Below the pieces are notes generated by a model, which ran no database searches, had not been told where the DNA came from, and saw only the letters and a list, made by a program, of their open reading frames with translations. A stretch of 64,000 bases of DNA, taken from the NCBI RefSeq assembly GCF_030811095.1, contig NZ_JAUSQL010000001.1, forward strand, positions 1,364,001-1,428,000. Direction: 5' to 3'. The stretch is from Trueperella abortisuis (GTDB lineage Bacteria > Actinomycetota > Actinomycetes > Actinomycetales > Actinomycetaceae). Below are positions 1 through 64,000 of this stretch, one piece after another (the first letter of the stretch is position 1; the number at the start of each line of letters is the position of its first letter). A program made the translations under genes and the position numbers.

Positions 1-93
1 GACCTCCGCCCCGGTCGCTTCGCCGATCCAGCCGATCGCCACCGACGTGTCGAGTCCGCCGGAGTATGCGAGGACTACGCGTTCCTTTGCCAT
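1..93 (-). CDS. argG: Argininosuccinate synthase, N-terminal fragment cut by the window edge
   Basis: Only the first 31 codons are present. They read [17 protein letters not shown] and onward, which is the N-terminal PP-loop (SGGLDTS) that binds ATP in argininosuccinate synthase, the enzyme joining citrulline and aspartate in the cytoplasm. The ATG is 12 bp downstream of the argR stop, so the gene is the last visible member of the argCJBDRG operon. The rest, and probably argH, lies beyond the left edge. The identification rests on the motif and the operon position. Confidence 0.93.
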
Positions 94-105
94 GATGAAC
101 CTTTC

Positions 106-603
106 TTAGTTGTTAGAAGAAGAGTGAGCGATGTCGATGAGGCGGCTAAGCAGCTCGTCGGCACGTTTGGTGGATTCGGTAATGACCAGCACCGTGTCGT
201 CACCGGCGATGCAGCCGAGCACGCCGTCGAGCACGGCGCGGTCGAGCGCCGAGGCCAGCAGCTGCGCGGCCCCGGGCGGTGTGCGTAGCACGATCTGGTT
301 TCCCGCCGACTTGGCCGAGACCATGACCTCCCGGGCCCAGCGCTCCAGGTGGAAGCCCGCGGGTGCGTCGCTCTCCCCCTCCACACCGGGGCTGGGCACC
401 TTGTAGTGGCGCCCACCCATACCGTCGGGGACCTTGCGCGCCTGAAGCTCGTCGAGGTCGCGCGAGAGCGTGGCTTGTGTGACCACGATCCCCTCGTCCG
501 CGAGCAACGCCCGCAGCTCGGCCTGCGAGCCAATGGGCTGGGATTCGACGATGGCGGTGATGCGGGCGAGCCGGGCCGCCTTGGTCACCATGGTTCCTGT
601 CAC
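106..603 (-). CDS. argR: Arginine repressor ArgR
   Basis: Hexameric arginine-responsive repressor of arginine biosynthesis, 165 aa, the usual family length. Residues about 8-75 form the winged helix (ARLARITAIVESQPI, TQATLSRDLDEL). The C-terminal part carries the oligomerisation and arginine-binding region with the conserved GDDTVLVI stretch. A GTG start at 603 overlaps the argD stop by 4 bp (GTGA), which argues for translational coupling. An ATG four codons later (591) is the alternative start. The repressor is encoded inside the operon it is expected to control, so autoregulation through the argC promoter is likely. Confidence 0.95.
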   Translation of the reverse strand: MTGTMVTKAARLARITAIVESQPIGSQAELRALLADEGIVVTQATLSRDLDELQARKVPDGMGGRHYKVPSPGVEGESDAPAGFHLERWAREVMVSAKSAGNQIVLRTPPGAAQLLASALDRAVLDGVLGCIAGDDTVLVITESTKRADELLSRLIDIAHSSSNN

Positions 604-1739
604 GAGTGTTTCTCCATTTCTTCGATGAACGGCGCAAGTTCATCTTGCGTGATGACAAGCGGTGGCGCCAACCGGATCGTCGTGGTGTTCGGCGCGTTGA
701 CGATGAAGCCCCGGCCCAAAAGCTCGGCCTGGAGCGCCGGGGCGTCTTTGACGACGACGCCGAGCAGCAGCCCCGCACCGCGCACCTCGAACCCGCGCGC
801 CTCGAGCTCGCCGGCTAGCCACTGCCCCGTTCCGCGCACGTGGTCGAGCAGCCCGGCCACCTCGCCGACGACGGCGTTTGCTGCCGCACACGCCAACGGA
901 TTGCCGCCGAAGGTGGTGCCGTGGCTGCCGGGGGTCAGCAGACGCCCGGCTTTCTCGATCCCGACGACGGCTCCGATCGGAACGCCCCCGCCCAGGCCCT
1001 TGGCCAGGGCGATGACGTCTGCCTTGACGAGGTCAGAGTGGGCGAACCATCGTCCGGTGCGCCCCACACCCGTCTGTACCTCGTCGACCACGAACAGCGC
1101 ATTAAAACGTTCGCACAGGGCGCGGGCGCGGCGCAGGAAGGCAGCGGGGACGGGAACAACGCCGGCCTCGCCCTGGATGGTCTCGACGAAGATCGCCGCA
1201 ACGTCGTCGTTGAAGACGGCGTCGAGGGCCTCGACGCTGGGGTCGATGAAGATGACGTTTCCGCCAAGCGGCTCGAAGGGCTCACGGATGGCGGGTTTGT
1301 GGGTGATGGACAGGGCGCCGAGCGTGCGCCCGTGAAAGCCACCCTTGAGCGCGATGATCGTTCCTCGCGGCTTGTGCAGGCGAGCCATCTTGATGGCGGC
1401 CTCGTTGGCCTCTGCTCCCGAGTTACAGAAGAAGACCCGGGCTGAGGCGCCCACATAGCCCTCGTCGGAGAGCATGCGCTGAATCGCGCCGGCAAGCTCC
1501 AGCTGTGGTGCGGTGGCAAAATAGTTCGACACATGGGTCGCCCTGCCCGCCTGCTCGGTGATCGCACGCACGATCGCGGGATGGGCATAGCCAAGGGCGT
1601 TGACCGCGATGCCGGCAAGCAGATCGAGGTAGCGTTTGCCGTTCTCGTCCCACACGTAAACGCCCTCGCCGCGCTCGATCACCAGCTGCGGCTCACCAAA
1701 GGCGTTCATCATCCGCTGAGAGTATAGTTCCGACATCAC
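600..1739 (-). CDS. argD: Acetylornithine aminotransferase
   Basis: PLP-dependent class-III aminotransferase that converts N-acetylglutamate semialdehyde to N2-acetylornithine. At 379 aa it has the family length. Visible marks are [18 protein letters not shown] (PLP phosphate binding), [22 protein letters not shown] and the PLP lysine in [13 protein letters not shown]. The start is GTG at 1739, overlapping the argB stop (GTGA), or the ATG directly after it at 1736. It is fourth in the argCJBDRG operon. Paralogues acting on other omega-amino acids look similar, but the operon context settles the role. Confidence 0.95.
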
Positions 1740-2668
1740 TTCTCCTCCTTCGCCCCGGTCACGGCCTCGCGCCGGGCCGCGGCCGTGACCTGGGTGCCGA
1801 TGCCGTCGTCGGTGAAGATCTCGAGCAGAATGGAGTGAGCCATCCGCCCGTCAATGATGTGGGCCTTGGGAACGCCGCGCTCCACTGCCCTGAGCGCAGC
1901 CTCCATCTTCGGTTTCATCCCCGAGTCGAGGACGGGCAGGAGCGCGCGTAGGTCGTCGGGATGGATCTCGGAGACGAGCGACGATTTATCCGGCCAGTCG
2001 AGGTAGAGACCCTCAACGTCTGTGAGCATGATGAGCTTGTCCGCGCCGGCGGCGTCGGCGATCGCTCCCGCAGCCGTGTCGGCGTTGACGTTGAGCACCT
2101 CCTCGGGGTTGTCGACGTCGGTGGCAACGGTGGAGATGACGGGGATATGTCCGGAGGTGAGCATGTGATTGAGCGATTCGATGTTGATCGAGACAATGTC
2201 GCCCACGTGCCCGATGTCCACCTTCTTTCCGTCGACGTCGGCCGTGCGGCGCCGTGCGCTCAGCAGGCCCGCGTCCTCCCCGGAAAAGCCGATGGCCCGC
2301 GGCCCGTCGACGTTGAGGAGGGAGACGAGTTCGCGCTGGACCTGGCCGGTGAGCACCATACGCACCACGTTCATCGTCTCGCGGTCTGTCACCCGCAACC
2401 CGCCGCGGAACTGGGACTGGATGCCGACCCGCTCAAGCATGGCGTTGATCTGCGGGCCACCGCCATGGACGACGACGGGCTGCAGGCCCACCGAGTGCAT
2501 GAAGATGATGTCCTTGGCAAAGGCACGCTTGAGGGAGTCGTTGATCATGGCGTTGCCGCCATACTTGACCACGACGCGGCGCCCCGCGAATTCGTTGATC
2601 CAGGGTAGGGCCTCGATGAGGATTTCGGCCTTGTGTTGGGCGCCGGCCAGGCGCGTGAGGATGCTCAT
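1736..2668 (-). CDS. argB: N-acetylglutamate kinase
   Basis: Amino-acid-kinase fold enzyme phosphorylating N-acetylglutamate, the second step of the acetylated arginine pathway; 310 aa. The N-terminal [10 protein letters not shown] and [10 protein letters not shown] motifs bind the phosphates. The N-terminal extension beginning [17 protein letters not shown] is typical of the arginine-feedback-inhibited hexameric type. I chose the ATG at 2668 because it overlaps the argJ stop by 4 bp (ATGA) and gives the normal length. The frame stays open 54 codons further upstream, but that segment is Arg/Gly-rich and lies inside argJ. Confidence 0.96.
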
Positions 2669-3852
2669 GTCGAATACGCCGAGTTCTCGTGGACGTAGTC
2701 GTGGGTGAGGTCGTTGGTCCACAGCTCGACGACCTCCCCTCCCGCGTGCAGGTCGATGTCGATGGTGACCTCCCGGTCTGCCGCGAGGTCCACTAGGCCA
2801 CGATCCTCGCCGACTCCCCCGGCGCGGCACACCTGCACGCCGTTGAAGTAGACGTCAAGCGCGTCGGCCTCGAAGGGTGCGACATCGGCCGGGACGGTTC
2901 CCACCTGGGAGATCACGCGGCCCCAGTTCGGGTCGTTGCCGAAGATGGCGGCCTTTAAAAGGTTGGATCGGGAGACGGCGCGGGCGACGGCCAACCCCGC
3001 CTCCTGCGAACTGGCTCCCGACACCCGAATGAGGACATCGTGCGAGGCGCCCTCGGCGTCCGCGATGAGCTGGCGGGCAAGCGACTGGGCCACCGCCGTC
3101 AGATTTGCCACGAAGTCCTCGCCGGCGACGCCGGAGGCACCGCTAGCGAGCAGAAGAACCGTGTCGTTCGTGGACATCGCGCCGTCGGAGTCGATCCTAT
3201 TGAACGACGCCGCCACCGCGGCCTCAAGCGCCTCCTGGGCCTGCGCCGCGCTCAGCACGGCGTCGGTGGTGATGACACAGATCATCGTGGCCAGGCCGGG
3301 GGCGAGCATGCCCGCGCCCTTCGCCATCCCGCCGATCGTGTAGGGCCCGGCGATGCCGGCCTGCTTGGTGACGGTGTCGGTGGTGCAGATCGCCTCGGCC
3401 GCCTCGGCTCCGCCGCCCGTGCTGAGGCGCGCTGCGGCGTTGGAGACGCCCGCGAGCAATTTCTCCATGGGCAGGCGCTCCCCGATGAGGCCGGTAGAGC
3501 ACACCGCCACCTCCTGGGGTGCGCACCCGAGGAGGGTGGCCGCGTGTTCCGCGCTCGCCCGCGCGTCCTCGTAGCCGGGCTTGCCGGTGGCGGCGTTTGC
3601 CCCTCCGGAGTTGATGACGGCCACGGTGTGGGTTGCCTCGGCGATCTCCTTCATCCAGCGCACGGGCGCCGCGAATACGCGGTTGGAGGTGAGGACGGCG
3701 GCCGAGACCGGATGCGGGCCGTCGTTGACGACGAGCGCGACGTCCCGGCCCGCGCTCTTGAGCCCGGCACGCACGCCCGCGGCACGGAAACCGCGCGGAG
3801 CGGTGACGCCGAGCGTCTCGACGTGCGGCGTGGGGTCAGAAAAGAGGATCAC
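2665..3852 (-). CDS. argJ: Bifunctional ornithine acetyltransferase / N-acetylglutamate synthase
   Basis: Self-cleaving N-terminal-nucleophile enzyme that recycles the acetyl group from N2-acetylornithine to glutamate; 395 aa. The cleavage region [13 protein letters not shown] is present, with the Thr nucleophile in the ATM triplet near the middle of the chain, giving alpha and beta chains. The GTG at 3852 ([12 protein letters not shown]) overlaps the argC stop by 4 bp (GTGA) and gives the expected length; the longer open frame upstream is not conserved-looking. Whether it is mono- or bifunctional cannot be read from the sequence. A stand-alone argA is not seen here. Confidence 0.95.
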
Positions 3853-4892
3853 GGCGCCACTCCGATCTGTGAAAGGCCGGTGGTTTCGGACAGCCCAAGG
3901 GCGAGGTTCATCGACTGGGTGGCGGCCCCGGCGGTGCCCTTCACCAGGTTGTCGAGCGCGCAGATGGCGGTGATGCGCCGCGCGTCGGCATCGAGTTCGG
4001 CGTGGACGAGGGCCAGGTTGGAGCCGACCACGCTGCCCGTGGCCGGCCAGTCGGGCGACCACACGACGAAGGGTTCGTCAGCGTAGGCGGCCTGATATGC
4101 CTCGAGCACCTGCTCGGGGCTTACGCCGCTGACGGGGATCGAGACGGTGGCCAAGATCCCTCGCGACATCGGTACGAGGACGGGGGTAAAGGACACGGAT
4201 ACGGAGCGTGCGCCCGCCACGCCCAGGTTTTGCGTTATCTCCGGGATGTGCCGGTGGACGCCGCCCACCGCGTATGGCGACGCCGACTCGATGGCCTCCG
4301 CGGCCAGCAAGTGGGGCTTGGGAGACTTGCCGGCGCCGGAGTAGCCAACGGAGAGGATCGCCACGATGTCCTCCCCGCTGGCGATCCCCGCCGCGATGGC
4401 GGGCTGGGCCGCGAAGGTGACGGCCGAGGCGTTGCAGCCCGGGGCGGCGATGCGCCGGGTGGTGGCGAGGAGCTCGCGCTGGCTCGGCCCCGCGCAGTGG
4501 ATGAGCTCGGGCATCCCGTAGGTCCACGGCTGCGCGGGCGCTGTGTGGTAGTAGCGCTCCCATGCGGCCGGGTCGGTGAGGCGATGGTCGGCGCCGAGGT
4601 CGATGATGAGGCAGTCGGGATTGATGTGCTCGATCTGGGCCGTGAAAGCGGCGGAGGCGCCGTGCGGCAGGCCGAGGATGACGACGTCGTGCCCCGCAAG
4701 ATTCTGCGGCTGCAGCGGCTGTATCTCGAGGTGGCGCAGTGGCCATAGGTGGCTCTGATGCTGGCCGAGGGCGCCGCTGGAGCTGTGGGCGGCGACCGTC
4801 GTGATCGTCACATCGGGGTGTGCCGCGAGTATGCGCGCGACCTCGCCACCCGCGTAACCGGTGACGCCGGCAATAGCAACAGAGTACGTCAT
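3849..4892 (-). CDS. argC: N-acetyl-gamma-glutamyl-phosphate reductase
   Basis: NADPH-dependent reductase making N-acetylglutamate semialdehyde; 347 aa from the ATG at 4892. The Rossmann motif GVTGYAGGEV sits at residues about 9-18, and the catalytic-cysteine region AAPGCNASAVTF is in the middle. First gene of the arg operon. An ATG two codons upstream (4898) is possible, but a TATAGT hexamer ends 7 nt before the 4892 ATG, which suggests a leaderless mRNA starting there. The frame runs open to 5471 against the sorC gene; that extension is not real. Confidence 0.94.
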   Translation of the reverse strand: MTYSVAIAGVTGYAGGEVARILAAHPDVTITTVAAHSSSGALGQHQSHLWPLRHLEIQPLQPQNLAGHDVVILGLPHGASAAFTAQIEHINPDCLIIDLGADHRLTDPAAWERYYHTAPAQPWTYGMPELIHCAGPSQRELLATTRRIAAPGCNASAVTFAAQPAIAAGIASGEDIVAILSVGYSGAGKSPKPHLLAAEAIESASPYAVGGVHRHIPEITQNLGVAGARSVSVSFTPVLVPMSRGILATVSIPVSGVSPEQVLEAYQAAYADEPFVVWSPDWPATGSVVGSNLALVHAELDADARRITAICALDNLVKGTAGAATQSMNLALGLSETTGLSQIGVAP

Positions 4893-4920
4893 GCGCATAA
4901 CTATACACTGGAGCGCATGA
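4889..4920 (-). promoter_or_regulatory. argC promoter with candidate operator (8-bp inverted repeat)
   Basis: On the minus strand a TATAGT -10 hexamer (4905-4900) is followed by 7 nt and the argC ATG. It is bracketed by perfect 8-bp inverted arms, TCATGCGC at 4889-4896 and GCGCATGA at 4913-4920, separated by 16 nt. A protein bound to both arms would cover the -10 and the start codon. ArgR, encoded in the same operon, is the natural candidate, but the arms do not match the classical ARG box closely, so this is inference. Confidence 0.4.
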
Positions 4921-5000
4921 TTCCCCGCTCGCGCCCGCTGTGAGACCGGACACCGGGGAGGAGCGCACTTATGAGCACAGTTGGCGAATCTCTCCCCACA

Positions 5001-5027
5001 TGAGTGAATAGCTGACAGACTCAAAAC
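5001..5027 (+). promoter_or_regulatory. sorC-type gene promoter, leaderless, with possible self-operator
   Basis: CAGACT (5016-5021) lies exactly 6 nt before the ATG at 5028, with no Shine-Dalgarno, as expected for a leaderless mRNA. TGAGT (5001-5005) and ACTCA (5019-5023) form a short inverted repeat overlapping the -10, a plausible autoregulatory site for the SorC-family product. The rest of the 135-bp argC/sorC gap shows nothing else recognisable. Confidence 0.4.
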
Positions 5028-5984
5028 ATGAAGAAAGCAACGCCGCATTCGTCCCGCGACGACCTCATGTTCGAGGCAGCCTACCTGTATTACATGGAAG
5101 GCCTCACGCAGCAGGCGATTGGCACGCGCCTTGGCTACACCCGCTGGACCGTCGGGCGTCTCATCGAAGAGGCACGCCAGACCGGGCTCGTCACCATCAC
5201 CATCAACCACCCCCGCATCCAGACCCACCACCTCGAGATGCAGATCGCCCAGCAGCTGGGGCTCAAGAGCGTCATCGTCGTACCGAACACCAACGGGGAA
5301 GGCCGCCAGCTGGTGGCCCGCGCGACCGCCCAATACCTCATGGGGCGCGCCCCGATCCGCTCCCTCGCAGTGGCGTGGGGTCGCACGATGACGGCGCTGG
5401 CCAACGCACTGCCCGAGAACTGGTCGCCGGGCATCAAGGTCTACCAGACCAACGGTGGCCCCACCCACCACGGCGACAACGAAGTCTCCTCCTCCATCTC
5501 CGCCATGGCTCGCAAGGCCCCCGGCACCGCCTACACGCTGCCGGCCCCCACGATCATCGGCAACCCCGACCTCGGTCCACAGCTCATGGCCGAGCCCGCC
5601 ATCACCCGGATCTTCGAGGGCGCGGCCAACTCCGACCTCGTCGTCTACTCCCCCGGCACCGTCAGCAAGGAATCCGTGCTCGTCGAGTCAGGCTTCATCA
5701 CTAAGGAGAGCATCGACATGCTCCGACGCAAGGGATCGGTGGGAGACATCCTCTCCCACTACGTCGACGCCGACGGCAACCCGATCTCCCCCCAGCTCGA
5801 GCGGCGCACCATCGCCTACCCGTTACGCAACCTCACACAGGCCCGCCTCTCCGTCGCCGTCGCCGGCGAAGCCGAGAAGGCACCCGCCATGGTGGCGGCC
5901 GCGCGCGCCAAGCTCGCACACGTATTCATCATCGATATCTACACGGCCGAGGCAATCTTGGCCTACACCACGAAGGAGAAATAA
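5028..5984 (+). CDS. SorC/DeoR-superfamily sugar-responsive transcriptional regulator
   Basis: 318-aa regulator. Residues about 12-60 are a helix-turn-helix (YYMEGLTQQAIGTRLGYTR, TVGRLIEEARQTGLV). Residues about 65-315 resemble the SorC sugar-phosphate-binding domain, with VYQTNGGPTHHGDN and the late GDILSHYVDADGNPI segment typical of this family. It sits directly upstream of, and adjoins, a GpsA-like dehydrogenase, so it probably senses the phosphorylated sugar or polyol that enzyme handles. The effector cannot be named from the sequence. It looks chromosomal, with codon use like its neighbours. Confidence 0.88.
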   Translation: MKKATPHSSRDDLMFEAAYLYYMEGLTQQAIGTRLGYTRWTVGRLIEEARQTGLVTITINHPRIQTHHLEMQIAQQLGLKSVIVVPNTNGEGRQLVARATAQYLMGRAPIRSLAVAWGRTMTALANALPENWSPGIKVYQTNGGPTHHGDNEVSSSISAMARKAPGTAYTLPAPTIIGNPDLGPQLMAEPAITRIFEGAANSDLVVYSPGTVSKESVLVESGFITKESIDMLRRKGSVGDILSHYVDADGNPISPQLERRTIAYPLRNLTQARLSVAVAGEAEKAPAMVAAARAKLAHVFIIDIYTAEAILAYTTKEK

Positions 5985-7046
5985 ATGGCAACCATCGCAA
6001 TTCTCGGCGCCGGCATCATGGCCACCGCCCTGACCTTCCCACTCACGGAAAACGGCCACAAGGTTAACCTCGTAGGCACTCACCTCGACCGCGACATCAT
6101 CGAGTCGATCCAGACCACCGGCGTCCACCCCGATCTCGGGCTCAAGGTCAACGACAAGGTGGTCGCCTACCAGCTTGAGGACGCCGAGGCCGCCTTCGAA
6201 GGCGCGGACGTGGCGATGTCCGGCGTCAATTCCTTCGGCGTTCACTGGGCGGGCGAGCGCCTTGCCAAGCTCGTCAAGCCCGGCATGAAGGTACTCAACG
6301 TCACCAAGGGCATGGAGGCCGACGACGACGGCACGCTCCACCTCCTGCCCGACGTGCTGCGCTCCTTCTTCGACGAGGACCTGGCCAAGGCCGTGACCTG
6401 GAACGCGATCGTCGGCCCGTCGATCGCCGGCGAGGTTGCGGTCCACCACGATACCTGCGTGATCTTCGCCGGCGAGGATCAGGCTTCGCTCGACTACCTG
6501 GCCGATCTTTTCCGCACGGACTACTACCACGTGTGGACGTCCACCGACTTCCGCGGTTGCGAAATCGGTGCAGCCACAAAGAACATCTACGCCTTCGCCG
6601 CCGGCCTCGGTGCCGGTCTGCTGCGCAAGGAAGGCAAGCAGGACGACCGCTACGTGCGCTTCAACTACAACGCGGCCGTCTTCGGCCAGGGCCAAACGGA
6701 GCTGCGCCAGTTCATGACGCTGCTGGGCGGCAAGCCTGAGACGGCAGACGGCTTGGCGGGCGTGGGCGACATGTACGTCACCTCGGCCGGCGGGCGCAAC
6801 GTCCGCGCCGGCACCTACGTCGGTGAGGGCATCCCGTTCTCCGAAGTGCGCGATTCCCTCATGAAGGGCGTCACCCTCGAGGGTGTCCAGGCGATCCGCG
6901 TGATCGGCGGAGCACTCGAGCCGCTCACCGAGCGCGGCGTTATCAAGCCTGAGGACTTCCCGCTGTGCCGCTACCTGTATGAGATCATCGAGAAGGACGC
7001 CCCGCTCGACATGCCGTGGGAGAAGTTCTTCGGCGGCATGAAGTAA
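5985..7046 (+). CDS. GpsA-like NAD(P)-dependent glycerol-3-phosphate (polyol-phosphate) dehydrogenase
   Basis: 353-aa member of the glycerol-3-phosphate dehydrogenase family. The N-terminal Rossmann fold has GAGIMATAL where housekeeping GpsA has GAGSWGTAL, a GxGxxA form. The middle carries NVTKGMEAD and the catalytic lysine in ATKNIYAFAAGLGAG; the C-terminal half carries LAGVGDMYVTSAGGRN. The start ATG follows the regulator stop directly (TAA-ATG). The divergence, and the pairing with a SorC-type regulator rather than with phospholipid genes, suggest a catabolic polyol-phosphate or sugar-phosphate dehydrogenase rather than the membrane-lipid enzyme. The substrate is unknown. Confidence 0.8.
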   Translation: MATIAILGAGIMATALTFPLTENGHKVNLVGTHLDRDIIESIQTTGVHPDLGLKVNDKVVAYQLEDAEAAFEGADVAMSGVNSFGVHWAGERLAKLVKPGMKVLNVTKGMEADDDGTLHLLPDVLRSFFDEDLAKAVTWNAIVGPSIAGEVAVHHDTCVIFAGEDQASLDYLADLFRTDYYHVWTSTDFRGCEIGAATKNIYAFAAGLGAGLLRKEGKQDDRYVRFNYNAAVFGQGQTELRQFMTLLGGKPETADGLAGVGDMYVTSAGGRNVRAGTYVGEGIPFSEVRDSLMKGVTLEGVQAIRVIGGALEPLTERGVIKPEDFPLCRYLYEIIEKDAPLDMPWEKFFGGMK

Positions 7047-7532
7047 TCACGTCCCGATAGGGGCAAATCGCGCCCGAGTGAGCCCGGCCAAATCGGCCGG
7101 GCTCACTGCTACCGACATGGTTCGCTTGCCCGCGGAGACCACGATGCGCTCTAGCTGCTCGGCGGAGGCGTCGATCCAGGTGGGTAGCTGGCGCATCTGC
7201 CCGAGCGGGGAGATCCCGCCGCGCACATAACCCGTGAGCTTCTCGGCGTCGTGCGGGGCAACCATCGCGGCGCTCTTGCCACCCGCCGCCCTCGCCAGAG
7301 CCTTGAGGCTGAGCCGCCCCGAGGCCGGCACAACGGCGACGACCGGGCGCCCATCCACAGTGGCCAGCAGGGTCTTAAAGATCATGTGCGGGTCAATTCC
7401 GAGCACCCGCGAGGTATCCAGCGCGTAACCGCCATCCATCTGCTCGGAGTGCTCATATTCTATGAGCTCGTAGTCCACGCCCGCACGGTTGAGTACCTGG
7501 AGTGCCCGTGTGGCGCCCTTGTTCTTCGCCAT
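7047..7532 (-). CDS. ybaK: YbaK/EbsC-family aminoacyl-tRNA deacylase (Cys-tRNA(Pro) type)
   Basis: 161-aa YbaK-family protein, which hydrolyses mischarged Cys-tRNA(Pro) or related species in trans. Family marks are the start MAKNKGATRALQVLNRAGV, IFKTLLATVDGRPVVAVVP, and KSAAMVAPHDAEKLTGYVRGGISPLG (split here by spaces of the reading, one continuous region at residues about 85-110), including the GGISPLG loop. The ATG at 7532 lies 6 nt after a TAGGAT hexamer, consistent with a leaderless mRNA. It is convergent with the upstream dehydrogenase, stops back to back (TAA/TCA), and stands alone. Confidence 0.9.
   Translation of the reverse strand: MAKNKGATRALQVLNRAGVDYELIEYEHSEQMDGGYALDTSRVLGIDPHMIFKTLLATVDGRPVVAVVPASGRLSLKALARAAGGKSAAMVAPHDAEKLTGYVRGGISPLGQMRQLPTWIDASAEQLERIVVSAGKRTMSVAVSPADLAGLTRARFAPIGT
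7078..7106 (+). terminator. Stem-loop after the GpsA-like gene, inside the 3' end of ybaK
   Basis: Perfect 12-bp inverted repeat: arms 7078-7089 (GTGAGCCCGGCC) and 7095-7106 with a 5-nt loop, 31 bp past the dehydrogenase stop. There is no T-tract, which is common for actinobacterial GC-rich terminators. It lies within the coding sequence of the convergent ybaK, so it could end transcription in the plus direction while encoding protein on the other strand. Confidence 0.5.
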
Positions 7533-7538
7533 ACCACC

Positions 7539-7544
7539 ATCCTA
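7539..7544 (-). promoter_or_regulatory. ybaK: ybaK -10 box, leaderless type
   Basis: TAGGAT on the minus strand followed by GGTGGT and the ybaK ATG (7532), a 6-nt spacing. Its first base is the outermost base of the adjacent 18-bp pheT stem-loop, so promoter and terminator abut. No clear -35 was found. Confidence 0.4.
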
Positions 7545-7583
7545 GTGGTGCGGGCCCTGCCTTCAGGCAGGGCCCGCACCACT
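7544..7583 (-). terminator. Terminator of pheST
   Basis: Perfect 18-bp stem (7544-7561 with 7566-7583) closed by a TTCA/TGAA tetraloop, beginning 19 bp after the pheT stop codon. Very GC-rich and without a T-run. Position and stability make it the end of the pheS-pheT transcript. Confidence 0.75.
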
Positions 7584-7602
7584 CAGCTACGCCCGAACTA
7601 CC

Positions 7603-10179
7603 TCAGACGCGAAGCTGCGCGCCGAAGGACTTCTTCGCCGCCTTGATAACTCGGTTGCGCACCTGGGCGATCTCGTCGGCCGGGAGCGTGTGATCGCCCC
7701 GGAAGCGCAGGGCGAAGGCGAGCGACTTCTTGCCCTGATCAATCTGGTCGCCGGTGTAGACGTCGAAGAGGCGAATCTCCTCCAGAAGATCCCCCGCAGC
7801 CTCGGCAAGCACCCTTTGAACCTGGGCGGCCGTCACCGAATCATCCACGACAAGTGCGATGTCCTCCTTGGCCACCGGGTGGGTAAGGACGGGGGCCACA
7901 GCGATCGGCTCGGCGCCTCGCGAGGCGATGAGCGCGTCGAGGTCGAACTCGAAGGCGATCGTGCGGGCGGGCAGCTCAAAGGCCTTGCACACGCGAGGGT
8001 CAAGCTCTCCGGCGTGACCCACCACCGACTCGCCCGCCCTCAACTCGGCGCAGCGGCCAGGGTGGAATGGAGCCCGCTCCGCGTTGGCCACATCCAGGCT
8101 CAAGTCGATTGTGCGGCCCGCGGTCTTGACCGCCTCGATCGCGTCGCGCCAGTCCCAGGTCTGGGCCGGCAGCCCCGCCGCGGCCTGCATGACCGCCGGG
8201 ATCGCCACGCCCGCCACGTGATGAGGCTGGTGCGGGATAGAGGACATGAGCGCGTCGAGCTCCTCGGGCTCAGGTCGCTTGCCCACACCGGGGCGCGCCG
8301 CGGCCACGACGCCCTCCGGTCGGGTGACGACGCCGGCCTCGAAGATCGCCACGGTGGGGTTGCCGCGCGCCACGTTCATGTGGGCCGTGGCCAGCAACGT
8401 GTCAAGGAGCGAGGTGCGCATGTAGGGAGCCTCGTCCTGGAGAGGATTCGCGAGCCGGACGGCGAGCCGGCGATCGTCGTCGTCGGCGATACCCTGCTTG
8501 GCAAAGGCCTCGGCGGAGACGAACGGGTAAGACAACACCTCGGTCCAGCCGGCCTCGGCAAGCGCTCGGCTGATGTCGCGCCGGTGACGCTGGGCCGGGC
8601 TCAACCCCGAGCCGGCGGGAGCCGCGGGCAGGCGGGAGGGGATCTGGTCGTAGCCGACGAGGCGAGCGACCTCCTCCACCAGGTGCGCCGGGCCCGTGAG
8701 GTCAGGGCGCCAGGTGGGCGGGGTGACGGACAGAAGCTCATCGCCGCGGACCGTGCAACCGATCTGCTCCAGGATCTCCACGATCCGATCGCGACCGAGG
8801 TCAAGGCCGGTCAGCCGGGCGACCTCGGAGACGTTAAAGGATAGAGCCTCGGGAGGCGTGGTGACGTCGTAGTCGGAATTTGCCTCGTCGATGCGCCCGC
8901 CGCCGAACTCCACGAGGAGCTCGGCAACACGCTGGGCAGCCACGCCAGCAACCCGCGGATCCACCCCGCGCTCGAAGCGCTTCGAGGCCTCCGAGGGCAA
9001 CTTGTGCTTGCGGGCCATACGCGCCACAGACACGGAGTCGAAGTGCGCCGCCTCAATGAGAACGTTCGTGGTCGAATCGGTGATCTCGGTGTCCAGGCCG
9101 CCCATCGTGCCCGCCAGGCCGATCACGCGCGCGCCCTTTCCTCCCTGCGAATCCGCGATCAACAGGTCGTCCCCGCCGAGGCGGCGCTGAACGCCGTCAA
9201 GCGTGAGAAGCGATTCACCATCGCGAGCCCGGCGCACCACGATCGGCGCGACCACCTTGTCGAGGTCGTAGGCGTGCAGCGGCTGGCCGAGGTCAAGCAT
9301 GACGTAGTTGGTCACGTCCACCGCCAGCGAGATCGGGCGCATGCCGGCCGCGAGCAGGCGATCCTGCATCCACGACGGGGAGGCGGCCAGCGGGTCGATG
9401 CCCCGCACGATGCGCGTCACAAAGCGGTCGCAGCCCGCCACGCCGTGGATCGGAGCGGCGTCGTCGACCTCCACCGGGAAGCCGTCCGGCGTCGGTGTCG
9501 GCAGCGGAGCCGAGAGGTTCTCCTCCAGCCCGAGGTCGGTGAAGCGCGCACCCGTGGAGTGGGAGTACTCACGCGCCACCCCGCGCATGGCGAAGCAGTA
9601 GCCGCGGTCCGGCGTCACGTTGATCTCAAGAACCTCGCCGGCCAGGCCCAGGTAGTCCAGCACGTCCTCGCCCACGGCCGGGATACCGCGCTCGGCGGCC
9701 TCCTCCGGACTGGAGGCGAGCACGATGATGCCGTCGTGGTCCTCACCAAGGCCGAGTTCGGCCTTGGAGCAGATCATGCCGTCCGAGATGTGGCCGTACG
9801 TCTTGCGAGCCGCGATGCGGAAGTTTCCCGGAAGCACGGCGCCGGGCAACGAAACAACCACGTAGTCGCCCGCCACGAAGTTGTGGGCGCCGCAGATGAT
9901 GCCACGCGAGGGTAGCTCCGAAGGCTCCTTGCCCTCCCCGGGAGCGTCGTTATGCTCGCCCACGTCCACGCGGCAGTAGTTGATGAGCTTGCCGTTCTTC
10001 TGTTCCTTCTTGTCGAGGGTGAGTACCCGCCCGACGACGATCGGCCCGGTCACGTCCGGGCGGTGGATTTCCTCTTCCTCCAGGCCGACCTTGACCAGGT
10101 CCGCTGCAAGCTGTTCCGCGCTCAGCCCGGCGGGAACCTCCACGTGGTCGGAGAGCCAGTCGATATCGATCCTCGGCAT
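7603..10179 (-). CDS. pheT: Phenylalanyl-tRNA synthetase beta subunit
   Basis: 858-aa beta subunit of the heterotetrameric PheRS. The N-terminal tRNA-binding OB-fold spans residues about 40-155. The B3/B4 editing region follows, with FERGVDPRVAGVAAQRVAEL, and then B5 (ARLTGLDLGRDRIVEILEQI). The core catalytic-like domain is followed by a C-terminal ferredoxin-fold anticodon-binding domain (HPVAKEDIALVVDD onward, about 765-858). The ATG overlaps the pheS stop by one base (TAATG), so the two subunits are translationally coupled. It ends 19 bp before a strong stem-loop. Confidence 0.97.
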   Translation of the reverse strand: MPRIDIDWLSDHVEVPAGLSAEQLAADLVKVGLEEEEIHRPDVTGPIVVGRVLTLDKKEQKNGKLINYCRVDVGEHNDAPGEGKEPSELPSRGIICGAHNFVAGDYVVVSLPGAVLPGNFRIAARKTYGHISDGMICSKAELGLGEDHDGIIVLASSPEEAAERGIPAVGEDVLDYLGLAGEVLEINVTPDRGYCFAMRGVAREYSHSTGARFTDLGLEENLSAPLPTPTPDGFPVEVDDAAPIHGVAGCDRFVTRIVRGIDPLAASPSWMQDRLLAAGMRPISLAVDVTNYVMLDLGQPLHAYDLDKVVAPIVVRRARDGESLLTLDGVQRRLGGDDLLIADSQGGKGARVIGLAGTMGGLDTEITDSTTNVLIEAAHFDSVSVARMARKHKLPSEASKRFERGVDPRVAGVAAQRVAELLVEFGGGRIDEANSDYDVTTPPEALSFNVSEVARLTGLDLGRDRIVEILEQIGCTVRGDELLSVTPPTWRPDLTGPAHLVEEVARLVGYDQIPSRLPAAPAGSGLSPAQRHRRDISRALAEAGWTEVLSYPFVSAEAFAKQGIADDDDRRLAVRLANPLQDEAPYMRTSLLDTLLATAHMNVARGNPTVAIFEAGVVTRPEGVVAAARPGVGKRPEPEELDALMSSIPHQPHHVAGVAIPAVMQAAAGLPAQTWDWRDAIEAVKTAGRTIDLSLDVANAERAPFHPGRCAELRAGESVVGHAGELDPRVCKAFELPARTIAFEFDLDALIASRGAEPIAVAPVLTHPVAKEDIALVVDDSVTAAQVQRVLAEAAGDLLEEIRLFDVYTGDQIDQGKKSLAFALRFRGDHTLPADEIAQVRNRVIKAAKKSFGAQLRV

Positions 10180-11267
10180 TAGTTGCCCCTTCCGGTCGCG
10201 GCGAATTGGGCGGAGAAGCGCACGTCGCCCTCCACCATGTCGCGCATGTCGTCAATGGAGTTGCGCAGCATGAGCGTGCGCTCGATACCCATGCCGAAAG
10301 CGAAGCCGGTGTATACATCCGGGTCGATACCAGCGTTACGTAGCACCTCCGGGTTAACCATGCCGCAGCCTCCCCATTCGATCCATCCCGGGCCGCCTTT
10401 CTTCTGCGGGAACCACAGGTCCATCTCGGCGCTCGGCTCGGTGAACGGGAAGAACGACGGGCGCAGGCGGGTGCGGGCCTCGGGGCCGAACATGCCCTTC
10501 GCGAAGTGGTCAAGCGTGCCCTTGAGGTGCTCCATCGTCAGGCCCTTGTCTACCGCGAGCCCCTCGATCTGGTGGAAGACCGGGGTGTGGGTGGCATCCA
10601 GCGCGTCGGTCCGGAAAACCTTGCCCGGGCAGACCACGTAGATCGGCGGTTCTCCGCGTTCCAGCATGACGTGGGACTGGACCGGCGACGTGTGGGTGCG
10701 AAGTACGAGCCCGGAGGCGTCGGAGACCCTCGCCACGCCGTCGGCGCCCACGCGCTCCACGGCGTCCACATAGAACGTGTCCTGCATCTGGCGGGCCGGA
10801 TGATCCGGGCCGAAGTTCAGCGCGTCGAAGTTAAACCACTCGTTTTCCACCTCGGGGCCTTCGGCCACCTCCCAGCCCATGGCGACGAAGAGGTCGCAAA
10901 TGTCCTCCATGAGCACGGGTAGCGGGTGACGCGCGCCCAGCGGCGCCCGGCGCGTGGGGACCGTGACGTCCACGCGCTCCTCGCGTAGCACGCGCTCCTG
11001 GTCGGCGGCCTCGAGGCGGGCGCTGGCCTCGGCGAGCGCCTCCTGGATCGCCTTGCGCGCCGCACCCATGAGCCTGCCGGCCACCGGCTTATCGGCCTTC
11101 TCCAGGTGACGAATCTGCATGTTTGCGTGCGTGATCGGCGCGTTGTCTCCGCTGTGGGCGAGCCGCGCCACCTTCAATTCATCGAGGCTCGAAGCACTTT
11201 CGAATGCGGCCCGCGCATCGGCCACCGCCTGCGCGATCCCGGCCTCGTCGAGTGGACTGAGAGTCAT
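10179..11267 (-). CDS. pheS: Phenylalanyl-tRNA synthetase alpha subunit
   Basis: 362-aa class-II catalytic subunit charging tRNA(Phe). An N-terminal coiled-coil tRNA-binding segment covers residues about 1-90. The class-II core contains [18 protein letters not shown], the [15 protein letters not shown] region, [14 protein letters not shown] motif 2 (here [14 protein letters not shown]) and the C-terminal motif 3 [14 protein letters not shown] with its Arg. Start ATG at 11267 is preceded by GGAAAGGTAGAC, a fair Shine-Dalgarno. It is first in the pheST operon. Confidence 0.97.
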
Positions 11268-11315
11268 GTCTACCTTTCCTTGCCCCGCCAGCGCGGGTTT
11301 TCCCTTCCAAGTCTA
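11268..11315 (-). promoter_or_regulatory. pheST promoter and short leader
   Basis: A TAGACT -10 (minus strand, 11315-11310) would start transcription near 11303, leaving about 36 nt of leader with a 5-bp CCCGC/GCGGG hairpin and the AAAGG ribosome site. No Phe-codon leader peptide and no T-box features were seen. The rest of the gap to 11407 holds only a weak CGAACG/CGTTCG inverted repeat (11373-11388). Confidence 0.4.
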
Positions 11316-11407
11316 GTCATTGACGTGGCATCGGGCGATTGTCGTCCACTGTGGCCCGCGCTACGACGACGCCGAACGAGGCCGTTCGATCGCGGAGCCC
11401 GGAGCCG

Positions 11408-12253
11408 TCACGGCGCCGCGATCGGCCCGCTCCATGCCGGGAGGGAGGCAACATCCGTTCGTCGCCAACCACGTGCATCCGCGACGGCGTCGGCAAAGCT
11501 CTGCGCCCACACCGCGTACCACGGGGTGTTGGGATGGAAGAGGTCGATCGCGTGGTAGGAGAACATGTAGGTAGGCAACGGAAGGGACTGGGACAGCGAG
11601 CGAATGTCGACCATGTGATGGGTACCCGCCAGGCGCTCGATGCTCCCGGAGAAAGCCTCGGCCCGCGCGTCGGCCTTCGCCATGACGGCGAACGAGGGGA
11701 TGTTCATGACGAATGTGCCTTCCGGCAGCTCGCAACCGGCTCGCTCTACATACGCGTCGAAGTCCTCCTTACTGAGCCAGGGCTGGAGAACATCGTTGCC
11801 GCCGATGTCAAGGGTGACGACGTCGGGGCGCAGCGGCTCTCCCGCGACCCGCAGCCCGCGCAGTTGCGGCAGCTGAGTACCTAGCACGGACTGGATCGTG
11901 CCGCCGGAAAGGGACAGGTTCACCAGCGCGACCTCGCGTCCGCTCATCGCCTCGAGCGCCACGGCTAGCCGCGGCACGTACCCCTCCTGCACCCTCGTGG
12001 CGCCCAGGCCCTGCGCCGCCGAGTCTCCGAGCGCGACATAGATCAGCGGCATCTCCTCGCCGGCCGCAACACGACCGGCGAGGTCTGCCAGCTGGGCCTG
12101 GAGGTGGCGCTCCCAGTACCTGCGGAAGGGAGAGTTCTGCCTCGCCACACCCCGCCGGCGCACCATTCCTGCCGTGACACCCAGCGCGGCTAGACCCGCA
12201 AACGTCGAAGCCTTCAGCGCGTGGACCGTCCTCTCGCCAATTGATACGGCCAT
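11408..12253 (-). CDS. SGNH/GDSL-family hydrolase, probably membrane-anchored
   Basis: 281 aa from the ATG at 12253. Residues about 12-30 (ALKASTFAGLAALGVTAGM) form a hydrophobic anchor or signal segment followed by Arg residues. The SGNH catalytic blocks follow: block I VALGDSAAQG with nucleophile Ser78, block III DIGGNDVL, and the C-terminal DLFHPN with the Asp-His pair. The family covers esterases, lipases and thioesterases, and the substrate cannot be told. The start lies 40 bp inside the preceding reductase gene, an unusually long overlap that suggests coupling. It is last in the por operon. Confidence 0.82.
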   Translation of the reverse strand: MAVSIGERTVHALKASTFAGLAALGVTAGMVRRRGVARQNSPFRRYWERHLQAQLADLAGRVAAGEEMPLIYVALGDSAAQGLGATRVQEGYVPRLAVALEAMSGREVALVNLSLSGGTIQSVLGTQLPQLRGLRVAGEPLRPDVVTLDIGGNDVLQPWLSKEDFDAYVERAGCELPEGTFVMNIPSFAVMAKADARAEAFSGSIERLAGTHHMVDIRSLSQSLPLPTYMFSYHAIDLFHPNTPWYAVWAQSFADAVADARGWRRTDVASLPAWSGPIAAP

Positions 12254-13305
12254 GGAATATCGACGTCCAGCATCTTGGCCCAATGCCGGGGCACGTAGGG
12301 ATCGTGGAGCGCAACGCGGCCCACGTAGACCACGTCCGCCTCCTCCTCGTACACGACGACGTCGGCCTGTGTGGCGTTCGTGATCTGCCCGGCGGTTCCA
12401 ACGGCGGCGCCCGTTTCCTCTCGTATCCTGCGCGCGAATGGGACCTGGTAGCCCGGGCCGGTAGGGATCCTCACCGGGAAGCATCCCCCGGTGCTCACCG
12501 ACCAGAAGTCGACGTCGGGCAGCTCCTTGACCAGGCGGATCGATTCTTTGAGTGTCCAGCCGTAGCTGCCCTCGACCTTCTCGAAATTCTCCGAGAGCCA
12601 GTCGGTGGCTGAAATGCGCACGAAGAGCGGCGCATCCCCAATGACGGCGCGCACGGCCCGCACCACCTCGCGCAGGAGGCGCGTGCGGCCCTCGAAGTCC
12701 CCTCCCCACTCGTCCTCGCGCCGGTTCGAGACAGCCGAAAGGAACTGGTGGATGAGGTAGCCGTGTGCGGCGTGGATCTCCACCGCCTGGAACCCGGCCT
12801 CCATCGCCAGGTTGGCCGAGCAGGCGAACTGGGCAATGACAGCCTGGATCTCGGCCTCGCTCATCTCCCGCGGCGCAGGCATGCCGTCGAAGGCGATGGC
12901 GCTCGGGCCGAGCGTCTCCCAGCCGCCCTCCTCACGCGCCAGCGCGCCGCCGGCGAACTGCCCCCGCGTGGAGGCCTTGCGCCCGGCGTGGTTGAGCTGG
13001 ATCGCCGCCACCGCGCCGTGCTGCGTGATCACACGAGCCATGTGACGGAAGGCGGGCACGTCCGATTCGTCATCGAGGCACAAGCACATGTCGGAGATGC
13101 GCCCCTCGGGCGTCACGGCGGTGGCTTCAACCGTAACGAGGCCGAAGCCACCCACGGAGCGGGAGGCGTAGTGCTGGTAGTGCCAGTCATTTGGCCGACC
13201 CAGCTGCTCCCCCGCCGCCTGCGCGCTGTACTGGCACATGGGTGGCAACCAGATCCTGTTGCGGATCTGGAGCCCGCGCAACTCGATGGGATCGAAGAGG
13301 TTCAC
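12214..13305 (-). CDS. NADH:flavin oxidoreductase, old yellow enzyme family (YqjM/xenobiotic reductase-like)
   Basis: 363-aa FMN TIM-barrel oxidoreductase reducing activated C=C bonds. Visible motifs are RNRIWLPPMCQYSA at the N-terminus (YqjM-type Cys near the flavin), QLNHAGRKAST, and EIHAAHGYLIHQFLSAVSNR with the substrate-binding His pair region. C-terminal YVGRVALHDP binds FMN phosphate. GTG at 13305 (VNLFDPIELRG) overlaps the preceding stop by one base (TAGTG) and gives normal length. Position in a PFOR operon suggests it takes NAD(P)H produced there; its true substrate is unknown. Confidence 0.9.
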   Translation of the reverse strand: MNLFDPIELRGLQIRNRIWLPPMCQYSAQAAGEQLGRPNDWHYQHYASRSVGGFGLVTVEATAVTPEGRISDMCLCLDDESDVPAFRHMARVITQHGAVAAIQLNHAGRKASTRGQFAGGALAREEGGWETLGPSAIAFDGMPAPREMSEAEIQAVIAQFACSANLAMEAGFQAVEIHAAHGYLIHQFLSAVSNRREDEWGGDFEGRTRLLREVVRAVRAVIGDAPLFVRISATDWLSENFEKVEGSYGWTLKESIRLVKELPDVDFWSVSTGGCFPVRIPTGPGYQVPFARRIREETGAAVGTAGQITNATQADVVVYEEEADVVYVGRVALHDPYVPRHWAKMLDVDIPWPYQLARGRSTR

Positions 13306-14963
13306 TAGATGTCCTCGGGAACCATCGAGATCGCGCCACACGGGCACTCTTCAGCACACACACCGCAGCCCTTGCAGTAGTCGTACTTGAACTCGTAGAC
13401 ACCGGAGGCGATCTTCTTCACCGCGTTATCCGGGCACACGCCGAAGCAGTTGTCACATCCGAAGCAATTGCCGCAACTCATGCAACGCCGCGCCTCGTAG
13501 ATCGCAGACTCCTCATCCAAGCCGATGACCACCTCGTCGAAGGTGGAGGAACGCCGAGCACCCTCGAGACGCTTGCGCATCTTGTGCGGGGCGTCCGAGT
13601 AATACCAGGTCTCCATGCGGTCAAGCGTGGCGTCCCCGTGCTTCTCGGCCGGGGTGTACGTGCCCCCACGCAACCAGGAATCGATGTATCGGGCAGCCTT
13701 CTTGCCGTGCCCGATCGCCACCGTCACGTTCTTCTCCGCCTTGATCATGTCGCCGCCGGCGAAGACACCAGGACGGCCCGTCATCATCTGGCCGGAAACC
13801 GTGACGACGCCGTTGTTGATCTCCACGCCATCGACGCCCTCGAGGAGGGACAGGTCCGACTGCTGGCCAAGCGCCATGATGAGCGAATCGGCGGCCAGCT
13901 CCTCGTACTCGCCGGTGGGCTGGGGGAAGCCGTTCTCGTCCAGCTCCATCTTCTCGATCTTAATCGAGTGCTCATCGACGTGGTCGATCGTGGACAGCCA
14001 ACGCATCGTGATGCCCTCCTCCTCGGCCTCCTGGACCTCGGAGTCGTGGGCCGGCATGCGGTCACGCGTGCGGCGGTAGAGGATGACGGACTCGGTTGCG
14101 CCTAGGCGCTTGGCCGTGCGAGCGGCGTCGACGGCGGTGTTGCCTCCGCCGTAGACCACCACGACGCGGCCGAGTAGCGGCTGGCTGGCACTCGCCGCGA
14201 CGCCGTCCTCTTCCACGTCGCGCAACACGTCCACGGCGTCCATGACGTGTGAGGCAGAGCCGGCAGGCACGTTGATGTTCTTGCCGATCTGTGCGCCGAC
14301 CGCGGTGAAGACCGCGTCGAAATCCTTCAGCGCCGCCTCAACGTCGTCGACCCGCGTGTTCTGTTCGAAAATGACGCCCATGTCGGCAATGCGCTGGATC
14401 TCGGCGTCAAGGATATGACGCGGTAGTCGGTAGGACGGGATGCCGTAGCGCATCATGCCGCCCGGCTTTTCACCCAGGTCGCGGACCGTGACCTCGTGGC
14501 CGAGCAGGGCGAGGTGATAGGCGGCGGACAGGCCCGCCGGACCGGAGCCAACCACCAGCACCCTCTTGCCCGACGGCGTCGCGGTCACGTCAACCTTCCA
14601 GCCTTCCTCGATCGCCTTGTCGCCGAGGAAACGCTCCACCGAGTTGATTCCCACCGCCTCGTCGACCTTGGCGCGGTTACAGGCCACCTCGCAGGTGTGG
14701 TAGCACACGCGACCCATGCAGGCGGGCAACGGGTTGTTGACCATGATTTCGCGCCAGGCCGCCTCGTAGTCGCCCTCCTCGGTATGGTAGAGCCACTTTT
14801 GGATGTTCTCCCCCGCCGGGCACTGCTTGTTACAGGGAGGCAGGAGGTTGACGTAGATCGGCCGCTCGGAGCGCCACGTGCCCGTCCGGTTCGCGGCCGA
14901 CGAACCCACCTCAAGAGTGATCGCAAAGGGCAGGTTCTCGTTCTCGTCTCGCACCGCTGTCAT
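13305..14963 (-). CDS. GltD-like FAD/NAD(P) oxidoreductase fused to a 2[4Fe-4S] ferredoxin (PorD-like) domain
   Basis: 552-aa fusion. Residues 44-95 hold the GltD-type N-terminal Fe-S domain (C44, C48, C82, C87, C91, C95). GSGPAG at 139-144 is the FAD fold and VVYGGGNTAVDAA near 270 the NAD(P) fold. Residues 494-540 form a ferredoxin-like tail with two CxxCxxCxxxCP sites (C500/503/506/510 and C530/533/536/540), where a PorD delta subunit would be expected. It follows porG-A-B with ATGA overlap. Inference: it carries electrons from pyruvate oxidation to NADP+ (or back). Alone it could be called a glutamate-synthase small-subunit homologue. Confidence 0.85.
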   Translation of the reverse strand: MTAVRDENENLPFAITLEVGSSAANRTGTWRSERPIYVNLLPPCNKQCPAGENIQKWLYHTEEGDYEAAWREIMVNNPLPACMGRVCYHTCEVACNRAKVDEAVGINSVERFLGDKAIEEGWKVDVTATPSGKRVLVVGSGPAGLSAAYHLALLGHEVTVRDLGEKPGGMMRYGIPSYRLPRHILDAEIQRIADMGVIFEQNTRVDDVEAALKDFDAVFTAVGAQIGKNINVPAGSASHVMDAVDVLRDVEEDGVAASASQPLLGRVVVVYGGGNTAVDAARTAKRLGATESVILYRRTRDRMPAHDSEVQEAEEEGITMRWLSTIDHVDEHSIKIEKMELDENGFPQPTGEYEELAADSLIMALGQQSDLSLLEGVDGVEINNGVVTVSGQMMTGRPGVFAGGDMIKAEKNVTVAIGHGKKAARYIDSWLRGGTYTPAEKHGDATLDRMETWYYSDAPHKMRKRLEGARRSSTFDEVVIGLDEESAIYEARRCMSCGNCFGCDNCFGVCPDNAVKKIASGVYEFKYDYCKGCGVCAEECPCGAISMVPEDI

Positions 14964-16042
14964 GATTCTTCTCCCTCGTACTTCACGAACTCATCCAAAG
15001 ATTCCTCGTCGATCAGGTCGTAGCGCCTGATGTTGCGGTCCGCCATCTCCTGGATCCGATGGATGACCTCCGGATCAGCGCCCTTCTTGAACAGGTGTGC
15101 GAAGCGGCGCTGGAGGCGCAGGTAGTCCTCCACGGGTGCCGGGCGGCGAATCTTCGACACTGACGTGATTTCGCCGTACTCGGCCTCGTAGACCGGGAAC
15201 AGGCCAGTCTGAGTGGCAAGGCGGGCCACCTTGACGGTCACCCCCGACGCCGTTCCCCACCCGAGCGGGCAGGGCACGAAGATGTGGATGTAGCGCGCCC
15301 CATGCATGCCCATGGCTTTCGTGACCTTGTATTCGAGGTCACGAAGGTCGGCGACGGTGGCCGTGGCCACATACGGAATCTCGTGTGCCATCGCGATGCG
15401 TGGCAGGTCTTTGCCCTGGCCCCATGCGTTGCCCGGTTCCGGGCCGACGGGCTGGGTGGTGGAGGTGCGCGCGGCAGGCGGGGTGGCGCCCGAACGCTGC
15501 ACGCCCGTGTTCATGTAGGCCTCGTTGTCGTAGCAGATGTAGAGCACGTCGTCGTTGCGCTCGAACATGCCCGACAGGGGGCCGAAGCCGATGTCGACCG
15601 TGCCGCCGTCGCCGCCCTGGGCCACCACGCGCACGTCCGACTTGCCCATCGCTTTCAGCCCGGCAGCCGCGCCGGTGGCGACGGCCGCCGTGTTGCCAAA
15701 CAGCGAATGCATCCACGGCAGGTTCCACGAGGTCTCCGGATAGGGGGTGGAGAACACCTCCAAGCAGCCCGTGGCGTTGATCGCCACGACGTGGTTGTCC
15801 GTGGCCGCCATCGCCGCATCGAGGGCGTAGCGGGCGCCGAGCGCTTCGCCGCACCCCTGGCAGGCGCGATGCCCCGACGTCAGCGAGTTAAAGCGGCTCG
15901 ATCCTGACTGAACCGATTGGTAGTGCCCGTCAACGAGCCGGTTGCCCACTGCGAATGAGCCTACCTGGTAAAACTTGACCTCTTCCCGGGAGGGGATCGC
16001 CGTCTGGCGGTACTCCGGGGTTGGCAAATCAACGGATGTCAT
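14960..16042 (-). CDS. porB: 2-oxoacid (pyruvate):ferredoxin oxidoreductase, beta subunit (TPP-binding)
   Basis: 360-aa thiamine-diphosphate subunit. The TPP motif GDGGTVDIGFG (from residue 144) runs to DNEAYMNTG. Four cysteines placed as for the proximal [4Fe-4S] cluster are C61, C64, C93 and C258 (CQGCGEA, ATGCLEV, VPCPLGW). The longer N-terminal part and the C-terminal helical tail fit pyruvate- rather than 2-oxoglutarate-type enzymes. It overlaps porA by 14 bp. It decarboxylates the 2-oxoacid with CoA to the acyl-CoA, passing electrons to ferredoxin-like centres. Pyruvate as substrate is inferred. Confidence 0.92.
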   Translation of the reverse strand: MTSVDLPTPEYRQTAIPSREEVKFYQVGSFAVGNRLVDGHYQSVQSGSSRFNSLTSGHRACQGCGEALGARYALDAAMAATDNHVVAINATGCLEVFSTPYPETSWNLPWMHSLFGNTAAVATGAAAGLKAMGKSDVRVVAQGGDGGTVDIGFGPLSGMFERNDDVLYICYDNEAYMNTGVQRSGATPPAARTSTTQPVGPEPGNAWGQGKDLPRIAMAHEIPYVATATVADLRDLEYKVTKAMGMHGARYIHIFVPCPLGWGTASGVTVKVARLATQTGLFPVYEAEYGEITSVSKIRRPAPVEDYLRLQRRFAHLFKKGADPEVIHRIQEMADRNIRRYDLIDEESLDEFVKYEGEES

Positions 16043-17297
16043 GGTGACCTTCTTCCTGAGCCCGCTCCGCGTAGTGGCGGATCATGTTTTCCGGGATCGC
16101 GCCGGACCTGCGCTGCTTGGCCTCCCGCTCGAGCTCGTGCTCGACGAGCTCCGTGTCGAGGTCGAGGAACGTCAAGGGCTCGACCTCGTCGCGCACGGCC
16201 TTGTCCAGATAGGCGTTGAGCGAGTCAATGGTGATGTCGCGCCCGCCAAGGCCCGCAATGAGCTCATGGCAGATGAAGTTGCGCCCACGCAACGCCGCGC
16301 GGCAGTGGGAAGAGACGATACCGCCGATGCCCACCGAGAACGCCTTCTCAAGCACCACGAAGCGCTTGGCCTTCTTCAAGACCTCGCGCACCGCCGTCGC
16401 GGGGAACGGCCGGAAGGACACGAGCGAGAGCACGCCGATCTTTTCGCCGGCCTCGCGGCGCATGTCGACGACGTCGCGCAGCGTGCCCGTGATGGAACCG
16501 AGGCAGACGACGATCGTTTCGGCGTCCTCGCACTTGTACTCGTGTAGCAGACCGCCCGAATCGCGCCCGAAGATCTCCTTGAACTCGGCCTGGACGCGCG
16601 GCATCAGCTCGAGGGCGTCGAGCTGCTTGTGGTGGGCGAGATAGCGCACCTCGGTGAAAGCCTCCGGCCCCACCATCGCGCCGATCGAGATCGGGTCGGC
16701 CGGGTCGAGCACCTGGCGCGGCTCGTAGGGCGGCAGGAAGCGGTCTACCTGGTCAGCCTCGGGGATGTCTACCTGCTCGACCGCGTGGGTAAGGATAAAG
16801 CCGTCCATGCACACCATGACCGGCAGGGAGAGCTCCTCGGCGATGCGGAAGGCTTGCACGTGCAGGTCGGCCGCCTCCTGGTTGTCCTTCGCGTACAGCT
16901 GCAACCACCCGGAGTCACGCTGGGACATGGCGTCCGAGTGGTCGTTCCAGATGTTGATCGGCGAGCCAATGGCGCGGTTGGCCACCGTCATGACAATGGG
17001 CAGGCCGAGGCCGGAGGCGTTGTAGACTGCCTCGACCATGTAGAGCAGACCTTGGGAGGCCGTGGCGGTGTAGGCGCGGGCTCCGACGGCGGACGCGCCG
17101 ATGGAGGCCGACATGGCCGAGAACTCCGACTCGACGTTGATGTACTCGCAGTTCTTCAGTTCCCCCTTCTTCACCATCGCGGACAGACCCTCCACGATGT
17201 GGGTCTGGGGCGAGATGGGGTAGGCGGCGACGACGTTGGGTCGGCACGCGGCCACGGTCTGGGCGATCGCCTGCGATCCCTCAATTTGCTTAAGCAT
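16029..17297 (-). CDS. porA: 2-oxoacid (pyruvate):ferredoxin oxidoreductase, alpha subunit
   Basis: 422-aa alpha subunit carrying the pyrimidine-binding and CoA-side domains. N-terminal AYPISPQTHIVEGLS is the family signature, and INVESEFSAMSASIGASAVGARAYTATASQG (residues about 53-83, conserved glutamate included) contacts TPP. The C-terminal transketolase-like domain has KRFVVLEKAFSVGIGG. It overlaps porG by 8 bp and porB by 14 bp. No ribosome site stands out, consistent with coupled translation. With porG, porB and the fused flavo-Fe-S protein it makes a complete alpha-beta-gamma-delta set. Confidence 0.93.
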   Translation of the reverse strand: MLKQIEGSQAIAQTVAACRPNVVAAYPISPQTHIVEGLSAMVKKGELKNCEYINVESEFSAMSASIGASAVGARAYTATASQGLLYMVEAVYNASGLGLPIVMTVANRAIGSPINIWNDHSDAMSQRDSGWLQLYAKDNQEAADLHVQAFRIAEELSLPVMVCMDGFILTHAVEQVDIPEADQVDRFLPPYEPRQVLDPADPISIGAMVGPEAFTEVRYLAHHKQLDALELMPRVQAEFKEIFGRDSGGLLHEYKCEDAETIVVCLGSITGTLRDVVDMRREAGEKIGVLSLVSFRPFPATAVREVLKKAKRFVVLEKAFSVGIGGIVSSHCRAALRGRNFICHELIAGLGGRDITIDSLNAYLDKAVRDEVEPLTFLDLDTELVEHELEREAKQRRSGAIPENMIRHYAERAQEEGHHDIR

Positions 17298-17880
17298 TTA
17301 AAGCCTCTTTCTTAGCCATGACCAGGTCATACGCTTCTTGCGCTGCGGCCACGTTCATTTCGCCGACACGCCCCGGGAAGCGCTGCGAGATCGCCTGCGC
17401 CACCGACTCCATCTTGTACAGCCCTGTCAGCGCCGCGGCGGCCCCGAGCAGGACGGCGTTGGGGACGGTGCGCCCGGTGTGCTTGCGCGCGATGTCTGCG
17501 GCCGGGATCGTCATGAAGTGCCCGGGCGGCATCGCGGCCTGGCGCTCGGCCAGGCCCAGCTCCGCGCTGCGCTTGGAGGAATTGATGAGGACGTAGCCCT
17601 GCGGGTTGAGCCCCGAGAAGACATCGATGATGCCCAGGAGCGTCGGGTCTTGCACGATAAGCAGATCCGGGTGAAGCACGGGTTCACGGGTGCGGATCTC
17701 CTCCTCACGGACCCGGCAATAGGAGACGACGGGTGCCCCGGTGCGCTCAGATCCGAAAGAAGGGAATGCCTGGGCGTGACGCCCTTCCGCGAACGCGGCC
17801 ATTGCCACGAGGTCGGAGGCGGTGACAACGCCTTGGCCGCCTCGTCCATGGATGCGAATTTCTACCATGACATACATCAT
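17290..17880 (-). CDS. porG: 2-oxoacid (pyruvate):ferredoxin oxidoreductase, gamma subunit
   Basis: 196-aa gamma subunit. EIRIHGRGGQGVVTASDLVA opens the family domain and AFPSFGSERTGAPV (residues about 38-51) is the CoA-contact signature. The ATG at 17880 is favoured because GGAGGG ends 5 nt upstream; an internal ATG at 17868 (MVEIRIHG) is the alternative. This is the first gene of the por operon. Its Shine-Dalgarno lies in the 3' arm of a 7-bp stem-loop, which may throttle translation of the whole operon. Confidence 0.9.
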   Translation of the reverse strand: MMYVMVEIRIHGRGGQGVVTASDLVAMAAFAEGRHAQAFPSFGSERTGAPVVSYCRVREEEIRTREPVLHPDLLIVQDPTLLGIIDVFSGLNPQGYVLINSSKRSAELGLAERQAAMPPGHFMTIPAADIARKHTGRTVPNAVLLGAAAALTGLYKMESVAQAISQRFPGRVGEMNVAAAQEAYDLVMAKKEALNA

Positions 17881-17884
17881 AGTT

Positions 17885-17903
17885 GCCCTCCGGTAAGGAG
17901 GGC
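17885..17903 (-). promoter_or_regulatory. Stem-loop that sequesters the porG Shine-Dalgarno
   Basis: On the minus strand GCCCTCC-TTACC-GGAGGGC forms a perfect 7-bp, mostly G:C stem; GGAGGG in its 3' arm is the porG ribosome site, followed by AACT and the ATG. Such a hairpin would hide the site unless opened. There is no T-run, so it is not an obvious terminator. The remaining sequence to 17989 shows an AT-richer stretch that may hold the promoter but no firm boxes. Confidence 0.5.
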
Positions 17904-17989
17904 CCCGGCATTAGGTAAGACTTGTGTTGGCTAATTTCTAGCGGCGCGGAAACGCCGGCCACGCTCACGTCAATAAGGACCTTCGTCCC

Positions 17990-18859
17990 CTATTGTGCGG
18001 ATCCTGGGCCGGGTCGCCCCGCGCGCTGAACCAGTGCGCTCGCATACAGGCACAGAGAACTCGCCACCCCGGCGTTGAGCGACTCCGCCAATCCCCACAT
18101 CGGTATGCCAACCCGGTGGTCGGCTAGCCGCAGCTGAGCGGGCGTAAAGCCGTGAGCCTCGTTGCCCACCAGCCACATCGTCGGCGCTGCGAGGTCTGGG
18201 ACCTGTGACCCGGGCGTCACCGGCCGGGGATTATCCTCCGGGCGCGCCATGAGGTCCGCCAGATCCCACTGTCCCCTCCCGTCGGCGCACAGCACCTGGA
18301 TACCGGCTGCTCGCACTATAGCAACGGCATCCTCCACACCCATCGATAGGATCGGCAGGTGGAAGACCGAACCGGCCGAGGACCGGATCACCTTCGGGTT
18401 ATACACCTCCACCGAGCCCGGGCCAAGGAGCACGGCGTCGGCGCCCGCGGCGTCGGCACTTCGGATGATGGTGCCGAGATTGCCCGGGTCCGCGGACTCC
18501 ACCAGGCACACCAGCAAGCGAGGTCCTCCCGCCAGCACCCGCTCAAGGGAGGGCTGGCGCGGCGCCTCGGCGACCGCCAGCCATCCCTGCGCCGCAGTCG
18601 ACAGCCGCGCGAAGTCGGAATCGGAAAGGACGTGCGTGTAAGGATCCACCCGCCCGGCGAGCTCGTCGAGGTCGGGGTGGCGGCTAAGGCCCTCCTCGGT
18701 GACGTAGAGGTCGCGTACAAGCTCCGGGCGGGCGAGCAACTCCCGAACGGCCTGCGGGCCCTCCACGAGGATCTGCCCGTAACGCTCCCGGTTCCTGCGC
18801 GAGTGCAGGCCTGCCGCCTTCTTCGCCTGACCCGTCAGGCCCGCCTTCGCGCGCGGCAC
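17990..18859 (-). CDS. SpoU/TrmH-family RNA 2'-O-ribose methyltransferase
   Basis: 289-aa SPOUT methyltransferase. An N-terminal substrate-binding domain (LVEGPQAVRELL, residues about 31-42) precedes the catalytic SPOUT knot with LVESADPGNLGTIIRSADAAG (residues about 118-138, motif 1 Asn/Arg), MWLVGNEAHGF and the motif-3 AESLNAGVASSLCLY. Probably a 23S rRNA ribose methylase; the site cannot be assigned. GTG directly follows the preceding stop (TAG-GTG). Location after infC-rpmI-rplT is typical for actinobacteria, here with one extra gene inserted between. Confidence 0.9.
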   Translation of the reverse strand: MPRAKAGLTGQAKKAAGLHSRRNRERYGQILVEGPQAVRELLARPELVRDLYVTEEGLSRHPDLDELAGRVDPYTHVLSDSDFARLSTAAQGWLAVAEAPRQPSLERVLAGGPRLLVCLVESADPGNLGTIIRSADAAGADAVLLGPGSVEVYNPKVIRSSAGSVFHLPILSMGVEDAVAIVRAAGIQVLCADGRGQWDLADLMARPEDNPRPVTPGSQVPDLAAPTMWLVGNEAHGFTPAQLRLADHRVGIPMWGLAESLNAGVASSLCLYASALVQRAGRPGPGSAQ

Positions 18860-19414
18860 CTAGGAGTTCCTCACCGCTGCGTAGCGTGGGGCGTTGAGAT
18901 CCTTCTCCGAGATCATCGCGCGATCGTCGACGTCCACGGGGATGGGCCAGTCGATGCCCAGCTCCGGATCGAGCGGGGCGAGCGCCGCGCCCGGCATCCC
19001 CGCCGTCCACTCTCGGTCAAAGAAGTACAGGTACTCCGTGGCGTCCTCGAGGGCCTGGAAGCCGTTGCACACGCCCTGCGGGACCAACACCATCGTGCCC
19101 GGCGTAATCTCCACCGTCACAACCTGCCCGCGCGTGGCCGAACCCTCGCGGATGTCGACGTAGGCGCCGAAGACGCGCCCGGAGACGACGGTGACGAGCT
19201 TCGTCATCGCCTCTGCGTGCAGGCCGCGCACGGCTCCGCGATGGGTGAGGGTGTTGTTTGCCTGTGCGAAAGAGCTGACAAGCCCGTGTTCCACCAGCCA
19301 CGACCTGCGCACGAGCTCCCGGATGGTCCCGCGCTCGTCCGTGACCTGCTTCGGTGTGATGACGATCAGGCCCTCAATCGAGGTCGTTTGCATGCTAGGT
19401 TCAATAATCTCCAC
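18860..19414 (-). CDS. dTDP-4-dehydrorhamnose 3,5-epimerase (RmlC)-like cupin
   Basis: 184 aa from a GTG at 19414. The RmlC fold is visible in DERGTIRELVRRSW, FAQANNTLTHRGAVRGLHAE, KLVTVVSGRVFGAYVDIR and LVPQGVCNGFQAL. The catalytic base His of the RGLH motif is kept, but the usual AHGF is NGF, so the second conserved His is Asn. An upstream ATG (19438) is possible, but GGAGG lies 4 nt before the GTG, inside that stretch. No rmlA/B/D genes are near. It could act on another nucleotide sugar or be a 3-epimerase. Confidence 0.78.
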   Translation of the reverse strand: MEIIEPSMQTTSIEGLIVITPKQVTDERGTIRELVRRSWLVEHGLVSSFAQANNTLTHRGAVRGLHAEAMTKLVTVVSGRVFGAYVDIREGSATRGQVVTVEITPGTMVLVPQGVCNGFQALEDATEYLYFFDREWTAGMPGAALAPLDPELGIDWPIPVDVDDRAMISEKDLNAPRYAAVRNS

Positions 19415-19464
19415 GATTCCTCCGTTTTTATCACCCATGTTACCAGCGCCGCTATAGCCAAAGC

Positions 19465-19497
19465 GTGGCGGGCCCCGAGGAACTCGGGGCCCGCCAC
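19465..19497 (-). terminator. Terminator after rplT
   Basis: Perfect 15-bp G:C-rich stem (19465-19479 with 19483-19497) and a 3-nt loop, 10 bp downstream of the rplT stop, followed on the minus strand by GCTTTGG. It separates the infC operon from the RmlC-like gene, which therefore needs its own promoter; TATAGC just beyond is a candidate -10. Confidence 0.75.
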
Positions 19498-19507
19498 AGT
19501 CGAAATA

Positions 19508-19891
19508 CTACTTGTTCGCCGGAGCGTTCACGTCCGCCGGGAGGGCGGCCTTGGCGGCGTCGACGAGCGCCTTGAAGGCGGCCGGGTCGTTGACCGCGAG
19601 CTCGGCGAGCATGCGGCGATCAACCTCGATGCCCGCCAGCGACAGGCCCTGCATGAAGCGAGAGTAAACCATGCCCTCAGCGCGGCACGCAGCGTTGATA
19701 CGCTGGATCCACAGCTTACGGAACTCGTTCTTGCGCACCTTGCGGTCACGGTAGTTGTATACGAACGAGTGAGTGACCTGCTCCTTGGCCTTGCGGTACA
19801 GGCGCGAGCGCTGGCCGCGGTAGCCCTTGGCACGATCGAGGGTGGTACGACGGGACTTCTTGGAGTTCAGTGCATTCTTTACGCGAGCCAT
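19508..19891 (-). CDS. rplT: 50S ribosomal protein L20
   Basis: 127-aa L20, a basic protein needed early in 50S assembly and a repressor of its own operon in several bacteria. The start [20 protein letters not shown], the central [20 protein letters not shown] and the C-terminal [19 protein letters not shown] are family hallmarks. Third in infC-rpmI-rplT, 10 bp after rpmI, followed by a strong terminator. The C-terminal tail with APANK is somewhat longer than in E. coli. Confidence 0.98.
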
Positions 19892-19901
19892 CTTCTACTC
19901 C

Positions 19902-20096
19902 TTACATGCCAAGAAGGCGCTTGGTGGGCTTGACGTCGGCCTGAGCAACCGGCTGATCCGAGGACAGGCGGCGGGTGCGACGCGAGGACTTGTGCTCGAG
20001 GAGGTGGCGCTTGCCAGCCTGCTCGCGCATGAGCTTGCCGCTACCGCTGACGCGGAAGCGCTTCTTGGCACCCGAGTGGGTCTTCATCTTAGGCAT
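19902..20096 (-). CDS. rpmI: 50S ribosomal protein L35
   Basis: 64-aa L35: [22 protein letters not shown] and the Arg-rich [15 protein letters not shown] are diagnostic. A GTTAAGAAAGAACACGAATA leader precedes the ATG, with AAGAAAG as ribosome site. It is 19 bp after infC and 10 bp before rplT. Confidence 0.98.
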
Positions 20097-20115
20097 TATT
20101 CGTGTTCTTTCTTAA

Positions 20116-20748
20116 CTAGTTCGCTGCCGTCTCAGCTTGCTCGTCGGAGGCGGCATCCTGCTTGGCGCGGCGCGAATCGGCTCGACGAGCTGCGCGCTCC
20201 GCCTCACGCCTGCGGCGCTGGTCGGACTTTGCCTGCGACTTGCGGCGAATAGGAGCAAGCACCATCACCATGTTGCGACCGTCGACGCGAGGGGCAGACT
20301 CCACGGTGGAGTTTTCCTCAGTGTCGTTCGCAATTCGCTGCATGAGGCGCACACCCATTTCCGGACGTAACTGCTCGCGGCCCTTGAAACGAAGCTGGAT
20401 CTTGACCTTGTCTCCTCCATCAAGGAATCTCTTGATGGCCGAGACCTTCGTGTCGTAATCGTGCGTATCGATCTTCAGGCTCAGGCGAATCTCCTTGAGT
20501 TGGGTATTGGCCTGATTACGGCGAGCTTCGCGCTTCTTCTGCGTAGCTTCGTACTTGAACTTGCCATAGTCCATCAGCTTGGCGACTGGCGGATTGGCAT
20601 TGGGCGCCACCTCAACAAGATCGAGATTAGCTTCCTGGGCGAGGCGCAGGGCATCCTTGACGCGAACGACGCCGACCTGTTCACCGCCCGGCCCAACTAG
20701 GCGCACCTCGGAAACGGTAATTCGATCGTTGATTCTTGGCTCGTTGAT
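20116..20748 (-). CDS. infC: Translation initiation factor IF-3, starting at an ATC codon
   Basis: 210 aa if started at ATC 20748 ([19 protein letters not shown]). AGAGGA lies 6 nt before this ATC, and IF-3 genes classically use AUU/AUC/AUA starts, which IF-3 itself discriminates against, giving autoregulation. No ATG or GTG is available nearby; the only conventional alternative is a TTG ten codons upstream (20778) without a ribosome site. The N-domain, the linker ([19 protein letters not shown]) and the C-domain ([17 protein letters not shown]) are intact. The C-terminus has a charged Arg/Ala/Glu extension beyond the E. coli length. Confidence 0.93.
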
Positions 20749-20938
20749 GACGGTTCCTCTTCTTACTTCGACGTGCAATGCGCACGGAGCATCCCGAGGA
20801 AAGAGGGGCGCGAGCCCGCCTTCACCAAAACCCGGCTCCCTTCATTCGGGAACTCAAGGTGGGATTTCTCCGCTTGCATCCCGGCATTCGCCGGTGGTGG
20901 TCGCCTAGAAGTGTATCAGCCGAGCCGCAAGGTCACCA
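20749..20938 (-). promoter_or_regulatory. infC operon promoter and structured leader of about 155 nt
   Basis: TACACT (minus strand, 20915-20910) with TGGTGA (20938-20933) 17 nt upstream is the best promoter; the -35 match is weak. Transcription from near 20903 would give a long leader containing CCGGC-GAAT-GCCGG (20894-20881) and several other G:C blocks before the AGAGGA site. Leaders that bind L20 or terminate early are known for this operon in other phyla; whether this one does is unknown. Confidence 0.4.
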
Positions 20939-20974
20939 TATTTGTTCCCGCCCAACGCCCGTGAGCTTGCCCAC

Positions 20975-21700
20975 CTAGGCCCCGGCGTAGAACGGCCTGA
21001 TCTCCACGACGTCCAGGCGCGACTTGACGTATTCGTCGCTAGCCATCGCCGCGGCGACTCTGTTGGCGATGGTGACCACCTTGTCTCGGTCCACGGGAGG
21101 GATGAGGTACAGCACGACGACGGCCGCCCCATTGGCTCCGGGCTGAATTCCGATCTTCTCCAGGCCGGGTAGATAGCCGTCAATGCCGAGCGTGATCCTC
21201 CGAACGATGAGCGGATCGTCCCACGGCGCCACCCACGGAGTGGACGTGGCAAGCGCGGCGGTTGCGCTGCGCCCGAGCCAGGTCTGCTTCTTACCGGGAT
21301 CCAGCACGAGCACGCCGTCGGCCCGTTGCAGGGCCGCCGCGGCCACCTTCGACACCTCGACCGGGACGGGACGGGCCCGATCGTTCCACTCCCGCAGCGC
21401 GCCCGCCGAGGAGAAGATCGCTAGCGCCCGGCGTCCGCCGGGAAAGTCCACCCGCACAAGGTCCTCGTCGCGACACTCTAGCGGGTCGGTGGGAGCAGGC
21501 TCGTGCGGCGCGAGCCCGCCGCCTGTCATGCCGGGGTGGGCGTGCGGCAGGACGGGTACTATCACGCGGCCAAGCGCGGCAACGATCGCCTCCACGCGGG
21601 CGTGCTCGGGCTGGGCGTAGGCCGCGGCGAGCTCGGCGGTGATCGAGCCGTCGTCGTCGGCGAAGGGATTGGGCTTGAGAATCCGAGTAAGGTCGGCCAT
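20975..21700 (-). CDS. SseB family protein
   Basis: 241-aa protein with the SseB N-terminal-domain pattern: DEDLVRVDFPGGRRALAIFSS (about residues 78-98), then ALREWNDRARPVPVEVSKVAAAAL and the DGVLVLDPG strand. The C-terminal half resembles the SseB C-terminal domain (VVVLYLIPPVDRDKV). The function of this family in actinobacteria is not established; the name comes from an E. coli protein linked to serine sensitivity. It starts immediately after priA's stop, as the last gene of the his operon. Confidence 0.75.
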   Translation of the reverse strand: MADLTRILKPNPFADDDGSITAELAAAYAQPEHARVEAIVAALGRVIVPVLPHAHPGMTGGGLAPHEPAPTDPLECRDEDLVRVDFPGGRRALAIFSSAGALREWNDRARPVPVEVSKVAAAALQRADGVLVLDPGKKQTWLGRSATAALATSTPWVAPWDDPLIVRRITLGIDGYLPGLEKIGIQPGANGAAVVVLYLIPPVDRDKVVTIANRVAAAMASDEYVKSRLDVVEIRPFYAGA

Positions 21701-22432
21701 CTAGCGCTCGCCCGCGATCTGCAGGGCCTGGGGCAGGGTGAAGGCGCCGGCGTAGAGCGCCTTGCCAACGATCGCGCCCTCCACGCCAAGCTCGGTCAGC
21801 TCGCGTAGCGCCCCGATGTCCTCCAGGCTGGATACCCCGCCGGAGGCGACGACCGGGCGGTCCGTTGCCTGACACACCTTGCGTAGCAACTCGAGGTTTG
21901 GGCCCTCGAGCATGCCGTCACGGGTGACGTCGGTGACGACGTAGCGGGCGCAACCGTCGTCGTTGAGGCGGGCCAGGACTTCCCACAGGTTGCCGCCATC
22001 TCGGGTCCAGCCGCGCGCCGAGAGCACGTCACCGCGCACGTCCAGCCCCACCGCCACCCGGTCGCCGTACTCGGCGATCGCGCGCCGCGTCCACTGCGGA
22101 TCCTCCAACGCTGCCGTACCGAGGTTGACGCGGGTGGCGCCCGCCTCGATGGCGCGAGCGAGCGAGACATCGTCACGGATGCCACCCGAGAGCTCGATCT
22201 TCACGTCCCGCTGCTCGGCCACGATCCGCGCCAGCAATTCGTGGTTCGAACCGCGCCCGAAGGCGGCGTCAAGGTCAACAAGATGAATCCACTGCGCGCC
22301 CTGCTCGACGAAGAGGGCCACGGCCTCGGCCGGGTCTCCGTATTCCTGCTCGGTTCCGGCCTTGCCCTGGTTGAGGCGGACGGCTCTGCCGTTGACGACG
22401 TCGACGGCGGGAAGAAGTTCAAGTTCAGACAT
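21701..22432 (-). CDS. priA: PriA: phosphoribosyl isomerase A (HisA/TrpF-type)
   Basis: 243-aa TIM-barrel isomerase. In actinobacteria lacking trpF this enzyme acts in both histidine (ProFAR isomerase) and tryptophan (PRA isomerase) synthesis. [18 protein letters not shown] carries the catalytic Asp, LSGGIRDD and [12 protein letters not shown] bind the phosphates, and [14 protein letters not shown] holds the second catalytic Asp. It overlaps hisH by 8 bp. Whether it keeps TrpF activity depends on whether trpF exists elsewhere, which this window cannot show; plain hisA is the alternative name. Confidence 0.92.
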
Positions 22433-23060
22433 GGCTGCCTTTCACGGTATCGAGCCAGTTGCGCAGGAGGCGCAACCCGGCGTCGGCGGACTTTTCGGGA
22501 TGGAATTGGGTGGCTGTCAGCGGCCCGTTCTCGACTGCGGCGACGAAACGCGCGCCGTGCTCTGCGAACGTGACGAGCGGCGGGGCGAAGCGCCCGCCCG
22601 CGAGCTCTGCGGCCGGGTCCGACATGACCGCGTAGGAGTGGACAAAGTAGAAGCGCTCGTTCTCGATTCCCCGGAAGAGGGCCGAGCCTGCCGGCACGTC
22701 CACGGCCGACCAGCCCATGTGCGGGACGATTGGCGCCGGGAGCAGGTCGACGCTTCCGGGCCACTGCCCGAGTCCCGCGGCACCACCGTGTTCGGTGGAG
22801 CGGTCGAACATGATCTGCAGCCCCACGCAGATGCCGAGGACCGCACGCCCGCCGGCGAGCCTGCGACCGATGATACGATCGGCGCCCACCGCCCTGACCG
22901 TGTCCATGACGGCGGCCATCGCGCCGACGCCGGGCACCACGAGGCCGTCGGCGGCCTCGAGCCTCGCCGGATCGGTGGTTAGTTCCACCCGTGCACCGAC
23001 CTTCTCCAGGGCTCGCACCACCGAACGCACGTTGCCGCCCGTGTCTAGAACCGCGATCAT
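22425..23060 (-). CDS. hisH: Imidazole glycerol phosphate synthase, glutaminase subunit
   Basis: 211-aa class-I glutamine amidotransferase supplying ammonia to HisF. Catalytic Cys is in [12 protein letters not shown], and the His/Glu pair is in [38 protein letters not shown] is a normal N-terminus. The ATG overlaps the end of the preceding hypothetical gene by 4 bp. The partner hisF is not in this window; the operon continues instead with priA and sseB. Confidence 0.95.
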
Positions 23061-23623
23061 CGTGTGCCCTCGCCGTCGCTCGCCTCGCCACCCGAGGCCT
23101 CGTCCGCGGAGTTGTTACCGCCGCCGAGGATACGTTCGACGTCGGACAGGCTGAGATCCATCGAAGAGATCGCCTCCCCCACGGCTCCGTTGATCACGAG
23201 GTCTTCCACCTTCGGATCGAGGGTGTTAAGCAGGATCCCCGCTTGAACCTCCTCGCCGCGCAATCCGCCAAGGTAGCGAACGCCGGTCACCATGCCGGAC
23301 AGGCCGGACTCGGAGCCGACGTCGTCGCCCAGCTCGGCCGTCAGTAGCACGACGCCGTAGGAAGACAGCGCCGACAGCGGGCCGGCGAGGTTGTCCGGGT
23401 CATCCGCAGGGTTTGCCGGCTCGTCCTGCGCCGGCTCGGGTTCACCGCCGAGTAGCTCGGCGATGTCCCAGTCGGTGAAGGTCGGCGCGGCGACGTCGTG
23501 GACCACGCACACGCCGGACTTCGTGGCGACCACCTTGGCTTCCAGGCCGCGCAGGCGTAGCACGCCGGCCACGAGCTCGGGCTGGCTAAATGGGGTCAGG
23601 ACAACGAATCGACGCGAACTCAC
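23057..23623 (-). CDS. Hypothetical protein embedded in the his operon
   Basis: 188 aa, GTG start overlapping the hisB stop by 4 bp and ending in a 4-bp overlap with hisH. I recognise no catalytic motif. The N-terminal 40 residues look like a small alpha/beta unit ([20 protein letters not shown]). An acidic Pro/Glu/Asp linker follows at about 60-80, then a second folded part ([30 protein letters not shown]), and a Gly/Ser/Glu-rich tail. Tight coupling with hisB and hisH suggests a role in histidine synthesis or its control, but this is only inferred from position. Confidence 0.72.
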
Positions 23624-24219
23624 AGCGCCCCCTTGGTGGAGGGCACGCCGGTGACGCGCGAGTCAGGTTCGACGGCGGCGCGAAGCGCCCGGGCGAGCGC
23701 CTTAAACTGGGCCTCCACGATGTGGTGAGGATCGCGGCCGTAGAGTAGCTCGACATGCAGGCAGATGCCGGCATTCATCGCGAAGGACTCGAAGACGTGG
23801 CGGGTCATCGATCCGGTGAAGTGACCGCCAATGAGGTGATATTCCTGGCCGGCGGGCTCGCCGCGGTGGACAACGTAGGGCCGGCCCGACACGTCAACGA
23901 CCGCGCGGGCGAGGGCCTCGTCGAGCGGGACCACGGCGTCGCCGAAGCGGGCGATCCCGCGTTTGTCCCCGAGCGCCTGGCGCAGCGCCTGGCCGAGGCA
24001 GATCGCGGTGTCCTCCACGGTGTGGTGCACGTCGACCTCGGTATCGCCGCGGGCTTCGACGGTGATGTCGATGAGTGAGTGCTTGGACAGTGCGGTGAGC
24101 ATGTGGTCGTAGAACGGCACGCCCGTGTCGATGTGGGACGTGCCCGTCCCGTCCAGGTTGATCTCCACCCGGATCGACGATTCCGAGGTGGTGCGCTCCA
24201 CCTTTGCTACGCGCATCAT
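23620..24219 (-). CDS. hisB: Imidazoleglycerol-phosphate dehydratase
   Basis: 199-aa Mn-dependent dehydratase (monofunctional, no phosphatase domain). Two internal repeats are seen, each with a metal-binding His cluster: [11 protein letters not shown] and the later [17 protein letters not shown], plus GVPFYDHML. The first of two adjacent ATGs (24219) overlaps the hisC stop (ATGA); the frame extends upstream but inside hisC. Third in the his operon. Confidence 0.96.
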
Positions 24220-25313
24220 CGTGCCTCCTTCAGTGCGTTGATAAAAGCCGTGTTTTCCTCCGGGCGTCCGATCGTCACGCGCAGCCAGCCCTTGGGGCCA
24301 ACCTCGCGGATGAGCACGCCCCGGTCCACGAGGCGTTGCCACACGGCGTGCCGGTCTTCGAAGGTACCAAACATGACGAAGTTCGCGTCCGAGTCCGCCA
24401 CGCGCAGGCCCATGTCGCGAAGCTCACCGGCGAGCCGATCGCGATCTGCCCGGATCTGGCCCACCTGTTCCATGAGCGAGTCGCGGTGGGCCAGCGCCGC
24501 CCGCGCCGCTGCCTGGCTGACGGCCGACAGGTGGTAGGGCAGGCGAACGATCCGCACCATATCTACGACCTGCCTGCTGGCAGCCATGTAGCCCAAGCGC
24601 AGGCCGGCGGCCCCGAAGGCCTTCGACATTGTCCGGGTGACCACCAGGTTCGGGTACTGCTCCAGAAGCTCGAGGGCGCTGGCCACCCCGTCGCGCCGGA
24701 ACTCCCCGTATGCCTCGTCCACGACGACGACGCTGGCCGCCCCGTCCGGGCCCGAGTCGGTGCTCGCATCGAGGATCGCGCGCAGGTCGGCTCGGTCTAG
24801 GGCCGTGCCCGTGGGGTTGTTGGGTGAGGCGAGGAGGATAACGGCGGGGCGGTGGGCAGCCAGCTCGGCGGGCACCGCGGCGATATCGATCTCGAAGTCT
24901 GGTCCGCGATCGACCGCGACGAAGCGGCCGTAGACGTTGCGGGTGTACTCGGGGTACATCGAGTAGGAGGGCGTGAAGGTCAGCACCGCCCGGCCCGGGC
25001 CGCCAAAGGCTGTCAGCAGCTGAGCCATGATTTCGTTCGATCCGTTCGCCGCCCACACCTGCGCCGGCGCCAGCCGCACGCCCGACTCGGCCGCCAGGTA
25101 GTCGGCCAGGTCCGCGCGAAGGGCAAGCGCTTCGCGGTCCGGGTAGCGGTTCAGGCCCGCGGCGGCCTCGGCCACGCGCGCGGCGATCTCCGCCACGACG
25201 TCGGGGGCCGGCGGGTAGGGGTTCTCGTTGGTGTTGAGCACCACCGGCAGGTCCATCTGTGGGGCGCCGTAGGGCTCCTCCCCCACGAACTCCGGACGAA
25301 GCGGGAGCCTCAT
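24216..25313 (-). CDS. hisC: Histidinol-phosphate aminotransferase
   Basis: 365-aa fold-type-I PLP aminotransferase transferring an amino group from glutamate to imidazole-acetol phosphate. [19 protein letters not shown] and the Schiff-base lysine in [17 protein letters not shown] are clear. It overlaps hisD and hisB by 4 bp each. A role on other aromatic acceptors is possible for the family, but the operon favours histidine. Confidence 0.95.
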
Positions 25314-26635
25314 GACAGCCTCGCCTTCAGGGCATCCGCGTGGGCGGGAAGGTCCTCATCGAGAGCGAGCACGGTCAGCGGTTCGGCCATGGACGCCATC
25401 GCCGCACGCTCGTACTCGATCTCCTGCACGGGTTTGATGTAGGCGAACACGTTGAGCCCCGCGGCGAAGCGGGCCGTGCCGCCGGTGGGCAACACGTGGT
25501 TGGAGCCCGCCATGTAATCCCCGAGCGGCACAGGCGAGTACGGGCCCACGAAGATCGCACCGGCGTTCCGGATCCGGGCCGCCACGTCGCGGGCGTGAGC
25601 GGTGTGAATCTCGAGGTGCTCTGCGCCGTAGGCGTTGGCCACACGCACGGCTCCTTCGATGTCGTCCACGAGCACAATCCCTGATTGGGGTCCGCGTAGC
25701 GCGATATCGACACGGCCGGCGTGCTTGGTTGCGGCGGCTAGACCCGCCAGTTCGGCCTCGCACGCATCGGCGAAGTCTTCGGAGTCGGTGATGAGCACGG
25801 AGGCGGCCGCCGGGTCGTGCTCAGCCTGGGAGAGGAGGTCGGCGGCGACGTAGCGCGGGTTCGCCTCGGCGTCGGCGATGACCGCAATCTCGGTGGTTCC
25901 GGCCTCGGCGTCGATGCCGACGACCCCGTGGACGGCGCGCTTAGCAGCGGCCACGAAGATGTTACCGGGCCCGGTGACGACGTCGACCGGCTCGCACAGC
26001 ACCTCCCCGTCGGCCGGCTCGGAGCCTTTCGCGCCGTAGGCGAACATCGCAATCGCCTGGGCGCCGCCAACCGCGTATACCTCGGTGATCCCGAGCAACT
26101 TGCAAGCGGCAAGGATCGTGGGGTGGGGCAGGCCACCGAATTCCTTTTGCGGCGGCGAGGCAAGCGCGATGTGGGAGACGCCGGCCACCTGGGCGGCCAC
26201 GGCGTTGTGGATGACGGAGGAGGGGTAGACGGCCAACCCGCCGGGCACGTACAGTCCCACGCGCTCAACGGGGATCCACCGTTGGCGCACGACCCCGCCG
26301 GGCACGATCGTGGTCTGTGCCGGGGTGGGCAGCTGGGCGCGGTGACCGGCGCGATTGTGCTCGATCGATAGCTCGAGGGCATGGCGCAACTCGGGGGCTA
26401 GGCCCGCCTCGGCGTCGTCGATCGCCTCCTGCGGCACGCGCAGGAACTGCGGGCGCACGCCGTCGAAACGCTCGGCAAGGTCGCGCAGGGCGGCCGCTCC
26501 CTCGCAGCGGACCCGCTCGATGATCGGGCGCACGGCCTCCAGTGCGGTGTCGATATCCACGCTCGCCCGCGGTAGGCTCGTCGCCAGCTCCGCCCGCGTG
26601 AGGCTGCGCCCACGAAAATCAAGTCGTTGTAGCAT
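25310..26635 (-). CDS. hisD: Histidinol dehydrogenase
   Basis: 441-aa Zn-dependent enzyme for the last two oxidation steps to histidine. YVPGGLAVYPSSVIHNAVAA, DVVTGPGNIFVAAAKR and IDAEAGTTEIAVIADA are family signatures; the C-terminal GSNHVLPTGGTARF provides a catalytic His. First gene of the operon. The ATG at 26635 is 6 nt after TACACT, consistent with a leaderless transcript; hence no leader-peptide attenuator is expected here. Confidence 0.96.
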   Translation of the reverse strand: MLQRLDFRGRSLTRAELATSLPRASVDIDTALEAVRPIIERVRCEGAAALRDLAERFDGVRPQFLRVPQEAIDDAEAGLAPELRHALELSIEHNRAGHRAQLPTPAQTTIVPGGVVRQRWIPVERVGLYVPGGLAVYPSSVIHNAVAAQVAGVSHIALASPPQKEFGGLPHPTILAACKLLGITEVYAVGGAQAIAMFAYGAKGSEPADGEVLCEPVDVVTGPGNIFVAAAKRAVHGVVGIDAEAGTTEIAVIADAEANPRYVAADLLSQAEHDPAAASVLITDSEDFADACEAELAGLAAATKHAGRVDIALRGPQSGIVLVDDIEGAVRVANAYGAEHLEIHTAHARDVAARIRNAGAIFVGPYSPVPLGDYMAGSNHVLPTGGTARFAAGLNVFAYIKPVQEIEYERAAMASMAEPLTVLALDEDLPAHADALKARLS

Positions 26636-26641
26636 GCGGCC

Positions 26642-26663
26642 AGTGTACGCCGCGAGCGCGGCG
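26642..26663 (-). promoter_or_regulatory. hisD promoter (-10) with adjoining hairpin
   Basis: TACACT (26647-26642, minus strand) is followed by 6 nt and the hisD ATG. Just upstream CGCCGC-GCTC-GCGGCG (26663-26648) is a perfect 6-bp inverted repeat directly abutting the -10. It may be the end of the uppS transcript, an operator, or both. The rest of the 77-bp gap to uppS shows nothing clear. Confidence 0.4.
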
Positions 26664-26712
26664 AACGCCCGGGGCGCCCACCTAGCGGGAGCGCTTCACG
26701 CGCACGGTAACG

Positions 26713-27432
26713 TCAGTCCCCCGCCACGGCATCCTTCGCGGCGCCGAAACGGCGCTCGCGCCCGGCGAACACCTCCAGGCACCGGTGCAGCGATGCCCGA
26801 TCGAAGTCCGGCCACGGCTCGTCCACGAACATCATCTCCGCATACGGGGACTCCCACATGAGGAAGTTGGAGGTGCGCTGCTCGCCGCCGGTGCGGATAA
26901 AAAGATCCACGTCGGGTAGGTCGGGTTGGTACATGTAACGCCCGAGTAGCTCCGTGGTGACCTGGTGGGGGTCGACAAGCCCGCGCCTCACGTCGTAGGC
27001 CAGATCCATTGCGGCGTCGGCGATCTCGTTACGCCCACCATAGTTGCAACAAAAGTTCAAGGTCATGGTCTCGCACTCGGCGGTGTAACGCTCGGCGGCC
27101 TGGAGCTCGTTAATGACCGAGCGCCACAGTCGCGGCTGGCGGCCCGACCACACCACTTTCACACCCCATGAGCGTAGCTCCTCGCGGCGGCGGCGGATCA
27201 CGTCGCGCGAGTAGTTCATGAGGAAGGCGATCTCGCGTGGGGAGCGGCGCCAGTTTTCGGTGGAGAAGGCGTAGACGGAAAGCACCTTGACGCCCTCCTC
27301 GATCGCGCCGGAGATGACGTCCATGAGCGCGTCCTCGCCCGCACGGTGGCCCTCCGTGCGCGGTAGCCCGCGCGCGTTAGCCCAGCGTCCGTTGCCGTCC
27401 ATGACGATCGCCACGTGGCGTGCCTCAGCCAT
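26713..27432 (-). CDS. uppS: Isoprenyl transferase (undecaprenyl/decaprenyl diphosphate synthase family)
   Basis: 239-aa cis-prenyltransferase making the polyprenyl carrier lipid for cell-wall synthesis. The catalytic Asp is in VAIVMDGNGRWA, and YAFSTENWRR, NYGGRNEI and FIRTGGEQRTSNFLMW (pyrophosphate/IPP binding) are all present. It overlaps recO by 8 bp. Chain length cannot be read; actinobacteria often have two paralogues, one short-chain. Confidence 0.93.
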   Translation of the reverse strand: MAEARHVAIVMDGNGRWANARGLPRTEGHRAGEDALMDVISGAIEEGVKVLSVYAFSTENWRRSPREIAFLMNYSRDVIRRRREELRSWGVKVVWSGRQPRLWRSVINELQAAERYTAECETMTLNFCCNYGGRNEIADAAMDLAYDVRRGLVDPHQVTTELLGRYMYQPDLPDVDLFIRTGGEQRTSNFLMWESPYAEMMFVDEPWPDFDRASLHRCLEVFAGRERRFGAAKDAVAGD

Positions 27433-28165
27433 GGCCTCCCCCTTCCGCGCTCACCAGCGCGAGCGACTTCACCTTCGATTCCAGCTGCCACTGTACGAAC
27501 GCCCCGATGAGCGGCGCGGCTTGACGACGCGCGGCCGGGATTGACGCGTCCGCGATCGCCCAGTCCCCCACGCTCAGCGCGCCAATGAGCTGCCAGGCCT
27601 CCACCGACGGGATCGTGGAGCCGGCCGGTCGGCAGTCGTCGCACACCGCCCCGCCGCTCTGGACGTGGAAGGCCTCGTGCGGGCCGGGCGCTCCGCACTT
27701 GGCGCATTCGAAGACCGCCAGCTCCCAGCCCGACAGTGCCATGGCGCGCAACATGTAGGAGTTAAGCACCAACGAGGGGATGTGTGCGCGGGTCGCGAGC
27801 GCGTGTAGCGCCCCGTGGAGGAGGGCGAACTGCGCCGGATCCGGGTCCTCGCCGGTGAGCCGGTCGGCCAGCTCGAGCATGGCCGAGGCACACGTGTAGG
27901 AGTCGTAGTCCTCAACCAGCGTGCGCCCATACTGATTGCGGGATTCGACCTGGGTGATCGTGTCGAGGGTGCGGCCTCGGTAGAGTTGGACGTCGACCAT
28001 AGAGAAGGGCTCCACGCGCGCGCCGAAGCGGGACTTGGTGCGTCGCACGCCCTTGGCTACCGCCCGCACTTTACCGTTGTGGCGCGAGAGCATCGTGATG
28101 ATGCGATCGGCTTCGCCCAGATCGTGGCAGCGAAGCACGATCGCATCGTCACGGTAGGTCTTCAT
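27425..28165 (-). CDS. recO: DNA repair protein RecO
   Basis: 246-aa mediator that helps load RecA in the RecFOR pathway. The N-terminal OB-fold begins MKTYRDDAIVLRCHDLGEADRIIT (read from residue 1); VRRTKSRFGARVEPFS follows, and the C-terminal Zn site is FECAKCGAPG with VCDDC. I chose the ATG at 28165 because a perfect TATAAT sits 7 nt before it; the next ATG up (28174) overlaps that box and would lie upstream of the predicted transcript start. First gene of recO-uppS. Confidence 0.92.
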   Translation of the reverse strand: MKTYRDDAIVLRCHDLGEADRIITMLSRHNGKVRAVAKGVRRTKSRFGARVEPFSMVDVQLYRGRTLDTITQVESRNQYGRTLVEDYDSYTCASAMLELADRLTGEDPDPAQFALLHGALHALATRAHIPSLVLNSYMLRAMALSGWELAVFECAKCGAPGPHEAFHVQSGGAVCDDCRPAGSTIPSVEAWQLIGALSVGDWAIADASIPAARRQAAPLIGAFVQWQLESKVKSLALVSAEGGGHG

Positions 28166-28172
28166 GAGCCCC

Positions 28173-28178
28173 ATTATA
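28173..28178 (-). promoter_or_regulatory. recO -10 box (perfect TATAAT), leaderless type
   Basis: TATAAT on the minus strand, then GGGGCTC and the ATG at 28165. The predicted transcript would begin at or next to the A of the start codon. No good -35 is visible 16-18 nt upstream. The box lies in the 31-bp gap after leuA, so recO-uppS has its own promoter. Confidence 0.55.
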
Positions 28179-28196
28179 GGGCCGCGGCGGGTGAAG

Positions 28197-29966
28197 CTAG
28201 CGCAGGGAGCGGTTGACGGCGGACACGATCGCCTTGAAGGCCGCGGTGACGGTGGACGGGTCGAGGCCCACACCCCACAACACTTGGCCGCCGACCTCGC
28301 ATTCGACGTAGGAGGCCGCCGTGGCGTCCCCGCCCGAGGACAGGGCGTGTTCGGCGTAGTCGAGCACCCCGACCTCGATGCCGAGCTTGGCCAGCGCCGA
28401 GGTGAATGCATCGATGGGGCCGTTTCCGGTGGCCGCTACCGTGCGATCCGTCGTGTTTTCGCCGTCGCGCTCGGTGAGCGTGACGGTCAGGACTGTCTGG
28501 TGACCCTCGTCCGCCGTCGTGACCGTGGTCCCGCGCAGGGAGTAGCGACCCCACGGACGCAGGCCCTCAGCTGCGGTGTAGGGCAGGTACTCGTCGACGA
28601 AGATCTTCCACAGCTCGTCGGCCGTGACCTCCCCGCCGAACACGTCGGTGCGGTGCTGGACAAGGTTGGACACCTCCACCTGGAGGCGCCGCGGCAGGTC
28701 GAGATCGCGCGTGGAGGACAGCAGGTAGGCCACCCCGCCCTTGCCGGACTGGGAGTTGACGCGGACCACGGCCTCGTAGGAGCGGCCCACGTCCTTCGGG
28801 TCGATCGGCAGGTAGGGTATGTCCCACGGCACGGCGTTCTCGTCGCCGCCCGCGGCGACGACCTTGCGGGCGCGCGCCGCGAAGCCCTTCTTGATGGCGT
28901 CCTGGTGGGACCCGGAGAAGCTGGTGTAGACGAGGTCACCGCCATACGGCGCGCGCGCCGGGACCTCCATCTGGGTGCAGTGTTCAACAGTGCGGCGGAT
29001 CTCGTCCAGGTTCGACAGGTCGAGCTGGGGGTCGATCCCGTTGGAGAAGAGGTTAAGGGCCACGGTCACCAGGTCCACGTTGCCGGTGCGCTCGCCCTGG
29101 CCGAACAGGCATCCCTCGACCCGGTCGACGCCGGCAAGCATCGCCAGCTCGGTGGTGGCGACCCCGGTGCCGCGGTCGTTGTGGTTGTGGGCGGACAGGG
29201 CGATGTACTCGCGCCTAGATAGGTTGCGGCTCATCCACTCGATCTGATCGGCGTACACGTTCGGGGTCGAGCGCTCGACCGTGGTGGGCAGGTTGAGGAT
29301 GATCTCCCGGTCCGGGCCCGGCTGCCATACGTCCATGACGCCCTCGCACACCTCGAGGGCGAAGTCGAGTTCAGTGTCGACGAAGATCTCCGGGGAGTAT
29401 TCGAAGCCGACGATCGTGTCATCGTCAAAGCTCTTCTCCATGTAGGAGACGAGGTCCTGGGCGCCGGAGACGGCGAGCTGCTTGATCTGCTCGCGATTCA
29501 TGTTGAACACGACCTCCCGGAAGACCGGCGCGGTGGCGTTGTAGAGGTGGACGGTGGCGCGCGGAAGGCCCTGCAGGGCGTCGACCGTGCGGTGGATGAT
29601 CTCCGGCCGGCTCTGGGTCAGCACCGAGATCGTCACGTCCTCGGGCACGGCGTCGTCGTCGACCAGCGAGCGCACGAAGTCGAAGTCCGCCTTCGAGGCC
29701 GCGGGAAAGCCCACTTCGATCTCCTTCAGGCCGATTGCCACGAGGAGGTCAAACATTTTGCGCTTCTTGGCCGGGTCCATCGGGTCGATGAGCGCCTGGT
29801 TGCCGTCGCGCAGGTCGGTGGACAGCCACCGCGGAGCCTTCGTGATGCGGTTGTTCGGCCACGTGCGGTCCGGAAGGCTGACCGGGTTCGTGTCGAGGAA
29901 ATGACGATACTTTCCGATAGGCATCGCCGAGGGTTGCTGTTGCGTTCCAAAGCCTGCTGTCTTCAT
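28197..29966 (-). CDS. leuA: 2-isopropylmalate synthase
   Basis: 589-aa first committed enzyme of leucine synthesis, condensing acetyl-CoA with 2-ketoisovalerate. The HMGL-like TIM barrel has STDLRDGNQALIDPM near residue 50, EVGFPAASKADFDF and ALSAHNHNDRGTGVA (metal ligands). The C-terminal third is the LeuA allosteric dimer domain for leucine feedback. This long form with an N-terminal extension (QQPSAMPIGKYRHF) is typical of actinobacteria. AAGGGAG precedes the ATG by 5 nt. Expression is probably controlled by the leucine leader upstream. Confidence 0.96.
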   Translation of the reverse strand: MKTAGFGTQQQPSAMPIGKYRHFLDTNPVSLPDRTWPNNRITKAPRWLSTDLRDGNQALIDPMDPAKKRKMFDLLVAIGLKEIEVGFPAASKADFDFVRSLVDDDAVPEDVTISVLTQSRPEIIHRTVDALQGLPRATVHLYNATAPVFREVVFNMNREQIKQLAVSGAQDLVSYMEKSFDDDTIVGFEYSPEIFVDTELDFALEVCEGVMDVWQPGPDREIILNLPTTVERSTPNVYADQIEWMSRNLSRREYIALSAHNHNDRGTGVATTELAMLAGVDRVEGCLFGQGERTGNVDLVTVALNLFSNGIDPQLDLSNLDEIRRTVEHCTQMEVPARAPYGGDLVYTSFSGSHQDAIKKGFAARARKVVAAGGDENAVPWDIPYLPIDPKDVGRSYEAVVRVNSQSGKGGVAYLLSSTRDLDLPRRLQVEVSNLVQHRTDVFGGEVTADELWKIFVDEYLPYTAAEGLRPWGRYSLRGTTVTTADEGHQTVLTVTLTERDGENTTDRTVAATGNGPIDAFTSALAKLGIEVGVLDYAEHALSSGGDATAASYVECEVGGQVLWGVGLDPSTVTAAFKAIVSAVNRSLR

Positions 29967-30010
29967 GGTTTCTCCCTTAAGTCTTGCGAGTGGTTAGCCA
30001 ACACGAATAC

Positions 30011-30045
30011 CCGCGGGGAGGTGTCAGCCGGTGACCTCCCCGCGG
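30011..30045 (-). promoter_or_regulatory. leuA attenuator stem-loop
   Basis: Perfect 12-bp stem, arms 30034-30045 and 30011-30022, with an 11-nt loop containing the leader stop codon region. On the mRNA it begins 5 nt after the last leucine codon. The trailing sequence GTATTCGTGTTGG has some U but no true U-tract, so it may act as a weak terminator or by blocking access downstream. No competing antiterminator stem was found by eye. Confidence 0.65.
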
Positions 30046-30068
30046 CAACTAAGCAGGAGCAAGAACAT
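30024..30068 (-). CDS. leuL: Leucine leader peptide of leuA
   Basis: 14-codon open frame: MFLLLLSCRGEVTG with four consecutive leucine codons (TTG CTC CTG CTT). Its ATG lies 6 nt after a TAGGGT -10, so it is probably translated from a leaderless mRNA. A 12-bp stem-loop starts right after the leucine run, inside the frame. When Leu-tRNA is scarce, ribosomes stalling on the leucine codons would cover the 5' arm of that stem. This is the classic layout of amino-acid attenuators, known for leuA in actinobacteria. Too short for ordinary gene callers. Confidence 0.8.
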   Translation of the reverse strand: MFLLLLSCRGEVTG

Positions 30069-30074
30069 GGCACT

Positions 30075-30102
30075 ACCCTACCCGCCGGGCGGTCGGGTGC
30101 AA
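30075..30102 (-). promoter_or_regulatory. leuL-leuA promoter
   Basis: TTGCAC (30102-30097, minus strand) and TAGGGT (30080-30075) are spaced by 16 bp, a good sigma-70 type pair, and 6 nt then separate the -10 from the leader-peptide ATG. The predicted transcript starts at or beside that ATG. Confidence 0.6.
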
Positions 30103-30139
30103 GCCGCATCCCACGTTGTGGGCGGGGCCCGGTGGCGCG

Positions 30140-30907
30140 TTAGTGTTCGTAGCCCATATGCGCTAACACGATCGTCACGTTGTCGTGCCCACCTGCGGCC
30201 AGTGCCTCGTCGCGCAACAGGTGGACGGCCTCGTCCATGTTGACCGCCTTGAGCAGGATCATCGCGATCTCGTAGTCCGTCAGCTCATCGTGCAGGCCGT
30301 CGGTGCAACACAGCACGAAGTCTCCCTCGGCCAGCATCGCCGGGCTGAAGTCCACCTCTGGCGGACCGTAGGTACCCACCGCCCGGGTGATGATGTTCTT
30401 CTGGGGGTGGACGTGTGCCTCGGCGTCGGTGATCTGGCCGACGTCGACCATCTCCTGGACAAGCGAGTGGTCGCGCGTGAGTCGGCGCAGGTCGCCGTCC
30501 CGGTAACGGTAGACGCGCGAATCACCCACGTGGAAGATGAGTGGTGCCCGCCCGAGGTAAACACCGGCAACCGTGGTGCCCGCCGTCGGACCGATACCCG
30601 CCACCAAAGTCTGGGTGTTGAGGAACTCCCCGTCCACGTGCTCCGTGATGGACGTCGCGGCCCTCGCGAGCGCCGCCGAGATGACGGCTTCCTCCTCGGC
30701 CTCGCCGCTCGCCCTTTCAAGATCGCCCAGCGCGCCGCCCAGCATGTCAACCGCGTATTGGGCCGCCACGTCCCCCAGCGTGTGCCCGCCCATGCCGTCG
30801 GCCACACCGAAGAAGTGGGGACCGGCGAAGAAGCGGTCCTCGTTACGCGCGCGGACGGATCCGGTGTCGCTCACGCACACCGTGGTGGCGGTCAGTCTTG
30901 GCCTCAC
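30140..30907 (-). CDS. PP2C-family serine/threonine protein phosphatase
   Basis: 255-aa metal-dependent phosphatase. All PP2C motifs are visible: SVRARNEDRFF, GVADGMGGHTLG (metal Asp), TAGTTVAGVYL, FHVGDSRVYRYRDG, VLCCTDGLHDEL and GGHDNVTIVL. It is soluble, with no membrane anchor, unlike PstP of mycobacteria, and no kinase gene is beside it. GTG start at 30907 is preceded by AAGGGGAATC. It probably counters Ser/Thr kinases acting on cell-wall or division proteins; the target is unknown. Confidence 0.9.
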   Translation of the reverse strand: MRPRLTATTVCVSDTGSVRARNEDRFFAGPHFFGVADGMGGHTLGDVAAQYAVDMLGGALGDLERASGEAEEEAVISAALARAATSITEHVDGEFLNTQTLVAGIGPTAGTTVAGVYLGRAPLIFHVGDSRVYRYRDGDLRRLTRDHSLVQEMVDVGQITDAEAHVHPQKNIITRAVGTYGPPEVDFSPAMLAEGDFVLCCTDGLHDELTDYEIAMILLKAVNMDEAVHLLRDEALAAGGHDNVTIVLAHMGYEH

Positions 30908-30959
30908 GATTCCCCTTCTCCATTCGTCCCTCTATCCTACGACGCCGGCAACGAGCGAG

Positions 30960-32450
30960 CTAGAAGAACGGCGAGGGGTAGATCCCCCAGTAGGCCAGCG
31001 CAAACAGTAGCAGGATCTGGCCGGTGAAGATCACCCGAAGGTCCCCGCCCGCTCGCCGGGTCTGCATGGGGTGGGCGTGCCAGGTCGCGAGCGCCCGCAC
31101 GAGGAAGTAGACGGCGGACAGGCCCAGCAGTTCGACCGCGAGGATGCCGCCCTGGACCACCCAGCGATTCGTTTCGTAGCTCATTGCCAGCATCGCGACG
31201 GCCACGAGATAGGCCAGGAATGCCACCCAGGTCAGCGTCACGAGCAGGGCGCTGATGAGGATCGGGCGGCCCACGTTCCGATAGTCTTGCCGGGGCCCGA
31301 CGCCGAAGCGGCCCGCCAGCACAGCCAGCGCGCCGATGAACGTCAGCATGAGGCCCGAGGCGAGGATCGCGACCATCGCGTCCCCCGAACCGAACCAGCG
31401 CGGCGTGTCGAGCGTCTGGGCGGTGAACGCCTGGCGGGGCTGAGCGCCGGCAACCTTGGGGCCCAGCCATGCGGAGGAGGGCAGGCCGTTGATGAAGTCC
31501 GAGATGTCCTGGAAGGGCTTTGACTGCAGTTCACCATCGATTCGCAGCCCGTGGTCGGCACCTTCGTAGTAGCGCACGATGAGGTCGTTGTTGCCCGCCT
31601 CGCGCAGGCTCTCCCCCACCTCGATCGGGCCCTGGACGATCGGCATCGACAGGTCGTTGGTTCCGTAGGCCATCATGACCGGCACGGTGATGCGCTTGTG
31701 GTAGGGGCGCGGGTCGAAGGTGGCGTACTGGAAGTCACCGGCGGCAAGCGCACCCCCGATGAGACGCGGAATTCCCTGGTAGATCACGCGCGGCACTCCC
31801 ACGTTGCGCAGGTAGGCGTCTGCCGCGAGCGCCCCCTGGTCGCGGATCGGCATTGCCGGGTCGGAGACGAGGATGAGGAAGGCCGATTCGGCGTCGTCGA
31901 CCACCGACACGGGTGCCACGAGAGCGCCCTCGGACTCTCCGTAGTAGCCCACGTCGCGAAAGTAGACCGAGTCCTGCTCGCGTAGCCACCTCGCCACCGT
32001 ATCGTAGCCGCGGGCGAGCCCGATGTAGTCGCGATCTAAGGTGGTGTAGTGCTTGAGCAGCTTGTCCGGCACCGCCGTGACGATCCCGGTGGAGGCGAGC
32101 CAGGTCGCGTGCTGCTCGAAGGCCTTGTGGGTGGAGGTTCCCGTCCCGTGCATGAACACGACGCCGGGGCTCTGCCCCTCCACCCCCACCGGCTCGCGTA
32201 GGGTCACCTCGATCGTGGTTCCATCCTCCATGGCGACCTCGTGGACCGAGACGGCCACCTCGTAGGTTCCGAGCGGAGCGGTGCGAGCCGAGGACACAAT
32301 CGACGTGTCGGGGGTTTCGGGGACGATGAGATTCGTCATCGGCTGCGGGTTCCAGTTGGGTCCCGCCCACGCCCCCCACGTGCCCAGGACGAGGACGGCA
32401 AGCACCCACAGCAAGACAAGCGGGGGTTTACGGCCGCGGAGCTTGATCAA
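30960..32450 (-). CDS. Membrane-anchored alpha/beta hydrolase with a four-helix membrane domain
   Basis: 496 aa. Residues 9-29 form an N-terminal transmembrane anchor. An extracytoplasmic alpha/beta-hydrolase domain (about 60-330) follows, with oxyanion HGTG at 101-104, nucleophile Ser173 in GESEG, Asp266 in YGTNDLS and His300 in EGADHGL. The last 140 residues hold four predicted membrane helices. It overlaps era by 4 bp at the end of the hrcA-to-era operon. Peptidase- or acyl-esterase-like activity on the cell surface is a guess; I know no named family with this exact layout. Confidence 0.78.
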   Translation of the reverse strand: MIKLRGRKPPLVLLWVLAVLVLGTWGAWAGPNWNPQPMTNLIVPETPDTSIVSSARTAPLGTYEVAVSVHEVAMEDGTTIEVTLREPVGVEGQSPGVVFMHGTGTSTHKAFEQHATWLASTGIVTAVPDKLLKHYTTLDRDYIGLARGYDTVARWLREQDSVYFRDVGYYGESEGALVAPVSVVDDAESAFLILVSDPAMPIRDQGALAADAYLRNVGVPRVIYQGIPRLIGGALAAGDFQYATFDPRPYHKRITVPVMMAYGTNDLSMPIVQGPIEVGESLREAGNNDLIVRYYEGADHGLRIDGELQSKPFQDISDFINGLPSSAWLGPKVAGAQPRQAFTAQTLDTPRWFGSGDAMVAILASGLMLTFIGALAVLAGRFGVGPRQDYRNVGRPILISALLVTLTWVAFLAYLVAVAMLAMSYETNRWVVQGGILAVELLGLSAVYFLVRALATWHAHPMQTRRAGGDLRVIFTGQILLLFALAYWGIYPSPFF

Positions 32451-33355
32451 AACCCGAGCCGCCCGAGCAGCTTCGGGTCGCGCTGCCAGTCCTTGGCCAC
32501 CTTCACGTAGAGGTCGAGGTAGACGTGGCGGGCCACCATCGCCTCGATCGACTCGCGCGCCTGGCGCCCCACCTGCTTCAGGCGCGACCCGCCCCGGCCG
32601 ATGATGATGCCCTTCTGCGACTCGCGCTCCACGTATAGGCTCGCGTGGATCGCCAGCACCGGCTCACCATCGCGCCGCGCGCGCTCCTCCATCTCGTCGA
32701 CGACGACGGCGATCGAGTGCGGCAGCTCCTCGCGCACGCCCACCAGTGCGGCCTCGCGGATGAGTTCGGCGATGCGCTCCTCCTCCGTCTCGTCCGTCAG
32801 CGAGTCGCGCGGGTAAAGCGGGGGGCTGGGCGGCATGCGCTCGAGCAGCAGGTCGGCCAGCAATCCCACCTGCTCGCCGGCCACGGCGCTGACGGGGACG
32901 ATCTCGGCGAACTCGTGCATCTGGGAGACCTCCATGATGCGCTCGGCGAGCGCATCCTTGGTCACCTTGTCCGTCTTGGTGATGACGGCGAGGATCGGGG
33001 CGCCCGTCTTCTTCACCAGGTCGAGCAGGAAGCGGTCGCCCGGGCCGGTCGGTTCGTCGGCCGGCATGCACAGCGCCACGGCGTCCACGTCGGCTAGTGC
33101 CTCGCCCACCATGTCGTTGAGACGTTCGCCAAGCAGGGTGCGGGGGCGATGCAAGCCGGGGGTGTCGACGACGATGAGCTGGCCGGCATCCAGCTGGACG
33201 ATGCCTCGGATGACCCGGCGGGTGGTCTCGGGCTGGTCGGCGGTGATGGCGATCTTCGTGCCCACCATCGCGTTCAGCAACGTCGATTTGCCCGCATTCG
33301 GACGGCCAACCACCGAGACGAAACCGGCCTTGAAATTCTCGGGAAAGTCACTCAT
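32447..33355 (-). CDS. era: GTPase Era
   Basis: 302-aa GTPase that binds the 3' end of 16S rRNA during 30S maturation. G1 is GRPNAGKST, G3 DTPGLH, G4 TKTD, and the C-terminal KH domain includes GIIIGRGGSRLKQVGRQARE. It overlaps corC by 8 bp and the next gene by 4 bp. The ybeY-corC-era order is the usual ribosome-maturation cluster. Confidence 0.97.
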   Translation of the reverse strand: MSDFPENFKAGFVSVVGRPNAGKSTLLNAMVGTKIAITADQPETTRRVIRGIVQLDAGQLIVVDTPGLHRPRTLLGERLNDMVGEALADVDAVALCMPADEPTGPGDRFLLDLVKKTGAPILAVITKTDKVTKDALAERIMEVSQMHEFAEIVPVSAVAGEQVGLLADLLLERMPPSPPLYPRDSLTDETEEERIAELIREAALVGVREELPHSIAVVVDEMEERARRDGEPVLAIHASLYVERESQKGIIIGRGGSRLKQVGRQARESIEAMVARHVYLDLYVKVAKDWQRDPKLLGRLGF

Positions 33356-34601
33356 CTTCTTCCTGCGCTCTCTTCACAATGACGCTCACCAGGCGCTTGC
33401 GCCGCCCCTCGAAGCGGTCCGCCTTCAGCACCAGGCCCGCGATCGTCGTCTGCGATCCTGAGATCGGTATCTTACCCAAGCCCTTCGTCAAAAGCCCGCC
33501 AATTGACTCCACGTCGTCATCATCGAAGTCGATTCCGAACACGTGGGCCACCTCGTCGATGGGCATGCGGGCGGGGACCCGGTAGACCCCGTCGTCGATC
33601 TGCTCGATCTCGGGCAGCGCCTTGTCGTGCTCGTCGACCATCTCGCCCACCAGCTCCTCGAGCAGGTCCTCGATGGTGACGAGGCCGGCGATGCCGCCCC
33701 ACTCGTCAACCGCGAAGGCGATGTGATTCTGGGTGGCCTGCATGTGGGCCAGGAGGTCGTCGGCGAGCATGAACTCCGGCACGAACTGGGCCTCGCGCAT
33801 GACGTCCGTGACCAGCAGGCCCTCGGTGTCGGTGCGGCGGTGAATGCGGCGCACCACATCCTTCAGATACAGCACACCCAGCAGGTCGTCGGAGGACTCG
33901 CCGATCACCGGAACCCGGGAGAAGCCCGAACGGGTAAAGAGCGATAGGGCGTGGTCAAGGTCCTCGCTGGAATCGATGGAGATCATATCGGTGCGCGGGA
34001 CCATCACCTCGCGCACGATCGTGTGGGACAGCTCGAAGACGGAGTGCAGCATCGATCGTTCGTCATCCTCGAGCACCTCCGACTCCGAGACCCGCTCGAC
34101 CATCACCTGAAGCTCGTCCTCGTAACGGGTCTCGCGATCCTCCTCCGCCGTCTCACGGCGGGTCACGAAGAGGGACCCGAGGCGGGCCAGCGGCCAGAGC
34201 AGAGCGTCGCCCACGCGCAGGACCTGGACGGGATACTTCGCCCCAAGCTGGGCGGGCAGAAGGAGGCCCATCCCTATGAGGGCGACAATCGCGAGGGCAA
34301 GGGTGGCGATCCACACGAGCCAGGCGGCGTGCAGATAGTCCGTGATGAGCGTGAACATGCCCAGGCCGAGCAATATGAGGAAGACGTTGTGGAGCGCCGT
34401 CACCGCCGCGAGCGTGGCCGGGCGACGGTCGTAGATCCGGGCCAGGTGAACGCCGGCGTTACCCTCCTCCTGCGCCTGGCGCACGCGCGGGTGCGTGATC
34501 GTGTGCAGGGCCTGCAGCGTGATATTCGTCAGAACCGTGCCGAGTAGGGCCACGATGGCGACCACGCTAGCCAGGGCGAGCGAAACCTCGGACTCAATCA
34601 T
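33348..34601 (-). CDS. CNNM/CorC-type transporter-associated protein with DUF21, CBS pair and CorC domain
   Basis: 417 aa. Residues about 1-150 hold three or four membrane helices (DUF21/CNNM). A CBS pair spans about 200-320 (REVMVPRTDMISIDSSED, VTDVMREAQFVPEFM). The CorC_HlyC C-terminal domain (DGVYRVPARMPIDEVAHVFG) follows. Annotated variously as hemolysin-like or Mg2+/Co2+ efflux; recent CNNM homologues transport Mg2+. It sits between ybeY (8-bp overlap) and era, a conserved position. Confidence 0.9.
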   Translation of the reverse strand: MIESEVSLALASVVAIVALLGTVLTNITLQALHTITHPRVRQAQEEGNAGVHLARIYDRRPATLAAVTALHNVFLILLGLGMFTLITDYLHAAWLVWIATLALAIVALIGMGLLLPAQLGAKYPVQVLRVGDALLWPLARLGSLFVTRRETAEEDRETRYEDELQVMVERVSESEVLEDDERSMLHSVFELSHTIVREVMVPRTDMISIDSSEDLDHALSLFTRSGFSRVPVIGESSDDLLGVLYLKDVVRRIHRRTDTEGLLVTDVMREAQFVPEFMLADDLLAHMQATQNHIAFAVDEWGGIAGLVTIEDLLEELVGEMVDEHDKALPEIEQIDDGVYRVPARMPIDEVAHVFGIDFDDDDVESIGGLLTKGLGKIPISGSQTTIAGLVLKADRFEGRRKRLVSVIVKRAQEEDE

Positions 34602-35106
34602 CGTCGACCGTCGGGGCGATGTCGTCGATGTCGCCCGAGCCGTAGTCGTGGGGCTTGCGGGCGAGGAATGTCAGTAGCAGGCGGCGTTGGAGGTCGAACA
34701 TTTCCTTCTTCTCCGCGGGCTCGGCGTGGTCGTAACCGAGCAGGTGCAAGATACCGTGGGTGACAAGAAGGAGGATCTCCTCCATGGTGGCGTGCCCGGA
34801 ACGCAGGGCCTGCTTCTTCGCCACATACGGACACACCACGATGTCGCCCAGCATCCCGGGCTTGGGCTCCGTGCCGAGCGGGGCGGGGCGGATCTCGTCC
34901 ATCGGGAAGGACAGTACGTCCGTGGGCCCGGGCAGATCCATCCACTCCATGTGCAGGCGCTCCATCGCCTCCTCGTCCACGAAGATCACCGACAGGTCGG
35001 CGTGTGGGTGGACCCGCATCTGCTCCAACACGTAGGCGGCGAGCTCGCTGACCTCCGTCACCCCCACGGCAGGCTCGAAGCCTGATTCGTCGTTTACCTC
35101 AATCAT
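34594..35106 (-). CDS. ybeY: Endoribonuclease YbeY
   Basis: 170-aa metal-dependent RNase acting in 16S rRNA 3' maturation and quality control. The zinc site is THGILHLLGYDHAEP (HxxxHxxxxxH pattern), and TDVLSFPMDE precedes it. The ATG at 35106 gives MIEVNDESG, matching actinobacterial homologues; the GTG at 35115 overlapping the phoH stop is the alternative. The Asp-rich tail is unusual but harmless. Confidence 0.93.
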   Translation of the reverse strand: MIEVNDESGFEPAVGVTEVSELAAYVLEQMRVHPHADLSVIFVDEEAMERLHMEWMDLPGPTDVLSFPMDEIRPAPLGTEPKPGMLGDIVVCPYVAKKQALRSGHATMEEILLLVTHGILHLLGYDHAEPAEKKEMFDLQRRLLLTFLARKPHDYGSGDIDDIAPTVDDD

Positions 35107-35111
35107 TTTCC

Positions 35112-36074
35112 TCACTCGGCGTCGTATCGTGCGTAAGCGTCAATAATGTCAGCCACCAGCCGGTGGCGCACCACGTCGGCCGAACCCAACTCGATGAACG
35201 CGATCTTATCCACATCCCGCAGGATCCTATGGGCCAGCATCAGGCCGGAGGTCTTTTTCGACGGCAGGTCCACCTGGGTCAGGTCTCCCGTGACCACCAT
35301 CTTCGAGTGGAAACCTAGGCGGGTGAGGAACATTTTCATCTGCTCCGGCGTGGTGTTTTGCGCCTCGTCGAGGATGACGAACGCGTTAGACAACGTGCGC
35401 CCGCGCATGTAGGCCAGCGGCGCCACCTCGATCGTGCCCGCCGCGAGCAGCTTCGGGATCGCGTCAAGGTCGATCATGTCGTAAAGCGCGTCGTAAAGCG
35501 GGCGCATGTATGGGTCGACCTTGTCGTTAAGCGAGCCGGGCAAGAACCCGAGCGACTCCCCCGCCTCCACCACCGGGCGGGTCAGGATGATGCGTGAGAC
35601 TTCCTTGCGCTGGAGGGCCACCACGGCCTTCGCCATCGCCAGGTACGTCTTGCCCGTACCGGCCGGGCCGATGCCGAAGACGATCGTGTTGTCGTCGATC
35701 GCGTCGACGTAGGCCTTCTGCCCGAGCGTCTTGGGGCGGATCGTCTTGCCGTGATTGGTGAGGATGTCGGAGTTGAGCAGGTCGGTGGGCTTGGCCAGCC
35801 CCGAGCGCATGATGGCCAGTGCCCGATCGACGGCGTCGACTGTCAAGTGCTCCCCCATCGCTGCCACGGAGATCAGTTCGCCGATCAGGTCGACTGCCAG
35901 GTCGACGTCGGCCTCGGGCCCGCGGATCGTGATCTTTTGCCCGAGGACGTGCAAACCGGCCGGCGCCAGCCCCTTTTCGAGGGCGCGCAACACCTCATCG
36001 CGGTGACCTAGGATGTTGATCATCGGCACCCGGTCGGGGACGGTGACAGTCTTTGTAGCTTCCATCGCGTTCAT
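35112..36074 (-). CDS. PhoH family ATPase
   Basis: 320-aa PhoH-like P-loop protein. An N-terminal KH-like segment (about 40-75, INILGHRDEVLRALE) precedes Walker A GPAGTGKTYLAMA and Walker B FVILDEAQNTTPEQMK. Thought to act on RNA with YbeY, its neighbour. The ATG at 36074 is one base past the rsmE stop; a second ATG three codons on (36065) is possible. The open frame further upstream belongs inside rsmE. Confidence 0.93.
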   Translation of the reverse strand: MNAMEATKTVTVPDRVPMINILGHRDEVLRALEKGLAPAGLHVLGQKITIRGPEADVDLAVDLIGELISVAAMGEHLTVDAVDRALAIMRSGLAKPTDLLNSDILTNHGKTIRPKTLGQKAYVDAIDDNTIVFGIGPAGTGKTYLAMAKAVVALQRKEVSRIILTRPVVEAGESLGFLPGSLNDKVDPYMRPLYDALYDMIDLDAIPKLLAAGTIEVAPLAYMRGRTLSNAFVILDEAQNTTPEQMKMFLTRLGFHSKMVVTGDLTQVDLPSKKTSGLMLAHRILRDVDKIAFIELGSADVVRHRLVADIIDAYARYDAE

Positions 36075-36075
36075 T

Positions 36076-36795
36076 CTACCGGTAAGCCCGCACGACGGCG
36101 CTCGCCCACGCCCCCGCCGTCGCCGAGCGCATGACGTGCCTGCCCAGCGCCACCGCCGTCGCACCCGCCTCCTGGAAAGCCGCGAGCTCCGCGGGCGTGA
36201 TCCCGCCCTCAGGCCCGACGACGATCATGACGTCACGTTCGATGGGCAGCAGGTCCACAAGCGGCGTCGTCGCCTCCTCGTGGCAGACGAGAGCGAGCCC
36301 GTCAAAGCGCGCAATCGCCTCGGCCAGCTGATCGCTCGTGTGGAGGGGGTGGACCCGGGGAAGGTAGGCGCGCCGGGACTGCTTTGTGGCCGCCCACACA
36401 GCCTCCGCCAGCCGAGCCTGCCCCTTGCGCGCCTTCTCCCCGCTCCAGCGCACGATGGATCGCTCGGCCATCCACGGGACGAAGGCGTCGGCGCCGTATT
36501 CGGTGCACGTCTCGAGCGCTTGCTCGTCGTGGCCGCGCTTGGCGAGGGCCTGGACGAGCGTGAGGCGGGGGCGTGCCGGCTCCTCCTGGACGGAGGCCAC
36601 CCGCCGGCCGCGGACCTCGCCCTTGGTCACCGAATCAACCTCGATCGTGACGCGCAACCCCGCGCCATTGACGACGTCGATCCGCTCGCCCACGTTCGTG
36701 CGCCGCACGACGGCGGCGTGGTGGGCCTCGGGGCCCGCGAGCCTGACCTGCTCGGCGTCGACGAGGTCGGGGTCGATGTAGACCGGGAGCGTCAT
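36076..36795 (-). CDS. rsmE: 16S rRNA (uracil(1498)-N3)-methyltransferase
   Basis: 239-aa SPOUT methyltransferase modifying U1498 of 16S rRNA. An N-terminal PUA-like domain ([22 protein letters not shown], read in parts) is followed by [19 protein letters not shown] and the knot region [21 protein letters not shown] with [16 protein letters not shown] overlaps the dnaJ stop by 4 bp. The order hrcA-dnaJ-rsmE-phoH-ybeY is standard in actinobacteria. Confidence 0.95.
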
Positions 36796-37907
36796 CGACC
36801 CGAGAGCCGATCCCAGATGCGCCCGAACACGGACTGGCTGGAGTTGACGAGCTCGCCCGCCTCCTCCCCGCGCTCGTGGGCGAACTGCTCGAGCAGTTCG
36901 CGCTGGCGGGCGTCAAGCTTGGTGGGGGTGAGTACCTGGACCTGAACCTTGAGGTCGCCGCGCCCGCCTCGGTGGAGGCGCCCCACTCCCAGGCCCGGAA
37001 GGGTCGTGACGTAGCCCGCCTGCGTGCCCGGATCGAGCGAGATCGTCTGCTCGCCGTCGAAGGTGTCGATCTCCAGCTTCGTGCCGAGCGCGGCCGCCGT
37101 CATCGGCACCTGGAGCGTGCAGAGTAGGTCGTCCCCGGAGCGGGTGAAGACCGGGTCGGATTCGATCTGAACCTGGGCGAAGAGGTCACCGGCAGGGCCG
37201 CCCGCCAGCCCGGCATCCCCGCGCCCCTGGAGGCGGATACGCATCCCCTCCTCGACGCCGGCCGGGACCTTGATGGTGACCGGCTGGTTGGCGCGGATGC
37301 GCCCCTCACCGGAGCACTCCCCGCACGGGGTGACGATGATCGTGCCGTATCCCTGGCAGCGCCCGCACACCGTCTGCGACATGACCTGCCCAAACAGCGA
37401 CTGCGTGACCTGCTGAACGGAGCCGGTGCCGTCGCAGTTCGTGCACGGCACGGGCTCGGTACCCGGCTCGGCCATGTTCCCGTGGCAGTGTGGACACTCG
37501 ACCACGGCTTCGTGCTTGATCGTCTTCTCGGCGCCGAACACGACCTCTTCGAGGGTCAGGGTCACCACCACGAGCGTGTCCTGGCCGCGCCGGGCGCGCG
37601 AGGCCGGGCCGCGGCGGGTATTGGCACCGCCGAAGAACGTGTTGAAGATATCTTGGAAGCCCTCGAAGCCGGGGCTGTAGCCTGCCCCGCCGCCGCGCAG
37701 TGCGTCCTCCCCGCCAAGGTCGTACATCTGGCGCTTGTCCGGGTTGGAGAGCACCTCGTAGGCGTTGTTGACCTCTTGATACTTCTCGGTTGAGCCGCCG
37801 TTGGGGTTGTCGGGGTGAAGCTCGCGCGACTTCTTTCGGTAGGCCTTCTTGATCTCAGCCTGGGTCGCGTTCCGGGCGACCCCCAAGACCTCGTAATAAT
37901 CTGCCAC
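36792..37907 (-). CDS. dnaJ: Chaperone protein DnaJ
   Basis: 371-aa class-A J protein, co-chaperone of DnaK. The J domain is residues 1-70 with HPD (SRELHPDNP), then a Gly/Phe-rich stretch ([14 protein letters not shown]). The four CxxCxG zinc repeats are CPHCHG, CTNCDG, CGRCQG and CGECSG at about 145-210, followed by the substrate-binding C-terminal domain. GTG at 37907 ([10 protein letters not shown]) has AAGGG 6 nt upstream; the upstream open frame is spurious. Co-transcribed with hrcA, so presumably HrcA-regulated. Confidence 0.96.
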
Positions 37908-37917
37908 AATTTCCCTT

Positions 37918-38934
37918 TTAGTTAGCTGCCAAAATGTCAGATAGGTATTTCGCCACCGCATAGACGGAGGACATGTTCGCCGTGTAGTCCATGCGCGTCG
38001 GTCCAATAATGCCAAGCCGGGCCAAAGTTTGCTGGTCCGCGCCCACATAGTTGGTGGACACCACAGAGGTTTCGCTCAGGGCATCACTCGAGTTCTCCCT
38101 GCCGATCCCCACGTGAAGGCCGTCCTCCTGGTGGGCGAGGATGCGTAGCAGCACCACCTGCTCTTCGATCGCATCGAGGAGCGGGAAGACGGATGATCCG
38201 AAGTCGATGGCGTACCGGGTCAGGTTCGCGGTCCCGGCGACGACGACCCGCTCCTCGGCTTCGTTGCGTAGCGTCTCCTCCACCACCTGCACGACGAGGC
38301 GGGCGGCCGGCTTGAGCGCCTCGGCCAGGCCGTCCTCCACCCGGCCCAACGCCGCAGCCAGGCCCGCCACGTGGAGGTCTTCCAGCTCGGCGTTCAGCAC
38401 CCGGCGCAGGGTCACCAGGTCCTCCTCGCTGAGCGCGGCCGGGAAGCCAACCATGCGCTGCTCCACGCGGCCCGCGTCGGTGATGATGACCACCAGCGCG
38501 CGGGTGTCGGTGAGGGGGACCAGCTCAATGTGGCGGAGGGCTGTGAGCCGCAACGAGGGGTACTGCACCATCGCCAGCTGGTTGGTCAGCGAGGACAGGA
38601 GAGCGGCGGCGCGGGTGATCACCTCATCTAAGTCCACCGCCTCGAACAGCATCCGCTTGATCGCGTTGCGCTCGGCACGCGAGAGCGGCTTGAGGGACGC
38701 GATCTGATCCACGAACTGCCGGTATCCGGCGTCGGTGGGAACCCGCCCGGCGGAGGTGTGGGGCTGGTGGATGAGGCCGGCCTCCTCCAGCGAGACCATG
38801 TCGTTGCGGACGGTGGCGGGCGAGACCCCCAGATTGTGCCGCTCGACGACGGCGCGCGAGCCAACCGGTTCGCCCGTCTTGACGTAATCTTGCACGATGG
38901 CGTTCAAAACTCTCGCCTGTCGATCAGTCGCCAT
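37918..38934 (-). CDS. hrcA: Heat-inducible transcription repressor HrcA
   Basis: 338-aa repressor that binds CIRCE elements and is kept active by GroEL. N-terminal winged helix: [20 protein letters not shown] and [20 protein letters not shown]. The C-terminal part has the family's [23 protein letters not shown] region (split by position, about 295-320). ATG at 38934 with GGGGAGG just upstream; a CIRCE copy lies 13 bp before the gene, so it represses itself and dnaJ. Confidence 0.97.
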
Positions 38935-38947
38935 CACGCCTCCCCAC

Positions 38948-38974
38948 ATAGCACTCTCATAACTCGAGTGCCAA
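38948..38974 (-). promoter_or_regulatory. CIRCE operator of hrcA-dnaJ
   Basis: Minus strand TTGGCACTC-N9-GAGTGCTAT, the CIRCE palindrome (consensus TTAGCACTC-N9-GAGTGCTAA) with arms 38966-38974 and 38948-38956. A TAGAAT -10 (38979-38974) just upstream puts the start point inside the operator, so HrcA binding would block initiation. Confidence 0.92.
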
Positions 38975-39018
38975 TTCTACGCCTCCCGCGCCAAATATCC
39001 CAGTCCCCTCCCACGCGC

Positions 39019-39024
39019 TACCCT
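39019..39024 (+). promoter_or_regulatory. -10 box of the DUF3097 gene, leaderless type
   Basis: TACCCT followed by AGGCCC and ATG (39031), 6-nt spacing, in the 96-bp divergent gap shared with hrcA. No Shine-Dalgarno is present. Confidence 0.4.
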
Positions 39025-39030
39025 AGGCCC

Positions 39031-39885
39031 ATGAGCTATTTCGACCGCTACGGCGAGGACGTCCTGTCCGCCCCCGCCTCCCGCATCCGCGACGTCACCG
39101 TGGAGGTGGGCATGGTTCTCGAAGACGTCGCCTCCGGCTACGTGGGCGAGGTGATCAAGGTGGGCAAGGTGGCCGGCCAATGGCAAATGGAGCTCGAGGA
39201 CGCCAAGATGCGACGGCGCGGCTTCCCGCTCGGGCGCGGATTCTGGCTCGAGGGAGAGGCCGTCAACCTTATCCCGCCCCTTCCCAAAGCGATCCGCCGC
39301 GCACCGAAGATCACCGCCTCCGGATCCTTCCACGTCAAGCACGAGGCGCGCGTGGCCAAAGCCTCCCGAATCTGGGTGGAGGGCAAGCACGACGCCGAGC
39401 TCATCTCCAAAATCTGGGGCTCCGACCTTGCCTACGAGGGCATCATGATCGAGGAGCTCTTCGGCGCGGATAACCTCCCCCAGATCCTGTCCGTCTTCGG
39501 CCCCTCGGAATCCAAGCGCGCCGGCATCATGCTCGACCACCTCATCCCGGGTTCCAAGGAGGCCCGCATCGCCGCCAAGGTCACCGCGATGGAGGGCGTG
39601 CTCGTGCTCGGTCACCCCTACGTGGACGTCTGGCAGGCGATCAAGCCCGGCGTCGTCGGACTCAAGGCCTGGCCGCAGGTTCCACGCGGGGAGGACATCA
39701 AGAAGGGCACCCTCGCCCGTATGGGCTGGCCGCACGCGACAGTCGAGGACGTCGGGCTGGGCTGGGCGAAAATCCTGGCGGCGGTGCGCGACTACCGCGA
39801 CCTCGAGCCGGCCTTCCTCGGTCGGATGGAAGAACTCATCGACTTCGTGACGGCCGCTAGACCCACACCTCATCCGGAAGGCTAG
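39031..39885 (+). CDS. DUF3097 family protein with Toprim-like motifs
   Basis: 284-aa actinobacterial protein of unknown function (DUF3097). A beta-rich N-terminal part (about 20-80: VGMVLEDVASGYVGEVIKVG) leads into IWVEGKHDAELISKIWG at 114-130 and AGIMLDHLIPGSKEARIA at 164-181. These resemble the Glu and Asp motifs of Toprim proteins such as RNase M5 (VEGKxD, DPDxPG), though the second acidic residue of the DxD is His170. So a nucleic-acid-related role is plausible but unproven. Its last 29 bp overlap the convergent gene's 3' end. Confidence 0.82.
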   Translation: MSYFDRYGEDVLSAPASRIRDVTVEVGMVLEDVASGYVGEVIKVGKVAGQWQMELEDAKMRRRGFPLGRGFWLEGEAVNLIPPLPKAIRRAPKITASGSFHVKHEARVAKASRIWVEGKHDAELISKIWGSDLAYEGIMIEELFGADNLPQILSVFGPSESKRAGIMLDHLIPGSKEARIAAKVTAMEGVLVLGHPYVDVWQAIKPGVVGLKAWPQVPRGEDIKKGTLARMGWPHATVEDVGLGWAKILAAVRDYRDLEPAFLGRMEELIDFVTAARPTPHPEG

Positions 39886-40468
39886 GCACGATCCCTTCGG
39901 CGTAAGCCGCGACCTCCTTGAGCCGCTCGACCTTCTCCCCGCCCTCGTCGAACATGAAGGTCACCGTTTTGCCGATCATGTGCGCCGCGCGCAAGCCGGG
40001 CCACGATAGCAGGAAGGCGGCGACGGCGTCGTTAGCCCAGGCGGACTCGCCCTCCCACTCCAAGCCGCCCCGGACGCGAACGAGCGCCTCGGCGAACTCG
40101 ACCTCGGTGCCGTCGCTTCGCTGCGGGATTTCGAGGGCGAAAAACAGGAAGCTGCCCACCGACGGGGCCACGAACGTCCCCGCCCGCCACGTCATTGCGT
40201 GTCGGCCGGAGCTGACGGCCTCCACGCCCGGCGCGCCCACGGGCAGCGGCCAGTGGGCAGGCGGCGTCGTGGTGTCGAGAAGGAAAAGCGCAAGATTGTC
40301 TACGGTGTCCTTCACCCGCCAGCCCTCAGCGCGCATGGCCCCCTTACGCCGGGAGTTTTCATCCCACGTCCCGGCGGACTTCTTGGAGATCAGGGCGATG
40401 GCCGTGTAGATCAGCGGGATGCCGATCAGCAGGGCGAGGATAAGGTAGACGATGTAGTCGCGGTTCAT
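39857..40468 (-). CDS. Hypothetical membrane-anchored protein downstream of hemW
   Basis: 203 aa. Residues about 4-30 form one transmembrane helix (YIVYLILALLIGIPLIYTAIAL); the rest is a predicted soluble domain with no recognised motif. The ATG at 40468 overlaps the hemW stop by 4 bp, so it is the last gene of lepA-trmB-hemW. Its 3' end overlaps the DUF3097 gene tail by 29 bp. The fairly regular beta-strand pattern suggests a compact extracytoplasmic or cytoplasmic domain; function unknown. Confidence 0.75.
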   Translation of the reverse strand: MNRDYIVYLILALLIGIPLIYTAIALISKKSAGTWDENSRRKGAMRAEGWRVKDTVDNLALFLLDTTTPPAHWPLPVGAPGVEAVSSGRHAMTWRAGTFVAPSVGSFLFFALEIPQRSDGTEVEFAEALVRVRGGLEWEGESAWANDAVAAFLLSWPGLRAAHMIGKTVTFMFDEGGEKVERLKEVAAYAEGIVPSLPDEVWV

Positions 40469-41631
40469 GATGCCTCCTCGGCGTCCCACAGGGTTCGGGT
40501 CACGACGTCGGCCAGCAGCCGGCCCTTTCTTGTCAGGCGCAGGCGGCCCGCCAAGGCGGCGGCCGGGTCGATCAGTTCGTCATTGATCAGCGAGGCGACG
40601 ACGGCTCGCGGGGTGGCGCCCACCTCGATGCCCTCGCGCAGGCGGATGCCCAGCATGATGTCCTCCTCGCGCCGCTCAGCCGCGCTCAGGATTTCTCCCC
40701 CGGCGATCGCCAGCTCGCCCGCCTCCAGCTTGCCGGCATACGCGATGGGGTGTTTAACATTCCAAAACCGCCGGCCATCAAGGTGGGAGTGCGCGCCGGG
40801 GCCGAATCCCCACCAGTTGGCGTTCGTCCAGTAGGCACGGTTGTGCTCAGAGCGCCTGCCGGGCTTGGCCCAATTGGACACCTCATACCACTGGTAGCCC
40901 GCTAGGCTCAGCGCCTCGTCGGCCATCTCGTACTTGGTGGCCTGCACATCCGGGTCCGGCGCGGGGATCTCCCCACGCCGGAGCTGGGCTCCCATCTTCG
41001 TGCCTTCCTCGATGGTCAGGCCGTAGGCGGAGATGTGGCCGGGCTCGAGCGCAATGGCGGCGTCGAGGGAGGCGCGCCAGTCGTCAAGGGTTTCCCCCGG
41101 TGCGCCGTAGATGAGGTCGAGGGAAAACTCCAGGCCCATCTCGCGCGCCCAACGGGCCACCTGCTCGACCTGGCCGGGGGTGTGGCGGCGGTCGAGTACG
41201 GCGAGAACGTGACTCACGGCGGACTGCATGCCGAAGGAAAACCGGGTAAAGCCGGCGCGGGCGAGGGACTCGAGCACCTGCGGCGTGACTGTCTCTGGGT
41301 TGGCCTCCGTGGTCACCTCCCCCTCGGGTGCGCCGAAGGCGTCGCGGAGCGCCGCGAGCACAGCCGCCAGATCCGACGCGGGCAACATTGTCGGGGTGCC
41401 GCCGCCGAAGAAGACCGTGCGTAGCGGGCCGGCCGAGCCGAGCAGATCGCGGGCGAGTTCAATCTCGCGCACGATCGTGTCCGCAAAACGCGCAGCGCTC
41501 GCGCCCCCGCCGAAGTCGAGGTTGGTATAGGTGTTGAAGTCGCAGTACCCGCAACGCACCGAGCAAAAAGGCACGTGGACGTAGGCGGACAGGCCCTCCA
41601 CCCGCACAGTTTCAAGGCCGAGCTCAGTCAC
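40465..41631 (-). CDS. hemW: HemW-like radical SAM protein (coproporphyrinogen dehydrogenase homologue)
   Basis: 388-aa radical SAM protein. The cluster motif is CSVRCGYC within AYVHVPFCSVRCGYCDF (CxxxCxxC); GGGTPTMLPASDL and FSFGMQSAV follow. HemW proteins bind heme and lack the coproporphyrinogen oxidase activity of HemN; an N-terminal extra Cys of HemN is absent here. GTG start overlaps trmB's end by 8 bp. The lepA-trmB-hemW order is conserved. Confidence 0.92.
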   Translation of the reverse strand: MTELGLETVRVEGLSAYVHVPFCSVRCGYCDFNTYTNLDFGGGASAARFADTIVREIELARDLLGSAGPLRTVFFGGGTPTMLPASDLAAVLAALRDAFGAPEGEVTTEANPETVTPQVLESLARAGFTRFSFGMQSAVSHVLAVLDRRHTPGQVEQVARWAREMGLEFSLDLIYGAPGETLDDWRASLDAAIALEPGHISAYGLTIEEGTKMGAQLRRGEIPAPDPDVQATKYEMADEALSLAGYQWYEVSNWAKPGRRSEHNRAYWTNANWWGFGPGAHSHLDGRRFWNVKHPIAYAGKLEAGELAIAGGEILSAAERREEDIMLGIRLREGIEVGATPRAVVASLINDELIDPAAALAGRLRLTRKGRLLADVVTRTLWDAEEAS

Positions 41632-42415
41632 GCTCGCGGATCGCCTCGATGTCGTAAATCTTGCGCCCGGCCTCGATTCCGCGCGACTCGAAGCGAGTCA
41701 TAACCCGGCCCGGCCAACGCTTGGCGAAGCCGCCCCGGTACTGGCCCTGATCGGCGGCGTCAGGGTTCTTCTCCGAGTACGGGTTGGAAAAATGGGGGCT
41801 GTTGGCCACGACGTCGCGCATCTGCCAGGCGTAGTCCGCCCAGTCCGTCGCCATGCGCCACACCCCGCCCTGCTCGAGGACGAGGGCAACCGTCTCGGCG
41901 AAGTCGTCGCTGACCAGGCGGCGCTTGTGGTGGCGCTTCTTACGCCAGGGGTCAGGGAAGAAGGTCCACACCTCCCGCGCGCGCGGGTTCTCCACCTCGC
42001 CACGCCTAAAGAGGATGGGCAGGGCCTGGGCGGCGTCGACCTCCATGATCCGCACGTTCTGCACGCCCTCGCGCACGGCCGCGTTCACGCAGCGCGCCAC
42101 CCCGGGTGACCAGGCTTCGATCGCGAGGAAGTTCCATTCCGGACGGGACAGTGCCGCCGACATCGTCTGCTCCCCGCTGCCGGGCCCAATCTCGACCACG
42201 AGGGGGGCCGAACGCCCGAAGGCGGCGCGCAGGTCGACGAAGACGTCCTGCGCCATGGTGGTCTGGGCCGGGCCGCTTGGAAAGTCGATGACGTAGGCCG
42301 GTCCATACTGCTCCATGACCTTCTCGTACTTGTCCCCCAGGCGCGAGCCGCGCCGGGTGAAGGACATGATCCGGCCGTAGTTCGGGTTCTGCTCGGGAGT
42401 CGGCGGCTGGGACAT
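41624..42415 (-). CDS. trmB: tRNA (guanine-N7-)-methyltransferase
   Basis: 263-aa SAM-dependent methylase for m7G46 in tRNA. SAM site VVEIGPGSGEQT, and the family signature FFPDPWRKKRHHKRRLV. The N-terminal extension (about 60 residues, with SFTRRGSRLGDKYEK) is common in actinobacteria. ATG is one base after the lepA stop. Confidence 0.95.
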   Translation of the reverse strand: MSQPPTPEQNPNYGRIMSFTRRGSRLGDKYEKVMEQYGPAYVIDFPSGPAQTTMAQDVFVDLRAAFGRSAPLVVEIGPGSGEQTMSAALSRPEWNFLAIEAWSPGVARCVNAAVREGVQNVRIMEVDAAQALPILFRRGEVENPRAREVWTFFPDPWRKKRHHKRRLVSDDFAETVALVLEQGGVWRMATDWADYAWQMRDVVANSPHFSNPYSEKNPDAADQGQYRGGFAKRWPGRVMTRFESRGIEAGRKIYDIEAIRERD

Positions 42416-42416
42416 G

Positions 42417-44276
42417 CTACTTCTTCTTCGACTCGGGCATCTCGGAGGAGAGCGCGGCGACGAAAGCCTCCTGCGGCACGTCCACGCGGCCGATCGACTT
42501 CATGCGCTTCTTTCCTTCCTTCTGCTTTTCCAACAGTTTGCGCTTGCGGGAAATATCGCCACCGTAGCACTTGGCGAGCATGTCCTTGCGCAGGGCGCGA
42601 ATCGTCTCGCGGGCGATGATGCGCGAGCCGATGGCGGCCTGGACGGGGATCTCGAACTGTTGACGCGGGATGAGGCTCTTGAGCTTGCCCGTCATCTCCA
42701 CGCCGTAGTGGTAGGCGTTGTCGCGGTGGACGATGGCAGAGAAGGCGTCGACCTTCTCCCCGTTGAGCAAGATGTCAACCTTGACGAGGTCCGCCTGCTG
42801 CTCGCCCTCCTCCTTGTAGTCGAGGGAGGCGTAGCCCTTGGTGCGCGACTTGAGCTGGTCGAAGAAGTCGGTGACGATCTCGGCAAGCGGCAGCTTGTAG
42901 CGCAGTTCCACACGGTCCTCCGACAGGTAGTCCATCCCCTGCAGGCTGCCGCGGCGCTGCTGGCACAGCTCCATCGTGGTGCCCACATAGTCGGAGGGGG
43001 TGAGAATCGTGGCGTTGACGAGTGGCTCGTAGATCGCGGCGATCTTCCCATCAGGAAACTCGGAGGGGTTTTGCACGACGTGCTCCACCCCGCCCTCAGC
43101 GACAACCCGGTAGATGACCGAGGGCGCGGTGGCGATCAGGTCAAGGTCGAACTCGCGCTCGAGGCGCTCCGTGACAATCTCGAGGTGGAGCAGGCCGAGG
43201 AATCCGCACCTAAACCCGAAGCCGAGCGCCACCGAGTTCTCCGGCTCGTAGACGAGGGCGGCGTCGTTAAGCTTGAGCTTGTCTAGCGCGTCGCGCAGTG
43301 CCGGGTAGTCCGAGCCGTCGATGGGATAGATACCCGAGTAGACCATGGGCTTGGGATCGCGGTAGCCAGAAAGCGGGCTCCTAGCCGGCTTGCGCGCATC
43401 GGTGACCGTGTCACCGACTCGCGACTGACGCACCTCCTTCACACCCGTGATGAGGTAGCCCACCTCCCCCACGCCCAGCCCGGCGGCCGGCTTGGGTTCG
43501 GGCGAGATGACGCCGATCTCGAGCAGCTCGTGGTTAGCGTGGGTGGACATCATCTGCACCCGCTGGCGCGGGGTGAGGCTCCCGTCCACCACGCGCACGT
43601 AGGTGACAACCCCGCGGTAGGAATCGTAGACGGAGTCGAAGATCATGGCGCGCGCCTCGGCATCCGGGTCGCCCGTGGGGGAAGGTATCTCTGCGACGAT
43701 CCGGTCGAGCAGCTCATCCACGCCCTGCCCCGTCTTGCCCGAGACCCGTATGACATCATCGGCGTCACAGCCGATAAGGGAGGCGAGCTCGGCGGCGTAC
43801 TTGTCCGGGTTCGCGGCGGGTAGGTCGATCTTGTTGAGAACCGGGATGATCGTGAGGTCGTTCTCGATGGCCATGTAGAGGTTAGCCAAGGTCTGGGCTT
43901 CGATGCCCTGCGCCGAATCCACCAGCAGGATCGCCCCCTCGCAGGCGGCGAGCGAGCGGGAAACCTCGTAAGCGAAGTCAACGTGGCCGGGGGTGTCAAT
44001 CATGTTCAGGGCGTAGGCCTGCCCGTCCACCGTCCACGGCATCCGCACCGCCTGGGACTTGATGGTGATTCCGCGTTCGCGCTCGATGTCCATCCGGTCG
44101 AGGTACTGGGCGCGCATCTCACGCTCGGCGACGACGTCGGTCAGCTGCAGCATCCGGTCGGCAAGCGTCGACTTGCCGTGATCGATGTGGGCGATGATGC
44201 AGAAATTTCGAATCTGCGCGGCCGGTGTGGACGCGGGCTGGATCTTGGCCAGCTCAGCAGAGGTAGAAACGGGCAC
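42417..44276 (-). CDS. lepA: Elongation factor 4 (LepA)
   Basis: 619-aa ribosomal GTPase. G1 [14 protein letters not shown]3 DTPGHVDF, G4 NKIDLP; the LepA-specific C-terminal domain runs to the Lys-rich [16 protein letters not shown] stretch. The GTG at 44276 has AAGGAGACTC upstream, a good ribosome site. First gene of lepA-trmB-hemW-hypothetical. It has roles in back-translocation and initiation. Confidence 0.97.
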
Positions 44277-44366
44277 GAGTCTCCTTCAAGTAACAGTCCT
44301 CATCCACGATACCAGCGTGCTCGCGGCGATCGCCGAATGGGCCGTGTGAAATTGGGCGGCACGTGT

Positions 44367-44372
44367 CAGACT
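44367..44372 (+). promoter_or_regulatory. -10 box of the HAD gene, leaderless type
   Basis: CAGACT, then TGTCCC and ATG (44379): 6-nt spacing. It sits in the 102-bp lepA/HAD divergent gap; nothing else is clear there. Confidence 0.35.
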
Positions 44373-44378
44373 TGTCCC

Positions 44379-44999
44379 ATGTATTCCTCCATCTTATGGG
44401 ACATGGGCGGCACGCTGATCGACACCTACCCCGCCGTCGACAACCTGCTCGCGCGGATCGGGTACCGCACGAGTGCGCCCAGCGACGCCCAGCTGTCCGA
44501 GGTGGCTGCCCTGCGCTCGGTATCGATCGAGCACGCGATGAACAAGCTCCACCAGCTCTACGGCGCTGACCTAGACGCCCTCCACGCCGGCTATGCGGAG
44601 CTCAAGGAAACGTGGAGAACCCGTCCGGCTCCGCTGATGAGCGGGGCGCGCCGCGTGCTTGGCGCCGTTCACGACGCCGGAGGGCTCAACCTCGTGGCCA
44701 CCCATCGCGACCGCCGCTCGGCCGAGAACCTGCTGGCCGCCCACGGGATCGAGGTGGACGACATGGTGTGTGCCCCCGACGGCTACGAGCGCAAGCCCTC
44801 CCCGCAGATGTACCAGGTTCTCATCGAGCGCCACCACCTCGACCCGGCCACCGTCATCGCGCTCGGCGATCGGCCGATCGACGTCGAGGCCGCCACCGCC
44901 GCCGGAATCCGCGGCTATCTGCTCGATCACCGCGGCGAAGAGGCAGGCACCCTTGCCTCTCTCAGCGACGTGCTGGCGCTGATCGGTGAGCGCGTGTGA
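44379..44999 (+). CDS. HAD-superfamily hydrolase
   Basis: 206-aa HAD phosphatase-like protein. Motif I is WDMGGTLIDT (DxGGT, with Gly where DxDxT has the second Asp), motif II a Thr in LVATHRDR, motif III Lys in GYERKPSPQMY, and motif IV ALGDRPIDVEAA. The cap is alpha-helical (subfamily IA). The missing second Asp suggests either a non-phosphatase or a subgroup with altered acid-base chemistry. Substrate unknown. Confidence 0.85.
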   Translation: MYSSILWDMGGTLIDTYPAVDNLLARIGYRTSAPSDAQLSEVAALRSVSIEHAMNKLHQLYGADLDALHAGYAELKETWRTRPAPLMSGARRVLGAVHDAGGLNLVATHRDRRSAENLLAAHGIEVDDMVCAPDGYERKPSPQMYQVLIERHHLDPATVIALGDRPIDVEAATAAGIRGYLLDHRGEEAGTLASLSDVLALIGERV

Positions 45000-45005
45000 G
45001 ATAAT
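45000..45005 (+). promoter_or_regulatory. -10 box of the coiled-coil membrane protein gene, leaderless type
   Basis: GATAAT ends 7 nt before the ATG at 45013. Its first base is the base after the HAD stop. No ribosome site precedes the ATG. Confidence 0.4.
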
Positions 45006-45012
45006 TTCTGCC

Positions 45013-45648
45013 ATGAGCCTTGGACCCGGATCCCTCAACGTTTTCCTGCCCCTCATCGAGCGGCTGACCCGGCTACCCGGCCGCGCACTTGTCTCCACCG
45101 CGGCCGTAGCAAACGTGCTGCTGGCGTTCGTCGGTGTGGGTGCCGGCAGGAACGGTTCCTCTACCGCCGCCTGGATCCCGTTCGCCGCGTGCGTGGTATT
45201 CAGCGCAGTCCTGGTTTTTTTCGCTGTCCGACGCTCCCGGCTCGAACGCCTCATGGAGGCGTACACCGAGAAACTGAGGGCGCGCTACGGGCGTCGACCC
45301 CAGGCCGAGTCTGCCGGCCAGATCGCGAGCACGGCGGGTGAGGGCATCGTCATCGACGAATACGGCAACCCGCTCGGCCGCGAGGAGGGCATGGAGCAGG
45401 AGATCGAGCGGATGCGCGCCAAGGAGCGCCAGGCCGACGCCGAGCGGGAGGCCGCCCAGCGTAAAAACACGTTCCTTTCTCGGCTGGAGGCAGCACAGCG
45501 GGCCGCGATCGCCCAGGCCGGTGGCGTGGAGAACGTCCCGCACCTGAAGGACGACCTGCGCTGGACGATTCTCTCCGCCGGCCTCACCCTCGCATCGCTG
45601 CCCATCATCGCCGTGCTCATTATCGTCGGCCTCGCCATCTGGCTGTAG
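45013..45648 (+). CDS. Hypothetical membrane protein with a central coiled coil
   Basis: 211 aa. Two N-terminal membrane helices (about 30-50 and 58-75) are followed by a long charged helix (about 75-165; IERMRAKERQADAEREAAQR) and one C-terminal helix (LASLPIIAVLIIVGLAIWL). The start MSLGPGSLNVF is supported by the upstream -10. I recognise no family. The topology suggests a cytoplasmic coiled coil tethered at both ends. It heads a run of small genes with the PH-domain protein and MazF-like toxin. Confidence 0.72.
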   Translation: MSLGPGSLNVFLPLIERLTRLPGRALVSTAAVANVLLAFVGVGAGRNGSSTAAWIPFAACVVFSAVLVFFAVRRSRLERLMEAYTEKLRARYGRRPQAESAGQIASTAGEGIVIDEYGNPLGREEGMEQEIERMRAKERQADAEREAAQRKNTFLSRLEAAQRAAIAQAGGVENVPHLKDDLRWTILSAGLTLASLPIIAVLIIVGLAIWL

Positions 45649-45731
45649 CGGCCAACGTGCACCACGGGCGTCGGGGACACCTCTGGCGACGGCGTCGTGA
45701 CCACGGCACGAGGTCGAGCCCGGGCGTGTGG

Positions 45732-45737
45732 CAAAAT
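45732..45737 (+). promoter_or_regulatory. -10 box of the PH-domain gene, leaderless type
   Basis: CAAAAT, then GGAGGT and ATG (45744), 6-nt spacing. The GGAGGT touches the ATG directly, so it is too close to work as a Shine-Dalgarno. Confidence 0.35.
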
Positions 45738-45743
45738 GGAGGT

Positions 45744-46232
45744 ATGGGATTTAACAAGAAGCTCCTGGCCGCCGACGAGTACGTCATCCGCCACATGCGT
45801 GAGCACGTCAAGGCCATTTTCCCGAACATCCTCGCCCTCGTGGTCGTGGTGGTGGCGCTCGTCCTCGCCCTCGTCTTCCTGCCGGACTCCGTGAGCCCGT
45901 GGGCGCACTGGGCCGCCGGCGCCACCGCGGCGCTCCTGGCGCTCTTCCTGTTCGTAATCCCCTGGCTGCAGTGGATGACGAGCACGTTCACTGTCACCAA
46001 TCGCCGGATCATCACCCGCACTGGCATCCTCAACAAGACCGGCCATGACATCCCGCTCTCCCGGATTTCGAGCGCCTCCTACGAGCGCGACATGATTGAC
46101 CGCGTCTTCGGTTGCGGCACCTTGATCCTCGAAACCTCCGCCGGAAACCCGGTCACGCTCCACGATGTGCCCGACGTCGAGCGTCTGCACGTGACCCTCA
46201 TCGAGCTCCTCGACGAGGGCGAGGACGAGTAG
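45744..46232 (+). CDS. Bacterial PH domain (YdbS-like) membrane protein
   Basis: 162 aa. Residues about 22-75 hold two transmembrane helices (ILALVVVVVALVLALVFL and LLALFLFVIPWLQWM). They precede a bPH2-type domain (STFTVTNRRIITRTGILNKTG, about 78-98, and IPLSRISSASYERDMIDRVFG). The N-terminal LLAADEYVIRHMREHVKAI is typical of the family. Its function is not known for most members. It ends 2 bp before the MazF-like gene, likely one transcript. Confidence 0.85.
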   Translation: MGFNKKLLAADEYVIRHMREHVKAIFPNILALVVVVVALVLALVFLPDSVSPWAHWAAGATAALLALFLFVIPWLQWMTSTFTVTNRRIITRTGILNKTGHDIPLSRISSASYERDMIDRVFGCGTLILETSAGNPVTLHDVPDVERLHVTLIELLDEGEDE

Positions 46233-46234
46233 CC

Positions 46235-46849
46235 GTGGCATTCATGGACTCGCTGCGCCGGGCCGTCGCCTCCGCCGGCCGCACGCTCGGGCGGGAACTG
46301 GCGCGCAAGGCGGGAGACGAAATCGTCCGCGCTCTTGGCGGGACGGGAAGATCTGGAGGCGGTTCGGCGCAACGCCGACCGCCGGCTGTCCCGCGGACGC
46401 GGCCGCGAGGCGCAACCCTGCCCGGGCCCACCGAGCACGCCATCGAGTGGCCCGTATCGCGCATCGGGCTACCCGAGTTCGACTACTCCCCACTCCCCGA
46501 CGGCTTTCCCGACCCGGGCGAAGTGGTATGGGCGTGGGTGCCCTTCGACGAAAACGACGGGCGCGGCAAGGATCGGCCCGTGCTCGTGCTCGCCGGATAC
46601 GAGGAGCACGTCGTCTTCGTACAAATGTCGAGCAAGGACCACGACAGCTATGCGCGCTACGAGGCCAGCCAGGGCCGGACGTGGATGGACATCGGGCGTG
46701 GCGCATGGGATCCGCGCGGGCGCGAATCGGAGGTCCGCCTCGACCGGCTGCTCGTGGCCCATGTCGCCCAGGTTCGCCGCGAGGGAGCCACGCTGGATCG
46801 GGAGCGCTACGACGCCGTCGTGAGCGCGCTCACGGAACTCCACGGCTAA
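46235..46849 (+). CDS. PemK/MazF-like toxin-family protein without visible antitoxin
   Basis: 204 aa from GTG 46235 (ATG at 46244 is the alternative). An Arg/Ala-rich N-terminal helix and Pro-rich linker occupy residues about 1-75. The C-terminal part has the MazF/PemK fold pattern: PGEVVWAWVPFDENDGRGKDRPVLVL (split region about 90-116), VVFVQMSSKDHD and the final LDRLLVAHVAQV. Classical MazF are mRNA ribonucleases paired with an antitoxin; none is next to it here. This solo, extended form recurs in actinobacteria, so toxicity is not assured. Confidence 0.75.
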   Translation: MAFMDSLRRAVASAGRTLGRELARKAGDEIVRALGGTGRSGGGSAQRRPPAVPRTRPRGATLPGPTEHAIEWPVSRIGLPEFDYSPLPDGFPDPGEVVWAWVPFDENDGRGKDRPVLVLAGYEEHVVFVQMSSKDHDSYARYEASQGRTWMDIGRGAWDPRGRESEVRLDRLLVAHVAQVRREGATLDRERYDAVVSALTELHG

Positions 46850-46876
46850 TGCCAGGCTTTTCCAAGGTAGGCCCAC

Positions 46877-46882
46877 TACACT
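46877..46882 (+). promoter_or_regulatory. Candidate csbD -10 box
   Basis: TACACT in the mazF-csbD gap, 49 bp before the csbD ATG, which itself has a good AAGGAG site. No confident -35 or SigB-type box was seen. Confidence 0.3.
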
Positions 46883-46931
46883 GTTAAGGGTAAGGAAGCC
46901 ACCGGCTTCGACCCACGTAGAAGGAGCAACC

Positions 46932-47141
46932 ATGAGCTTTGAGGACATCAAGAACGAAGCCAAGGATCTCGGCGGCAAGGCCAAGGAGACGGCCGGCAAG
47001 GCAACCGAGAACGAAAACCTCGAGTTCGAGGGCAAGAAGGATCAGATCCTGGCCGACGTGAAGAAGACCGCCAGCGAGGCCGGCGAGAAGGCCAAGGGCC
47101 TCGTCAACGAGGCGATCGACAAGATCAAGGGCGACAAGTAG
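46932..47141 (+). CDS. CsbD family stress protein
   Basis: 69-aa highly charged, Lys/Glu-rich, Cys-free protein: FEDIKNEAKDLGGKAKE, then repeated amphipathic helical turns to the end. CsbD proteins are general-stress-induced in Bacillus; their biochemical role is unknown. GAAGGAGCAACC before the ATG is a strong ribosome site. It has its own transcription unit, closed by a long imperfect stem-loop. Confidence 0.88.
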   Translation: MSFEDIKNEAKDLGGKAKETAGKATENENLEFEGKKDQILADVKKTASEAGEKAKGLVNEAIDKIKGDK

Positions 47142-47173
47142 CACTGTTATCAGCGCCCCACGCATAGTTGCCA

Positions 47174-47235
47174 CGGCGCCGCAAACGTGAGCAGATGCAC
47201 CACAACCCGCATCTGGCCTCACTTTTGCGGTGCCG
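47174..47235 (+). terminator. Long imperfect stem-loop after csbD
   Basis: Arms 47174-47198 and 47209-47235 pair over about 24 bases with one G:U, one mismatch and a 2-nt bulge, around a 10-nt loop, followed by TTTGCTTTGC. It probably terminates csbD. A TAAAGT hexamer just past it (about 47245) may be the rpsT -10, leaving a leader of about 145 nt before rpsT with no evident gene. Confidence 0.55.
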
Positions 47236-47397
47236 TTTGCTTTGCTAAAGTAGTCAATTGGACTTTGAACCTGGTCGGGTGAAAGGTCCGGCCAATCTTC
47301 TTTCCACGGGCTCCCCACGCCTCAGTCCGAAGATGGTATGCCCTCACCGACCCGCGGCCCATCACGGGGCCATCATTCACAACGAAAGAGTTCATCA

Positions 47398-47664
47398 GTG
47401 GCAAACATCAAGTCCCAGATCAAGCGAAACAAGACTAACGAGAAGCGCCGTCTTCGGAACAAGGCCGTCAAGACCGAGGTTCGTACCCTCGTTCGAAAGA
47501 CGCGCGAGGCCGCCGCTGCTGGCAACGCCGAGGAGGCCCAGGAGGCACTCCGCGTCGCCTCCCGCAAGCTCGACAAGGCTGTTTCCAAGGGTGTTATCCA
47601 CCGCAACCAGGCGGCGAACCGCAAGTCGAAGCTCGCCAAGCTTGTTGCGAAGATCGACGGCTAA
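47398..47664 (+). CDS. rpsT: 30S ribosomal protein S20
   Basis: 88-aa basic helical protein binding 16S r[24 protein letters not shown] at the start and [18 protein letters not shown] near the end are diagnostic. The GTG at 47398 is preceded by AAAGAG. In E. coli S20 represses its own translation through a poor start codon; the GTG and long leader here would allow the same, though that is inference. Followed at once by a textbook terminator. Confidence 0.97.
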
Positions 47665-47676
47665 GCTTTAGCCTCG

Positions 47677-47708
47677 AAAGGCGGCGGACTCATGTCCGCC
47701 GCCTTTTT
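47677..47708 (+). terminator. Intrinsic terminator of rpsT
   Basis: AAGGCGGCGGA pairs with TCCGCCGCCTT around a 6-nt loop, followed by T5. It begins 13 bp after the rpsT stop. This is the clearest rho-independent terminator in the window. Confidence 0.93.
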
Positions 47709-47736
47709 CATGCCCGCGCACCGGCCGGAGCAGTCT

Positions 47737-47744
47737 GCCATCAC
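47737..47744. repeat. Left target-site duplication of the IS element
   Basis: GCCATCAC immediately left of the element; the same 8 bp recurs at 49281-49288. An 8-bp duplication is normal for IS256-type transposition and fixes the element ends. Confidence 0.8.
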
Positions 47745-47968
47745 GGCTTATAGGTCAGGTTGTGGGTTAATAGACAAAAAATGTGTCTTATCCGGGCGTG
47801 TCGTTAGTGTCCTGCCCAGCCTTGGTGGATGGTCAGGCCGTCGTCCCAGGGGGCTTGGGTGTTGATGGCGTTGTCGATGTAGGCTGGCCCGTCGGGCTCA
47901 GGTTCGGGTTTGGGCTTGGTGGTGGCGGGGGTGTTGTTGATGAACGTGGGCTTATAGGTCAGGTTGTG
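47745..47968 (+). repeat. Direct repeat of the IS left terminus (two 20-bp copies)
   Basis: GGCTTATAGGTCAGGTTGTG is identical at 47745-47764 and 47949-47968. The inner copy continues TTGGTTT, as does the right end, so it matches the right end better than the outer copy does. A third, degenerate version (GGCCAGGTCGTGTTGGTTTT) lies near 48046-48065, perhaps a subterminal transposase-binding repeat. Confidence 0.7.
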
Positions 47969-48127
47969 TTGGTTTTTGGGCTGTCTTTCGTTGCTATAAA
48001 GCCGAAAGGTGGGGGTTGGACTGGTTGTGACTTGAGTTCTTGGTTGGCCAGGTCGTGTTGGTTTTATCCCGGTTTTTGATTGATATTCCGTGGCAAGGTC
48101 GGGGTTTGAATCGGCTTGAATGTGGGG

Positions 48128-49234
48128 ATGGGAAATCCTCGATGCAAAATCTGTGGTGGCACGACGCAAAAATGGGGCTCAACTCGAGCAGGTAGGCCAA
48201 GGTTGCGCTGTCCAACATGTGGGGCAAGCCAGTCTCGGCGTAACGATACCCGCGCCCGGCATTTCAGTGCGTTTTTAGACTTCGTCACCGGCAAACACAC
48301 CCTGGCCGATTACGGGCCCAAGGCACGCACCATACGACGGCGTAACGAACCATTTTGGCATCTATGGCCAGTTTCCCCACTGGTCGACGAAGTCAGCCAC
48401 GTGGTCTTTGTTGACGGGATCTACCTGTCCCACAAGCTGGTCGTCCTGATCGCGTGTACCAAGACTCACGTGCTTGGCTGGTACGTGGCCAAGGGCGAGA
48501 CCACCCGCGCCTGGCAAGCGCTGATGTCGAGGATCGCGCCCCCAGATGTTGTCGTGTGTGATGGTGGGCAAGGCATCGCCAGCGCGGTGAAGACTACCTG
48601 GCCTGGAACCCGGATCCAACGCTGCGTCTTTCACGCCTATAGCGCGGTCAAGCGTAAGACCACCACCCGGCCACGCACTCAGGCAGGTGTTGATCTCTAC
48701 GGTCTTGCTCAAGCCCTGCTCGAGGTCGCCACCTATGAGCAGGCAGTGGCATGGATGAGCAAACTCGCCGCCTGGAACACCACCTACAAACAGTTCCTCG
48801 CCCAGCGCACCCGGCTACCAGACGGACGCCTCGTTCCCACCCATGCCCGGCTGATCCAGGCCAAGAACTGCCTCAACACGCTGGTCAAACAAGGCACGCT
48901 GTTCACCTTCCTTGATCCCGCCCTTGACCTTGAAGGTGACCCCATTCCCAGGACGTCGAACCTGATCGAGGGCGGGATTAATACCCAACTACGCTGCGTG
49001 CTACGAGCCCACCGGGGCATGAGTCTTGATCACCAGGTCAAGACCGTGTTGTGGTGGTGCTACCAGCACACCGAGACCCCTGCCACCCCAGCACACATCC
49101 TCAAGACCACGATCACCGACCAGCAGATCATTGACCAATTCGACAAGGCCAGCCACCGCGCCCAAGCACAAGCCGAGATCGACAGGTGGGGAACCGCAGT
49201 TAACTGGACCGACTTCCACCACAACGGAACCTGA
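48128..49234 (+). CDS. IS256-superfamily (IS1249-like) transposase
   Basis: 368 aa from ATG 48128; an in-frame TTG at 48116 is the other start. The N-terminal zinc ribbon is CKICGG with CPTCGASQ, followed by a basic RRND stretch. The DDE/MULE-type core has VFVDGIYLSH (first Asp), VVVCDGGQGI (second Asp), IQRCVFHAYSAVKR (C-H motif) and the Glu in SNLIEGGINTQLR. All catalytic residues and an uninterrupted frame suggest a functional enzyme. Confidence 0.9.
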   Translation: MGNPRCKICGGTTQKWGSTRAGRPRLRCPTCGASQSRRNDTRARHFSAFLDFVTGKHTLADYGPKARTIRRRNEPFWHLWPVSPLVDEVSHVVFVDGIYLSHKLVVLIACTKTHVLGWYVAKGETTRAWQALMSRIAPPDVVVCDGGQGIASAVKTTWPGTRIQRCVFHAYSAVKRKTTTRPRTQAGVDLYGLAQALLEVATYEQAVAWMSKLAAWNTTYKQFLAQRTRLPDGRLVPTHARLIQAKNCLNTLVKQGTLFTFLDPALDLEGDPIPRTSNLIEGGINTQLRCVLRAHRGMSLDHQVKTVLWWCYQHTETPATPAHILKTTITDQQIIDQFDKASHRAQAQAEIDRWGTAVNWTDFHHNGT

Positions 49235-49280
49235 CACGAAACCTACTAAACCGAAACCAACACATTTTGGCCTATAAGCC

Positions 49281-49288
49281 GCCATCAC
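49281..49288. repeat. Right target-site duplication of the IS element
   Basis: GCCATCAC, identical to 47737-47744. The following 150 bp contain a short direct repeat (TCGAAGGCTT at about 49290 and 49305) and no supported gene before 49442. Confidence 0.8.
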
Positions 49289-49441
49289 ATCGAAGGCTTG
49301 CGGTCGAAGGCTTCCGGTTCAGCTGAGTGCGCAGCTCGTCGACAACCACGCCAGAAACGATTTAGCCATGCTTGGAGCACTCCTTTGCGGAGAGAACCTG
49401 GAACCGTCATCGGCGATGCCTGCTGTGAGGACCGCGTCGGT

Positions 49442-49627
49442 ATGAGTGCAAATTCTGGGGTGTACTGGCTACTCGTTATGACGGGGTTCTTTGCCTACAG
49501 TTTCATCACAGAGGATTGGGGTCAATCCTGGATTATCTGGCCCGTGGCAGGCGTGCTGTTCGCCGCCCTGATGGTGGGATTGTCCTACTGGGTAGGATCG
49601 CGGCAAGAGAACCGACAAGATGCGTGA
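49442..49627 (+). CDS. Small two-helix membrane protein
   Basis: 61 aa: MSANSGVYWLLVMTGFFAYSF, a short charged loop (TEDWGQ), then a second helix (WIIWPVAGVLFAALMVGLSYW) and a charged tail. This resembles the 2TM-type modules common in actinobacterial membrane proteins, alone or as C-terminal parts of larger proteins, so it may be a whole small protein or the tail of a decayed gene. The IS sits 160 bp upstream. No ribosome site is obvious. Confidence 0.5.
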   Translation: MSANSGVYWLLVMTGFFAYSFITEDWGQSWIIWPVAGVLFAALMVGLSYWVGSRQENRQDA

Positions 49628-49677
49628 CACAGGGCGGCAGGCCCAACCGAATGGTTCGTGAAGTGCGTGCCCCCGCA

Positions 49678-49728
49678 TTATCTCTGCGCTGTGATACGAC
49701 TGAGATAATGCGGGGGCATTGCAGGTGG
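49678..49728 (-). terminator. Perfect 17-bp stem-loop after pntB
   Basis: Arms 49678-49694 and 49712-49728 are exactly complementary over 17 bp with a 17-nt loop, starting 2 bp past the pntB stop. The stem has a G:C base and an A/T-rich top. There is no T-tract on either side. It probably ends pntAB, and could serve the small gene on the plus strand too. The large loop leaves room for another role such as an RNA element. Confidence 0.6.
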
Positions 49729-49730
49729 TC

Positions 49731-51173
49731 CTAGGCGTTGACCTTGAGGGCCGCGTTGATCTGATCCACCGAATCCTTCGCGTCCCCGAGCAGCATCGCG
49801 GTGTTCTCGTTGAAGAACAGCGGGTTCTGCACGCCGGCGTATCCGGCGTTGCCCATCGAGCGTTTGAATACGATGACGTTCTTCGCCTCCCAGACCTTGA
49901 TGACCGGCATGCCGGCGATCGGCGAGCCCGGCTCCTCGGCCGCCGGGTTGACCGTGTCGTTGGCACCGATCACAAGCACCACGTCGGCCTCGGACAGCGA
50001 GTCGTTGACCTCGTCCATCTCGTAGACGATGTCGTAGGGGACATTCGCCTCCGCCAGGAGGACGTTCATATGTCCGGGTAGGCGACCGGCAACCGGGTGG
50101 ATCGCAAAGGAGACGTCGACGCCCGCCTCGCGCAGACGCCGGGTGAGTTCGGCGACCGGGTACTGGGCCTGCGCCACCGCCATGCCATAGCCGGGGGTGA
50201 TGACCACCTTGTGGGCGGTGGCCAGCATCTCGGCTACCTCGGGTGCGGTGATCTCACGGTGGGTGCCGTAGTCGCGCTCCTCGGCCACCGCACCATCGGA
50301 GCCGAAGCCGCCGAGGATGACGGAGATGAAGGAGCGGTTCATCGCCTGGCACATGATGTAGGACAGGTAGGCGCCGGAGGATCCCACGAGCGCGCCCACA
50401 ATGATGAGCAGATCGTTACCAAGCGTGAAGCCGGCCATGGCGGCGGCCCAGCCCGAGTAAGAGTTCAGCATCGACACGACCACCGGCATGTCGCCGCCAC
50501 CGATCGCCGCCACGAGGTGCAGGCCGAGCAGGAGTGCGACAACTGTGAGCAGGGCCAGTGGGATCATCCCGGAACCGATGCTGCGGGTGTGGGCGAACCA
50601 GATGATAAACGCCAGCGAGGCGAGGATGGCGCCGAGGTTGAGCCAGTTGCGCCCTGGAAGGGTGAGCGGTTTGCCGGACATGCGACCCGAGAGCTTGAGG
50701 AACGCGATGATCGAGCCGGTGAACGTGACCGCGCCGATGAACACCGCCAGGCCCACCTCCCCCATGTGAAAGGCGTTCTCAGGTGTGTCCGCGCCCGGTG
50801 TGAGGATGAAGGAGTTATAGCCCACGAGCACCGCGGCCAGACCCACGAACGAGTGCAGCATGGCAATGAGTTCGGGCATGCCGGTCATCTCCACCTTGCG
50901 AGCGAGTGGGATGCCGACGGCCGCACCGATTCCAAGGGCCACGATGATGAGGGCTGCCACCACGCCCTGCTGATCGGAGAAGGAGATGAGGATGGTGATG
51001 GTCGCCACCAGGACGAGGAACATGCCGAGCATGCCAAGCCGGTTTCCGCGTTGCGCCGTGGCCTGCTTCGACAATCCCGCGAGCGCGAGGATGAAGAGCA
51101 GGGCGGCTGCGATGTAGGCAAGCGACTGGAAGCTCAGCTGCCAGAAACCCACGAAAGTGTAGATATCGCTCAT
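49731..51173 (-). CDS. pntB: NAD(P) transhydrogenase beta subunit
   Basis: 480-aa membrane subunit of the proton-translocating transhydrogenase. Eight to nine membrane helices fill residues about 1-290. They are followed by the NADP(H)-binding dIII domain with [42 protein letters not shown] and [17 protein letters not shown] at 51173 has AGGAG 6 nt upstream, inside the end of pntA; a TTG two codons earlier is less likely. It couples H+ entry to NADPH formation from NADH. Confidence 0.95.
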
Positions 51174-51175
51174 GA

Positions 51176-52711
51176 TCAACTCCTATGGAACATCTTGAGC
51201 ATGCGCTCTGTGACGAGGAATCCACCAAAGATGTTGATGGAGGCCACAGCGGTGGCGATGAAGGCCAGGATCTGCACGGCGACGTTGCTCGATCCGACCT
51301 GGAGCAGCGCGCCGACCACGATGATGCCCGAGATCGCGTTTGTCACGGACATGAGCGGGGTGTGGAGCGCATGGGTGACCGCGGTGATGACGTAGAAGCC
51401 GATCACGACGGCGAGGGCAAAGACCATGAAGTGGGTGGTTGAGCCGGGAGGCGCGGATGCGATGAGCCATATGAATAGCGCGCCGGCGGCTAACTTCCAC
51501 CAGTGCTTGGCGATCCAGGATTTCTCCTTCGCTGGCTCGACCGGTTCGGGCTGCGCCTTGGCGGGCGCGGGCGCCGGCGCCGGGGAGGCCGAAACCTTGA
51601 CGGGCGGCGGCGGGAACATGACCTGGTCATCGAGAGTGACGAGCATCTGGCGAACGATCTCGTCGTCGAGATCGAGGTGGAGCAGGCCATCCTTCTCCGG
51701 CGTCGTGAGCTTGAAGAAGTTGAAGATGTTCTGCCCGTACAGCTGCGAGGACTGGCCCGGCAGGCGGGCGGCGAGCTCGGTGTAGCCGATGATGGTCACG
51801 CCGTTGTCTGTAACCACCACCTCGTCCGGGGCCGAGCCGACCACGTTGCCTCCATTTGCGGCGCCCATGTCGACGACGACGGAGCCCGGCTTCATACCTG
51901 CGACCGCCTCCTCCGTGAGTAGCACGGGTGAGCGACGCCCAGGGATCGCGGCGGTGGTGATGACGATGTCGGCAGCGGCGGCCTGTTCGGCGTACAGCCT
52001 TTCGGCTGCGAGGGCCTGCTCCTGCCCCATCTCCTTTGCATACCCGTCGGTGGATTCCTGGGCGGCGACGGGGATGGCGACGAAGCTGGCGCCCATGGAT
52101 TCAACCTGTTCGGCAGTCTCGGGACGGACGTCGGTGGCCTTGACGATCGCGCCCATCGAGTTCGCGGTGCCGATCGCGGCTAGGCCGGCAACTCCCGCGC
52201 CGATGACGTAAACGTTCGCGGGGGCCACTTTGCCGGCGGCTGTCACCTGGCCGGAAAAGAGTCGGCCGAAGTGGTGGGCCGCCTCGATCACCGCGCGGTA
52301 ACCGGCCACGTTGGCCAGCGAGGACAGCACGTCCATGGATTGGGCGCGTGAGATACGCGGAACCATGTCCATTGCCAGGCCGGTGATCCCCCGGCTGGAG
52401 AGGGCGTCCAGAATCTCGGGGTGGCGCCCAGGCGCCATGCGCGCGATGAGGGTCGCGCCGCGTCTCATGAGGTCGAGTCTGTCGGGGCCGGGCGCGTCGA
52501 GAGCGGTGACGATGTCGGCCGCCCACGCCTCCTGTGTGCTGACAATCCGCGCCCCCGCGCTCTCATACAGCGAATCGGGCAAGCTCGCTTGAGCTCCGGC
52601 GCCGTGCTCGACGAGCACCTCATAGCCCAGCTTGATCAGCTTTCCCACTGTATCGGGAGTCGCGGCGACCAGAGTCTGATCCCCAGGCTCCCGTGGTACA
52701 CCAATGCGCAA
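51176..52711 (-). CDS. pntA: NAD(P) transhydrogenase alpha subunit
   Basis: 511-aa E. coli-type alpha subunit with the NAD(H)-binding dI domain (about 1-380) fused to a C-terminal membrane part of about four helices (410-511). Marks are [21 protein letters not shown] (read in parts), [20 protein letters not shown], a Pro/Ala linker near 385 and [17 protein letters not shown] chose TTG 52711 ([10 protein letters not shown]), with AAAGGAG 5 nt upstream; the GTG at 52717 overlaps that site. It begins the pntAB operon. Confidence 0.94.
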
Positions 52712-52810
52712 CTTCACTCCTTTGTTCGTTTTGCATCAAACTCTCTCAGCATATCCCGCGAGAGGACCGCCCGCGCCGAATTCTTTCCATTGGCGAAGGG
52801 CCCAGCCGCC

Positions 52811-53764
52811 TCAGCTGCGCAGGGCGCAGATGGTGACGATGGCCCGCTCGAGAGCATACTCCGGATCCCGTGAGAGCCCCTTGACCTCGGCATCCGCCGT
52901 GGCGATCGCCTGGATTGCCTCCGCTAGACGCTGGCCGGACCATCCGCGCAGATCCTGTTTGGCGCGGCTGGCCTGCCAGTTGTTCATCTTGGGTGTGGGC
53001 CGGCCTTTGGCCGAGCGCACCCCAAGCACCTGCGCCATCGCTCGTAGCTTCGTCGCGATCGCGCCGACGATGGCGACGGGCGAGTTACCGGTGGCGATCG
53101 CGTGCCGGGAGAGCTCCACGGCCTTGCCAGCGCGGCCAGCCACGACGGCGTCGGCGACGTTGAAGGCCGTGGCCTCCACCCGGCCAGCGAAGTAGGTGTG
53201 GACGTCGTCTTCGGTGATTGTGCCTTCGACGTCGCTCATGAGCTGGCTGACGGCGGACAGTAGTTCACGCAGGTCGGAGCCGAGTGCGGCGACGATGGCG
53301 TCCACCGCGTCGGCAGTCATCTTTCGGCCTGCCTCCCGCACGTCCTGGACCACGATCTTCGCCTTGTCGTTGGGGTATTTGACCTTGTCGAAGGAGTAGG
53401 TGGGAACCTTTCCCTTGAGCGCGTCAAGCACCTTCTTGCCGCGCTGGCCGCCGTTGTGACGCAGTACGAGCACCGAGTCCGGCTCAGGTGCCCGGGCGTA
53501 GGCAATAAGCTCCTCTTGGAAGGGCGCATTGACCTGTTCGAGGTTCGCCACGAAAATCGCGCGCGGTTCCCCAAACAGCGAGGGTGTGAGCATCGCCTCG
53601 AGCTGGCCGCTGACGTACTGCGAGGCGTCGATCTCCACGATATCCGTGTTCGGGTCCGCCGCCCGTAGCTGGCGGCGAAGGGAGGCGACTGCGCGGTCGC
53701 CGAGCACGGGCTCGCCGGAGGTGATGAGCACGATGGGTGCGAGTGTGACTGCCATGCGTGCCAT
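52811..53764 (-). CDS. holA: DNA polymerase III delta subunit
   Basis: 317-aa clamp-loader subunit that opens the beta clamp. The N-terminal AAA+-like domain has PIVLITSGEPVLGDRAV, but as usual for delta no working Walker A is present. DVVEIDASQ-like strand (here DIVEIDASQYVSGQL), then AGRVEATAFNVADAVVAG in the C-terminal collar region. The ATG at 53764 shares a base with the comEC stop (TAATG). Last gene of comEA-comEC-holA, the order found in many bacteria. Confidence 0.9.
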   Translation of the reverse strand: MARMAVTLAPIVLITSGEPVLGDRAVASLRRQLRAADPNTDIVEIDASQYVSGQLEAMLTPSLFGEPRAIFVANLEQVNAPFQEELIAYARAPEPDSVLVLRHNGGQRGKKVLDALKGKVPTYSFDKVKYPNDKAKIVVQDVREAGRKMTADAVDAIVAALGSDLRELLSAVSQLMSDVEGTITEDDVHTYFAGRVEATAFNVADAVVAGRAGKAVELSRHAIATGNSPVAIVGAIATKLRAMAQVLGVRSAKGRPTPKMNNWQASRAKQDLRGWSGQRLAEAIQAIATADAEVKGLSRDPEYALERAIVTICALRS

Positions 53765-55917
53765 TATTCCACGTCCATCCGACATCCTGAGGCGACCTCC
53801 GCGGCACGCAATACGATCGGCCCGCACAGGTCGGTGCGCACCTGGATTGGGGCGTGCCAAATCTGGAGGGCCTCGCGCGTGGGGTGGCCGTACGTGTTGT
53901 CCTTGCCCACCGAGAAGATCGTCACCGCCGCTCTCACCTGTTCGGCCAGCTCTCGGCTTTGGTCGCGCGCCCCGTGATGGCCGGCGACGACGACGTCGAT
54001 ATCTTCCACCTCTGAGCGTAGGGCCAGCTGGCGTTCACCTGGTGCGTCAGCGAGGATGAGGATGCGGTGGGATGGCGTTGTCATCTCCACCACCAGGGAG
54101 TCCGCGTTCGTCGAATCGTCGGTGCCGATAACCGAGCGCGGGCCGACCACCCTGATCCCACCCGCGCTCTGGCCGTAGCCGACCGGCCGGTGCTCGATCC
54201 CCCGCCGATCCAGCAAATCGAGCGCCCAGGAAGAGTTGTAAACGTGGTACAGGTTGGACGAGTACCACACCTCGCCCACCTCCGCCGCGTCGAGCACGTC
54301 CTTGAGCCCGCGCACGTGGTCGGCGTCGAAGTGGCTGATGATGAGCAGATCGATGCGGGTTACCCCGGCGAGCTGGAGGCAAGCAGGGATGTTCGCGCCC
54401 TCGGGCCCGACGTCGACCAGCACCACCCCGGCCTGCGTACGACCGAGAAAGGCCGAGCCCTGCCCCACGTCGCACTGGATTGCTTCCCAGTCCCCCGCCC
54501 CGCGCTGCGGGACCAGCCCGGAGACGATGGCGGCGAAGGCGAGGACGGCAGCCGCACCAAGGATGACCCGCACTCCCCCGAATGCCAGGCCCAACAGCAG
54601 CGCGATGAGGAAGACGAGGTTGGCGGCGAGCACCGCGAAGGTGGGCAGGCTTGAGCCGGGCAGAGCGATGAGCAGGGAGGTCACCTTCGCCATCCACCAC
54701 GTGCACGCCTCGCATGCGCGCAGGATCGGCGCGGCCAGCCACGGAGCCACGGGCAGAAGGAGCGCGCCCACCATGCCGCCGATCGTCAACGGCGCGACAA
54801 CTGGCGCGACCAGGGCGTTGGCAAGGATCCCCCACATCGAGGCGCGCTCCTGGATGGCCAGCAGCGGTGGGGCTGTGGCGATGGCGGCGATGAGAGAGAT
54901 GGAGACGACGTCGGCGATGGGTCCGGGCAGGTGCTCGGCGAGGCGGCGTTGCAACGGGTAGGAGAAAACGATGATCGCAAGCGTGGCGAGCGCAGAAAGC
55001 TGGAAGCCGAGGCTGCGCGCAAGCTCGAGGTCAAGCAGGCTGACGCCGATGATGGTCGCGCTGAGCAGCGGCAGCGCGTTGCTTCGGCGACGTAGCGCTA
55101 TCGCGACGCACATGAGCACGCCCATGTATCCCGCCCGCAGCACGGAAGCCTCCGGGCCAACCAGCTCCACCAGCCCCGCCAGGCTCACCAGAGCAAGCAT
55201 GCCGGCCATAAGAGGACGACGCCGCCCGACCGCGCCAAGCACCACCGCGATCGCCAGGGAGACGTGGGCGCCAGAAACCGCCGTCAGGTGGGAAAGGCTG
55301 AGCACCCGCATCTGCTCGCTCACGTGCTGAGGCAGGCCGGTGTCGTCCCCGACCACGACGCCGGGGATCAGCTGGGCGTGCCAGGGCCGATCCGCGACGG
55401 CCTCACGGAGGAGGGATCGCAAGCGCCCGGTGGCGGGCGTGGAGAGGACCTCGATGGAGGCGGCCTCGAGCCCGTCTGCCGACATCCTGCCACGCGCCAC
55501 AAAACGGGTACCGCGCTCAAGGCGCTCGCCCTCCCAACGCAGGTAGAGGATGGCCTGCGAGCTCATTGTAGGCCCGCTCGGCTTCCCCGGTTCCCACCTC
55601 GCGACCGTCTCGATCCGCGCCATGACGCCGTAACGCCCGCCGGAGGCCTTCGGATGACGCTCGATCGTTCCGCTGACCTGAACATCCTCGCCTATCACGC
55701 GCCTGACGGCGTCGGACTCGCGCACCAGCGCGTCCGCTGTGCCACACATCGAGGCGGCGATCAGCGCTACCCCGACGATTGTGGCGAACCAGTTCCTGCG
55801 CAGCGTGCCGGCCAGCGTGACGAGGAGGGCGGCAAGTCCGAGGACAAGGTAGTCGGGCGCGAGGATCGCCATCGCCCACACCACCCCCGCGGGCACGAGC
55901 AAGCGGAAGTCTTGCAT
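53764..55917 (-). CDS. comEC: ComEC/Rec2-family DNA-uptake channel protein
   Basis: 717 aa. N-terminal membrane helices and a soluble OB-like DUF4131 region come first (about 30-190). The Competence domain follows, with about eight helices (190-460), including LSHLTAVSGAHVSLAIAVV. Last is a metallo-beta-lactamase domain (about 480-700) with SHFDADHVRGLKDVL (HxDxDH) and VVAGHHGARDQS. In competent bacteria it carries single-stranded DNA across the membrane. Overlaps comEA by one base. Competence of this host is not shown. Confidence 0.92.
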   Translation of the reverse strand: MQDFRLLVPAGVVWAMAILAPDYLVLGLAALLVTLAGTLRRNWFATIVGVALIAASMCGTADALVRESDAVRRVIGEDVQVSGTIERHPKASGGRYGVMARIETVARWEPGKPSGPTMSSQAILYLRWEGERLERGTRFVARGRMSADGLEAASIEVLSTPATGRLRSLLREAVADRPWHAQLIPGVVVGDDTGLPQHVSEQMRVLSLSHLTAVSGAHVSLAIAVVLGAVGRRRPLMAGMLALVSLAGLVELVGPEASVLRAGYMGVLMCVAIALRRRSNALPLLSATIIGVSLLDLELARSLGFQLSALATLAIIVFSYPLQRRLAEHLPGPIADVVSISLIAAIATAPPLLAIQERASMWGILANALVAPVVAPLTIGGMVGALLLPVAPWLAAPILRACEACTWWMAKVTSLLIALPGSSLPTFAVLAANLVFLIALLLGLAFGGVRVILGAAAVLAFAAIVSGLVPQRGAGDWEAIQCDVGQGSAFLGRTQAGVVLVDVGPEGANIPACLQLAGVTRIDLLIISHFDADHVRGLKDVLDAAEVGEVWYSSNLYHVYNSSWALDLLDRRGIEHRPVGYGQSAGGIRVVGPRSVIGTDDSTNADSLVVEMTTPSHRILILADAPGERQLALRSEVEDIDVVVAGHHGARDQSRELAEQVRAAVTIFSVGKDNTYGHPTREALQIWHAPIQVRTDLCGPIVLRAAEVASGCRMDVE

Positions 55918-56789
55918 CAGACGCGCACGTGCTCGCGAAGCCGCTCGAAGGTCTTCGGGCCGATGCCGCGGACCTCGACCAGCTGGTCGATGGAGGTGAA
56001 AGCGCCGTTTTCCGTGCGCCAGTCGATGATGGCCTGCGCGGTGACCGGCCCCACCCCCGGAATTGCCTCCAGCCCCGCCTGGTCGGCGGTGTTGATATTG
56101 ACCTTCCCATCGTCCCCGCCCGTCGTGGCTCCTGCACCGGCTCCTGCACCGGCTCCCGCATCGGTGACGTCGAAGGCTTCCCCGAGCGCTGGCACATGGA
56201 TATGTACGCCGTCACTGATCGGCTCGGCAAGGTTGATGCGTGCCAGGTCCGCCTCATCGGTGGGTCCGCCGGCGGCCTGGACCGCGTCCGTCACGCGCGC
56301 GGGGGCGGGCAAGGTGACGACCCCAGGCGCGCTGACCTGCCCCGACACGTGTACGACGATCGCCTCCGGGTTCGCGCCCGGCGAGTCGGAAGGCCCGGAG
56401 GGCGTGGCGGCGCTCGCGGAATCGGCGCCGGGCTGACCGCCCGCGCCGTCTCCATTGCCCGACTCCGCTTCCCCGTCCGTGGAACGCCCGCCTGCCTCGA
56501 GGCGAGGGGCGCTCGTCTCGCTTACCGGCGCAATCGCGGCCACCTCGGTCGAGCGTCCGCTAAGCGCGCCGATCACCCCCGACAGCGCGAGGACAAGCAA
56601 TAAGACCGCGGCGAGTCGTAGCGAGTTCCCGTCAAGGACAAAGCGGCGCTTCTTGGCGTGGCTGGTCAGTGCCCCGACGTCGTCGCCGGCGCCGACGCGC
56701 ATCGCGGTGCGGGCAAAGCCTTCCACCCTCCCCCAGTCGGTTTCGCGCGACTGGCGGGAGGTGGGGCGGCGGGGAGGCAGTGTGGTCAT
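55917..56789 (-). CDS. comEA: ComEA-family DNA-binding protein
   Basis: 290 aa. A cytoplasmic N-terminal stretch of about 65 residues and one transmembrane helix (SLRLAAVLLLVLALSGVIGAL) come first. A Gly/Asp/Ser-rich linker and an SLBB domain (VVHVSGQVSAPGVVTLP) follow, then a (AG)n spacer coded by a 12-bp tandem repeat and a C-terminal helix-hairpin-helix pair (VNINTADQAGLEAIPGVGPV, VRGIGPKTFERL). Start ATG 56789 lies 6 nt after CATAAT. Expected to bind incoming DNA outside the membrane for ComEC. Confidence 0.92.
   Translation of the reverse strand: MTTLPPRRPTSRQSRETDWGRVEGFARTAMRVGAGDDVGALTSHAKKRRFVLDGNSLRLAAVLLLVLALSGVIGALSGRSTEVAAIAPVSETSAPRLEAGGRSTDGEAESGNGDGAGGQPGADSASAATPSGPSDSPGANPEAIVVHVSGQVSAPGVVTLPAPARVTDAVQAAGGPTDEADLARINLAEPISDGVHIHVPALGEAFDVTDAGAGAGAGAGATTGGDDGKVNINTADQAGLEAIPGVGPVTAQAIIDWRTENGAFTSIDQLVEVRGIGPKTFERLREHVRV
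56127..56162 (-). repeat. 12-bp tandem repeat (3 copies) in comEA
   Basis: GGCTCCTGCACC twice and a third copy with two changes (GGCTCCCGCATC), plus strand, 56127-56162. It encodes the Ala-Gly spacer before the helix-hairpin-helix domain. The unit is a multiple of three, so copy-number change would only alter linker length. Confidence 0.75.
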
Positions 56790-56795
56790 GGAGCC

Positions 56796-56801
56796 ATTAT
56801 G
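56796..56801 (-). promoter_or_regulatory. comEA -10 box, leaderless type
   Basis: CATAAT on the minus strand, then GGCTCC and ATG (56789). It lies in the 129-bp divergent gap shared with the DUF853 gene. Confidence 0.4.
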
Positions 56802-56906
56802 TGTGCTCGGCCCGGGCAGCCTCGTCGTCTGGAAGGCAAAACCGGGCTCTGCCTCCCGCGAGCCTGATTGTGGAAAATGATTCACCCGAACGGCTCGACC
56901 TGCCCG

Positions 56907-56912
56907 TAGACT
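56907..56912 (+). promoter_or_regulatory. -10 box of the DUF853 ATPase gene, leaderless type
   Basis: TAGACT, then AGCCTC and ATG (56919), 6-nt spacing; no Shine-Dalgarno is present. Confidence 0.45.
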
Positions 56913-56918
56913 AGCCTC

Positions 56919-58796
56919 ATGAACGATGAGATCCTCCGTTTGCAGGCCGAGGCGCTCGAGGCCGAGGCGCAGGCCGCCGCGGCAAAAGCGGCCGCGGCCA
57001 AGGCCCGTCTCGAGGCGGCCCTCGCCGCCCAGACCACCGACCACTCCACGACGACGCCACCCGAGGCCACCACCGCCGCCCAGCCCGCCGAGGGCGGTCA
57101 AGGCGCCGCGGCTCCCACCGCCAAAACCGAGCCCGCCACCGCGCAGACCGAACCCGCGGCCTCCGACTACGAGCAGACCGTCAGGGCAGGCTACGCCTTC
57201 GAGGGCCCGACGATGACGGTGGGCACCTACATGGAAGATGGCGAGCCGCGCCCCGCAACCCGGGTCAGCTTGCCGCTGGGGATGCTCAACCGCCACGGCC
57301 TCATCGCGGGCGCCACCGGCACCGGCAAGACCCGCACGCTCCAGCTTTTTGCCGAGGGCCTGTCGGCCAACGGCGTTCCCTGCTTCGTCACCGACATCAA
57401 GGGCGACCTCACCGGCCTACTCCAGCCCGGCCCGGCGTCTGAGAAGCTGAGCGCACGCACGGCCGAGCAGGGCCAGGACTGGGCGGCGGCCTCGTTCCCC
57501 ACCGAGCTGTACACGCTGGGCGGAGAGGGGAACGGCACCCCCATCCGCACCACCATCTCCGACTTCGGCCCGATCCTACTGGCGAGGGTTCTGGGCCTAA
57601 ACGAAACCCAGGAATCGGCGCTCTCCCTCATCTTCCACTGGGCGGACACGAACCAGCTCGCCCTCATCGACATCAGTGACCTTCGTGCCGTCATCTCCTA
57701 CCTCACCTCGGAGTCTGGTAAAGAGGAGCTTAAGTCAATCGGAGGCCTTGCGCCGGCCACCGCGGGCGTCATCTTGCGTAACGTGGCCGAGCTGGAGGCC
57801 CAGGGAGGGGCCATGTTCTTCGGCGAGCCGGCCTTCAGCGTCGCCGAGTTCATGAAAACCGACGACGGCCGCGGCGTCATCTCAGCCCTCGAGTTGCCCG
57901 ACGTCCAGTCCCGGCCCGAATTGTTCTCCACCTTCCTCATGTGGCTCCTCGCCGAGCTCTTCCAGGAGTTGCCCGAGGTGGGCGACCCGGACAAGCCCAA
58001 GCTCGTCTTCTTCTTCGACGAGGCTCACCTCCTCTTTGACGGCGCGTCGAAGGAGTTCTCGCGTCAGGTGGTTCAGACGGTGCGCCTCATCCGCTCCAAG
58101 GGCGTGGGCGTCATCTTCATCACCCAGACTCCGAAGGACATCCCGGCCGACGTGCTCGCCCAGCTCGGCTCGAAGGTCCAGCACGCCCTGCGCGCCCACA
58201 CGCCCGCCGAAGCGAAGAAGCTACGCGAGACGGTGGCGACCTTCCCCACCTCCCCGCTCGACCTAGAGCAGATCCTGCCCAGCCTCGGCACGGGCGAGGC
58301 GATCGTGACCATCCTCGACAAGAAGGGCCGCCCCAGCCCCGTCGCCCCGGTGCGGATTTGGGCGCCGGCCGCCGTCATGGGTCCTGCCTCCGCGCAGGCT
58401 ATCGACGACGCGCTGCGCAACTCTCCCACGCTCGCCCGGTACAAGGACCCCATCGACCCCGAGTCGGCCTTCGAGCTGCTGGAGAAGCGGATGGCCGCGG
58501 AAGCCGCCGCCCGCGACGAGGCCGAGCGTCAGGCCAAGGCCGCCCAGGAGGCGGCCAAACTGGAGGCCGAGCGCAAGAAGGAGCTCGACCGCCAGGCACG
58601 TGAACTGGAAAAACAGGTGGAGCGCGAGCGCCGGGAGGCGCAGAAGGAAGCCGAGCGCCGCCGCCGGGATGCCGAGGCGGAAGAACAGCGGCGCGTCAGG
58701 CGCCGGGAGGCCACCGTCGATCAGGTGGTGCGCGCCGCCGGCCGCACGCTGACCCGCGAGATCACGCGCGCGATCTTCGGCACCCGGCGGCGCTAG
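56919..58796 (+). CDS. HerA/DUF853-type P-loop ATPase with coiled-coil ends
   Basis: 625 aa. An Ala/Glu helical N-terminus and Ala/Pro/Thr linker (1-90) precede the ATPase core: Walker A GATGTGKTRTLQ near 133, TDIKGDLTGL, and Walker B KLVFFFDEAHLLFDGA near 370. The sensor-like FITQTPKDIP follows. A C-terminal Lys/Glu/Arg coiled coil (about 525-605) ends in a basic tail. DUF853 proteins relate to HerA/FtsK DNA-translocating ATPases; their function is not established. It is divergent from comEA, in its own unit. Confidence 0.87.
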   Translation: MNDEILRLQAEALEAEAQAAAAKAAAAKARLEAALAAQTTDHSTTTPPEATTAAQPAEGGQGAAAPTAKTEPATAQTEPAASDYEQTVRAGYAFEGPTMTVGTYMEDGEPRPATRVSLPLGMLNRHGLIAGATGTGKTRTLQLFAEGLSANGVPCFVTDIKGDLTGLLQPGPASEKLSARTAEQGQDWAAASFPTELYTLGGEGNGTPIRTTISDFGPILLARVLGLNETQESALSLIFHWADTNQLALIDISDLRAVISYLTSESGKEELKSIGGLAPATAGVILRNVAELEAQGGAMFFGEPAFSVAEFMKTDDGRGVISALELPDVQSRPELFSTFLMWLLAELFQELPEVGDPDKPKLVFFFDEAHLLFDGASKEFSRQVVQTVRLIRSKGVGVIFITQTPKDIPADVLAQLGSKVQHALRAHTPAEAKKLRETVATFPTSPLDLEQILPSLGTGEAIVTILDKKGRPSPVAPVRIWAPAAVMGPASAQAIDDALRNSPTLARYKDPIDPESAFELLEKRMAAEAAARDEAERQAKAAQEAAKLEAERKKELDRQARELEKQVERERREAQKEAERRRRDAEAEEQRRVRRREATVDQVVRAAGRTLTREITRAIFGTRRR

Positions 58797-58835
58797 GACG
58801 CCGCCCGGCGCCGGGGTTTCCGCGTCGGGCGCGGG

Positions 58836-59795
58836 CTAACGGCGGAAGGTCAGAGTCGCCGTCATCTGCCGCGACTGGCCCGGCTCGACGCGGACGGAGC
58901 CGACGGCGTCGGGCCGGTTGAACGAATCGGCGACGGCCGACATGGGAGCCAGGGCGATGGCCTTGCGAGGGTCACGCTCCAGGCCGTCGCCCGTGTCGAT
59001 ATGAACGACAGCGGCCTCGCCGGGCTCCTGCGTCAGCTCCACCGAGGCGTTGGTCGACGGGGAAACCACCCGGGTGCATACCACGCCGTAGTTATCGGGG
59101 ACGAGGCCACGGTAGTAGTCATCAAGGGAGCGAGATCCTAGGTAGCCGATGGCCACCGGCGTGTTGACACCGCCATAGGCGGACTCGCCGGGAAGCGGAA
59201 CGCCACGGCGGTCGGTGAGGATCTTCGTTCGCGCCGGGATAGACAGACCCAGGTTCGATACGCTCTCCATGCCCGGCAAGACGAAGTAGGGGTGCCAGCC
59301 CACCGTGATCGGCGCCGGCGCGGCGGAGAGGTTCTTTGCCTCCAGCGTGATCGAAAGGTGCTCCGCGCCGTCGGCGCCCGAGTCAAGCGAGAAGTGGACG
59401 CTGACCTGGCACTTCCACGGGTAGGAATCGCACGGCTCAATCACCGTCTCCATCGAGAGGGTGGTGCCGGCGGAAACCACGTGGAAGTCTTGCAGGTAGG
59501 CGAGCGAGTAGGCCCGCACGGCGTCGTCGACCGTGATGTCACGCCCGTCGAAGGTGTAGGTGGCGTCGGCGATCGGGCCCGCCCACGGTGCAAGGATCAT
59601 GGCCCGCGCGCCGGCGCCGGCCTCCAGCTCTTGGCGCGTTTCGTGGGCGGCAAGCAACTCGAGGCCAGGTTCCGGCTGCCACGACAACAGGGTCGCGCCC
59701 CGCTCCGAGACGACGGCGCGCGCGCCGGTGGGCGAGACGATCTCCCACGCAGGATGCCCCAACCTGTCGACCTTCACGATGTCAGTAGCTGCCAT
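58836..59795 (-). CDS. Aldose 1-epimerase / hexose-6-phosphate mutarotase family protein
   Basis: 319-aa galactose-mutarotase-like beta-sandwich. GATLLSWQPEPG at the N-terminus, ILAPWAGPIADATYTFDG, the catalytic His in ITVGWHPYFVLPG and the late Glu region fit the YeaD/aldose-epimerase group. ATG at 59795 has AAAGG upstream by 7 nt. It follows leuS by 86 bp with a possible TACAGT -10 in between. Whether the sugar is phosphorylated cannot be told. Confidence 0.85.
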   Translation of the reverse strand: MAATDIVKVDRLGHPAWEIVSPTGARAVVSERGATLLSWQPEPGLELLAAHETRQELEAGAGARAMILAPWAGPIADATYTFDGRDITVDDAVRAYSLAYLQDFHVVSAGTTLSMETVIEPCDSYPWKCQVSVHFSLDSGADGAEHLSITLEAKNLSAAPAPITVGWHPYFVLPGMESVSNLGLSIPARTKILTDRRGVPLPGESAYGGVNTPVAIGYLGSRSLDDYYRGLVPDNYGVVCTRVVSPSTNASVELTQEPGEAAVVHIDTGDGLERDPRKAIALAPMSAVADSFNRPDAVGSVRVEPGQSRQMTATLTFRR

Positions 59796-59881
59796 CACAC
59801 ACCTTTCTTCCCCGCTCACTGTAACGGGTCGACGTCGGCTTTGCAGGCCGGATTCCAGCAGCTGGACTCGCCAACCGACAA

Positions 59882-62749
59882 TTACGGGACGATGTTGACA
59901 AGGTTCGGTTCGCGCACAATCACCTTGCGCGGCTCCCCGTCCAGGAACTTCGCCACCTTCTGCGATGCCAACGCCCGCGCCTGAAGGTCCGCGGCGGAGA
60001 TGTCGGCGGGTACCTCGAGGCGGTCACGTACCTTGCCGCGCACCTGCACCACCGCCGTGACCGTGTCCTCAGCCAGCAAGGACTCGTCCGTCACCTGCGG
60101 GAACGCCTCGAAAGCGAGGGACTCGGAGTGCCCCAGGCGCGACCACAGTTCCTCGGCCACGTGCGGGGCAACCGGGGAGACCATGAGAACCAGCGCCTCG
60201 GCCACAGACCGCGGCACCTCGCGACTCGTGAGGTGGTTGTTAAGCACGATGAGCTTTGCGATCGCGGTGTTGATCCGCATGTTCGCGTAGTCCCCGCGCA
60301 CACCTACGATCGTGCGGGCCGCCAGCTTGGCCGTCTCCAGGTCCGGTTTGGCGTCGGTCACCACCAGCTCGCCGGTCTCCTCGTCGACGATGTTGCGCCA
60401 CAGTCGCTGCAGGAAGCGCTGGGAGCCGACGACGGCGCGGGTCTCCCACGGGCGATCCACATCGAGGGGTCCCATCGACATCTCATAGAGGCGGAAGGTG
60501 TCCGCTCCGTACTGTTCGGCCATCTCATCGGGCGTGACGATGTTCTTCAGGGACTTGCCCATCTTGCCGTACTCGCGGTTGACCTTCTGCCCCTGGTACA
60601 GGTAGGTCACCTCGCCCGTGGCGTCGCCGGCCACTTCCTCCACCTCGTCGGCCGGCACGTACTGTCCGCGCGAATCGGTGTAGGCATACGCCTGAACGTA
60701 GCCCTGGTTGAACAGCTTGTAGAAGGGCTCGAAGGAGGACAGGTAACCCAGGTCAAAAAGGACCTTGTGCCAAAAGCGTGCGTAGAGCAGGTGGAGCACG
60801 GCGTGTTCGACGCCGCCCACATACAGGTCCGCGCCGCCCGCGACTTTACCCTCGCGTGGGCCCATCCAGTACTCCTCGACCGCCGGGTCGACGAAACGTT
60901 CATCGTTGTGGGGATCGAGGTAGCGCAGCTCGTACCAGCACGAGCCAGCCCAGTTCGGCATGGTGTTCGTGTCGCGCGTGTACATCTGCGGGCCGTCGCC
61001 CAGGTCCAGCTCAACGTTCACCCAGTCCTGCAGACGCCCGAGCGGCGGCTCGGGGTTGGAGGTGGCGTCGTCGGGGTCGAAGGAGCGCGGCGAGTAGTCC
61101 GGGGTATCCGGAAGATCAACCGGCAACATCGACTCGGGCAGAGCGTGGGCGTTGCCGTCGGCGTCGTAGACCACCGGGAAGGGCTCACCCCAGTAACGCT
61201 GGCGGGAGAAGAGCCAGTCCCGCAACCGATAAGTGACGGTGGCCTTGCCGAGGCCCTTCTTCTGAAGCCACTCGCTCATCGCGGCCACCGCCTCGCCCTT
61301 GTGCATCCCGTTGAGCGAAATCTCCTCGTTAGCCGAGTCGATGATCTCGCCGTCCTCCACCCAGGCGCTCTCCCAGTCGAAGCCGTCTTCGGGCTTCATC
61401 GTGGGGATGATGTCCAGCTCGTAGGCCTTGGCGAAGTCGAAGTCGCGCTGATCGTGGGCGGGCACGGCCATGATCGCACCGGTGCCATACCCCATCATGA
61501 CGTAGTCGGCCGTGAAGATCGGGATCTTCTTGCCGTTGACCGGGTTGGTGGCGTAGATGCCGGTGAAGACGCCGGTCTTCTCCCGGGCGTCGTCGGCCCG
61601 ATCCATGTCCGACTTCATGGAGGCCTGACGCTGATAGTCCATCACCGCACCCATCGGCGTACCGGCCCCGCCGGTCCACGCCTGCTTCGTACCCTCCGGC
61701 CACTCGCCGGGCACGCCCGAGCCTGCCAGCATCGGGTGCTCGGGCGAGACCACCATGAACGTGGCACCGAACAGGGTGTCGGGGCGGGTGGTGAAGACCT
61801 CGAGGGGGAGGTCGCCGTCGGCGGTGTGCGCCTGGAAGGTGACCTTCGCGCCGCGGGACTTGCCGATCCAGTTGCGCTGCATCAGGCGCACCTTCTCCGG
61901 CCAATCCACGTAGTCCAGGTCCTGTGCAAGGCGGTCGGCGTAGTCGGTGATGCGCATCATCCACTGGCGCAGCTCGCGCTTGAACACGGGGAAGTTTCCG
62001 CGCTCGGAGCGGCCCTCGGCTGTGACCTCCTCGTTGGCGAGCACCGTGCCCAGGCCCGGGCACCAGTTCACGGGCGCGTAGTCGATATAGGCAAGCCGGC
62101 GCGAATCCAGTGCGCGACGCCGCTCGCTTTCGTCCAGCTCGGACCACGGGCGACCGTCCGGGGTGGCGCGCGTGCCACGCTCGTATTCCTCCACGAGCTC
62201 GGAGATCGGGCGGGCGCGACCGACCGTGCCCGCGAGGCGGCCCGGCGCCTCGGCGTCGTACCAGGAGTTGTAGATCTGCAAGAAGATCCACTGGGTCCAA
62301 CCGACGAAGTCCGTGTCGGTGGTGGCAACAGAGCGGCGCGCCTCGTGTGACATGCCAAGCCGGCGCAGCTGGCGGCGCATGTTGGCGATGTTCGCCTCGG
62401 TGGTCACGCGCGGGTGCTGGCCTGTCTGGACGGCGTACTGCTCAGCGGGCAGGCCGAACGCGTCGTAGCCCATGGTGTAGAGGACGTTCTTGCCCTGCAT
62501 GCGGGCGAAGCGCGCGAGCGTATCGGTGGCGATGTAACCCAGCGGATGGCCCACGTGTAGGCCCTTGCCCGACGGGTAGGGGAACATGTCCAGAAGGTAG
62601 AAGGGCTCCTTGAGCGCAGATCCGTCCTGCGGGGCAAGCGGGCCAACCGGGTTGGGCGCGGTGAACGTCTCCTCGCGCTCCCAGCGATCCTGCCACTTCT
62701 TCTCGATCTCGCCGGCGAGCTCGGCGGTGTACCGATACGGGGTGCTCAT
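59882..62749 (-). CDS. leuS: Leucyl-tRNA synthetase
   Basis: 955-aa class-Ia synthetase. The HIGH motif is HVGH in [16 protein letters not shown] (about residue 65). The CP1 editing domain includes [20 protein letters not shown] and the conserved T-rich and [16 protein letters not shown] segments. The KMSKS motif is KMGKS near residue 728 (Ser to Gly at its third position). The anticodon-binding and C-terminal domains are complete. AAAGGAGACTC precedes the ATG. No T-box or leader was found in the upstream 100 bp. Confidence 0.97.
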
Positions 62750-62777
62750 GAGTCTCCTTTACTTAAAGATACCGGCC

Positions 62778-62783
62778 ATTCTA
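62778..62783 (-). promoter_or_regulatory. leuS -10 box
   Basis: TAGAAT on the minus strand, 28 bp before the leuS ATG, leaving a short leader with the AAAGGAG ribosome site. No clear -35. Confidence 0.4.
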
Positions 62784-62840
62784 GCTCAGCTACTTCGCGC
62801 TCCCCTTCGAGGGCCACTGTGAGAGACGTGACGCGCGCCG

Positions 62841-62846
62841 TAGAAT
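62841..62846 (+). promoter_or_regulatory. -10 box of the HIT gene, leaderless type
   Basis: TAGAAT, then AAGGCC and ATG (62853), 6-nt spacing. AAGG is too close to the ATG to be a normal ribosome site. Confidence 0.4.
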
Positions 62847-62852
62847 AAGGCC

Positions 62853-63281
62853 ATGAGCACCATCTTTTCCAAGATCATCGCCGGGGACATCCCCGGTCAG
62901 TTCGTCTGGGCCGACGACGTCTGCGTCGTCATGGCCACCATCGAGCCGGTGCGTCCCGGCCACGTCATGGTTGTCCCGCGTGCGGAGGTGGCCAAGTTTA
63001 ACGACGTCGATCCGGCCGACTTCGCCCACATGATGCAGGTGGCACAGATCGTGGCGAGCGCCCAGGAGAAGGCCTTCGGTGTGCCGCGAGCCGTGGTGGC
63101 GATCCTCGGCTTCGAGGTGCCCCACACGCACGTGCACGTCATCCCCGCCGAGTCGGAAGATGCCGCGCGTTTCTCTGACGCCGTCGCGGCGCCGGCCGAG
63201 GAGATCGCCTCCGCGATGGACAAGCTTCGCGCAGCGCTGGCCGAGGCCGGCTACGCGGAGCAGGTGGAGGCAGCCCGGTAA
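62853..63281 (+). CDS. HIT family protein (histidine-triad nucleotide hydrolase)
   Basis: 142 aa. IFSKIIAGDIPGQFVWADD is the typical HIT start; VRPGHVMVVPRAEV follows and the triad is PHTHVHVIPAES (HxHxHxx). The protein is likely a nucleoside phosphoramidase or dinucleotide hydrolase of the HINT class. Its last 25 residues are helical and variable in the family. Monocistronic, with a leaderless-type promoter. Confidence 0.94.
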   Translation: MSTIFSKIIAGDIPGQFVWADDVCVVMATIEPVRPGHVMVVPRAEVAKFNDVDPADFAHMMQVAQIVASAQEKAFGVPRAVVAILGFEVPHTHVHVIPAESEDAARFSDAVAAPAEEIASAMDKLRAALAEAGYAEQVEAAR

Positions 63282-63409
63282 GGCGGACCGCATTGTGAGG
63301 ATGCGCCGACCACACGAATACCCCTGACAAATACCGCATGTGGGATCAGCCACACGTATCCACAATCCTGGGATAGACTGCTTGTGCACATACTCACAAG
63401 GAGACTATC

Positions 63410-64000
63410 TTGCGATCACTTATCTCACGGTTGGCTACCGTCGCGTTGACGGCGTTGCTCATGGTTGTCGTGGTGGCGCCCACCGAGGCGAGCACGATCC
63501 GCTCTGGCTACCATGACACGCTGCTTGCGCGTCACACCAACAGCAATCTTTACGCTTACGGGGGGGCGCAACCTACCTCTCACCCGGCATGTACGTCGGT
63601 CACGGATGGGGCGGCTTCGACTACGGCATCCAAATTGCCTCACTTAACGGCGCCGACTACGGGGACGTCATCGTCCGCTCCCCCGACGGGTTGCTACGCA
63701 TCTACCACTCGGACGGCACGTCGCTCAGCGGCGGGTACCAGATTGGGAACGGATGGGCCGTCATGGCTGACATCGTCCCGGCCGACGACTGGGACGGCGA
63801 CGGTCGCCCCGATCTGCTCGCCCGCCACAAGGACGGCCGGCTCCTCCTCTACCCCACCGAGGGCGCCGGCGATTGGGGGCGCGTAAGGCAGATTGGGCAG
63901 GGCTGGAGCCAGATCGACATGATGGCCGTGCCGGGCGATCTGACGGGCGACGGCGTGCCGGACCTCATCGGGCGCCACGTGCCCACGGGTCGCCTCCTTC
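63410..64000 (+). pseudogene. Secreted VCBS/FG-GAP-repeat protein, frameshifted at a G7 tract and cut by the window edge
   Basis: TTG start with AAGGAG 6 nt upstream. Residues 1-28 form a signal peptide (LATVALTALLMVVVVAPTEAS). The mature part begins IRSGYHDTLLARHTNSNLYAYGG. At a run of seven G (63560-63566) the frame is lost; reading resumes one frame away with TYLSPGMYVGHGWGGFDYG and continues as FG-GAP-like repeats (DWDGDGRPDLLARHKDG, LTGDGVPDLIGRH) to the edge. Six G would restore one frame. It may be a sequencing error, a phase-variable tract or a true null. Such proteins are surface or secreted; the enzymatic part, if any, lies beyond the edge. Confidence 0.75.

Follow-up and report, generated by a model that had tools for sequence, protein, structure and literature searches.

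A probably leaderless leucine leader upstream of leuA in Trueperella abortisuis, and a comparison of related LEU-type leaders

In the leu, his and trp attenuators of Escherichia coli a ribosome stalls at codons for the product of the pathway, and the E. coli leader leuL contains rare codons. The leaderless cysteine uORFs of mycobacteria likewise place product codons before a biosynthetic operon. For leuA of related Actinobacteria, the description by Seliverstov and co-workers (2005; PMC1262725), as far as its text was available, is of a 'LEU element' with a leader ORF containing Leu codons, a base stem that these codons form with the leuA Shine–Dalgarno (SD) sequence, a pseudoknot and an alternative hairpin; there the mechanism was left open, with the authors preferring a binding protein. 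The control of leuA in Actinobacteria has been an open question since the codon-mutation results described in that paper. Other accounts, again in the parts available, report four consecutive Leu codons in the leuA leader of Corynebacterium glutamicum (PMC4046766, PMC3890552), a counterpart in C. diphtheriae to which no transcription start is assigned in the relevant text (PMC5784534), a ribosome-protected uORF before leuA of Mycobacterium abscessus, the peptide of which is not printed in the portion concerned (PMC4974804), and a product-codon uORF before the ilvB biosynthetic operon of Corynebacterium (PMC10272879). The element analysed below has already been described in related bacteria, and what a comparison of many genomes adds is a sharper view of how it probably works.

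The stretch of DNA analysed here (the window; 64,000 nucleotides of T. abortisuis) carries leuA and its leader on the minus strand. A preliminary description had drawn attention to a 14-codon frame with four consecutive Leu codons running into a perfect 12-bp hairpin, and this arrangement was confirmed in the sequence, with 44 nt separating the hairpin from the leuA ATG at 29966. The features, with the type of evidence in brackets, are:

28197..29966, minus strand: leuA, 2-isopropylmalate synthase, 589 aa, the putatively regulated gene (ORF)
29972..29976, minus strand: leuA Shine–Dalgarno sequence GGGAG, predicted 3' strand of the base stem (fold)
29996..30002, minus strand: putative pseudoknot 3' strand GUUGGCU (permutation control)
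30011..30022, minus strand: hairpin 3' arm ACCTCCCCGCGG (sequence, fold, permutation)
30023..30029, minus strand: putative pseudoknot 5' strand GGCUGAC, which spans the stop codon within the hairpin loop (permutation control)
30034..30045, minus strand: hairpin 5' arm CCGCGGGGAGGT (sequence, fold, permutation)
30024..30068, minus strand: uORF MFLLLLSCRGEVTG, 14 codons, probably leaderless (sequence)
30051..30062, minus strand: sensor codons TTG CTC CTG CTT, four Leu (sequence)
30055..30059, minus strand: CUCCU within the Leu codons, candidate anti-SD strand of the base stem (fold, and permutation tests over relatives)
30075..30080, minus strand: −10 box TAGGGT, separated by 6 nt from the ATG of the uORF (sequence, and box placement in relatives)
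30097..30102, minus strand: −35-like hexamer TTGCAC, a weak match, absent from the consensus scan (sequence)

The uORF reads ATG TTC TTG CTC CTG CTT AGT TGC CGC GGG GAG GTC ACC GGC TGA (30068–30024). Its second half forms the 5' arm, which begins 5 nt after the last Leu codon, and most of the 11-nt loop, within which the TGA stop lies (30026–30024); all 12 of 12 hairpin pairs can be made. The candidate anti-SD stretch is situated 9 nt from the predicted 5' end of the message. The promoter had been called good. Its two elements are indeed present, spaced as TTGCAC-16-TAGGGT-6-ATG, but each hexamer has only 3/6 matches to the E. coli consensus and the scan reports no promoter here. Although weak by this measure, a TAnnnT box about 6 nt before the start is what has been mapped as the −10 in Streptomyces lividans, where, according to the portion of PMC8079986 available, it lies 4–9 nt (mean 6.3) before the transcription start. 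The observation that the stem has no real U-tract also held: a terminator scan gave 0 terminator-like sites, and no T-run follows the hairpin.

Relatives were gathered from a leuA search of 59 genomes, our own included, which gave a match in 52, one of these (G033) being only a 57-residue fragment; 30 loci were fetched from this search. The seven genomes with no leuA match (G026, G030, G031, G032, G036, G038 and G047, from the same family or order) and the one with the fragment may be those of leucine auxotrophs, or have assembly gaps. A further 80 named loci, the best 80 of 593 confirmed candidates in genome contigs, brought the total to 110. The best-scoring named matches were from Arcanobacterium, at 76% identity, and a related protein at L148 scores as 2-isopropylmalate synthase (NCBIfam). 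At 102/110 leuA loci a fixed regular expression picked up a short ORF that is rich in Leu and ends in a similar tail with arginine (CRGE, CRDE and variants), which speaks against chance; the earlier assignment as a leucine-type leader of leuA is supported. At L008 the expression chose the wrong frame and the leader was set by hand. Codons and base stems were counted at 99 of the 110 loci, leaving out L022, L024, L047, L107, L109 and L110 (where a leader could not be recognised or upstream sequence was missing), L021 (where the script missed the hairpin, though the leader has CTGCTCCTT) and L004, L015, L023 and L027 (with unusual or displaced leaders). The pseudoknot was tested on 101 leaders, that is, all 103 but L004 and L027, and the alignment comprised 96, with identical rows and L004, L020, L023 and L027 omitted. 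Shared ancestry is reduced only in the tests on 32 representatives with mutual similarity below 0.78.

Loss of the Leu codons in close relatives had been named as a point that would speak against a leucine leader. They are mostly kept: among the six same-genus loci with an upstream region, four (L002, L005, L006 and L007) have three to four consecutive Leu codons, and L003 has ALVLM. About 100 nt upstream of leuA, L004 (same genus, genome G005) retains the hairpin and encodes FLLI with no normal start codon; no TAnnnT box is in place, and the hairpin is one base shorter, so that the stop is out of frame. Judged by its letters, this leader appears to be a decayed or altered element.

The position of the −10 box indicates that, throughout the family, the uORF has no untranslated leader or hardly any. 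The TAnnnT box ends 5–12 nt before the uORF start in 91/104 leaders, compared with 156/8240 control positions shifted upstream (1.9%) and 58/7280 shifted downstream, and SD-like 4-mers precede only 4/104 uORFs. In-frame starts lie 5–10 nt after the box in 101/103 leaders (76 of them at 6–7 nt), a count that favours the claim, since starts were chosen to fit a box 4–10 nt away; the 91/104 test is the stricter one. The leaders without a leaderless start are L004 and L062. For the 22 leaders with a gap of 9–10 nt, the message might start a few nucleotides upstream of the start codon. The other end of the reading frame is equally regular: in 101/103 leaders (not L004 and L036) the distance between the beginning of the 5' arm and the stop is 13, 16 or 19 nt, which places the stop in the loop. 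Thus, the window uORF is probably leaderless, as had been suggested; box placement in relatives and LeuL1 of S. lividans, the transcription start of which has been mapped according to the text seen of PMC8079986, both support this.

The whole-leader fold of the window is only mildly better than that of shuffled sequences (z −1.78; 13/200 as good), and the case against chance therefore rests on the relatives. RNAalifold, applied to the 96 aligned leaders, returned eight hairpin pairs, four of which have changes on both sides. When the strands of the 32 representatives were permuted among them, the hairpin arms scored −21.12 kcal/mol with their own partners against −17.56 (sd 0.44) with permuted ones (0/5000 as good), and the pseudoknot score was 18.16 against 14.43 (sd 0.46; 0/5000). 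The base stem, over 30 representative loci, gave −11.51 against −10.17 (sd 0.41) kcal/mol (6/5000).

At single loci, the own pseudoknot pairing exceeds the swap mean in 80/101 leaders, and p ≤0.1 against shuffled downstream sequence is reached in 57/101. The strands of relatives differ widely whilst remaining complementary (GGCCGG/CCGGCC, GACTGGC/GCCAGTC, GATCGAC/GTCGATC, TGCCGAG/CTCGGCA and others). In the window, seven pairs are possible (30029–30023 with 30002–29996), three of them G–U, their position being taken from covariation. The base stem appears in the minimum free energy fold of the window up to the leuA start codon, where CUCCU (30059–30055) pairs with GGGAG (29976–29972) through five pairs, one of them G–U, at a pair probability of about 0.42–0.55. 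It is gone (probability ≤0.005) from window folds with ≥20 nt of leuA coding sequence, the Leu codons being engaged there by the first part of the leuA reading frame (0.87–0.99). In these longer folds, window 30057–30052 (CCUGCU) pairs with AGCAGG of leuA codons 3–5 with high probability. The single-locus swap is weak for the base stem, own pairing exceeding the swap mean in only 56/99; a permutation of means over the leuA loci with a wider SD stretch gave 0/5000. Base stems also shift along with the codons, as in L039 (GCUGCUUCC with GGAAGCAGC) and in L075 and L081 (CUUCUGCUUC with GAAGCAGGAG). At the level of the family, therefore, the hairpin, the pseudoknot and the base stem between Leu codons and leuA SD all exceed their permutation controls.

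Sensor codons were numbered so that the third base of codon −1 is the first base of the 5' arm, which makes the CTT of the window (30053–30051) −3. Leu is found at −3 in 99/99, at −4 in 97/99 and at −5 in 96/99 leuA leaders, with a synonymous mix of CTC, CTG and CTT at −4 and −5. Codon −3 is CTT in 94/99, against a share of 3.2% for CTT among 4182 Leu codons in the same leuA genes. CTCCT occurs in 73/99 Leu runs, where 40.0 would be expected from their own codon usage, and 22 of the 26 leaders without it still have three Leu codons at −5 to −3. The leaders thus retain Leu as the encoded residue and also a sequence resembling an anti-SD. When the runs are shuffled synonymously, however, on average 40% of draws match or exceed the real pairing with the SD, and only 17/99 loci fall in the best 5%.

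More generally, rare synonyms with T or A as the third base (CTT, GTA and sometimes ATT) are frequent among the sensor codons, in genomes that are mostly of high GC content. CTT and ATT are nevertheless read by the tRNAs that also read the common CTC and ATC. The rare CTT as the final sensor codon, like GTA in the versions before leuB, may slow decoding through wobble or leave this part of the RNA with little structure.

A covariance model built from the 96 leaders found matches in 142/148 genomes of the class and 80/82 genera; its E-values are rough, and neighbouring genes were checked for part of the matches. In our own genome it found one strong site, that of the window, at 54.5 bits, which belongs to the training set. 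A candidate for a second element in this genome (L112; 19.7 bits, E 0.07), antisense within an Ala-rich ORF, was judged to be a chance match. The own leuB and leuC were located, and neither a Leu leader nor a model match is present in the 400 nt upstream of them, so that here only leuA appears to be under such control. The 30 best-scoring model sites all precede leuA. Among 20 further fetched sites, mostly second matches, eight precede leuA or a leuA paralogue, eight leuB, two leuC and two none of these; NCBIfam identities were obtained for ten of the proteins downstream. The two leuC cases (L145 and L146, both from family f19) are strong ones, with LEU-type leaders VRAQRLLLRCRGGASS and MRRVVLLLSSRDETSF directly before the gene. 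None of 30 other leuC loci has the element as a leader, the one weak match (L207) being on the strand opposite to leuC. LEU-type leaders MSRMLVVRRSGV and MSWQKLLVTRRSGV also stand before small proteins at L160:200-705 and on the minus strand of L162. The first of these proteins consists of a LeuA allosteric domain on its own (PF08502, E 2.4e-6), and a separately encoded leucine-sensing domain would be unusual; the second has no family match. Rfam 15 gave 0 matches in the window at the gathering score, for T-box or any other family, only one viral microRNA family and one snoRNA family, far below their cut-offs, at E up to 10, and 0 matches in ten relatives at E up to 0.5. An element that no Rfam 15 family recovers at threshold in the window or these ten relatives is easily left unannotated.

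The copies before leuB provide a natural experiment. The element lies upstream, on the leuB strand, in 13 of the 30 best-scoring leuB loci (E up to 3e-4), and these together with L149 and L161 make 15 distinct leuB leaders, from six other families; the leuB leaders among the fetched second matches are L143, L144, L149, L151, L154, L156, L158 and L161 (at about nt 200–300 in gene orientation). All 15 have a start 6–10 nt after a TAnnnT box, mostly 9–10. Their residues at −6 to −3 read VRIL, IFVL, ALIL, LVIL, LVLI, LVVI, FVLI or VLIL, so that Ile or Val occurs at −5 to −3 in 15/15 leuB leaders and 2/99 leuA leaders (Fisher p 6.5e-17, uncorrected for ancestry). Rare synonyms are again prominent. 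GTA makes up 13/16 Val codons in leuB leaders against 6/484 in 13 leuB genes, with corresponding figures of 12/20 against 10/418 for CTT among Leu codons and 5/15 against 4/157 for ATT among Ile codons. The branched-chain transaminase gene ilvE follows leuB in 5/5 regions fetched, and citramalate synthase (cimA) was found in 3/3 post-leuB regions with a candidate ORF examined. Ile and Val codons before leuB are what codon sensing predicts, and a codon content that follows the neighbouring pathway points to ribosome stalling as the sensor and argues against an element that only binds a protein.

Element and gene lie further apart before leuB than before leuA, frequently with a small ORF between them. 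Judged from the individual rows, the sensor stretch appears to pair best just upstream of the next small-ORF start in 5/15 leuB leaders, and elsewhere in 10/15; the five are L194 (−19.3 kcal/mol), L196 (−16.2), L149 (−15.6), L167 (−17.5) and L161 (−12.0). The small ORFs themselves recur, one type ending like QESMDRRDNGGETGH or variants of it (L177, L176, L194, L196, L167, L180, L149 and L161) and another reading like MNSYPIEWGPAHLRDDA...PDDN (L182, L170, L191 and L188).

On balance, we lean towards reading the window leader, a LEU element by its features, as a leaderless leader-peptide switch that sets leuA translation by the supply of leucyl-tRNA. RNA polymerase would start at the ATG of the uORF, and a 70S ribosome would load on the 5' end. 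With enough leucine, the ribosome would pass the Leu codons, end in the hairpin loop and leave; the hairpin and pseudoknot would then hold the Leu-codon stretch close to the leuA start, where it would pair with the SD GGGAG or, in the longer predicted folds, with leuA codons 3–5, allowing little leuA translation. With little leucine, the ribosome would stall on the Leu codons and physically cover the stretch (nt 10–14, if it stalled on codons 3–6), so that the leuA start would stay free. The preliminary description had the stalled ribosome covering the 5' arm of the hairpin. That was incomplete, as it considered the hairpin without the pseudoknot and base stem; if the Leu codons pair with the leuA SD, it is chiefly their pairing stretch that a stalled ribosome would cover, not the 5' arm. 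The pairing of sensor codons with the SD region across the family, together with the missing terminator, argues for a translational output. Counting against this reading, and lowering our confidence in it, the base stem of the window is weak and is lost in the longer folds. Mutations in the leuA leader of S. coelicolor, as reported in the available text of PMC1262725, had an effect of some kind that did not match classical attenuation, and this too counts against it. So do the three G–U pairs among the seven of the window pseudoknot, the weak single-locus swap (56/99), the 40% of synonymous shuffles that pair as well, the 10/15 leuB leaders with their best pairing elsewhere, and the tRNA that rare CTT has in common with CTC.

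Three other explanations were weighed. We consider transcription attenuation or Rho-linked termination unlikely, in which RNA polymerase would be released ahead of leuA or not according to where the ribosome stands on the uORF. Actinobacteria do have classical attenuators, known or predicted, for trp and leuS, and terminators after ilvB leaders, according to the text seen of PMC1262725, and the 44 nt that separate the hairpin from leuA, when left untranslated, could include a site sensitive to Rho. However, the T-run and terminator-like sites that intrinsic termination would use are absent here, LeuL1 of S. lividans is likewise described, in the part seen of PMC8079986, as lacking a typical terminator, and the family-level pairing of Leu codons with the SD region has no role in such a model. 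In another reading the uORF serves to load ribosomes near leuA by translational coupling, with no sensing, and owes its Leu content to the anti-SD stretch. The Leu run does contain CTCCT more often than codon usage predicts, and CTC and CTT are what an anti-SD sequence needs in this frame; yet three Leu codons are retained at −5 to −3 by 22/26 leaders that lack CTCCT, and the leuB leaders carry Ile and Val rather than arbitrary codons, which makes coupling alone improbable.

Similarly improbable, in our view, is that the element mainly serves to bind a regulatory protein, such as the ML1624-type helicase of Seliverstov 2005, with the peptide incidental. The conserved hairpin and pseudoknot would suit a bound protein, as would the S. 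coelicolor codon mutations as told in the available part of PMC1262725. If the codons were irrelevant, however, synonymous yet Leu-preserving variation would not be expected at the sensor positions, and neither would starts and stops that are each in place in 101/103 leaders, nor Ile and Val codons before leuB.

Extending the translational reading from the window to the class is more tentative, and we put it forward with somewhat less than even confidence: the LEU element could be a class-wide, re-programmable translational switch in which the sensing codons are themselves the strand that shuts the gene start, on a leaderless message. If so, codon identity and base pairing would be under one selection, and before leuB the sensor codons would have become Ile, Val and Leu codons while the pairing with the next start changed along with them in at least 5/15. 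Pairing of a stretch that begins just 9 nt from the 5' end would also block the loading of a new 70S ribosome, making the switch latch-like. The codon mutants of S. coelicolor would then be non-classical because sensor and lock change at once. The comparison thus offers a concrete and testable mechanism and, in the leuA and leuB leaders, a natural experiment.

Compared with known systems, the window leader shares with the leu, his and trp attenuators of E. coli the product-codon peptide, and has neither their intrinsic terminator nor their SD-led peptide; in the window, an intrinsic terminator before the gene, which marks a classical attenuator, was not found. The mycobacterial cysteine uORFs resemble it as product-codon uORFs before biosynthetic operons, for another amino acid. 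The ilvB uORF of Corynebacterium (in the part of PMC10272879 available) concerns other amino acids again, and the likeness is at the level of the uORF. A closer match is LeuL1 of S. lividans, MRFGLLLLSCRGEGL, as given in the portion of PMC8079986 seen: it too is a leaderless Leu leader before leuA, with the same CRGE tail and no typical Rho-independent terminator, and differs in that its transcription start is mapped whereas that of the window is predicted. The LEU element agrees with the window in its Leu-rich leader ORF, base stem, pseudoknot, lack of a terminator and position upstream of leuA, with no essential difference, the match being to the text description in PMC1262725 rather than to alignment letters; the 12-bp hairpin of the window is a candidate for the alternative hairpin that shares the base stem in the published element. 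In searches of mostly open-access papers we found no report of a LEU-type element before leuB, leuC or a LeuA_dimer protein. Beyond the LEU text as far as it was available, what is added here is the leaderless placement as a family-wide trait, the rare-codon bias, and the element's occurrence, in other genera, upstream of leuB, leuC and a LeuA_dimer protein.
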